A stretch of DNA of 23,650 bases from a virus. The stretch lies in the IMG/VR virus record IMGVR_UViG_3300037502_001206, positions 1-23,650 of that record, one strand, 5' to 3'. Positions 1-23,650 of the stretch are shown in pieces. How positions within the stretch are numbered: the first letter of the stretch is position 1; each line of letters starts with the position of its first letter. The notes below the pieces were generated by a model, which was not told the origin of the DNA, did no database searches, and saw nothing but the letters and a program-made list of their open reading frames with translations. A program made the position numbers and the translations under genes.

Positions 1-124
1 ATATATTATAAAATTTCATTCCATCTTTTTCTATATATTCTAATTTGTGTGCTTTTGCTATTTCTTTTAGCGTTACTCTATCAACTCCTAATTTGTTAGA
101 AATTTTTAATAAGGTCATTTTCAT
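1..124 (-). CDS. Small HTH-like protein, 3' end cut by window edge
   Basis: The first 41 codons are visible, read leftward from an ATG that overlaps the stop of the preceding gene in an ATGA junction, so it belongs to the same operon. The visible part has a helix-turn-helix look: ISNKLGVDRVTLKEIAKAH followed by a basic stretch and an aromatic end. This suggests a small DNA-binding regulator of the excisionase or repressor type, but no family can be named from the fragment. The stop codon lies outside the window. Confidence 0.6.
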   Translation of the reverse strand, partial: MKMTLLKISNKLGVDRVTLKEIAKAHKLEYIEKDGMKFYNI

Positions 125-495
125 CACTTCAAATTTAAAATATTCATTACTTCTTCAGGTCTTTTTGCGTACTCTTTTAAAATTAAATCCATTTGGTAAT
201 AGTCAGTCAGTACTCTTTTACTCATAGTTTCAAAAAGATTTTCCATACTTTTAAATATTTCATCTACTCTTTGCGTGTCTACATCATCAACCTTTTCAAA
301 CTCTTTACGCTCGGCATTTATTAAGATGTTAATACAAGGGCGTAAAACCTCTTTTAAACGCCCTTTGTAATATTTACTATGTTTGAGAACTTCGTTGCAG
401 TGTAATGCGTACTGATTCGCTAAAATGCTTTTTGCTAATGCTGTATTGAATATTACTTCTAAATATTCTTTTTGTGTCATTTCTTTAGTTTCCAT
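124..495 (-). CDS. Hypothetical helical phage protein, 123 aa
   Basis: A 123-residue, soluble, almost wholly helical protein with charged segments and no membrane span or signal peptide. I do not recognise a domain. Its ATG overlaps the stop of the 38-codon gene upstream (TAATG) and its TGA overlaps the start of the HTH-like gene downstream (ATGA), so it is translationally coupled within the leftward early operon. The even spread of Lys/Glu and the absence of Cys pairs argue against a zinc finger. A role in early phage takeover or regulation is inferred only from position. Confidence 0.7.
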   Translation of the reverse strand: METKEMTQKEYLEVIFNTALAKSILANQYALHCNEVLKHSKYYKGRLKEVLRPCINILINAERKEFEKVDDVDTQRVDEIFKSMENLFETMSKRVLTDYYQMDLILKEYAKRPEEVMNILNLK

Positions 496-611
496 TATTC
501 GTAAGATTTAATAAATTGGTCTAGGGCGTTTTTTTCGTTTGGTGTTAATTCCTGAAATGACTTTCCATTGATAGTCCATTTTCCATCTATTACTTCTATT
601 ACTAATTTCAT
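495..611 (-). CDS. Small hypothetical protein, 38 aa
   Basis: ATG at 611 opens a 38-codon frame beginning MKLVIEVIDGKWTINGKSF and ending with TAA that overlaps the next ATG (TAATG). The composition (an initial beta-hairpin-like VIEVIDGKWTI, then a charged helix) is that of a folded small protein. It fills the gap between two clear operon genes with tight coupling, which is the main reason to believe it is real. Function unknown. Confidence 0.6.
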   Translation of the reverse strand: MKLVIEVIDGKWTINGKSFQELTPNEKNALDQFIKSYE

Positions 612-612
612 C

Positions 613-1200
613 TTATTTCTTTTTAAATTGTTCAAACCATTCTAAAAATTCAACTCTACCCATACTATTACTATAAGTATCCAATCTTAAATTATTTAAT
701 AAATCCATAACTTCTTCCTCACTATACTTATTCTTGTCTTGTTCTTGTTGCATACCTAAAACTATTCTTTCTATTTCCTGCATTTCGCTTTGTAATGCAG
801 TAATACCTAAATCGTGTAAATAACTAAACAATTCTTGCTGATATTCTCCAACTTTTTTAGGTTCTTCTTTTGGTACATTTATTTTAAAAATGAATCTTGC
901 TCTATCTAATCCGTTTTTACCATCCATATTCAGTTCGCTATTTACTTCAATCGTTTCACAACTTGGATTCTTAACAAACCATTCTAAAAACTCATAATCA
1001 ATAGCTTGTACACCATCTTTGATTAAGTCTTGGTCTGTTGTTAAGATGATTTTCTTACCTGTTTTTTTGAAATTATCAGGGTTAAATACTTTATGAATTA
1101 ATGGAGAATTATATTTAAAATATAAAACCCAATCTCCTTCTTTAATTTCTTCATCAGAAGTGATGTAGATGTTTTGATTAATTTTATGTATATTTTTCAT
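613..1200 (-). CDS. Conserved-type phage hypothetical protein, 195 aa
   Basis: A 195-residue soluble protein. The N-terminal part (about 10-65) reads as alternating short beta strands with the phrases YITSDEEIKEGDWVLYF and KIILTTDQDLIKDGVQAID. The segment EFLEWFVKNPSCETIEV (about 70-86) follows, and then a helical C-terminus with a second FLEWFEQF. From memory, proteins with these phrases recur in Bacteroidota prophages, with no known function. The ATG at 1200 overlaps the stop of the 50-codon gene upstream (ATGA), and the next gene starts 1 nt downstream. The pairing of FLEWF motifs near both the middle and the end is a small internal similarity. Confidence 0.8.
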   Translation of the reverse strand: MKNIHKINQNIYITSDEEIKEGDWVLYFKYNSPLIHKVFNPDNFKKTGKKIILTTDQDLIKDGVQAIDYEFLEWFVKNPSCETIEVNSELNMDGKNGLDRARFIFKINVPKEEPKKVGEYQQELFSYLHDLGITALQSEMQEIERIVLGMQQEQDKNKYSEEEVMDLLNNLRLDTYSNSMGRVEFLEWFEQFKKK

Positions 1201-1349
1201 ATTTCTTTTATTTCTCTAATTTTTACAAATGGGTTGTTACTTCTAAAATGGTTATATGCTGCGTCGAAATTCAATGCTTCGATTATTTTTTCGCAATCTA
1301 CACAATCATCGTTTTTAAACCGCCAATAATATACTATATACTTATTCAT
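1197..1349 (-). CDS. Small hypothetical protein, 50 aa
   Basis: ATG at 1349 opens a 50-codon frame starting MNKYIVYYWRF, with a CVDC pair at residues 16-19 and an aromatic, basic composition. It is joined on both sides: its ATG overlaps the stop of the upstream gene (TAATG) and its TGA overlaps the next ATG (ATGA). This coupling and the protein-like composition support it as a gene. The CxxC could bind metal only as half of a site, for example in a dimer. Function unknown. Confidence 0.65.
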   Translation of the reverse strand: MNKYIVYYWRFKNDDCVDCEKIIEALNFDAAYNHFRSNNPFVKIREIKEI

Positions 1350-1636
1350 TATAAATGTCTTAAAATTAATTTTTGTTCTTTTCTATTTAATGTTTTTATA
1401 AATTCTCTTGCTTGTGTTGTTTTTATTTCATTATAAAATTTTTCTACACATTTAGATATTAAATCTTTTTTTAAATTAAATCCACTATAATATTTATCAT
1501 GTTCTGTAATATAATAAATCAAATCGAATTTTATATCTTTAATAATTCCTTTAAAATAAAAAATGTCATCTTTTATTTCACAATCATACTCTATTTTATA
1601 TAAAGATGCAAGGCGGAAATAAATTTCATTATTCAT
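1349..1636 (-). CDS. Hypothetical protein, 95 aa
   Basis: A 95-residue soluble protein starting MNNEIYFRLASLYKIEYDCEI. I chose the ATG at 1636; an in-frame TTG two codons earlier is less likely. It is mixed alpha/beta with many Tyr, Ile and Lys residues and ends in a basic helix (RKEQKLILRHL). It overlaps the gene before it by 8 nt and the gene after it by 1 nt, as expected within this early operon. No domain recognised. Confidence 0.65.
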   Translation of the reverse strand: MNNEIYFRLASLYKIEYDCEIKDDIFYFKGIIKDIKFDLIYYITEHDKYYSGFNLKKDLISKCVEKFYNEIKTTQAREFIKTLNRKEQKLILRHL

Positions 1637-1847
1637 TATCAAATAATTTATCTACGTTTTCGATTAATGTTTTTTCGCCTGTTGTGTTTTGCATTAACCA
1701 AATTATATGCTCAAATTTTAAACTTGCCCAAGATACTTCATTTCTTAAAGCGTTAATTAAATTACCTGAAACATAAGGGTATAGTGTAGCAGAATTAGTT
1801 AATTTAGTTTTGTTTTCTTTTGATAATCGTTCCCAAAGTGTTTTCAT
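1629..1847 (-). CDS. Small hypothetical protein, possible HTH-type regulator, 72 aa
   Basis: The ATG at 1847 overlaps the stop of the tiny membrane protein upstream (ATGA), which decides this start over an alternative ATG at 1880. The protein (MKTLWERLSKENKTKL...) is helical, with helix breaks around YPYVSGNLI (about 23-31) and LRNEVSWASLKFEHIIWLM. This is a layout compatible with a small helix-turn-helix regulator, but no definite recognition helix can be named. Being near the front of the leftward operon, next to the divergent control region, fits a regulatory role; this is inference. Confidence 0.6.
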   Translation of the reverse strand: MKTLWERLSKENKTKLTNSATLYPYVSGNLINALRNEVSWASLKFEHIIWLMQNTTGEKTLIENVDKLFDNE

Positions 1848-1963
1848 TTTTTTATTGATTTTAAAGTTAATATTCCACATATAAGTAATGCTCCAGTCAT
1901 TACTAAAAAATTATCGGTACTCATTCCGATAGTTGCAACTGATAAAAAGATAATTGTTTTCAT
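1844..1963 (-). CDS. Tiny membrane protein, 39 aa, first gene of leftward operon
   Basis: A 39-codon frame from ATG 1963. It is strongly hydrophobic: residues 4-13 (IIFLSVATIG) and 19-33 (FLVMTGALLICGILT) could form one or two short membrane segments, followed by a basic tail (LKSIKK). Its TGA overlaps the ATG of the next gene. It starts about 14 nt after the expected start point of the promoter at 1984-2013, so it is the first gene of the operon. Function unknown; small early membrane proteins in temperate phages sometimes act in exclusion, which is only a guess here. Confidence 0.55.
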   Translation of the reverse strand: MKTIIFLSVATIGMSTDNFLVMTGALLICGILTLKSIKK

Positions 1964-1983
1964 AATTTGTTATTTTGATAAGG

Positions 1984-2013
1984 CAAATATAATATCTTTT
2001 TTTGGATAAACAA
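1984..2013 (-). promoter_or_regulatory. Bacteroidota-type promoter of the leftward early operon
   Basis: Read on the minus strand, TTG (2013-2011) is followed after 19 nt by TATATTTG (1991-1984). This matches the Bacteroidota sigma-A pattern of TTG near -33 and TAnnTTTG near -7 with good spacing. Transcription should start near 1977, just before the ATG at 1963. Confidence 0.8.
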
Positions 2014-2041
2014 CACAATGAAGTTAATTTATATTCATTAT

Positions 2042-2063
2042 AAATAACGTTTGTATGTTATTT
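2042..2063. promoter_or_regulatory. Candidate operator dyad in the divergent control region
   Basis: AAATAAC (2042-2048) and GTTATTT (2057-2063) form a perfect 7-bp inverted repeat around the 8-bp centre GTTTGTAT. TTTGTAT also occurs three times in the same direction at 2050-2056, 2061-2067 and 2076-2082, the last running into the rightward -7 box. The dyad lies between the two divergent promoters, where a repressor site would be expected. No binding protein is assigned. Confidence 0.45.
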
Positions 2064-2079
2064 GTATTAAAATAGTTTG

Positions 2080-2087
2080 TATATTTG
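2080..2087 (+). promoter_or_regulatory. Rightward early promoter, -7 box
   Basis: TATATTTG matches TAnnTTTG and lies 21 nt before the ATG at 2109. The nearest TTG (2062-2064) gives a 15-nt gap, shorter than usual, so the upstream element is weak. That would suit a regulated promoter. Confidence 0.6.
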
Positions 2088-2108
2088 TGGAAATTAAACA
2101 TTAAAATT

Positions 2109-2294
2109 ATGAATACAATTACAATAATTCTTTTTGGATTGGTTTTAATACCTTCAATTATTTTATTATGGTTTATTATTATATCAGAAATAATAAATTT
2201 TAAAAAAGAAAAATTAAGAGAAAAATTAAAAGAAGCTGCATTAAAATCAGATGAAGCATTATTAGATTATGTTTATAATCATTTCGAATTATAA
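2109..2294 (+). CDS. Small membrane protein with charged tail, 61 aa
   Basis: I use ATG 2109 because an in-frame TTG at 2085 lies inside the promoter -7 box. Residues about 4-30 (starting TITIILFGLVLIPSIILLW) form one long membrane segment, and the rest is a charged helix (KKEKLREKLKEAALKSDEALL). This is a single-pass small membrane protein with a cytoplasmic amphipathic tail. It is the first gene of the rightward operon. Function unknown. Confidence 0.65.
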   Translation: MNTITIILFGLVLIPSIILLWFIIISEIINFKKEKLREKLKEAALKSDEALLDYVYNHFEL

Positions 2295-2344
2295 AGCTAT
2301 AGCCTTAAAATAAATAATTAATTTAAACTTATAACCTTAAAATT

Positions 2345-2590
2345 ATGAATAGTCCGAAAGAAAAAGCATTAGAGTTAGTTGAGAAATATAAAATTATTAT
2401 AGCAGACCATGTAGTTGATATGAAGATTATTTATGGCACTTTGACTAATAAATTAGCTAAACAATGTGCATTAATAGCAGTTGATGAATTAATAAGTATA
2501 TCATTACCAAGTAGTGAATTTGGGGGTGTAATTACTAATAATACTACTGAATATTGGAATGATGTAAGAAACGAAATAAATAAATTATGA
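2345..2590 (+). CDS. Conserved-type Bacteroidota phage small protein, 81 aa
   Basis: An 81-residue soluble helical protein. It starts MNSPKEKALELVEKYK, has a central KQCALIAVDELI (about 39-50), and ends YWNDVRNEINKL. In my recollection these three blocks are typical of a small hypothetical family very common in Bacteroidota phages and prophages. The stop overlaps the start of the next gene (ATGA). The role is unknown; it usually sits among early genes, as here. Confidence 0.75.
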   Translation: MNSPKEKALELVEKYKIIIADHVVDMKIIYGTLTNKLAKQCALIAVDELISISLPSSEFGGVITNNTTEYWNDVRNEINKL

Positions 2591-2799
2591 TACACAAACT
2601 ACAACAACTAATAGATCGCAAATCATTTGTAGATAATATGGCAAGGAAGTTACACGTTAAACCTTCAACAATAGAGTATTATTTTAGAACTGAAATACCT
2701 ATTAAAAATAAAGTAATAATTGAAGCTTGTTTAGACTTGCAATTGAAGTTAGATAAAGACTTTAAACAAATAGAAGTTAAGGCTTGGGAGTTGGTTTAA
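2587..2799 (+). CDS. Small helix-turn-helix-like protein, 70 aa
   Basis: A 70-residue protein whose central part, DNMARKLHVKPSTIEYYFRTE (about 16-36), has the helix-turn-helix spacing, with an Ala in the first helix and a V-K-P-S-T turn. It is therefore a candidate regulator of early phage genes. It is translationally coupled to the gene before it (ATGA). Its TAA stop is the TAA of the TAAC boundary that opens the first hairpin spacer of the cassette chain. Confidence 0.65.
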   Translation: MIHKLQQLIDRKSFVDNMARKLHVKPSTIEYYFRTEIPIKNKVIIEACLDLQLKLDKDFKQIEVKAWELV

Positions 2800-2800
2800 C

Positions 2801-2907
2801 GGCACTCAGGTATATGCAGTTTTAAACTAAAATTAAATAAAATGATAACACTTAGAAAATTAGAAGAATTATTTACAGGTAGAAAGCAAAAATTGCATAT
2901 ACCTGAT
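2801..2907. repeat. Hairpin spacer 1 of the cassette chain
   Basis: Opens right after TTTAAC (2795-2800) and closes just before GTTA (2908). CAGGTATATGCA (2807-2818) pairs perfectly over 12 bp with TGCATATACCTG (2894-2905). The intervening 75 nt contain the ATG of the next small reading frame. It is about 107 bp, comparable to long integron attC sites. Confidence 0.6.
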
Positions 2908-3018
2908 GTTAGCAAATCGGTTTGTTTGCTTAACAGAAAATTTATTGAATGTGAGGTACACAGATGTAGCACATACGGTTGTTTGAATTGCGGACAATAC
3001 AAACAAACTGTTTGCTAA
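2842..3018 (+). CDS. Short Cys-rich reading frame across a cassette boundary, 58 aa
   Basis: ATG 2842 opens a 58-codon frame with six Cys residues (28, 37, 42, 47, 50, 58), two of them in CLNC. The N-terminus is basic and helical (MITLRKLEELF). The stop TAA at 3016-3018 is part of the TAAC that ends cassette A. The frame begins in hairpin spacer 1 and crosses the cassette boundary at codon 23, so its N-terminus would come from the spacer. It may be a real small protein or a chance frame on structured DNA; the Cys pairs slightly favour a real one. Confidence 0.4.
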   Translation: MITLRKLEELFTGRKQKLHIPDVSKSVCLLNRKFIECEVHRCSTYGCLNCGQYKQTVC

Positions 3019-3019
3019 C
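2908..3019 (+). mobile_element. Cassette A, bounded by its own inverted repeat
   Basis: The left end GTTAGCAAA-TCG-GTTTGTTT (2908-2927) and the reverse complement of the right end, GTTAGCAAA-CA-GTTTGTTT (3019-3001), agree at 17 positions with a one-base length difference. The segment is only 112 bp. By analogy with integron cassettes the moving unit would also include the following hairpin spacer. Confidence 0.55.
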
Positions 3020-3138
3020 GTATGTGGCTTTAAATCAGTTGCGGAATCGTACCAGTGCCAACAAAGAGAAAAGACGCTTTGTTTTAGTCGAAAGGTCAAA
3101 TAGTACAGCAACGAACTCCGCAATTGTTTAAAACCACT
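3020..3138. repeat. Hairpin spacer 2 of the cassette chain
   Basis: A long nested hairpin. GTGGCTTTAAA (3024-3034) pairs with TTTAAAACCAC (3127-3137) with one mismatch. TTGCGGA (3039-3045) pairs with TCCGCAA (3117-3123). AACAAAG (3060-3066) pairs with CTTTGTT (3077-3083). Unpaired bases between the stems resemble the bulges of folded attC sites. Length 119 bp; no gene inside. Confidence 0.65.
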
Positions 3139-3169
3139 GTTAACAAATGTATTTAAAAAATTAAAGATT

Positions 3170-3484
3170 ATGAATAAAGAAACATTTTTATCTAAAATAA
3201 AAGAAATAGAAATTGACTACTACAACAAAAGAAAAGAAGTAGAAAAACAAAGAATTTCTAAAAGTCCTTTTCAGATTGGCGATAAAGTAAAGGTTTGGTG
3301 GGAAAGTAGAGATTATGGAAAAGATAATTCTATAGCTTTTATTTATAACATTGGAGCAAATAATGGAGATTTTAAGTATTGGTTTAGACGTGTAAAGGTT
3401 GACGGAAAAATTAGTAAACACACTTTAGGCTTTCCAAAGTATACAAAGATTTTAAAAATAGAACATTATGGAGATGAAGATTGA
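3170..3484 (+). CDS. Hypothetical protein of cassette B, 104 aa
   Basis: A 104-residue soluble basic protein. The N-terminus is a charged helix (about 1-28), and the rest reads as beta strands (FQIGDKVKVWW, FKYWFRRVKVDGK). The strand pattern with GDKVKV resembles small SH3-like or KOW-like barrels that bind nucleic acid or protein, but this is only a pattern-level reading. It starts 31 nt after the left boundary of the cassette, like a cassette gene with a short leader. It overlaps the next gene by 17 nt. Confidence 0.65.
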   Translation: MNKETFLSKIKEIEIDYYNKRKEVEKQRISKSPFQIGDKVKVWWESRDYGKDNSIAFIYNIGANNGDFKYWFRRVKVDGKISKHTLGFPKYTKILKIEHYGDED

Positions 3485-3698
3485 TATTAGAGATGTTGAG
3501 TACTCTACAACAGAAAAAAAAGATTTTGTAAAAATGCAAATTACAAGTCAATTAATTTTAAAAATTGGAGATGTAAAAGTAGCTCGTGAAATTAGTAATA
3601 CAGTTTCTATTTTTAAGAAAGATAATCCAGAATTATTAAAACTAATTTTTGACAATAGTAAGATTTCACGAAAGCAATTACCAAAAAGTTCGGAATAA
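3468..3698 (+). CDS. Hypothetical protein of cassette B, 76 aa
   Basis: A 76-residue protein beginning MEMKIDIRDVEYSTTEKKD; an alternative ATG lies two codons later. It is beta-rich in the first half and helical after about residue 45, with a Lys/Ser-rich tail. No domain recognised. It overlaps the preceding gene in another frame, so the two are likely co-translated. The stop lies 10 nt before the cassette's closing TAAC, and a TATATTTG sequence (3699-3706) follows the stop directly. Confidence 0.6.
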   Translation: MEMKIDIRDVEYSTTEKKDFVKMQITSQLILKIGDVKVAREISNTVSIFKKDNPELLKLIFDNSKISRKQLPKSSE

Positions 3699-3711
3699 TA
3701 TATTTGTTAAC

Positions 3712-3828
3712 GTTTTGGGGCTTTGCGAAGGCAAGGATTAGAAGTACAAAAGTTCAATTAAACAACAAATGATGATAGTAGCACAAATGTTCAAATTAGC
3801 ACGAATGCCTTGCTTTTGCAAAACCCCT
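3712..3828. repeat. Hairpin spacer 3 of the cassette chain
   Basis: A 20-position stem, GGGGCTTTGCGAAGGCAAGG (3717-3736) against CCTTGCTTTTGCAAAACCCC (3808-3827), has one mismatch and two G-T pairs. The 71-nt middle shows no gene and only weak further pairing. The left side begins GTTTTG and the right side ends CT before GTTA, as in spacer 4. Length 117 bp. Confidence 0.7.
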
Positions 3829-3908
3829 GTTATAGGCAGTGCATTTTTAGGGTTCAGCTTTCCACCCATTTTAAACGGGAAGTGTTAAATAATAAATAAT
3901 TAAAAAAA

Positions 3909-4304
3909 ATGGCAAAAGATGTTTCAAAACAACAAATCGCAAACCTTATACAAGCCTATAAGCAAGTTGTAAGAGTTGCAAGACAAATGTATGATGATAC
4001 CGTTTTAAAAGATTGGGCATTAAATACACATTCATTACCTGCACAGGAAAAGATAATCGATGCTAAGAAAAAGCTGAAAGATACTTTTTCAATTGATTAT
4101 GATGCTGACACTGCAAAAACAAAGGTAATAAAAGAAGGTAGCAGCGTTGAAGTTTTAGTTGGTCATATGGACGGAATGAAAGGCTCAACTGCAATTATTA
4201 AAAGTTATTCATTGCCCGCAAATATTTCAGATATTACAATGAAAGATGGTATGAAAATGAATAACCACAAATGGTTAACAAATGATGAAGTTAAGTTGAA
4301 ATAG
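3909..4304 (+). CDS. Hypothetical protein of cassette C, 131 aa
   Basis: A 131-residue soluble protein. The first half (1-60) is helical and basic (QQIANLIQAYKQVVRVARQMYDD). The second half (about 75-131) is beta-rich with a VEVLVGHMDGMKGSTAIIKSY stretch that looks like a small barrel, and it ends in LTNDEVKLK. The strand-turn-strand with GMKGSTAII resembles KOW or SH3-like folds that set sizes or bind RNA, but I would not assign it. It begins 80 nt after the cassette's left boundary. Its base composition is slightly less AT-rich than its neighbours. Confidence 0.65.
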   Translation: MAKDVSKQQIANLIQAYKQVVRVARQMYDDTVLKDWALNTHSLPAQEKIIDAKKKLKDTFSIDYDADTAKTKVIKEGSSVEVLVGHMDGMKGSTAIIKSYSLPANISDITMKDGMKMNNHKWLTNDEVKLK

Positions 4305-4355
4305 GAGAATCCGAATGCCTTTAAAATTTCGGAATAATTTTTAAATTTAAACATT

Positions 4356-4424
4356 ATGGGAATGAAACCAGGTATGCCAATGCCAAAACCCAAGCCAAAG
4401 CCTAAACCTAAACCAAAAAAATAG
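4356..4424 (+). CDS. Lys-Pro repeat microprotein, 22 aa
   Basis: A 22-codon frame MGMKPGMPMP followed by alternating Lys-Pro to the end (six consecutive PK/KP steps) and TAG. It sits 51 nt after the preceding stop, with an AT-rich leader like other genes here. A repeat made from consistent CC(A/C/T)AA(A/G) codons with silent third-base variation looks like selected protein sequence rather than a simple DNA repeat. It is too short to be sure. A Lys-Pro peptide would be extended and positively charged. Confidence 0.35.
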   Translation: MGMKPGMPMPKPKPKPKPKPKK

Positions 4425-4438
4425 GTTTTAAATAGGTA

Positions 4439-4466
4439 GCAACCGATTTCGTATGTTTTCGGTTGC
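4439..4466 (+). terminator. Perfect 8-bp hairpin at the end of cassette C
   Basis: GCAACCGA (4439-4446) pairs perfectly with TCGGTTGC (4459-4466) around a 12-nt loop. No T-run follows, so it is a poor intrinsic terminator. The right arm overlaps the cassette's inverted repeat, so the two structures would compete. Confidence 0.35.
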
Positions 4467-4478
4467 ATTGCCTATAAC

Positions 4479-4519
4479 GTTTTGCAGATTGGCGGTCGTT
4501 TTAATGCCGTTAATGTGCT
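4479..4519. repeat. Hairpin spacer 4 of the cassette chain (short)
   Basis: GCAGATTGGCGG (4484-4495) pairs imperfectly with GCCGTTAATGTGC (4506-4518), including two G-T pairs and one mismatch. The whole spacer is 41 bp. With 7 bp on each side the site is about 55 bp, close to the classic 59-base element of integron cassettes. Confidence 0.6.
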
Positions 4520-5247
4520 GTTATAAGCTGGCCGAATTATTAAACTAAAAACTAAAATTGAAATGAAAATATTGAACTTATATTCTGGCATCGGGGGCAA
4601 CAGAAAGTTGTGGGGAAGTGAACACGATATTACCGCAGTAGAATTTGATGGTAAAATAGCAACAATTTATCAAGATTTATACCCTAATGACAAGGTTATT
4701 GTTGGAGATGCTCACCAATATTTATTAGAGCATTATTCGGAGTTTGATTTTATTTGGGCATCACCGCCTTGCCCTACTCATTCAGTAACCAATTTGTTTT
4801 TAAATCCACAAGGAATAGTTAGGTATCCTGATATGGGATTGTATCAAGAAATAATATTGTTAGAGCAGTTTTTTAAAGGTAAATATTGTATTGAAAATGT
4901 AAAATCATATTATGAGCCATTAATAAAACCGCAAATTAGCGGAAGGCATTATTTCTGGGCAAATTTCAAAATACCTAACTTAAAAGTAGAAAAACAAATT
5001 GGTAGAATGAATGGCAAAAAAGCAGATTTAGGCGGTAAGGCACAATTTAAAATTAGGCAAAATAACCTTGATAAATTAGGGTTTGATTTGAGTAAATATG
5101 ATTTTAATGATAAAGATAAATTGTTGCGTAATTGTGTTGCCCCCGAAATTGGAAAGGCAATATTTGAAAGTGCAATGAATATCTATAATGCAAATAATGT
5201 TGAACAGATAGGCTTGTTCGGAGGCGAGAGCTCGGCTTGCTTATAAC
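4520..5247 (+). mobile_element. Cassette D, bounded by its own inverted repeat
   Basis: The left end GTTATAAGCTGGCCGA (4520-4535) matches the reverse complement of the right end (5247-5232), GTTATAAGCAAGCCGA, at 14 of 16 positions. It holds only the cytosine methyltransferase gene, whose stop TAA (5244-5246) is part of the closing TAAC, so the last codons of the gene lie inside the inverted repeat. Confidence 0.65.
4563..5246 (+). CDS. Orphan DNA cytosine-5 methyltransferase
   Basis: Transfers a methyl group from S-adenosylmethionine to carbon 5 of cytosine in DNA. Visible C5-methyltransferase motifs in order: motif I NLYSGIGGN (5-13), an acidic VEFD (26-29), GDA (48-50), the catalytic Pro-Cys SPPC with Cys70, ENV (111-113), GRHYFWANF (127-135) and a motif X-like NCVAPEIGKAI near residue 200. 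At 227 residues it is much shorter than typical enzymes (300-400), with little room for a target recognition domain. No restriction endonuclease is nearby, so the likely role is protection of phage DNA from host restriction, or regulation. The C-terminal GLFGGESSACL is partly encoded by the cassette inverted repeat. Confidence 0.92.
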   Translation: MKILNLYSGIGGNRKLWGSEHDITAVEFDGKIATIYQDLYPNDKVIVGDAHQYLLEHYSEFDFIWASPPCPTHSVTNLFLNPQGIVRYPDMGLYQEIILLEQFFKGKYCIENVKSYYEPLIKPQISGRHYFWANFKIPNLKVEKQIGRMNGKKADLGGKAQFKIRQNNLDKLGFDLSKYDFNDKDKLLRNCVAPEIGKAIFESAMNIYNANNVEQIGLFGGESSACL

Positions 5248-5252
5248 GTTTT

Positions 5253-5270
5253 GCAACTTGTGTTAGTTGC
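5253..5270. repeat. Short hairpin at the decayed end of the cassette chain
   Basis: GCAACT (5253-5258) pairs with AGTTGC (5265-5270) after the TATAACGTTTTG boundary shared with spacer 4. No downstream end matching cassette D's repeat follows, so this looks like a shortened or decayed spacer that closes the chain. Confidence 0.45.
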
Positions 5271-5322
5271 GTGAATTAAAAAATACACTTAACAAAAATT
5301 AACAAACATTAAATTAAAACTT

Positions 5323-5730
5323 ATGAAAACAAACAAAACACATACCGAGCAATTGACACAAGATGCTGTTATGCAATCGGTTTTAAAAGCAAATGATTTG
5401 AGAATTGGTAATTTAATTTTTTATCAGACCGTTGACTTAAACACAGGTAAAAATGTTTTAGAAATTGTTGAAGCAACCGCTAATGATATAAAAACACAAG
5501 AGTTAAAACCTATTTTTTTGCCCATTACCCTAACCGAAGATTGGTTGTTAAAATTTGATTTTTATGTAAGTGATGTTTTTGGTCAAAAGCAATATTTTCT
5601 AAGCGGAATAACTATTTATGTAAACGATGGTAAATTTCAACATTCAGGTTATGATAGAGAAATTAAACATGTTCACGAATTACAAAACTTATATTTCGCT
5701 TTAACGCAACGTGAATTAACTGTTGCATAA
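5323..5730 (+). CDS. Conserved-type phage hypothetical protein, 135 aa
   Basis: A 135-residue soluble protein with the phrases LRIGNLIFY (about 26-34), ITLTEDWLLKFDF (66-78) and IKHVHELQNLYFALTQREL (114-132). I recall this order of phrases from a very common hypothetical family of Bacteroidota phages; its function is unknown. The gene lies after the last clear cassette boundary and its ends lack a matching inverted repeat. A 10-bp direct repeat CGTGAATTAA occurs before it (5270-5279) and near its 3' end (5710-5719). Confidence 0.75.
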   Translation: MKTNKTHTEQLTQDAVMQSVLKANDLRIGNLIFYQTVDLNTGKNVLEIVEATANDIKTQELKPIFLPITLTEDWLLKFDFYVSDVFGQKQYFLSGITIYVNDGKFQHSGYDREIKHVHELQNLYFALTQRELTVA

Positions 5731-5763
5731 CTATTGGCTAACCGCTATAAATGTATTACAATT

Positions 5764-5943
5764 ATGCAGAAATACACAAAAACAAAGGTAATTCGTATAA
5801 CTGATTTGCAACATAAAACACTACAAAAAATGAAAAAATTAAATGTAGATGTTGGTAATTTTATACGATTAGCAATTCAAGAAAAATTAGAGCGTGATAA
5901 ACACGAAATATTAAAACAAAAAAAAGAATATTGCCCTTTTTAA
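5764..5943 (+). CDS. Ribbon-helix-helix-like DNA-binding protein, 59 aa
   Basis: A 59-residue basic protein. TKVIRITDLQHKTLQKMKKL followed by VDVGNFIRLAIQEKLERD fits a ribbon-helix-helix fold: a short strand (KVIRIT) that would pair in a dimer and contact DNA, then two helices separated by a turn. I use ATG 5764; an upstream TTG at 5734 would add ten residues but lies in the terminal repeat of the preceding gene. It is the last rightward early gene and its stop is 3 nt from the end of the convergent leftward gene, so the two strands meet here. Confidence 0.7.
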   Translation: MQKYTKTKVIRITDLQHKTLQKMKKLNVDVGNFIRLAIQEKLERDKHEILKQKKEYCPF

Positions 5944-5946
5944 AAA

Positions 5947-6528
5947 TTATAAAGCACTCCCTACAACTAAACCAAACACCACAGCGAAAGGCACAGCGTA
6001 TTTAAGTGATTTACTTATACGCTGTTGTTTTTTTATATAGCGTTCCTGTTCTTTTGCAAGTTCAATTAAATTTTTTTCTTTTACTTCAAATTGACTTATA
6101 ATACTATCTTTAAAAATACCTGCAGTTTTTTCGTTTCCTAACATTTCAGTACTAACGACATACATACTATCAACATATTTGCAATCCAATAACTCCAAAG
6201 CTAAATCTACACTATCTTTACCCTTTAAAATTACTTTTGCATCTTCGTTTGTTTTAATGCGTTTTAAGGCACTATTTTTATTTTTGTATATTCTTTGTAG
6301 TTCAAGTGATTTTATTTTATTCTGACTATCTAAAAACGCTATTTGATTACGATATTTAGCAATTACTTCTTTGTTTATTGAATCATTCTTTACTTTTACT
6401 TCTTTATAGACTAATTTAGGTGCAGGACTTTCGCACCCTCTAAAAAGCATAAATACTAAAAGCACCACAAAAGCAATAAACCAAATGTTTAATCTTTTAA
6501 TAAAACTGTATAAATTAATTTGTGTCAT
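5947..6528 (-). CDS. Two-membrane-segment coiled-coil protein, spanin-like candidate
   Basis: A 193-residue protein with an N-terminal membrane span (about 14-30, IWFIAFVVLLVFMLF), then RGCES, a long charged helical region (about 40-165) rich in Lys/Glu/Ser, and a C-terminal hydrophobic segment (about 174-193, LKYAVPFAVVFGLVVGSAL). The architecture and position downstream of the endolysin suggest a spanin or other lysis accessory that bridges the periplasm; this is inference. The Cys following the first span could be a lipid attachment site, but the context is not a convincing lipobox. It is the last gene of the leftward late region and overlaps the gene before it by 14 nt. Confidence 0.65.
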   Translation of the reverse strand: MTQINLYSFIKRLNIWFIAFVVLLVFMLFRGCESPAPKLVYKEVKVKNDSINKEVIAKYRNQIAFLDSQNKIKSLELQRIYKNKNSALKRIKTNEDAKVILKGKDSVDLALELLDCKYVDSMYVVSTEMLGNEKTAGIFKDSIISQFEVKEKNLIELAKEQERYIKKQQRISKSLKYAVPFAVVFGLVVGSAL

Positions 6529-6712
6529 TAGTAATATCTTTTAATTGTTTAAAAATTTGCTCTTGATTTGCTCCCAAAAACATTTCACATTTTCCATCTT
6601 TATAAGGTACTTCTGTAAAATAACTTTGCCACATTCCATCTATTGCATTGTATCTTTTGCAGTTGTCTTTTAACGGACAATTAAACCCGCTGCATTTTGT
6701 TATATCACTCAT
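6515..6712 (-). CDS. Small Cys-containing phage protein, 65 aa
   Basis: A 65-residue soluble protein with CSGFNCPLKDNCKRY at residues 7-21 and a fourth Cys in GKCEMFLG (about 42). Four Cys in this spacing could form a small metal or disulfide knuckle. It also has WQSYFTEVPYKDGKCEM, a phrase I recall from a common small family in Bacteroidota prophages. Its ATG overlaps the stop of the 49-codon gene upstream (ATGA). Function unknown; found here among lysis-side genes. Confidence 0.75.
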   Translation of the reverse strand: MSDITKCSGFNCPLKDNCKRYNAIDGMWQSYFTEVPYKDGKCEMFLGANQEQIFKQLKDITNDTN

Positions 6713-6858
6713 TGTAATTCATCTTTAATATTTTGATAATCATAACCCGCACTAATAAGTAAGTTAGTAATTATTTCTATTATTTCTTCTGTTGTTAAGT
6801 CATCATAATCACATTCAAAAGTATGCTTTTTTTTGTGTGCCTCTATTTGTATTTTCAT
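6709..6858 (-). CDS. Small hypothetical protein, 49 aa
   Basis: ATG 6858 opens a 49-codon frame starting MKIQIEAHKKKHTFECDYD and ending in an acidic helix (TTEEIIEIITNLLISAGYDYQNIKDELQ). Its TGA overlaps the ATG of the Cys-containing gene and it starts 3 nt after the phosphoesterase stop. The tight packing and balanced composition support a real gene. No function recognised. Confidence 0.6.
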   Translation of the reverse strand: MKIQIEAHKKKHTFECDYDDLTTEEIIEIITNLLISAGYDYQNIKDELQ

Positions 6859-6861
6859 AAT

Positions 6862-7707
6862 TTATCTTGTCAATGTAAATTCATATTCTAATCCATCATT
6901 TGTCATATATACCTTCATCCAACAACTACCCAAATGTTTCGGCATTCCTATTTTTTCAACTGCCCAACCTTGACCGCTATCAAACTCTTCTTTATATGTG
7001 CCTGTTTTAACGTGCCATTGCTTTTTAACTTCTATTATTCCCTTATGTTGGTTCATTATATATCTGTTGTGTGTCATTATCCATCCATCGTGAGTATGTC
7101 CTGACATTATAACGTCTGCATTTGGAAAAATAGAAGCGTGTCTGCTAACTGCTAAAGCTCCTTTTGTAATTACCCCACCCCAATGTCCGTGGTCGTAAGC
7201 TATATTGCAAGGATAATGTCCGCTACCTCTTTTAAAATTAAGATTAATATAACCCATATACGCCCCTAATTGAATATCAGTCTTTGCAAATGCGTTTATT
7301 CTCTCAACTAATCGCATTAAAATATTAGTTTCCGCACGTTCAGAAACGCTACTCTCGTGATTTCCTGTATTAATTTGCAAAATATTTTCGGCATAAGGTA
7401 GCATTTTTTGAGCTGTATCATTAATTACCAAATCTAAATAATCATTTCCGTTATGCTCTGGTCGTATTGCATTTTTTGCTTTTCGTGGGTCGTATTTGCC
7501 CTGCATTAAACAAAGCATATCACCATTAATTATAATCTTTGCGTTGCGTTGTTTTGCTTCTTCAAGATGTTGAAACAATAATTCTCTATTTGCTTTTGGA
7601 TTATCAAAGTGCCAATCAGAAGTAAGTAGAAATTCAAACGTAGCTTTTCGTGAATTATTCTCAAAAGTGTATCGATGAAAATTATGAGCTTTTTTTTGTA
7701 CTATCAT
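6862..7707 (-). CDS. Calcineurin-like metallophosphoesterase, 281 aa
   Basis: Hydrolyses phosphoester bonds using two metal ions. The full set of metal-site motifs is visible: Asp31-x-His33 (SDWHFD), NGD with Asp63, Asn116-His117 (GNHES), YDHGH (171-175) and His204-x-His206 (SGHTHD). Length is normal for a stand-alone member. The substrate cannot be read from sequence; candidates are nucleic acid ends, cyclic nucleotides or nucleotide signals. It sits among lysis-side late genes rather than with replication genes, which is unexpected for a DNA-processing nuclease. A plus-strand small transcript candidate starts inside its 5' end. Confidence 0.9.
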   Translation of the reverse strand: MIVQKKAHNFHRYTFENNSRKATFEFLLTSDWHFDNPKANRELLFQHLEEAKQRNAKIIINGDMLCLMQGKYDPRKAKNAIRPEHNGNDYLDLVINDTAQKMLPYAENILQINTGNHESSVSERAETNILMRLVERINAFAKTDIQLGAYMGYINLNFKRGSGHYPCNIAYDHGHWGGVITKGALAVSRHASIFPNADVIMSGHTHDGWIMTHNRYIMNQHKGIIEVKKQWHVKTGTYKEEFDSGQGWAVEKIGMPKHLGSCWMKVYMTNDGLEYEFTLTR

Positions 7708-7724
7708 ATTTTTTTATATATTTG
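7696..7724 (+). promoter_or_regulatory. Plus-strand promoter of a short transcript
   Basis: TTG (7696-7698) is followed after 18 nt by TATATTTG (7717-7724), matching the Bacteroidota promoter pattern. It points against the surrounding late genes, and its upstream element lies inside the phosphoesterase gene. Confidence 0.7.
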
Positions 7725-7730
7725 CATCAC

Positions 7731-7800
7731 ACAACAACACAAAAGTTGGTCAACTCGAAATCTGGCAAAATTAACCGCTATTAACGTAGCGGTTTTTTTT
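7731..7800 (+). ncRNA. Candidate small RNA ending at an intrinsic terminator
   Basis: About 70 nt lie between the expected start point and the T-run of a strong terminator. No reading frame of note fits. An AGTTG-GT-CAACT dyad lies at 7744-7755. The RNA would be antisense to any leftward read-through message from the endolysin into the phosphoesterase leader. No known RNA family recognised. Confidence 0.5.
7773..7800 (+). terminator. Intrinsic terminator of the short plus-strand transcript
   Basis: AACCGCTA (7773-7780) pairs perfectly with TAGCGGTT (7787-7794) around a 6-nt loop, followed by a run of T to 7800. Confidence 0.8.
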
Positions 7801-7820
7801 GTTTATAATTACAATCATTT

Positions 7821-7837
7821 ACGGCGATAATCGCCGT
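7821..7837. repeat. Palindrome at the endolysin stop
   Basis: ACGGCGA-TAA-TCGCCGT, a perfect 7-bp hairpin with a 3-nt centre. On the minus strand it directly follows the endolysin stop codon. No T-run follows, so it is more likely an mRNA 3' end stabiliser than a terminator. Confidence 0.5.
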
Positions 7838-8214
7838 TACCAACGTGCTTTTCTCCCTCTATGGTCGTAATGCGTGAAAGTAGGATAAACTCCTACACCG
7901 CCTTCTTTCATTTTACCTTGTTCAATAAGTCCTTCAATTACTAAAGCCACTTCTTTAGGTGTCATTCCTGCAACTTTAATATCCGCAGCAGTACCTCTTA
8001 AATGTTGGCTATCTTTTACAGCTCCAGGTAATTTAGCATTATATTTTGGACTTCTATAACCGCTTGTAATTGTAATAGGTTTATTTATTGCAGTTCGTAA
8101 TACTTCAAGATTTCGTGCAAGTTCAACAATGTTTAGAAGTGCACTATTTGGAATATCTGAACCATCTTTACACTTAAATTCTTCTAAACTAAAATTAGTC
8201 GTTATTTTTGCCAT
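7837..8214 (-). CDS. M15 family peptidase, probable phage endolysin
   Basis: A zinc peptidase of the M15A type that cuts peptide cross-bridges of the cell wall. Visible motifs are SGYRSPKYN (51-59), SQHLRGTAADI with His71 and Asp78 as metal ligands, and FTHYDHRG with His115 as the third ligand. At 125 residues it is a single catalytic domain without a wall-binding domain. It has no signal peptide, so a holin is needed for release; two small membrane protein genes lie directly upstream and overlap it (8195-8214). The usual HVDxR ending is HYDHR here, a mild variation. Confidence 0.9.
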   Translation of the reverse strand: MAKITTNFSLEEFKCKDGSDIPNSALLNIVELARNLEVLRTAINKPITITSGYRSPKYNAKLPGAVKDSQHLRGTAADIKVAGMTPKEVALVIEGLIEQGKMKEGGVGVYPTFTHYDHRGRKARW

Positions 8215-8368
8215 CTTTTTTATTTTTAATTAATTCAATAGTTTTCATAATCGTGTAAACAATAGAAACACATAGTAATAATATTTTTAAAGTAGCTTCT
8301 ACATTTGAAAAGCTAATAGCCATTGTTAGTGTATTCAATGCGTATAGTCTTAAATCGTTAATTGACAT
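8195..8368 (-). CDS. Small membrane protein, holin candidate, 57 aa
   Basis: ATG 8368 opens a 57-codon frame with one clear membrane segment (about 23-43, VEATLKILLLCVSIVYTIM) and a strongly basic C-terminus (KTIELIKNKKDGKNND). It overlaps the 3' end of the gene before it by 11 nt and the endolysin start by 20 nt. A small membrane protein with a charged tail coupled to the endolysin is the usual holin context; assignment is by context, not by family. Confidence 0.6.
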   Translation of the reverse strand: MSINDLRLYALNTLTMAISFSNVEATLKILLLCVSIVYTIMKTIELIKNKKDGKNND

Positions 8369-8558
8369 TTTTAGCTTTCATTAAACGTTCTACAATATTT
8401 GTTGCTCCTTCTATTGCTATGTAAGATGTTGCAATAATTACCCAATCAGTTGAAGTAATAACGCCACCAAATAAACCAGCAGACGCTACTACAAAAACAG
8501 TTAATTTACGACTAACCCATTTTGATAAGAATAAGTCTATTTGTTCTTTTCTACTCAT
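8358..8558 (-). CDS. Small membrane protein, second holin candidate, 66 aa
   Basis: A 66-residue protein with a basic N-terminus (MSRKEQIDLFLSKWVSRK) and a hydrophobic region from about 19 to 50 (TVFVVASAGLFGGVI, then WVIIATSYIAIEGA) that could form two short spans joined by a STD turn. The charged tail ends LMKAKNVN. Holins of this size with two spans are common, so this is as good a holin candidate as its neighbour; a holin/antiholin pair is possible. It overlaps the genes on both sides. Confidence 0.6.
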   Translation of the reverse strand: MSRKEQIDLFLSKWVSRKLTVFVVASAGLFGGVITSTDWVIIATSYIAIEGATNIVERLMKAKNVN

Positions 8559-8748
8559 TCGGTATAAATTCTATTCGTTCTAAATCAATTAATCTATGAT
8601 AAATTTCTTTAAACTCTTTGCAGTCTAAAACTTCAAGACCAACTATCCATCTATTTAAACCATCTTTTGCAAACTCCAAACGATAACAATTATTTGTATA
8701 TCCGTTAAGTTCGTTATATTGTTCTTCTGTTGCGTGTAGTACTATCAT
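8551..8748 (-). CDS. Small hypothetical protein after the tail fibre gene, 65 aa
   Basis: A 65-residue soluble protein beginning MIVLHATEEQYNELNGY. It alternates helix and strands and carries RWIVGLEVLDCKEFKEIY and ERIEFIPNE near the end. From memory, small proteins with this HATEEQ...LNG opening follow tail fibre genes in several Bacteroidota phages. It is coupled by ATGA to the fibre gene, so it may be a fibre-associated chaperone; that is inference from position. Confidence 0.65.
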   Translation of the reverse strand: MIVLHATEEQYNELNGYTNNCYRLEFAKDGLNRWIVGLEVLDCKEFKEIYHRLIDLERIEFIPNE

Positions 8749-9608
8749 AATCCTGTCATATATGTATTAATTGCATTTACAAAATCCGTGTTTTCAGAAA
8801 CTAAAGAAGCACCCATTGCATATAAAGATATTTCACTCGCTCCATAAGTACTTGCATTTCTTAAAATATATTGATTTGCATTTGGTAACCCTGTTGATGT
8901 TTGAGTTCTTGTACCCGAAACAATACCATTAAATAAAGTTACATTTGTTGAACTTGTTCTGTGAATTGATTTTGTAGGTGTACCTGTTGCAAATGAAAAA
9001 GCACTTGTAGGAACTCCAACTAATGAATTTGATGAGTTAATTCTTTGAGCTGTACTACTTGAAAATTGTGAGTTATTTATAGCTGTAGTTGTACCATCTA
9101 AAGCGGTATTCGTTGTACTACCTGAAAAAACATAAAAATAACGACTTGCATTATTTAAAGTGTAATTACTTCCGTTTGTTGTAGGATTGAATTTTGTATC
9201 AATATATGCACTTGAACCATTTCCTGTAAACCCCTCATTTGTTGTAAAAGTAGGATTTGAAACCGCCTCATAATTAATTAACCTTTTCCAATCTATTAAA
9301 GCAAATTGACTATTTCCATCAGTTGCAAATAAAGCAAATGTATCTAATTTATTCCAAATACCCGCAGCTTTTAAATCAATCAATAACTGATTCTGTTTTA
9401 ATTTTACAGCATCACTTGGTAAAGTATAACCATTTGTTGTTGCATAGTCTAAAATAGATTGATAATCTACATCATAAGCAAAACCTACTATGTTAGTATC
9501 GCCTGCCCAACTATTAGCGTGAACAGCACCCCAACTAATATTATTATTAACTGCTCCTTGCCCCCAACCTATATTATTATTTTTCGCTCCTTGTCCCCAA
9601 TCGCTCAT
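8745..9608 (-). CDS. Tail fibre / receptor-binding-like protein, 287 aa
   Basis: A likely virion surface protein. The N-terminus carries a short tandem motif, WGQGAKNNNIG / WGQGAVNNNIS / WGAVHANSW (4-34), a low-complexity signature I recall from phage tail proteins of this host group. The rest (about 100-287) is rich in Thr, Ser, Asn and Gly with alternating strands, as in fibre or LamG-like domains, and ends in a short helix. Position after the connector and portal and just before the lysis genes fits a fibre or tip gene. No chaperone or catalytic motif seen. Receptor specificity cannot be read. Confidence 0.65.
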   Translation of the reverse strand: MSDWGQGAKNNNIGWGQGAVNNNISWGAVHANSWAGDTNIVGFAYDVDYQSILDYATTNGYTLPSDAVKLKQNQLLIDLKAAGIWNKLDTFALFATDGNSQFALIDWKRLINYEAVSNPTFTTNEGFTGNGSSAYIDTKFNPTTNGSNYTLNNASRYFYVFSGSTTNTALDGTTTAINNSQFSSSTAQRINSSNSLVGVPTSAFSFATGTPTKSIHRTSSTNVTLFNGIVSGTRTQTSTGLPNANQYILRNASTYGASEISLYAMGASLVSENTDFVNAINTYMTGL

Positions 9609-9639
9609 TTTGTATCTTTTTTAATTGTTCAACTTTGGC

Positions 9640-9647
9640 CAAATATA
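9640..9647 (-). promoter_or_regulatory. Possible promoter -7 box of the tail fibre gene
   Basis: On the minus strand TATATTTG lies 31 nt before the ATG at 9608, in the 74-bp gap after the connector gene. No TTG at the right distance upstream, so it is weak or needs an activator. Confidence 0.4.
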
Positions 9648-9682
9648 AATTTAGCTTTTTAAAATTTTCGATTTTCGGTTTT

Positions 9683-10195
9683 TTATAATTGCCAGCCATT
9701 ATAAAAATTATTTGTATCAGGATTTACATCCTCATTATTGTTACTATTGTATTCAGGGTAAGTAGATTGATTGAAACACATAAAATCAATAAATCTTTGC
9801 GTATAACTTTCTGCAATATCCCTTTCTTTTTCAACTAAATAATCTACTTCTGCTTTATCAACGTTTGTAGCGTTTTCGCTTGTATGTTTAAACAAACCTT
9901 TATTGCTTAATGTATAAGCAGCGAAAGGTAAATAATAAACCATAGCCCAATGAATAAGCATAGGCTTAATGTAAGTAACTAAAAGAATTTTATAATCTTC
10001 AAATTCTTCATTATTTATTTCGTCGTTTAAAATCAATTCTTGTAACTTTTCGTAAAGTTTAGTACCTAAATAGTTTTGTATAGTTATATCTTGACTAATT
10101 TTTATGTATTCGATAAAATCGTCAGCATCTAAATTACCATTTGTAATAGTAAATTTCTTTACATCCTCTGTGCTTATTAATAATGCGTATGCCAT
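9683..10195 (-). CDS. Head-tail connector-like protein, 170 aa
   Basis: A 170-residue, mostly helical protein. ISTEDVKKFTITNGNLDADDFIEYIKISQDITIQNYLGTKLYEKL (7-51) has the pattern of phage head-tail connector or adaptor proteins related to gp6 of HK97: helices packed around a short hairpin and the YLGTKLYEKL phrase. This would sit between portal and tail in the neck. It lies 4 nt downstream of the portal gene, which supports a neck role. The C-terminus is Asn/Asp-rich and probably disordered. Confidence 0.65.
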   Translation of the reverse strand: MAYALLISTEDVKKFTITNGNLDADDFIEYIKISQDITIQNYLGTKLYEKLQELILNDEINNEEFEDYKILLVTYIKPMLIHWAMVYYLPFAAYTLSNKGLFKHTSENATNVDKAEVDYLVEKERDIAESYTQRFIDFMCFNQSTYPEYNSNNNEDVNPDTNNFYNGWQL

Positions 10196-10198
10196 ATC

Positions 10199-11947
10199 TT
10201 ATTTATTATAATTTGGGTGGTGTCCGTTATTTGGCATATCAAAAGGAATCATTGCAACTTCTTTTGGATTTCTCACTCTATATCCATATTTCTCTGCCTT
10301 GTTTGTACTAATTTGCGTAGCGTTTGGATTTGTTACATCTATTTTTACATTATCAAAAGAAACATAAGTTTGTCTTAACCATTTATGCTTACAATTTACA
10401 CCGCCTTTGTATAAAAATAAATTATAATTTTCTCCGTTATGCCCTTGCCCAAAATTAACATCGTTTGATTTTGTATTTTCAATATCTTCTTTACGATACA
10501 ATTTATCGGCACTTAACATTTTATTACAAAATTCTCTTTCACCTACTTTATCACCGCTATATTTATAACGTGTTATAAATCGAACTCCATCAATATTTTT
10601 ATCTTGTTCGCTTTTTGCGTTTGGTCTACCTGTAATTGTTGACGCAAATTTTTGAATAAAACTTAATTTCTTTTTATTATTTAGATTTTCAATTTCAGCA
10701 TCAAGTTCATCCTCTAATTCTAAATCAACTTCGTTTTCATCAATTAAAATCCATTCTTTACCTAAAAATTCGCCTTTATCAATTAAAGCATCTGCAATAG
10801 TTGGATTTGTATGTGCTGAAAGTTGCGTTCCTGTTTCTTCTGCTACTTGCTCCGCTGTTTGTGCATTCTCTAAATCGGTAAACTCTAAAGGTTGTATTGT
10901 TTTAAAGTATAATTTTAATTTGATATTGTTAACCGCTAAAACAGTATCTAAAGCTTCAATAATTTCAATTTGATAAGGTTTGATTACTAAATTATCATAT
11001 AATAAAGTTGCAGTTTTAATTTCATCTGCATTGTTTGAAAATCCACCGCCTGTATCACGAACTCCTAAAAGCATTGGTGAAGTAACTCTATGCCCTACAA
11101 CTAATTTTTCAAAACATTCTTTTGCTAAATACTCATAATGTTGCGGTGCATCATTTAATGGAATATCAATAACTTCTGTTGCATTTTCTTTGCTACTATT
11201 AAACGATACAATTACCTTTTGCCCTTTAGCACCTGTTAATTTTCTTTTTACATCGGCAGATATTTCTTCTCTTTTTTCTTCAGGCGGTATATTATTATTA
11301 AAGTTTACAACTTTAGTACCACTAAAACCATTCATTACATCGTTAATTAAGTAATCAGAAATTTCTTCTTCTAACTTTGCATAAGGTAAAGCACCCGAAT
11401 AATCAATCGGTGTATAATAATGGTAACCGCTTATATATGGTCTTATGATATAAAGTTCAACTTCTTTTTTATTACCAAAACCAAAAGCAGGTATTCTTTT
11501 TAATTCATCGCTTGGTTTTTTATTTGCCCAATCAGGGTGATAATACCAAGCTTCAATTTCTCCTTTATCGTTGCATTTTTCAGCACGTAAAGTATGCATT
11601 GGAAAATGTTCAATAAATTTTACTTCGCCTTTTTCATAAACAACTTGCATAGCAGCCATTCCTAAAAGTTTACGTTCTAAAGCCACTTTCTTTAATGCGT
11701 TTGGCTTTATAATAGAAATCATTTTAGCGTATTCATCAGGCTTTTTATTAGCGTCTAATGCTGACACACCTTTTCCGTAAATCATATTACTACACCCTGT
11801 AATAATAGCGTTATTTGTCGTGCTATATAAATACCTATCAATTAAAAACTGAAAGTAGTTGTTATCTGCTCCATACTCTACAAAATCACCTTTTTTACTT
11901 TCGTTAATTTGCGGACTTGTATAAGCACTTAAATTTAATACATACAT
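10199..11947 (-). CDS. Phage portal protein with extra C-terminal domain
   Basis: Forms the dodecameric ring at the capsid vertex through which DNA passes. Features supporting a portal are the length (582 aa), the N-terminal GDFVEYGADNNYFQFLIDRYL, the central helical stem region, and a conserved-looking SPMLLGVRDTGGGFSNNADEIKTA segment (about 292-315) like that before the wing/crown region of portals of this host group. From about residue 430 a distinct C-terminal segment follows (RFITRYKYSG, REFCNKMLSADKLYRKEDI, KGGVNCKHKWLRQTYV). It resembles the ends of Bacteroidota phage minor head proteins and may be a fused morphogenesis domain. It precedes the connector gene. Confidence 0.8.
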   Translation of the reverse strand: MYVLNLSAYTSPQINESKKGDFVEYGADNNYFQFLIDRYLYSTTNNAIITGCSNMIYGKGVSALDANKKPDEYAKMISIIKPNALKKVALERKLLGMAAMQVVYEKGEVKFIEHFPMHTLRAEKCNDKGEIEAWYYHPDWANKKPSDELKRIPAFGFGNKKEVELYIIRPYISGYHYYTPIDYSGALPYAKLEEEISDYLINDVMNGFSGTKVVNFNNNIPPEEKREEISADVKRKLTGAKGQKVIVSFNSSKENATEVIDIPLNDAPQHYEYLAKECFEKLVVGHRVTSPMLLGVRDTGGGFSNNADEIKTATLLYDNLVIKPYQIEIIEALDTVLAVNNIKLKLYFKTIQPLEFTDLENAQTAEQVAEETGTQLSAHTNPTIADALIDKGEFLGKEWILIDENEVDLELEDELDAEIENLNNKKKLSFIQKFASTITGRPNAKSEQDKNIDGVRFITRYKYSGDKVGEREFCNKMLSADKLYRKEDIENTKSNDVNFGQGHNGENYNLFLYKGGVNCKHKWLRQTYVSFDNVKIDVTNPNATQISTNKAEKYGYRVRNPKEVAMIPFDMPNNGHHPNYNK

Positions 11948-11949
11948 AA

Positions 11950-12288
11950 TTATTCAAATATTTTATATTCGTTTGTTGTTCTATGTTCAACGTAAGCATC
12001 TTTGTTTATGCTATACCTTTGTAAATTTTGATTTGTACAGAAAATTTTATCTTTATAAACTATATTATCGCCTCTTGTTGAATCTTTAATACTTAAAGTA
12101 TAATATTTATTTTCTTTTATAGGTAAAATAACCGAAGTAGTTGCGTAGTATTTATAAATAGAAAATACGCATTCAATTTCAGTTTCAATATTTGTTTCCT
12201 CATCTCTTAAAACAATAGTATCGGCATTGCTACCATATATTATAGCATTTAATGTTTGTGCTGTTTCTTGCTCTCTTAAAATAATCAT
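11950..12288 (-). CDS. Hypothetical virion protein, 112 aa
   Basis: A 112-residue all-beta protein. The phrases IVLRDEETNIETEIECVF (25-42), YYTLSIKD and VYKDKIFCTNQNLQRYSINKDAYVEH (about 77-102) indicate a beta-sandwich. In phages of this group, small proteins with the CTNQ...YSINKD ending lie next to tail tube and portal genes, but the function is not known to me. It may be a neck or head decoration protein. It lies 2 nt before the portal gene and follows the terminator at 12338-12369. An ATTAAAACAC element precedes its start. Confidence 0.6.
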   Translation of the reverse strand: MIILREQETAQTLNAIIYGSNADTIVLRDEETNIETEIECVFSIYKYYATTSVILPIKENKYYTLSIKDSTRGDNIVYKDKIFCTNQNLQRYSINKDAYVEHRTTNEYKIFE

Positions 12289-12301
12289 AGTAGTTATTTA
12301 T

Positions 12302-12311
12302 ATTAAAACAC
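12302..12311 (-). promoter_or_regulatory. Late leader element GTGTTTTAAT (before 12288 gene)
   Basis: One of four exact copies of GTGTTTTAAT (minus strand) found 5-16 nt upstream of late-gene start codons; here 13 nt upstream of the ATG at 12288. Confidence 0.45.
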
Positions 12312-12337
12312 GTTTTTCGTTTTTTTGTTTTTTAAAT

Positions 12338-12369
12338 AAAAAAAAGCGTACCGATTAAGATACGCTTTT
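12338..12369 (-). terminator. Intrinsic terminator after the tail tube gene
   Basis: On the minus strand AAAAGCGTA and TACGCTTTT form a 9-bp stem with a 10-nt loop, followed by a T-run to 12338. It lies 22 nt past the stop of the tail tube gene, so it separates abundant structural messages from the portal genes. Confidence 0.8.
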
Positions 12370-12390
12370 ACAATTATTAGTGTTCAAAAA

Positions 12391-12918
12391 TTAAGTACCT
12401 GATACAATTGTAAATCCTGCAGCAGTTAAAGTATCGCCGATAAAGTTAGCAGGTGCTTTTTCTTGACCTGTTAAAGTTAAAGTATATCCACTTAAATCAC
12501 CCATTGCTCCACCTGTTACAATAGTACCGCCTGTTACATCGCAACCATGTTCCAAACCTGCATAAAAGAAATTCCCGTTGTTATCTTCTACGATAACTTG
12601 CGGTCTACCATAAGCCATAAGTTTTAATTCTTTATGGTCTTTAACAGTTAATTTTTTGAAAGTCAATTCTAAAACTTGCTCCCAAAAAGTAGTTCCATTT
12701 TCACGTGAACTATTCACGTTTTGAGTAAAGGTACTTGCACCTTTTAACTCGTATTTGTATGCAGATGGAGTACCTGCAACCGCATCAATTACATCTGTAT
12801 TTGTTACGTCGTATGTATATCCTGTAGCATCGCCATAATTCACGAAATAAACCGCTTTTAAGCCACCTACTGAATCTTTACAAACTTCTTTTCTGCCGTA
12901 TGTTAAATCACAAGCCAT
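12391..12918 (-). CDS. Major tail tube protein candidate, 175 aa
   Basis: A 175-residue protein rich in Gly, Thr and Val, with alternating strands: FTQNVNSSRENGTTFWEQVLELTFKKL (about 63-89) and YGRPQVIVEDNNGNFFYAGLEHGCDVTGG (about 103-131), ending SGYTLTLTGQEKAP. The pattern of a long loop, a central beta-barrel and a C-terminal TLTGQE is that of siphophage major tail tube subunits, and the gene is isolated between two terminators, as expected for a highly expressed structural gene. It follows the capsid gene. A tail-sheath role is excluded by size. Confidence 0.75.
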   Translation of the reverse strand: MACDLTYGRKEVCKDSVGGLKAVYFVNYGDATGYTYDVTNTDVIDAVAGTPSAYKYELKGASTFTQNVNSSRENGTTFWEQVLELTFKKLTVKDHKELKLMAYGRPQVIVEDNNGNFFYAGLEHGCDVTGGTIVTGGAMGDLSGYTLTLTGQEKAPANFIGDTLTAAGFTIVSGT

Positions 12919-12937
12919 AGTATATATTTGTTTTATA

Positions 12938-12970
12938 AAAAAAGGCGGTGTTTATTGCACCACCTTTTTT
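12938..12970 (-). terminator. Intrinsic terminator after the capsid gene
   Basis: On the minus strand AAAGGTGGTG and CACCGCCTTT pair through one G-T pair around a 7-nt loop, and a T-run follows to 12938. It lies directly downstream of the capsid stop. Confidence 0.75.
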
Positions 12971-12987
12971 ATTAGTTATTAAATTAA

Positions 12988-13920
12988 TTATGCTGGAGTA
13001 TATAATACGATTTCTGAACCGATACCATATTGAACACCTGCTGTAAATCTCATAATCACATTTACAGTTTGTGCTCCTGTTACTTCTGCTTGGTCAATTA
13101 ATCTTACCTCATTCATATCATTTAGTAAACCTGTACCAAAATATAAATTTGATTTTTGAGCAGCCATCATATAGTTATTAGATAATCCGTTTGCAACAAA
13201 GATTTTAACACCATCAAAAGATAATGAACCATTGTTGAACCATTGTGTTCCTTGTGCGTTTGTTCCGTTTGCTCCTAAACCTGAAGCTCCGAATCCACCT
13301 AAAGCACGAACATAAGCACGAGCAACATTTTGAGAAACATAGATATATAAATCTTCTTTTCCGTAAAGTGCAGCAGGAATAGCATCAACTACTTTTCCTA
13401 ATTCAGCAATAACGTTTGAAGCAGTTACAGTTGTACCTACTACATCAATTACAGATGAATCAGCAGTAGCTAAAGGTACAAATCCATCAAATTGTCCCGC
13501 AGTAGCGTTAGCACCTCTCCAAATTGAAACCTCCATTGATTCAGCAACTTTAGCTGAAACGTGTCCGATTAAATAATCAGCAAAAGATTTTGGTAATTCT
13601 CCAAAAGCAGACATTCCCATTTCAATACTTTGCCATGTACTTGCAAGGTCTTTTTTACATAATTCTAAATTTACTTGAAATTCCTCAGGAGTAATAACTC
13701 TTTCGGTTAAAGTAATTGTAGAAGTTGGGTCGAAAGCACAAGTAGCGTTTTTAACGATTCCATCCGTTGCTAAACGTTGGATAACTGATTTGTACTTTAC
13801 GTTTGGCATTACTTCAATCCCCCCATTGTCGATAGTAGGTGCTGATAATAATGCAGCAGAGATGTATTTCTTTGAAAACTCACCTGCATAAGTTGTTGTG
13901 ATACTTGTTGTAGTAGCCAT
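12988..13920 (-). CDS. Major capsid protein, HK97-like
   Basis: Forms the icosahedral shell. It is 310 residues long, typical for an HK97-fold capsid. Visible features are an N-arm (1-40), a beta-rich E-loop/P-domain region around VITPEEFQVNLELCKKDLASTWQSIEMGMSAFGELPKSFADYLIGHVSAKVAESMEVSIWRG (a long spine helix near 105-135 that ends in WRG), then an A-domain with many Gly/Ala and a final beta strand (YGIGSEIVLYTPA). It follows a scaffold-like gene and a prohead protease, and precedes the tail tube gene, which supports the call. The low Cys content and well-balanced codons suggest strong expression. Confidence 0.85.
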   Translation of the reverse strand: MATTTSITTTYAGEFSKKYISAALLSAPTIDNGGIEVMPNVKYKSVIQRLATDGIVKNATCAFDPTSTITLTERVITPEEFQVNLELCKKDLASTWQSIEMGMSAFGELPKSFADYLIGHVSAKVAESMEVSIWRGANATAGQFDGFVPLATADSSVIDVVGTTVTASNVIAELGKVVDAIPAALYGKEDLYIYVSQNVARAYVRALGGFGASGLGANGTNAQGTQWFNNGSLSFDGVKIFVANGLSNNYMMAAQKSNLYFGTGLLNDMNEVRLIDQAEVTGAQTVNVIMRFTAGVQYGIGSEIVLYTPA

Positions 13921-13938
13921 TTTTTTTTATTAATTTAT

Positions 13939-14487
13939 TTAGTTAGCAATTTTACTCATTACTTTGTCGAAAGTTGTCAATACTCTATTTTGTGAGTATA
14001 AGATTTTTTCAACGTTTGGTCTTGCATCAGGATTATGCGTTAAAGGTTGAGCAGATAATTCTACTTCTTTAACTTCTTTCATAGACGCTAATTCTGTTTT
14101 CAATGCTTCGATTTCAGACTTTAAAGCATCTACATCTTCTTTTGAAAAATGCGACTCTTTAACAGTTGACTCGATTACTTTTTTAGGTGCAGTAGGTTCA
14201 GCAGCTTGTTCAACTTCTACTTCTACTTCAGGAGCTTCCTCTTCAGCAGGTGCAGCTTCTTTGATTTCAGCAATTTCCCCCTCAACTGCAACAACTAAAA
14301 TCATTCCGTTATCAAGAATATACTCGCCAACTGGCAAGGCAACTCTATCTTCACCATTAACAATAAACACTGGTTGACCTGCTTCGAATACTTCCGCTTC
14401 GATAACAGTACCATTGTCTAAAGGCATTTGCTCTAATTGGATTTCCATCCCTAAAAGCCTTTTGATTTCTGTTAGTACGTTTGACAT
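13939..14487 (-). CDS. Capsid assembly / scaffold-like protein, 182 aa
   Basis: A 182-residue acidic protein with three zones. A beta-rich N-terminal zone (1-75) ends in VGEYILDNGMILVVAVEGEIAEIKEA. A low-complexity acidic Glu/Ala/Pro linker follows (about 76-105). Then comes a coiled-coil (115-140, VDALKSEIEALKTELASM), and the C-terminus is mildly basic. The coiled-coil and basic tail fit a scaffolding protein, and the position directly upstream of the capsid gene, after the protease, is the usual place. The alternative is a capsid decoration protein. An ATTAAAACAC element precedes its start. Confidence 0.6.
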   Translation of the reverse strand: MSNVLTEIKRLLGMEIQLEQMPLDNGTVIEAEVFEAGQPVFIVNGEDRVALPVGEYILDNGMILVVAVEGEIAEIKEAAPAEEEAPEVEVEVEQAAEPTAPKKVIESTVKESHFSKEDVDALKSEIEALKTELASMKEVKEVELSAQPLTHNPDARPNVEKILYSQNRVLTTFDKVMSKIAN

Positions 14488-14503
14488 ATTAATATTATTT
14501 TAA

Positions 14504-14513
14504 ATTAAAACAC
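14504..14513 (-). promoter_or_regulatory. Late leader element GTGTTTTAAT (before scaffold-like gene)
   Basis: Exact copy of the 10-nt element, 16 nt upstream of the ATG at 14487, within the longer context TTAGTGTTTTAATTTAAA shared in part with the copy at 15315. Confidence 0.5.
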
Positions 14514-14537
14514 TAATTATTTAATGTTGTTGTATTT

Positions 14538-14726
14538 TTATCCGTTTACTCTTGTTATTACTCTTACTCCGTTATTTTCTGTAATGGTTACATTATCTAC
14601 TCCTGTAGTTTTACCAATTCCTTGATTTTGCAAATCACCATTGCAACATTCTTTACTATAAGTATTGTCATCACATAGACAACCACGCTTTCCACCTTTC
14701 GGACTTGTTTTACTTTTTGTTTTCAT
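14538..14726 (-). CDS. Small Gly/Cys-rich protein, 62 aa
   Basis: A 62-residue protein. A basic N-terminus is followed by KGGKRGCLCDDNTYSKECC (10-28), with four Cys in C-L-C ... E-C-C spacing, then NQGIGKTTG and a short beta hairpin (VTITENNGVRVITRV). The Cys set suggests a metal knuckle or disulfide-stabilised peptide. I recall similar small proteins between protease and capsid genes in Bacteroidota phages. It overlaps the protease gene by 17 nt, so it is translated with it. Function unknown. Confidence 0.65.
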   Translation of the reverse strand: MKTKSKTSPKGGKRGCLCDDNTYSKECCNGDLQNQGIGKTTGVDNVTITENNGVRVITRVNG

Positions 14727-15303
14727 ATTTATTTATTATTTGTTTTATTTGCTCTATTACACTCGGTTGTTTAGATAGTTGTTTCTTCTCTTCTAACTTG
14801 TCAGCGAAGTAACCCTCTAAAGAAAACCCTTTTACTTTTCCTGTTTTTACGTAGTCATTCCAAATAGTATCATCTTCAACTTTTACTGAAGCCATCCACG
14901 AACCAACAGGAACTGATAAATTGTAAATTGCTGATTTATCTTTTTGCGTATCTTCTACAATCCAACTTTCAACAACAGTCAATCCTTTTATTTCTTTGTT
15001 GTGTTCTAAAGTCCAATTATTCTGATTTCCATTTTTAAAGAATAATTGACTCGCTTTGTTTACTGTGTCTTTTGAGAAATAGATATAATATTCATCCTCT
15101 CCGTTTTTACGATAGATAGGTTTTTCAGGAATTAAAACCGCACCCATTAAAATACGCTTCTCACTATCTACTTGTGCAAGTTTGATTTCTCCTGACTTTA
15201 ACGCTACGAAATTTGACTCGATTGCTGGACTTTCAACAACTGAAATAGCATCTACTCCGCTCAACTCATCTTTTTCGTCTATAATTAATTCAATTAAATT
15301 CAT
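14710..15303 (-). CDS. Prohead protease, XkdF-like
   Basis: A phage maturation protease of the serine type, related to the XkdF-like family, which cleaves scaffold and capsid during head assembly. The opening ELSGVDAISVVESPAIESNFVAL (13-35) is typical of that family. Candidate catalytic residues are His101 in NWTLEHNKEIKG and Ser161 in KGFSLEGYF. The region RILMGAVLIPEKPIYR (50-65) and VPVGSWMASVKV (131-142) form the core strands. It is 197 residues and precedes the scaffold and capsid genes. The gene has an ATTAAAACAC element 12 nt upstream of its ATG, like three other late genes. Confidence 0.85.
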   Translation of the reverse strand: MNLIELIIDEKDELSGVDAISVVESPAIESNFVALKSGEIKLAQVDSEKRILMGAVLIPEKPIYRKNGEDEYYIYFSKDTVNKASQLFFKNGNQNNWTLEHNKEIKGLTVVESWIVEDTQKDKSAIYNLSVPVGSWMASVKVEDDTIWNDYVKTGKVKGFSLEGYFADKLEEKKQLSKQPSVIEQIKQIINKYENKK

Positions 15304-15314
15304 ATCTTTTTTAA

Positions 15315-15324
15315 ATTAAAACAC
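15315..15324 (-). promoter_or_regulatory. Late leader element GTGTTTTAAT (before protease gene)
   Basis: Exact copy of the 10-nt element, 11 nt upstream of the ATG at 15303; the following AATTTAAA is shared with the copy at 14504. Confidence 0.5.
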
Positions 15325-15343
15325 TATAATTAAAAATTTGTTT

Positions 15344-15351
15344 TATATTTG
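15344..15351 (+). promoter_or_regulatory. Plus-strand promoter -7 box before the moron
   Basis: TATATTTG on the plus strand, opposite to the late genes, in the gap after the protease start. No TTG at the right distance is visible, so the upstream element is weak. Confidence 0.55.
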
Positions 15352-15354
15352 TAC

Positions 15355-15414
15355 TTCGCTACAGCAATAAGATATTTAATCCCTGACATTTGTAGCGAGT
15401 GTTGGGGATTTTTT
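15355..15414 (+). ncRNA. Structured leader or small RNA with possible pseudoknot
   Basis: Two helices interleave: CGCTACA (15357-15363) with TGTAGCG (15391-15397), and AATCCC (15378-15383) with GGGATT (15405-15410), the latter followed by TTTT. The order S1-S2-S1'-S2' is that of an H-type pseudoknot. The second stem alone is terminator-like, so the RNA may act as an attenuator before the lipoprotein gene, or be a small RNA in its own right. Confidence 0.5.
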
Positions 15415-15427
15415 AAAACAATTTATT

Positions 15428-15808
15428 ATGAAAAAAGTATTGTTAATTTTGGGATTGTCTATTTCGTTATTTTCTTGTAATGATTATCAAAGACAACAAA
15501 ACCAATTAGATGCAGAAAGTGATGGTAAATCTATTTTACTAAAAGCAGAAAGTGAAAAGAAAGCCGACATTGAACAAGCAAAAGCAAATTATGAAAGTGC
15601 TAAACTTGATGCTTTGACAAGAATTGAAAAAGCAAAGTCAGAAAGTCAAGCTATTTTATTAAAAGCAGAAAGTCAAGCAAAAGCGAATAGATTGTTAAAT
15701 GAATCTATTACGCCTGAAATTTTAGAATTTAATAAAATTAATCGTTGGAATGGAAAACTACCAACTACTACTTTAGGTAATCAAGGTTCAATTATAAATT
15801 TAAAATAA
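15428..15808 (+). CDS. Lipoprotein moron with prohibitin-like tail, 126 aa
   Basis: A small lipoprotein inserted as an oppositely oriented moron between tail and head genes. The signal sequence (MKKVLLILGLSISLFSC) ends in a good lipobox, LFSC, with Cys17 as lipid site. It continues as a charged coiled helix with a repeated phrase: SILLKAESEKKAD (about 35-47) and AILLKAESQAKAN (75-87). The end NRLLNESITPEILEFNKINRWNGKLPTT resembles the C-terminal region of prohibitin-like SPFH proteins (L(T/S)PE...WDGKLP). The SPFH core domain itself is missing. A role in the host envelope, such as superinfection exclusion, is inference. It is joined by TAATG to the next gene. Confidence 0.75.
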   Translation: MKKVLLILGLSISLFSCNDYQRQQNQLDAESDGKSILLKAESEKKADIEQAKANYESAKLDALTRIEKAKSESQAILLKAESQAKANRLLNESITPEILEFNKINRWNGKLPTTTLGNQGSIINLK

Positions 15809-15903
15809 TGAAAATACTTGTCTTTACATTAGTAGGTATTCCTTTATTGATTATTTTTTATTTAGGAATAATTCGTTTAATAAAAGAGTTTTTTAAAAAA
15901 TAA
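15808..15903 (+). CDS. Tiny membrane protein of the moron, 31 aa
   Basis: ATG 15808 overlaps the stop of the lipoprotein gene (TAATG) and opens a 31-codon frame that is one long membrane span (about 4-24, LVFTLVGIPLLIIFYLGII) with a basic tail (RLIKEFFKK). The coupling to the lipoprotein gene makes a partner or anchor role likely. Too short for a family call. Confidence 0.55.
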   Translation: MKILVFTLVGIPLLIIFYLGIIRLIKEFFKK

Positions 15904-15908
15904 TTTAT

Positions 15909-15993
15909 TATATTTGTGCTTTGAGTTTTTTCATAGTTTAAATTTTTTAGTTATTAATCATTAAAGCCACATATTAATTTATGTGGCTTTTTT
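15909..15993 (+). ncRNA. Candidate small RNA unit after the moron
   Basis: TATATTTG (15909-15916) is followed by about 45 nt of U-rich sequence and then the terminator at 15963-15993. The predicted transcript (about 15923-15993) has no reading frame of note. The layout (same -7 box, short transcript, terminator) repeats that at 7717-7800. It may instead just be the 3' end of the moron message. Confidence 0.35.
15963..15993 (+). terminator. Intrinsic terminator of the moron
   Basis: AAAGCCACAT (15963-15972) pairs perfectly over 10 bp with ATGTGGCTTT (15981-15990) around an 8-nt loop, with a T-run after it. It also insulates the tape measure stop at 15995 on the other strand. Confidence 0.85.
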
Positions 15994-15994
15994 A

Positions 15995-18022
15995 TTATCC
16001 TAAACTTGCGTTACTTACTATATTCCTATCTAAACTTTGTTGAGTAGTTACATTGTTTGCGACTACATACGCTTGAACAGGTTGCTGACTTCCTAACGTT
16101 TGAGCAATTTGATTTACTCCTGAATTACCTACTACGTTGAAACTTGGAGCAGGAGCTCCACCGCCTCCACCAGCAGAACCACCGCCACCAGAACCACCAC
16201 TTGGAGCAGAAGTAGAATCGCCTTTAATAGCTTGTATAGATTTCACAGAACTTGCAATAGTTGAACCAATTTCTAAAGCTCCTTTTGCAGTATTTATAGC
16301 AACCCAAGGCATACCACCTGTCAATGGAGAAGCTGCTACAGCGGCTGCATTTGCTTTTGCAATACTTGAAACAGTTGAAGAAACAGATTGTGCAGCAGTT
16401 CTAACCACATCAGCAATAGCTAAAGCCTTTGCAACTTTATTTAATTTCTTACCTCCTAAAGATAAAATATTTTGTAGGTTATCGTAAGTAGCTCTATATT
16501 GTTGCTCTTTAAATTCTCTTTCTTTTTGCGCTATATCCTCCTTTTCTTTAGCTTGTCTTTCCGCTTCATCTTTTTGTTTTTGAGCTTCGTCTTTAGCTGT
16601 TTGTGCATCTTTTGTTTTAGCTTCTCCTTCTAAAATTTTATATTTTTCTAATATTGCTAAACGTGCTTTTGCTTTTTCTTCTTCAGTTAATTTTAAAGCA
16701 TCTAATTCCGCTAAATCCCTTTGCTTTTGAAGTGCTACTTTTTCAACTTCTGTTTTAGCTTTTAAATCTTCAATAGCTTTTAAAGCATTTTCTTCGATAT
16801 TTTTTAAAGCGTCTTTTTGTGCTTTTGCTGCCTCAAGTGCTTTGTCGTTCTTTTCCTTTTGTTTAGCTGCTGCATCTTTAGCAGCTTGGTCATCAATATT
16901 TTTTATAGATAGTTGTAAACCTGCTCTATCGTTTTTTAATTTCTCTAAACCTTTTAAACTTTCTTTTCGTGTTTCTTCTGCTTTCTTTTTTTCCGCTTCA
17001 GGGTCAAATATTAAACTCGCACCTTTATCTACTAAATCACTAAAGCCTTGAGCAAGTCCAAAGTTTTGCCCCAATGCCTTGCCGACCATATCAACACCCT
17101 CTAATAATAAAGTTAAAGGTGTTTGAATAAATTTAATAATTCCTGCTAATATATCCCTATTACGTTGCGAAGCTGCTATTTGTGCTTTTGCAGTAATATC
17201 ATTTTGTGCAATTTGGTTTTCAGTTGCTTTTATTACTTCATCGGTTTGAGCAATCTTTAGTTTTAAAATATCCTTTTCGCTTTTTCCTTGTAACTTTAAA
17301 ATATTTTCTTGACCACCGATTGCATCTAATTTACCTTGTTGCAAATCTAAATTAGCTTGTGCTTGAGCGTTTAATTTTTCTTGCTCCGAACTTACACCAC
17401 CTACTAATTCTTTAATGTCATCCCAATATGCTACAATAGCACCTAAAGCAATTAATAAAACACCTACACCCGTAGCAGCTATTCCTGTTTTAATTCCGTT
17501 TAAAGCTATTCTTGCTGATATACCTAATGCTTTGAAAGCTACTGCACCCTCACGAATACCTCGTACACCTTCAGCTAATGCCATTGCACCCTGAACTTTT
17601 AAAAGTGCTTCTTCAAGTTTTTGACTCTCTCCACCTGTTAAAGCCATTGCACCCTGAACACCTGCAAAAGTTGAAGTAACACCCTGTAAAGCACCGCCTA
17701 ACTTTGCGTCAAATGTAGTTGCAGCAGCATCAACAACCATATCTGTTTGCATTTGCACCTTACGATAATTACCAACGGTTTGAAGTAAGTCTTGATATTC
17801 TTTAGTAGCACTTTGCCCAGCTAAAGCAAGTTCGTATAACCTATCTTCAGCCTCTCCCATTCTTGATGTTAGCGGTTGCAAATTACCATAGACTTCCTCA
17901 AATGTAGCATCTACACTTTTTGCAGACTTATCAACTTGTTTAAGTGCCTTATCTAAATTTTCAAGACCCCCAACTGCTTTAAGCGAGTTAACATCAATTT
18001 CTATCGTTTTTGTAATTGCCAT
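15995..18022 (-). CDS. Tail tape measure protein, 675 aa
   Basis: Sets tail length and is extruded during DNA entry. The sequence shows long helical stretches, an internal hydrophobic segment (about 185-200, GIAATGVGVLLIALGAIVAYW), a strong coiled-coil rich in Lys/Glu/Ala (about 375-510) and a Gly/Ser-rich linker near the C-terminus (GGSGGGGSAGGGGGAPAP). The region near residue 95-160 is Ala/Gly-rich, as in tape measures. At roughly 1.5 angstrom per residue, 675 residues suggest a tail of about 100 nm; this is a rule of thumb. No lytic transglycosylase or peptidase domain is seen. It follows the tail hub genes rather than preceding them. Confidence 0.9.
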   Translation of the reverse strand: MAITKTIEIDVNSLKAVGGLENLDKALKQVDKSAKSVDATFEEVYGNLQPLTSRMGEAEDRLYELALAGQSATKEYQDLLQTVGNYRKVQMQTDMVVDAAATTFDAKLGGALQGVTSTFAGVQGAMALTGGESQKLEEALLKVQGAMALAEGVRGIREGAVAFKALGISARIALNGIKTGIAATGVGVLLIALGAIVAYWDDIKELVGGVSSEQEKLNAQAQANLDLQQGKLDAIGGQENILKLQGKSEKDILKLKIAQTDEVIKATENQIAQNDITAKAQIAASQRNRDILAGIIKFIQTPLTLLLEGVDMVGKALGQNFGLAQGFSDLVDKGASLIFDPEAEKKKAEETRKESLKGLEKLKNDRAGLQLSIKNIDDQAAKDAAAKQKEKNDKALEAAKAQKDALKNIEENALKAIEDLKAKTEVEKVALQKQRDLAELDALKLTEEEKAKARLAILEKYKILEGEAKTKDAQTAKDEAQKQKDEAERQAKEKEDIAQKEREFKEQQYRATYDNLQNILSLGGKKLNKVAKALAIADVVRTAAQSVSSTVSSIAKANAAAVAASPLTGGMPWVAINTAKGALEIGSTIASSVKSIQAIKGDSTSAPSGGSGGGGSAGGGGGAPAPSFNVVGNSGVNQIAQTLGSQQPVQAYVVANNVTTQQSLDRNIVSNASLG

Positions 18023-18144
18023 TTGATTTGGTTTTTAAATTCTTTAAAATTATCAGGAATTTTATATTTTCCTTTTGCTATGTCTACACTCTCGCTTGCT
18101 CCTATTTTTTGGAATTCAAGCATTTCAATAATTAGTTTAAGCAT
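18001..18144 (-). CDS. Small hypothetical protein before the tape measure, 47 aa
   Basis: I use the ATG at 18144, which overlaps the TAA of the tail hub gene; an upstream ATG at 18186 would overlap that gene by 50 nt. The 47-residue helical protein (MLKLIIEMLEFQKIGASESVD..., ending IKWQLQKR) overlaps the tape measure start by 22 nt, so it is strongly coupled to it. It may be a small tail assembly factor; not recognised. Confidence 0.5.
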   Translation of the reverse strand: MLKLIIEMLEFQKIGASESVDIAKGKYKIPDNFKEFKNQIKWQLQKR

Positions 18145-20383
18145 TTTGTATAATTGGTATTTGTATTGTTTCACTTGTGCCATCATTTAATGCCCATTTG
18201 CCTTTGATATATCCTATCCTTTCAGAGCCTGTTGCGTTTGCACTTATTGAAACGTTAATTGTTTCGTTATCAAATTTAGTGCCTAAAGTGTAACTTATCC
18301 ACGAATCATCTGGCGTTTCTAAAATTATCTTTTCCCAATCCGAAAGTAAAAGCATAGCTTCAATAGTTTGTGCTGTATTATCAACTTGGTAAAAAGATTC
18401 TAAAGAGTATCTATTGCCTATCGGAACTTCTCCAACTCGATAATCAGTAAGTAATTCCATAGTAGTTTCTCCACTTGTTAAATCGGTTGTCATTTTATTT
18501 ATAGTGTACCTTTTATCACGAATTATAATTCTATCGTTTAATTTAATATCAATCAACTCTACTGGATTGAAGTAACACTTTACAATAACTAATCTACTTT
18601 TAATATTGAATATATTACCTAAATAGTTTTCGTAGTGTCTTTTATATAGTCCGTTTGAAACGTTTGATAAAAACCACGTGCTTATTTCTTCGCCCCAATT
18701 TAAAGTAAGTATAGTTCCGTTATTGTAATCGTTTGAAAATCTTCTATACTGAACAATATGCTGATGACCACCCGTTAATAAATCAATTCTAATATTTGGA
18801 GTTACGCCTTGCACTCCATTATCGTACATTAATAAAGGCTTCGGCAAGTAGTTTGTTAAATCATTCTTTTTAAATGTTATCGTTTGAAAGTTGCTACTTG
18901 TTTTTCTTTCGTACATAGCATTTTCAAAAGGTAATTCTACGCTGAAAGTTGAACTTTCTAAACTATCAATTTGCTCGTATGCCAAATCCCCGTAAGAGAA
19001 ATTTCGAGTTGATAAAAACAACTCATCGAATTTAGTATTTAATATATTTTCAGATTTTTGATATTTGAAATTTATATTTTTATACATTGAAGTTTTCTTT
19101 AATTCAATGTCATCTGAAATTACATTAGCACTTATATCATTAAAACGCCCGTTGTTGTAATATAACTCTAACGGAATTAATTCGTAGGTTGTTTCATCTT
19201 GCGGAATAATAACAAGGTTAAACATTTTTATTAACCCTGTAATTAAATCAATTAATTTTAAGTCAGGAGCGTAGCCACCAATGTTAATTGTACTTGCAAT
19301 AGTTTGGCTTGGACTTGTTGCTGTGTATGTAGTACTTCCGCTACCAAAAAGACGTGTGTAAACAAGTGTAGTTGTAAAAGAAAAACCACTTTGCGAACTT
19401 ATATAAACTGAATATTTATCGTTTATATTTTGAGTTGTTATAACTGCACCGAAAAAATTACGATTACCACTATTACCTACAATATTAGTAAAAGAATTAT
19501 CTAAAATTCCATTCTTATAAATTAGTATATCGTATGGTTGTGTGCTTCCTGTTGTTACTTGTATCGCTATATTTCTATATCCACCACCAGAAAAACCTAC
19601 TTCATCAGTAGTTAAATCCAATTCAGTAAAAGCCGTGCTACTCTTTGCAGTAAAATTAACTTTCAAAGGTGTTAACTTTTGGCTAAAACTTTCTGAATTT
19701 TTAAATAATACCCATAACTTTTTAAATTGTGGGTAATCTAAAAATGCACCCGTAAAATTTAAGTCGTAAGTGTCCGATATCTTTTGCATAATAAAAGATA
19801 AAGGTATAGCTGGAAATAAACTATTCCAATGAATAGAACCCGCATTAATTGTAATGTCGTTTGAACCCCCCGTATTATAATCGTAAATTCTATCGTGTGC
19901 AAATAATGGATAAGATACATCGTAAGCGTTACTTGTAATTCTATTAATTACTTCCGTACTTGTAAAAGTATGGTTTAAACTACTGAAATCTAAATTTGCA
20001 AGTTTATCTTCTTTTAAAATATCTTTTATATTCTTTGCCTTGCCATAAAATACAATAGAATAGGAATCAACCATATTGTCTTTGTACTTCACATCGTTTA
20101 AAGCAAATGCACCATCTCTAAAAGTACGTGTATCAATTTCAATATATCCGTTGTATTTTACTCTATGGTCAAATCCACCATCTAAACTACTTTCGTACCA
20201 ATGCTTAAATATTTCATTGTTAGTAGTACTTGCGGGAATAGTGAAACTTTGAGTAAAATCTGTCTTTGCTTTTGACACATCGGCAATATCTTGAACAGAT
20301 GAAGTAACGCTTATCTTTTCATCGTCAAATAATTCAATACGTTTCGCTATTCCATCAACATAAATGTAAAGTGCTACTATCAT
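18137..20383 (-). CDS. Large tail hub/tip-like protein with C-terminal BACON-like domain
   Basis: A 748-residue virion protein. The N-terminal ~100 residues (IADVSKAKTDFTQSFTIPAS, then YNGYIEIDTRTFRDGAFALND) and the all-beta middle with many Ser/Thr/Asn residues fit tail tip or hub proteins of Bacteroidota siphophages. The last ~75 residues (from about 672) show a BACON-like domain: SWISYTLG, then INVSISANATGSERIGYI, then TIQIPIIQNA, matching the W-[IL]-x-V/Y ... N-x-T-x-x-x-R-x-G-x-I ... Q pattern. BACON domains are thought to bind carbohydrate or mucin. Its stop overlaps the 47-codon gene, and its ATG overlaps the stop of the 323-aa gene (ATGA). Confidence 0.7.
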   Translation of the reverse strand: MIVALYIYVDGIAKRIELFDDEKISVTSSVQDIADVSKAKTDFTQSFTIPASTTNNEIFKHWYESSLDGGFDHRVKYNGYIEIDTRTFRDGAFALNDVKYKDNMVDSYSIVFYGKAKNIKDILKEDKLANLDFSSLNHTFTSTEVINRITSNAYDVSYPLFAHDRIYDYNTGGSNDITINAGSIHWNSLFPAIPLSFIMQKISDTYDLNFTGAFLDYPQFKKLWVLFKNSESFSQKLTPLKVNFTAKSSTAFTELDLTTDEVGFSGGGYRNIAIQVTTGSTQPYDILIYKNGILDNSFTNIVGNSGNRNFFGAVITTQNINDKYSVYISSQSGFSFTTTLVYTRLFGSGSTTYTATSPSQTIASTINIGGYAPDLKLIDLITGLIKMFNLVIIPQDETTYELIPLELYYNNGRFNDISANVISDDIELKKTSMYKNINFKYQKSENILNTKFDELFLSTRNFSYGDLAYEQIDSLESSTFSVELPFENAMYERKTSSNFQTITFKKNDLTNYLPKPLLMYDNGVQGVTPNIRIDLLTGGHQHIVQYRRFSNDYNNGTILTLNWGEEISTWFLSNVSNGLYKRHYENYLGNIFNIKSRLVIVKCYFNPVELIDIKLNDRIIIRDKRYTINKMTTDLTSGETTMELLTDYRVGEVPIGNRYSLESFYQVDNTAQTIEAMLLLSDWEKIILETPDDSWISYTLGTKFDNETINVSISANATGSERIGYIKGKWALNDGTSETIQIPIIQNA

Positions 20384-21351
20384 ATTACATCATTTATTAG
20401 TCCGTAGTTGTACTCAAACTCAATTTCGTAGTTAATATTCTTATCTTTCAAATGCGTTTTAATATCAAAACTTTGACTTTTAACTATTGCAGGTTTGTTG
20501 TCTAATAATACAACCTCGCTCAACATTAAATCTTGAATTAAATCGCTATAATTTTCATCAACCCACCCCGTATTGCATTTTATCTTTTGTGTACCTTGAA
20601 AATTAAATCTTTGTTTAACACCTTGTAACGGATTGAAATCAATTGAACTTGGTAATAGATTAAAGTCTTTTGATTTTACGTCTATGCCTTGCTGATTTGC
20701 CTTAAAAAAAGTAAGATACTGCCAACCTCCAAAACGATTAATAAACGTGCAAATAATTGGAGTATATTTAGGTTCGCAAAGTTCTTCAGCATAAAAATTA
20801 AAGTCCTCTACATTTTCAGTTTCTTCTAATATTGGGAACTTCCAAACCCCTGCATCTTCAATAGTTACATCACCATAAGAAGTAGAATAGGTTTCTTCTT
20901 CTAAAAAGAAACTTACATAATTAGTTTCAAAATCTTTTACATAACTTTTAATTGAAGTATTGAAAAGCGGTAAAAAAGTATCGGTTGTACTTTGATTGTA
21001 GCCATCTAAATAATTAGTATATCCGTTTAAACAAAGGTAAACCTCATCAAGTATTTCAACGTCATCTGAATAGCTTATAACACGCATATAGCACCAAGTA
21101 TTTACATTTTCTTCAGTAGGTACAGATACGATAACCGGTGCAATAGGTTTAATAAAGCTCTTTGCTAAATTAGAAACATTCCAAGATAACTTTGTTTGCG
21201 TTGGACTCGGTATCGCTTTTGTAAAAGTATAGTTTGGATTTGTCGGTTCAGTCGTTCCCTTATTCCACAAAAATACTTCTATCTTTGCAGAAGTTTGCCC
21301 CACCTCATCAACTTCTATAAAATACGGACTTCTTATAAATATCTTTTTCAT
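20380..21351 (-). CDS. Tail protein, 323 aa
   Basis: A 323-residue all-beta virion protein with no recognised catalytic motif. FIRSPYFIEVDE (5-16) opens a beta-sandwich-like N-terminal part, and the C-terminal half carries FINRFGGWQYLTFFKANQQG (about 203-222). The size and position between the gp10-like gene and the hub-like gene suggest a distal tail or tip-associated subunit, but no Dit signature can be shown by eye. It is coupled by ATGA to both neighbours. Confidence 0.6.
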   Translation of the reverse strand: MKKIFIRSPYFIEVDEVGQTSAKIEVFLWNKGTTEPTNPNYTFTKAIPSPTQTKLSWNVSNLAKSFIKPIAPVIVSVPTEENVNTWCYMRVISYSDDVEILDEVYLCLNGYTNYLDGYNQSTTDTFLPLFNTSIKSYVKDFETNYVSFFLEEETYSTSYGDVTIEDAGVWKFPILEETENVEDFNFYAEELCEPKYTPIICTFINRFGGWQYLTFFKANQQGIDVKSKDFNLLPSSIDFNPLQGVKQRFNFQGTQKIKCNTGWVDENYSDLIQDLMLSEVVLLDNKPAIVKSQSFDIKTHLKDKNINYEIEFEYNYGLINDVI

Positions 21352-21860
21352 TTCTTATTAATTGTAAATTCTAAAAATTGTTCAACATCTAAACCATACG
21401 CTTCAACTAATTCATCTGGTAACCTTTCAAATGCTTTTTCAAATGGTTTTGTAAAAAATAAACTCGGTTTAATACCATTCTTAAAAATACCATTACGAAC
21501 TAAAAACGCTGTTGATTGATAAGACATAAATTTTCCCGTTTCTTTATTACGAAATTGAAAACGTCTTTTTGTTACCCATTGCGTAATTGGTTTTAATGGT
21601 GGCTTTTTACTTTTGTAACTAAATGGAGTGTTATATTTCTTTTGCGTTCCGCTTACTCCTTTATCTTGATACGCTCCGTAATCTTCCATCAAAAAAGCCA
21701 TTCTGAAACTATTTGCACCTACTTCAATTTCTTTGTCAAGTGAATCATATAGTTTCTTATCTACATTTTTATTCTGTTTAGTTAAATTACTTCTACTCTG
21801 CTGAATAACATATTTAGCAAATGCGTTTAAATACTCTTTTGTATTTTTATTATCTAACAT
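21348..21860 (-). CDS. Minor tail / neck protein, HK97 gp10-like candidate, 170 aa
   Basis: A 170-residue basic protein. Motifs are EDYGAYQDKGVSGTQKKYNTPFSY (59-82), a Lys/Pro-rich KSKKPPLKPITQWV, and KPSLFFTKPFEKAFERLPDEL (about 131-151). YGAYQDxGVSG followed by basic loops recalls gp10-like neck or minor tail proteins that act between connector and tail, in the form seen in Bacteroidota phages. It overlaps the gene before it by 7 nt and the gene after it by 4 nt. Confidence 0.6.
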   Translation of the reverse strand: MLDNKNTKEYLNAFAKYVIQQSRSNLTKQNKNVDKKLYDSLDKEIEVGANSFRMAFLMEDYGAYQDKGVSGTQKKYNTPFSYKSKKPPLKPITQWVTKRRFQFRNKETGKFMSYQSTAFLVRNGIFKNGIKPSLFFTKPFEKAFERLPDELVEAYGLDVEQFLEFTINKK

Positions 21861-22276
21861 ATAGTCATATCGTTTCGAACTAATACATCAAATGTAACAG
21901 CCCATCCTGCTAAATCATTTTCAAATCTTTCTGTAAATGGTTCGAAACTTGGAGAACCTGTTAACTCCCAAAAGTCACTTCTTAAATCCCCACGATTTAA
22001 CCTATCTAAAACACGAACTCCAACAGCCATTTGAGTATTCCAAATATCAACCTTATTACTTTCATCTTTTTGGTTAAGCAAATCCATCATTAAAATAGTA
22101 ACATTGAATTGAATTGTGTTACCTTGATGTGTTGCACTATTAATCATAATATGCGATAAAGGGAATAGTGTACGTTTGGCTAAATCAACCTCAAATATAT
22201 CGCCTTCAGTAGCTGTATTTACAAAAGGTTCTTCAAGTAACGCTTCCTTAATTTTATTTATTAAACTATAAACCAT
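21854..22276 (-). CDS. Tail completion / tail terminator-like protein, 140 aa
   Basis: A 140-residue mixed alpha/beta protein. The layout is helix (1-25), strands (FEVDLAKRTLFPLSHIMI), a long beta hairpin (TIQFNVTILMMDLL), helix (IWNTQMAVGVRVLDRL) and final strands (AGWAVTFDVLV). This is the order seen in tail terminator proteins (gpU-like) that cap the tail tube. It overlaps the end of the GT frame by 11 nt. The call is by predicted fold and context, not by a named motif. Confidence 0.55.
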   Translation of the reverse strand: MVYSLINKIKEALLEEPFVNTATEGDIFEVDLAKRTLFPLSHIMINSATHQGNTIQFNVTILMMDLLNQKDESNKVDIWNTQMAVGVRVLDRLNRGDLRSDFWELTGSPSFEPFTERFENDLAGWAVTFDVLVRNDMTIC

Positions 22277-23008
22277 TTCGTTTTATATTATTTATTTCTA
22301 TTTGTGTTTTTTCCTTTTCAAATACTAACCAGGTCATTAAGGTTGTTATCGGTAATTTAGTTACTGCGTCAAAGTTGAGAATGTTTCCTTGAGCTGCTGC
22401 GTAAATTGATTGATACCAACCCCATTTTTTTCCAAAATTTTCTTCACTTGCTCCGATTGTTCCGCTTCGTTCTGTATATAGTCCGTCAAACCGCTCACGC
22501 AATCGTTTAGCAAAGTCGAAAAAAAAAGCATACAACCTAACGCAACATCTAAAGGCATATACTTTAAAACCTCTGAATACTTATCTGAACTTTCGTATTC
22601 TTCAATAGTATAAAGTTTGTTTACTTTTGTTTTAATCGGTCTAAATAGTACCGCCATTGCTTTGTGAAGTGTTTGTGTGTCACTTAAATAGCTTTCAATA
22701 TCAATATACTCCCCTGAACTTAAATCTTCTAACTTCGGAATAAATCCAAAGTCATAAACTCCTAATTTAAAAGTTTGTGTAAGTTTAGGTTTCTGCTGTA
22801 ACAAGTCGTTAATATGTTTTAATATTTCGCTAACTTCTGCAATTCTTATTCTCGCAACATCTTTTAATTCAATGTTACAAAATATTTCAATCGTCTTTTG
22901 ATTTACAAATTCACTCGGCTCGTTATCCTTTATCAACTTTTCAAATCGTTGGTATTGGTATAGAGTAATTTCGTTTAGATTTTCGGGTATGGTTATATTT
23001 ATTTTCAT
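22266..23008 (-). CDS. Tail assembly chaperone, frameshifted GT form
   Basis: The longer product of a G/GT-type pair that coats the tape measure during tail assembly and is absent from the mature tail. Translation starts at ATG 23008 as for the short form. At CTT TTT TTT (22528-22520) a shift back by one base places ribosomes in the second frame (TTC GAC ...), which runs to 22266. The fusion would be 247 residues, with the T part carrying FGKKWGWYQSIYAAAQGNILNFD. The slippery heptamer T TTT TTT sits inside a run of nine T. The T frame has no good start of its own (only TTG). Confidence 0.8.
22361..23008 (-). CDS. Tail assembly chaperone, short G form
   Basis: 215 residues from ATG 23008 (a GTG six codons upstream is less likely). 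It is a helical protein (MKINITIPENLNEITLYQYQRFEKL at the start). It ends in frame after LDVALGCMLFFSTLLNDC and FSTLTQ. It shares its first ~163 residues with the frameshifted form. The ratio of short to long forms is normally critical for tail assembly. It lies four genes before the tape measure rather than next to it, which is not the usual order. An ATTAAAACAC element lies 5 nt upstream of the ATG. Confidence 0.8.
   Translation of the reverse strand: MKINITIPENLNEITLYQYQRFEKLIKDNEPSEFVNQKTIEIFCNIELKDVARIRIAEVSEILKHINDLLQQKPKLTQTFKLGVYDFGFIPKLEDLSSGEYIDIESYLSDTQTLHKAMAVLFRPIKTKVNKLYTIEEYESSDKYSEVLKYMPLDVALGCMLFFSTLLNDCVSGLTDYIQNEAEQSEQVKKILEKNGVGINQFTQQLKETFSTLTQ
22520..22528 (-). other. 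Programmed -1 frameshift site
   Basis: On the minus strand, codons CTT TTT TTT lie in a run of nine T; the heptamer T TTT TTT fits the X-XXY-YYZ rule for -1 slippage. The -1 frame is open on both sides. The codons after the slip are TTC GAC TTT instead of TCG ACT TTG. Confidence 0.75.
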
Positions 23009-23013
23009 ATCAT

Positions 23014-23023
23014 TATTAAAACA
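23014..23023 (-). promoter_or_regulatory. Late leader element GTGTTTTAAT (before tail chaperone gene)
   Basis: Exact copy of the 10-nt element, 5 nt upstream of the ATG at 23008. Here it is so close to the start that it may act in translation rather than as a promoter. Confidence 0.45.
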
Positions 23024-23042
23024 CAATTAGTGTATTTTTGTA

Positions 23043-23198
23043 TTAAGTGTTTGTTGCTATTTTATAAGCGTGAATTAATTTCTTTATTTCACCTACATTG
23101 CGAGGCATATTTATCGTAACGTTTTTGCCTGTCTTTTTTAAAATATGTATTTCTACCATTTCAATCATTTGTCCGTATGTAGGTTGATTAGTAGACAT
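23043..23198 (-). CDS. Small hypothetical protein after terminase, 51 aa
   Basis: ATG 23198 opens a 51-codon frame (MSTNQPTYGQMIEMVEIHIL, then a basic KKTGKNVTIN and EIKKLIHAYKIATNT). It overlaps the terminase stop by 11 nt and has balanced, protein-like composition. It is likely co-translated with the terminase. Not recognised. Confidence 0.55.
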   Translation of the reverse strand: MSTNQPTYGQMIEMVEIHILKKTGKNVTINMPRNVGEIKKLIHAYKIATNT

Positions 23199-23650
23199 AG
23201 TAGTTACCTTTGTTTGGATTGTCTAAATGATAAGTTACATTATATCGTATTGCATCAATAGCGTGGTTAAAACTATCAATGTATAATTTACTGCCTTTAT
23301 TTAGATAAGCGTAGTTATTTAATTCTTTTGCAATATTAGTACTACTTTCATCAACTATAATATCAAAGTCTAACATCATAGTTACACCGCTTTCGATAGT
23401 TCCTTTTTTAATTGGTTCAATGTTTAAACCTTTATGCCTTAAATCAACTATTAACCTATCCTCAGCCGAATCAGCTATTATTAATTTATTTGTCGCTACG
23501 TTTGAACATATAACTGCGAGTTGCTCCATTCGTAAACCATTCTGATATAAATGCTCTTTTACATAAATCTTTTTATGTGATTTATCAATAGCTACTTCAA
23601 TTAAAGTATCTGGGTCAATACTAAAACCAAAGTCTAAACCAAAAGAAGTT
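23188..23650 (-). CDS. terL: Terminase large subunit, C-terminal nuclease part (cut by window edge)
   Basis: The motor-nuclease that packages DNA into the head. The window holds the last 153 residues; the ATPase half lies beyond the right edge. An internal Met at 23529 is not the start because the frame stays open to 23650. Nuclease-domain signs are FGLDFGFSIDPDTLIEV, with the first acidic residue of an RNase H-like site, ADSAEDRLIVDLRHKG, and SFNHAIDAIRY with a terminal acidic residue. As terL usually starts the late operon, the late genes probably read leftward from here. Confidence 0.85.
   Translation of the reverse strand, partial: TSFGLDFGFSIDPDTLIEVAIDKSHKKIYVKEHLYQNGLRMEQLAVICSNVATNKLIIADSAEDRLIVDLRHKGLNIEPIKKGTIESGVTMMLDFDIIVDESSTNIAKELNNYAYLNKGSKLYIDSFNHAIDAIRYNVTYHLDNPNKGNYYVY

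Follow-up and report, generated by a model that had tools for sequence, protein, structure and literature searches.

A five-unit gene cassette array in a virus sequence and its probable relation to an integron-like Bacteroidota system whose recombinase lacks I2

The window analysed here, a stretch of 23,650 nucleotides (IMG/VR record IMGVR_UViG_3300037502_001206), contains four consecutive segments, at 2908-3019, 3139-3711, 3829-4478 and 4520-5247, which start with GTTA, end with TAAC and are separated by spacers, and the question is what kind of array they form and which enzyme could move it. The original prediction took them as an integron-style cassette array in a phage without integrase, and the present analysis supports this, with no tyrosine recombinase (PF00589) found in the window. 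When the start of each segment was compared without gaps with the reverse complement of its own end, the claimed complementarity was recovered for segments 2, 3 and 4 (14/15, 14/15 and 14/16), while segment 1 pairs over 9 bases and then partially, the claimed gapped 17 of 20 lying outside this recount. Folding showed that the spacers form hairpins, as had been proposed, and that these are stable as RNA. All four units are real; the fifth, made up of the hairpin 5248-5368 and the body 5369-5731, had been missed. The array thus has five units, each consisting of a hairpin and a gene-bearing segment with pairing ends:

2587..2799, + strand: gene of the fixed left flank (70 aa), with the end ..GAGTTGGTTTAA; the array begins after C2800
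2801..2908, + strand: unit 1, hairpin site, 108 nt, stem 17.8
2909..3019, + strand: unit 1, body TTAGCAAAT..TTTGCTAAC
3020..3139, + strand: unit 2, hairpin site, 120 nt, stem 16.8
3140..3711, + strand: unit 2, body with ORFs 3170-3484 and 3468-3698
3712..3829, + strand: unit 3, hairpin site, 118 nt, stem 16.6
3830..4478, + strand: unit 3, body with ORF 3909-4304, DUF1541 (E 6.8e-8)
4479..4520, + strand: unit 4, short hairpin site, 42 nt, stem 10.4
4521..5247, + strand: unit 4, body with ORF 4563-5246, C5 cytosine DNA methyltransferase (PF00145, E 7.7e-7; phrog_363, E 1.2e-15)
5248..5368, + strand: unit 5, hairpin site, 121 nt, stem 14.9, missing from the original prediction
5369..5731, + strand: unit 5, body TTATGCAAT..TTGCATAAC, phrog_10066, with ORF 5323-5730 starting within the hairpin
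5732..5943, + strand: right flank, attI-like junction TAAC|TA and a small gene (phrog_25647)

The ORF of unit 1 (2842-3018) also starts within the hairpin, and it ends at the closing box. Among six cassette genes tested from the window units, two gave a Pfam family above the cut-off, and the Pfam search with the ORFs of unit 2 gave none. The end of the left flank, GAGTTGGTTTAAC, is identical in all 16 Flavobacterium phage arrays compared, and in the same 16 arrays a shorter spacer resembling the hairpin of unit 2 (type s4) stands 5' of the TTAACAAATG body. In the phage collection, no relative reached 80 percent coverage of the window array. A small gene lies 3' of the array in locus L004 too.

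The pairing was then set against chance. With a stem score of at least 12 and TAAC obligatory, there are 4 sites between 2701 and 5760, whereas 200 dinucleotide shuffles of this stretch gave 0.02 on average and never more than 1; the hairpin 4479-4520 (42 nt, stem 10.4) is below this threshold and outside the 4 counted. The shuffle control, which could have refuted the prediction, did not do so. For 34 of the 36 body types from the phages and the window (two were cut and left out), the mean pairing score is 12.5 when both ends come from one body and 6.6 (sd 1.8) when they come from different ones; in 5 of the 34, all last units of arrays, the end was itself placed by its pairing. The arms of the same spacer score 15.7 versus 7.3 (sd 1.7) for swapped arms, a difference that is partly built in because the sites were chosen by their own-arm score. 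Exact pairing of own ends extends over 8-9 bases in 28 of the 34 bodies, and 162 of 285 sites have an asymmetric internal loop, with 5 nt on one side and 2 on the other. The cores had been described as not fitting GTTRRRY, and rightly so: this R box core of integron attC is present in 23 of the 285 distinct sites.

Lytic Flavobacterium phages have such arrays at the same left junction, and the clean gain, loss and relocation of units expected of cassettes can be seen among them. There are 8 unit presence/absence differences between phages, some of them overlapping; in 7, both 60-base flanks are 58-60 identical in the example pair, and in the remaining one the right flank matches at 23/60. Moreover, lillamy9-6 has in the middle of its array a 439-bp unit that lillamy9-7 has, in identical form, at the right end; the four flanks are 300/300 and the boundaries of the move are at TAAC|G. 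The hairpin moves with the gene downstream of it in the phages, and therefore the unit boundaries are at TAAC|G, to the left of each hairpin. The original prediction had made the hairpin the trailing site of the preceding gene; the patterns of gain, loss and relocation rule this out in the phages. Of the body types, 24 recur; 3 of these stand behind several types of upstream spacer, and 9 are followed by several types downstream. Annotated CDSs of at least 180 nt in six phages cross TAAC|G at 0/69 sites and TG|TTA at 18/69, and for CDSs of any size the values are 9/69 and 26/69. Discrete single-site cassettes move as units in these phages, in which many annotated DNA methyltransferases are found among the array cargo. 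The array flanks are fixed and the greatest variation is at the right end: the first units have 2 forms in 16 arrays, and the last units have 8 forms in the 14 arrays with the right junction in the sequence. This junction, TAAC|TACAATATT, is fixed in the 14/16 arrays that include it, one unit being newly there. Simple unit moves do not explain body b3/b14 following spacer s5, nor the swaps of spacers 5' of b13 and b23.

As to the enzyme, PF00589 was absent in 9/9 complete Flavobacterium phages searched and in 32/34 records overall (9 of 16 phage loci and 25 of 36 IMG/VR loci), the two matches being L085 and L086. Hairpins of the same kind were found in Bacteroidota genomes, on the 3' side of a tyrosine recombinase gene in 31 of 54 regions. 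The system is therefore not confined to phages, and the idea of a phage-carried element was incomplete. The sites in the recombinase regions have one polarity in 87 cases and the other in 1, and the first set of regions has 29 sites 3' of the recombinase and 0 on its 5' side, despite more 5' sequence. Between the recombinase and the first site lie 0.5 to about 9 kb, so that the two are linked by region and are not always neighbours. In the other 23 regions no site in the main polarity was found by a parser tuned to one site type; some of these stop at a contig edge, which does not apply to others, for example the 20-kb regions L163, L170, L177-L181 and L220-L222. Thus a recombinase gene near an array with fixed site polarity is present in the bacteria and absent from the phage. 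Furthermore, the sense of the genes relative to the hairpin is uniform in the phages (115 of 119 sites classed), where the hairpin is in the leader of each gene, and opposite, integron-like, in the bacteria (96 of 102 sites), where it is on the 3' side of its segment's gene.

The recombinases from the array regions form a separate tree group apart from IntI and Xer, by which simple Xer modules were ruled out. The motifs KGxKxR and HxLRH have a spacing of 64-71 in 29/29 recombinases whose regions contain sites and of 64-65 in 18/18 related ones without sites; the values are 105-107 for 15/15 IntI and 72-76 for those 9 Xer rows, out of 11, that show both motifs. There is also a gap against the IntI4 structure sequence, and I2, the additional domain specific to IntI, was not found. 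All of the four recombinases searched scored below the cut-off of the integron integrase model TIGR02249 (191.7-215.2 bits versus 265), and none of the 26 genomes with site-pattern matches, of which not every one has a parsed array, exceeded it. The wider NCBI model NF040815, named site-specific tyrosine recombinase/integron integrase, had its cut-off passed by 2 of the 4. A HARP-like N-terminus in 2/4 was under the Pfam cut-off and hence not counted as evidence.

Taken together, it is very probable that the window holds a five-unit cassette array of an integron-like Bacteroidota system whose recombinase is without I2, the phage arrays presumably being shuffled in trans. Each unit, ending in a TAAC box of its own, would combine one hairpin recombination site with the gene that follows, and the site plan would be AAC-G, an unpaired stretch that is mostly about 5 nt long, stem, loop, stem and TG-TTA. 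The recombinase is assumed to bind the folded single strand and to cut at the C|GTTA end (reverse strand), and the circular unit would go into the right-hand attI-like junction. As the phages tested are without a tyrosine recombinase, the enzyme is presumably supplied in trans by the infected cell, and, lacking I2, it must handle hairpins by other means.

Ordinary modular exchange between co-infecting lytic phages, by homologous or annealing recombination at conserved linkers with no site-specific enzyme, is unlikely as the whole explanation. It agrees with the missing recombinase in the phages searched, with the reuse of the spacer families s1, s4, s5 and s6 before different bodies and with the two host strains common to the isolates, and it can spread existing differences and may account for the b3/b14 junction; however, the partner spacers at the junctions are mostly alike over few bases beside TAAC, the new place of the 439-bp unit is alike only in ..TATAAC as far as evident, and the polarity of 87 to 1 beside the bacterial recombinase is not predicted by it. 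A role of the hairpins as RNA elements (leaders, terminators or processing sites), with incidental mobility, is far less probable still: the stable RNA folds and the phage hairpin in each gene's leader would suit it, but the bacterial hairpins stand on the other side of the gene, an Rfam search of the window gave no match, and the unit boundaries and mobility suit a recombination site. An RNA-only role was dropped in view of the opposite placement in bacteria.

About as unlikely as modular exchange is a third alternative, in which the array is a CALIN (a cluster of attC sites) that belongs to the canonical integron family and is served by a usual IntI. The layout, the polarity and the style of the hairpins agree with this, as does the result with NF040815, and in the Polaribacter phage P12002L, whose CALIN has been published, 1 of 2 tested sites was recombined by IntI1 according to the part of the report considered (PMC9892861); present-style sites, which may or may not be the ones tested with IntI1, were found in P12002L. 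Against it are the array-region recombinases without the IntI insertion, the TIGR02249 scores of recombinases and genomes given above and the scarcity of GTTRRRY cores. 

More broadly, we lean towards the view that Bacteroidota share with their phages a cassette system whose recombinase comes from a lineage in which I2 was never present or was lost, either an independent integron-style origin or a living pre-I2 relative, with lytic phages holding a separate inverted-gene cassette pool shuffled by enzymes of the infected cell.

According to the passages of Escudero et al. 2016 (PMC4792948) considered here, I2 has been identified nowhere else, and how it arose is a chicken-and-egg paradox, since it is hard to see how I2 was selected ahead of attC sites, or attC sites ahead of I2. 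I2-less recombinases in regions of attC-like arrays make this question testable, and a branch distinct from IntI may help to explain the origin of integrons. Integrons were listed earlier for Bacteroidota (PMC8618304, as far as covered), and the IntegronFinder 2.0 survey names, in the part considered, one complete Bacteroidetes integron, in Salinibacter ruber (PMC9024848). If our reading is true, much cassette traffic of Bacteroidota may have been missed by searches based on IntI and GTTRRRY, and lytic phages would be active cassette carriers with many annotated DNA methyltransferases as cargo. The unit relocation between two isolates offers a ready laboratory system.

No recognised description of this system emerged from the literature searched, supplements and preprints being outside the search. 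The nearest phage case is that of Qi et al. 2023 (PMC9892861), whose text, as far as considered, describes CALINs, recombinase-less cassette clusters, in virulent phages including a flavobacterial one; like the present arrays, these have no recombinase of their own, are carried by lytic phages and include DNA methyltransferases in their cargo. The main text does not name Flavobacterium, and the part considered reports no I2-less recombinase, gene-sense rule or relocation between isolates. The reversed integrons of Spirochaetota, with an integrase orientation opposite to the usual layout in the portion considered (PMC9668308), share the reverse orientation, but their IntI has the insertion, with a spacing of 105-106 in 11/11 rows. 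Xer recombinases are likewise without I2, and elements such as CTXphi indicate that a host enzyme can serve a phage hairpin (PMC4792948, passages considered); unlike them, the present recombinase gene is in the region of multi-unit gene arrays and in a separate tree group. With integrons (IntI, attI and attC), the system shares arrays of units with one hairpin site each, fixed polarity, change mainly at one end, a presumed crossover by G|TT on one strand and, in bacteria, a tyrosine recombinase in the array region. In a wide, mechanistic sense of the word it is thus like an integron in its discrete moving cassettes, seen in the phages, and in its recombinase gene by arrays of fixed polarity, seen in the bacteria. 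Integrons in the strict, IntI-based sense would call for I2, a TIGR02249 score over the cut-off and GTTRRRY boxes, and the system departs from all three. It further differs from them in that the recombinase, lacking the IntI insertion, stands in a tree group of its own, the recombinase gene is directed into the array, the cores are seldom GTTRRRY, the own ends pair over 8-9 exact bases (28/34 bodies) and the internal loop is asymmetric, 5 and 2 nt (162/285 sites).

The window, a linear virus record of 23,650 bases from IMG/VR, carries portal, tape measure and endolysin genes and yielded no tyrosine recombinase, no tRNA and no Rfam match. A parser that seeks complementary arms flanked by AACG..GTTA placed five hairpin sites in it.

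Hairpin sites in the window (parser)
2801-2908, hairpin site 1
3020-3139, hairpin site 2
3712-3829, hairpin site 3
4479-4520, hairpin site 4
5248-5368, hairpin site 5

The original prediction had described segments with paired ends separated by hairpin spacers, and both are seen as stated; its segments stand, while its count of four cassettes does not, since five sites mean five units and the fifth is closed at 5731. The shuffled-sequence control that it proposed gave, at a strict threshold, 4 sites in the window, whereas 200 dinucleotide shuffles averaged 0.02. The ends of a body pair with each other at 12.5 versus 6.6 (sd 1.8) for ends of other bodies, among 34 ends of which 5 were placed by the pairing itself; for the hairpin arms the values are 15.7 versus 7.3, a comparison partly built in because the sites were chosen by that same score. 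Two ORFs (2842-3018 and 5323-5730) run from within a hairpin to the closing box, and coding sequence therefore covers most of the unit. Of 285 distinct sites, 162 are asymmetric, with exactly 5 unpaired nucleotides facing 2 on the opposite side (Flavobacterium phages 19/40, IMG/VR 60/104, two bacterial sets 31/46 and 46/82), and just 23 of the 285 fit GTTRRRY, in agreement with the earlier remark that the cores depart from it.

In distant blastn, the window array matched 42 Flavobacterium phage records in pieces, and a query with one Flavobacterium phage array matched 51 records, many of them near copies. Of the 38 lytic phages described in the relevant text of PMC7077304, 34 come from strains LMO6 or LMO9; a tyrosine recombinase is mentioned there only for the temperate phage. 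We compared 16 phage arrays (three from lillamy, one or two from each other named phage), with 9 to 15 units per parsed array. All 16 and the window array start after GAGTTGGTTTAAC, and TAAC|TACAATATT forms the right junction in all 14 phage arrays for which the sequence covered extends to the right end. Cassette gain or loss in related phages, which the original prediction had proposed to look for, appears as eight presence/absence differences, some overlapping, with boundaries at TAAC|G; in seven, both 60-base flanks are identical at 58 or more positions in the example pair, and in the other the right flank matches at only 23 of 60. Moreover, a 439-bp unit lies mid-array in lillamy9-6 and, as an identical copy, at the right end in lillamy9-7, with all four 300-base flanks identical. 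First units occur in 2 forms (16 arrays) and last units in 8 forms (14 arrays), a pattern that insertion of new units at the right end would produce. Of 24 recurring body types, the upstream spacer varies in type in 3 and the downstream one in 9; therefore the hairpin travels with the gene downstream of it, and is not the trailing site of the preceding gene as had been predicted. At 69 sites of six phages, annotated genes of at least 180 nt span TAAC|G at none, and the opposite edge of the hairpin at 18 (genes of any size, 9 and 26, respectively).

Gene sense was counted per distinct spacer, 29 phage and 26 bacterial sites being unclassable. Genes lie on the AACG..TGTTA strand in Flavobacterium phages (30/30), in IMG/VR (81/85) and in the window (4/4), counts that are not independent since IMG/VR includes near copies (L043 agrees with phage filifjonk9-1 in length and array). 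They lie on the opposite strand in two bacterial sets (31/35 and 65/67). The hairpin thus precedes the gene in phages, but comes after it in bacteria. The bacterial sense is the usual one of integrons, provided that bacterial and phage sites share the end at which crossover occurs. One idea for the inverted phage genes is that read-through from the left flank crosses the array in the direction of its insertion end. Three viral contigs (L024, L049 and L053) carry a few bacterial-sense cassettes amid phage-type ones.

A single pattern scan gave 36 IMG/VR loci and, in the genome collection, 31 loci, of which 24 bear titles of Bacteroidota lineages; 21 of the 31 contain at least one parsed site, one of these (L071) under another title. 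The integron-integrase model gave weak matches, ordinary Xer proteins included, in all 26 genomes behind 26 of these loci, none over cut-off, and many of the genomes encode a longer protein matching the model in two pieces with a gap. A linked tyrosine recombinase, which the original prediction had suggested seeking in related genomes, was found in this way: 13 of 20, 13 of 20 and 5 of 14 recombinase regions bear sites. In the first set, taken around genes for such longer proteins (several from one genome, several stopping at a contig edge), 29 sites have one polarity and a weak 29-nt call has the other; all 29 are 3' of the recombinase, though the 5' sequence covered was longer. A model built from 12 such recombinases, applied at E 1e-75 to 296 Bacteroidota genomes, matched 92, and the second set, picked from these by recombinase and extent of contig and covering almost only the 3' side, showed a polarity of 41 to 0, with no sites in the five regions of weakest recombinase match. 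For the third set, from Flavobacteriaceae, where matches at E 1e-125 occur in 22 of 249 genomes, the polarity is 17 to 0. Distances between the recombinase and the first site range from 0.5 to about 9 kb. Six canonical spirochaete IntI regions yielded 0 and 1 sites per polarity, thus the parser hardly detects ordinary attC. No site was parsed in the 20 kb taken at each of five loci with related Bacteroidota recombinases (L177-L181).

Sites on a plasmid and on a phage with a published CALIN
6992-10234, complete Chryseobacterium plasmid NZ_CP041688.1 (L127): platform of recombinase, Crp/Fnr regulator, RidA family gene and two hairpin sites
38038-39241, Polaribacter phage P12002L (L131): three sites of the present style around a DNA methyltransferase gene

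The plasmid recombinase is 58 percent identical to the recombinase P0001, and one of its two strong sites ends in CAAC in place of TAAC; two weaker calls elsewhere on the plasmid look like chance. CALIN sites of P12002L were tested with IntI1, according to the relevant part of PMC9892861, and may or may not be the same as the present-style sites. In Acinetobacter baumannii plasmid NZ_CP104339.1 (L128), a stretch at 5001-7172, directly upstream of tet(X3), encodes a recombinase 46.9 percent identical to P0001 (the annotated CDS is shorter than the match), and the 10.8 kb taken contains no site of the present type. This neighbourhood is a hint that tet(X) may have spread by way of a Bacteroidota platform.

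The recombinase has a tyrosine-recombinase domain, and its best-scoring model is NF040815, of XerA type and bearing the name site-specific tyrosine recombinase/integron integrase, whose cut-off is exceeded by two of four proteins; all four are below the cut-off of TIGR02249. HARP-like stretches under Pfam's cut-off occur at the N-termini of two recombinases, P0003 (15-44, L115) and P0004 (21-50, L114). HARP occurs in annealing helicases, and such an N-terminus would suit a hairpin-handling enzyme. In a careful unrooted tree of 69 rows, a branch with support 89/89 sets apart the 45 rows of the new group, with IntI at 100/100 and Xer at 100/99; a quick tree of 73 rows placed two further array-less relatives outside the new group. 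The insertion domain is termed IntI-specific and necessary in the relevant text of an archaeal integron paper (PMC9668308), and Escudero et al., in the part concerned, state that it is not identified elsewhere and call its origin a chicken-and-egg paradox (PMC4792948). The pertinent sections of Smyshlyaev et al. report the insertion as not fully conserved within the integron-like subgroup, so relatives lacking it had been seen previously, and in those sections no link of these to cassette arrays was found (PMC8138268). In alignment with IntI4, IntI1 and IntI2, the new recombinase differs from IntI in lacking this insertion, and two catalytic motifs are spaced by 64-71 in 29 recombinases from site-bearing regions, 64-65 in 18 relatives, 72-76 in 9 Xer and 105-107 in 15 IntI.

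Follow-up and report, generated by a model that had tools for sequence, protein, structure and literature searches.

A leader-RNA-headed moron of flavobacterial siphophages is predicted to encode a tail-only SPFH-type lipoprotein and a very small membrane partner

Introduction

Why would a phage carry two short, overlapping genes for envelope proteins on the strand opposite to its virion genes, and where do such genes come from? The question is raised by the locus described here. The window (the whole stretch of DNA that was analyzed) is a linear IMG/VR virus contig of 23,650 bases, in which a gene pair lies in a slot between the head-protease and tape-measure genes (Table 1). The orientation of the pair is opposite to both of these minus-strand genes, as the first-pass annotation of this DNA had described. 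That annotation also proposed that the pair was a moron and an envelope-acting module of lysogenic conversion or exclusion, assembled from part of a host membrane scaffold protein.

The viruses that bear the cassette are siphophages of Flavobacterium-like bacteria. In a comparison of the capsid protein, the closest named phages were the Nonlabens phages P12024S/L (33% identity). Elsewhere, the window has a partial match to C-5 cytosine DNA methylases (4563–5246; Pfam E 7.7e-7) that covers N-terminal motifs only. Both the cassette and the lipoprotein belong to known kinds, namely a moron and an SPFH-related phage lipoprotein; what is new here is the small partner of a widely distributed, mislabelled family of tail-only SPFH proteins and a phage leader RNA.

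Table 1. Positions of the cassette, its elements and the flanking genes in the window
Feature	Position	Strand	Remarks
Head protease, XkdF-type	14710-15303	-	Pfam Peptidase_S78_2, E 3.6e-15
Promoter box TATATTTG	15344-15351	+	Left copy of the direct repeat bounding the cassette; corresponds to -12 to -5 of the flavobacterial sigma-A consensus TAnnTTTG
Mobile cassette, 565 bp	15352-15916	.	Removal leaves one TATATTTG box and gives the empty allele
Structured 5' leader RNA (predicted)	15356-15427	+	Outside Rfam
5' terminal element UCGCUACA	15356-15363	+	Complementary to the hairpin loop
Covarying hairpin	15378-15410	+	Arms 15378-15388 and 15400-15410
Invariant loop UUUGUAGCGAG	15389-15399	+	Its UGUAGCGA (15391-15398) is complementary to the 5' end
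Tail-only SPFH lipoprotein (ORF1), 126 aa	15428-15808	+	Signal peptide, lipobox Cys17, long 'wall-type' helix, cap helix, short C-terminal segment
Prohibitin-type tail, lipoprotein residues 88-126, RLLNESITPEILEFNKINRWNGKLPTTTLGNQGSIINLK	15689-15805	+	
Membrane partner (ORF2), 31 aa, single-span	15808-15903	+	Start codon overlaps the lipoprotein stop (ATAATG)
Second TATATTTG box	15909-15916	+	Right repeat copy; sole box of empty alleles
Candidate RNA of ~73 nt	15921-15993	+	From the second box to the terminator; inferred from sequence
Intrinsic terminator AAAGCCACATA-N6-TATGTGGCTTT + T run	15963-15993	+	Compensatory changes among relatives
Tape measure protein	15995-18022	-	phrog_24676

Results and Discussion

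The lipoprotein resembles the upper half of an SPFH cage subunit

The product of the first open reading frame has the sequence features of a bacterial lipoprotein, with a signal peptide and a lipobox (SLFSC, residues 13–17) that ends in a cysteine. This cysteine and its lipobox-like context, the predicted acylation site, are kept in all 13 aligned short forms. The first-pass annotation had read the C-terminus as prohibitin-like and the protein as devoid of an SPFH domain, and had proposed a profile search against SPFH C-termini, which proved significant. The PHROG family phrog_200 matches residues 39–121 (E 2e-15), aligned to the end region of its 379-position profile. Furthermore, an hhalign comparison of 11 short forms with nine full-length phage and host SPFH proteins gave a probability of 99.1% (E 1.6e-18), a match that covers only the C-terminal 66 columns. 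Searched as a profile against the PDB, the lipoprotein retrieved PHB2 (2.4e-4, 1.8e-3), QmcA (1.3e-3) and, weakly, HflC; these matches are moderate (E about 1e-3) and fall partly within helical, low-complexity sequence. A Pfam scan did not find the Band_7/SPFH domain (PF01145) in the lipoprotein, whereas full-length phage relatives such as that of FL-1 carry it (Pfam E 1e-11 to 1e-21). Pfam, NCBIfam and PADLOC returned nothing usable for the lipoprotein. Judged from these alignments, the resemblance to SPFH/prohibitin tails is real.

The N-terminal half of the protein (residues 11–83) matches a second family, phrog_11227 (E 1e-9), which also matches Bacteroidetes relatives of the lipoprotein (E 1e-12 to 1e-35). 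The window protein is, by these profiles, a chimera that fits phrog_11227 and carries a tail of the phrog_200 type. An AlphaFold model of the monomer (mean pLDDT 72, pTM 0.32) has helices at residues 2–93 and 96–107, and a tail without a resolved fold. The first of these features bears on the duplicated ILLKAES block highlighted by the first-pass annotation. The repeat is present, but its second copy is not conserved among relatives and the short forms differ by an 11-residue insertion in the helix that bears it, which suggests that the duplication is ordinary helix repetition.

Solved SPFH cages comprise a membrane-facing SPFH1/2 ring, a wall helix, a cap helix and a C-terminal strand (PMC12344292, PMC12624060). 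The strand closes the narrow end of the cage, in some cases as a beta-barrel (PMC12344292, PMC12624060). The window protein shares the wall helix, cap helix and tail with the prohibitin, HflK/HflC and QmcA cages (PHB2 and QmcA, with HflC a weak match) and differs from them in lacking the SPFH1/SPFH2 ring domains, in being phage-encoded and in its lipid anchor. Hence, the lipoprotein appears to keep the parts of the upper half of the cage and to have exchanged the ring domain for a lipid anchor. Because the mini-protein keeps the wall helix, the cap helix and the C-terminal element behind this anchor, we favor co-assembly with, or capping of, SPFH cages. As our leading mechanism, the tail-only lipoprotein may join or cap host or phage cages and thereby alter FtsH-type proteolysis, a proposal that we hold at somewhat less than an even chance.

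The retained wall helix, cap helix and C-terminal segment would also suit a lipoprotein that assembles on its own. It would then form a ring or cap at the membrane without a host SPFH partner and compartmentalize phage or host membrane proteins, with the 31-residue peptide as cargo or base. In favor of such self-assembly, the wall helix varies by 11-residue steps, and in solved SPFH cages the length of this helix scales with the size of the ring (PMC12624060). However, the main inter-subunit contacts in the solved cages are made by the SPFH1/2 ring domains, and we consider an autonomous mini-cage unlikely.

The lipoprotein recurs with an overlapping membrane partner

Short forms of the lipoprotein were found at 16 viral loci (52–100% identity), each with an overlapping membrane partner of 31–34 residues (16/16). 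The loci include repeat samples of one allele; for example, L002, L003 and L004 are identical over the pair. The pair is also present in L025, L028, L029, L030 and L038. In a second class of pair, the same kind of anchor and partner accompanies a different SPFH-type tail (IYVPTEAGLPI). The carriers of this class are phage vB_RanS_PJN03 and contig L038, along with prophages or phage-like regions of Riemerella anatipestifer, Tenacibaculum caenipelagi and Aquimarina algiphila. The two classes establish that the pair recurs in other phages and prophages, a recurrence that the first-pass annotation had proposed to survey. That two different SPFH-type tails follow the same anchor and partner further indicates that the tail is a functional module.

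The overlapping reading frame for a single-span protein, also reported in the first-pass annotation, shows the signature of selection at the protein level (dN 0.03 and dS 0.82 between L011 and L012). The partner has a (V/I)(G/A)(I/V)P motif in 15 of 16 homologues and a positive charge at its C-terminus. A match of the partner to the Pfam PspC transmembrane region (E 0.005) was below the cut-off and was dropped as composition-driven. The envelope address suggested earlier for the pair is supported.

An overlap between genes for a lipoprotein and a membrane protein resembles the arrangement of spanin pairs, and the pair could therefore be read as a lysis accessory composed of an outer-membrane lipoprotein and an inner-membrane peptide. 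The helix of about 110 residues could, in principle, span the periplasm. Several observations make a spanin-like role highly improbable. The 31-residue partner consists of one span and lacks the periplasmic coiled coil of a spanin inner-membrane subunit; the lipoprotein is homologous to SPFH tails; and the pair runs opposite to the late genes and is missing from most relatives, whose naturally empty alleles suggest normal lysis without it. Furthermore, the window encodes an M15 endolysin and, at 5947–6528, another membrane protein whose periplasmic-type region is long.

Tail-only relatives are widespread in phages and include proteins of Erwinia and Klebsiella jumbo phages, Sphingobium Lacusarx, cyanophage S-PM2 and Salmonella SPN1S. 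No homologous membrane partner was seen beside the tail-only relatives in Proteobacteria and in Chryseobacterium phages, so the partner is probably not essential to the core function. The relatives are annotated as 'protease' or 'membrane protease subunit' and have profile matches to phrog_11227 and phrog_200; the label 'protease' looks like a misnomer inherited from 'membrane protease subunit'. In SPN1S (L104 2959–3336; positions 2190–2567 of the record), the tail-only SPFH 'protease' gene is on the strand opposite to its terminase and portal-region neighbors. Its annotated start looks truncated, as the open frame begins about 180 bases upstream.

The two families differ in what they share with the window protein. 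The phage SPFH/Band-7 lipoproteins of phrog_200 (Flavobacterium phage FL-1, DSS3_MAL1 and the phiCbK 'band 7 lipoprotein') have in common with it the C-terminal helix, the cap helix, the WNGKLPTT...IINLK tail and a membrane or lipid anchor; the full-length members carry a Band_7/SPFH domain, however, and the window protein lacks it and is less than half their length. The short phage proteins of phrog_11227 (Salmonella SPN1S gp3, Erwinia PhiEaH1 and Synechococcus S-PM2) have, like the window protein, an N-terminal anchor followed by a helix and an SPFH-type tail without the SPFH domain. Their tail is of type B (IYVPTEAGLPI), whereas that of the window protein is of the prohibitin type (type A), and a homologous small membrane partner was not seen in this family outside the Bacteroidetes.

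The lipoprotein probably derives from phage families rather than directly from a host gene

Short and full-length forms of the protein share an early-region neighborhood in other phages, a genomic setting also seen for phrog_200 members in several phages. For example, a short form follows the annealing protein ERF and one further gene in L015 and L017, and a full-length form is preceded by the annealing protein Sak and a PD-(D/E)XK nuclease in L020 and by a PD-(D/E)XK nuclease in L022. This shared neighborhood supports a history in which the SPFH domain was lost in phage lineages. The tails of host prohibitins are built in a comparable way, as expected if the gene was captured from a host, but these tails match the lipoprotein far more weakly (E about 1e-5 to 1e-4) than phage SPFH tails do. 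Sequence comparison thus points to descent from the widespread phage family represented by phrog_11227 and phrog_200, and not directly from a host gene, contrary to the origin from a host scaffold-protein fragment proposed in the first-pass annotation.

The same annotation had linked such a captured prohibitin fragment to lysogenic conversion. Relatives of the pair do occur in the prophages and phage-like regions of the three bacteria named above, all of them more distant from the window's pair. A search for tyrosine and serine recombinases, integrases and resolvases (PF00589, PF00239) was positive in control genomes and found none in ten relatives of 30–34 kb, records that may be incomplete. 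Lysogeny of the window's phage group is therefore unsupported and a role in lysogenic conversion is, together with the captured-fragment origin, quite improbable.

The pair is carried as a moron between two copies of a promoter box

In-silico deletion of the cassette produces a junction that matches L143 exactly over 49 nt on the left and L152 exactly over 72 nt on the right. We surveyed the slot in 28 relatives in which the protease was at least 85% identical and the slot was readable. Four relatives carried the pair, one had other cargo and 23 had no gene; the gene-free slots held one TATATTTG box and the terminator (8 slots) or a junction of 43–57 bp (15 slots). Other cargo behind the same promoter and leader includes an 80-residue protein in L040 and a 249-residue protein in L051. 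As expected of a moron, the pair is on the opposite strand with a TAnnTTTG box, a leader and a terminator of its own, all of them consensus matches rather than mapped transcripts, and empty alleles exist at the same junction in syntenic relatives. The restored empty site and the swap of cargo in the slot uphold the earlier reading of the pair as a moron. More specifically, the cassette is predicted to be a self-contained one, composed of a promoter, a structured leader, the lipoprotein gene and the overlapping partner gene, in a preferred insertion slot, where it was gained or lost at the duplicated promoter box.

Alleles of the pair also appear to be exchanged between phages. In L007, the tape measure is 99.7% identical to that of the window but the lipoprotein is only 82% and the partner only 58% identical. 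Conversely, L005 has a pair that is 94% and 97% identical and a capsid protein that is only 34% identical. Such swapping between otherwise nearly identical phages could reflect superinfection exclusion, in which the pair alters the envelope, or a receptor or injection partner of related phages, and the SPFH tail serves only for oligomerization. Exclusion lipoproteins of temperate phages are known, such as Ltp of TP-J34 (PMC3952083), and the predicted independent transcription of a lipoprotein moron fits this model. On the other hand, the pair has no similarity to known exclusion families (PADLOC was negative), jumbo phages and cyanophages often carry members of the family, and the tail is more strictly conserved than a simple oligomerization helix would need. 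We regard exclusion of the Ltp type as possible and, on balance, doubtful; co-assembly with SPFH cages remains our preferred reading.

Short repeats were also observed in gene-free slots. At the end of the slot by the tape-measure stop codon, short direct repeats (ACCCTATAAGGTAT) lie about 38 bases from each other in L143 and L145, and L150 and L152 have a TAAGGATATAACCTTA-type repeat pair at the far end. Both are possibly further recombination or regulatory sites.

A structured leader RNA precedes the pair and unrelated phage genes

The most novel part of the locus, overlooked in the first-pass annotation, is the region between the promoter box and the lipoprotein gene, which we predict to be a new phage-associated structured RNA. 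The sigma-A box of Flavobacterium psychrophilum, TAnnTTTG, lies at positions -12 to -5 (PMC9723704), and this spacing puts the predicted +1 at 15356, the first base of UCGCUACA. Pattern scans recovered the leader in front of about 50 distinct, unrelated phage open reading frames (L033–L094), with the ATG 18–34 nt past the loop motif. Among the cargo are NUMOD4/HNH and GIY-YIG nucleases and a lysozyme. Because so many unrelated reading frames share it, the leader may be a general switch of this phage population, unspecific to the pair. One cargo gene (L034 9780, minus strand) encodes a 100-residue phage protein that looks like a fusion: it starts MAKVGTIGNVDHGKTTLSADIKSVLEK, similar to the first P-loop of elongation factor Tu, and continues into a short, unrelated C-terminus.

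The stem of the leader covaries. Across 25 distinct sequences, 86.7% of cells were paired, as compared to 59.8% in shuffles, and the covariation score was 0.781 against 0.249 for shuffled alignments and 0.21 or less for slid controls. The scan pattern required the loop and the 5' element, so that their invariance in those sets is by selection. In a less biased scan, which required just the promoter and the 5' element, 38 canonical loops were recovered and the other sites looked like chance matches; sites with the promoter and TCGCTACA but without the canonical loop were chance-like except for one near-variant (L132). Conversely, each of the 28 stem-loops in 1.77 Mb that carry this loop, with up to 3 mismatches, had the 5' element, although many of these loci had been fetched by the pattern. 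A scan of about 1 Mb for variant 5'-end and loop sequences found no alternative. The predicted pairing of the 5' end with the loop is therefore invariant, and covariation can probe the stem only.

No Rfam model matches the window leader, the pattern is absent from 397 Flavobacteriaceae genomes, and BLASTN of the leader against named phages gave nothing significant (best E 0.3). A reading of the leader as an attenuator or terminator (GGGGAT-TTTTT end) was not adopted, because some members lack the T run.

At three other loci, the same pair is directly preceded by another cis-regulatory RNA, DUF805b (RF02914; L013 1040–1072, L014 42–74 and L030 9946–9980, with the matches in L014 and L030 just below the gathering score). 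Like the window leader, DUF805b has a hairpin loop that can pair with flanking sequence. The two leaders differ in sequence and in the direction of pairing, which in the window leader is from loop to 5' end. RF02914 had no match in the window up to E 5, and a literature search on DUF805b found nothing. Since these pairs follow DUF805b instead, control by a leader RNA seems to be retained for the pair in several phages, although the leaders differ. Phage contig L014 also has a tmRNA (RF00023; 2478–2906), which scores well above gathering, and partially matches a group I intron at 5270–5510, below gathering.

A model for the action of the pair on SPFH cages

In the mechanism that we favor, the lipoprotein would be held at the membrane, facing the periplasm, where SPFH cages of the HflK/HflC type enclose the FtsH protease. 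With its wall helix, cap helix and tail, it could intercalate into or cap the cage of the host, or of a co-infecting phage, as a base-less subunit, and the single-span partner may anchor or recruit it to the inner-membrane complex. As a result, the cage would close differently and FtsH-type proteolysis would change during infection, which could protect phage membrane proteins or exclude a competitor. The leader RNA would set the timing or strength of translation of the cassette, or the lifetime of its mRNA.

A broader model, which we offer tentatively and rate well short of an even chance, joins both parts of the locus. In it, a portable expression head (sigma-A promoter, UCGCUACA-start transcript and a hairpin loop complementary to the 5' end) would drive interchangeable moron cargo in a slot with a copy of the promoter box at either end. 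The cargo in the window, a base-less cage subunit and a very small membrane peptide, would hijack SPFH cages and reprogram FtsH-type proteolysis.

Phages often encode SPFH-type proteins of unassigned role, and the pair offers a minimal version (wall, cap and tail) with a fixed small partner. The natural empty alleles in near-identical phages make the SPFH role testable by simple gene swap. Furthermore, Shine-Dalgarno signals are missing from phages of Bacteroidetes; the leader provides a handle on accessory-gene control in these phages and can be used to search for more morons.

A second promoter box and a possible short RNA follow the pair

The second TATATTTG box comes directly after the pair and is followed by the terminator (15905–15993), and the RNA predicted from this segment is U-rich. 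Box and terminator stand alone in the gene-free slots of L143, L145, L147, L148, L150, L152 and L166.
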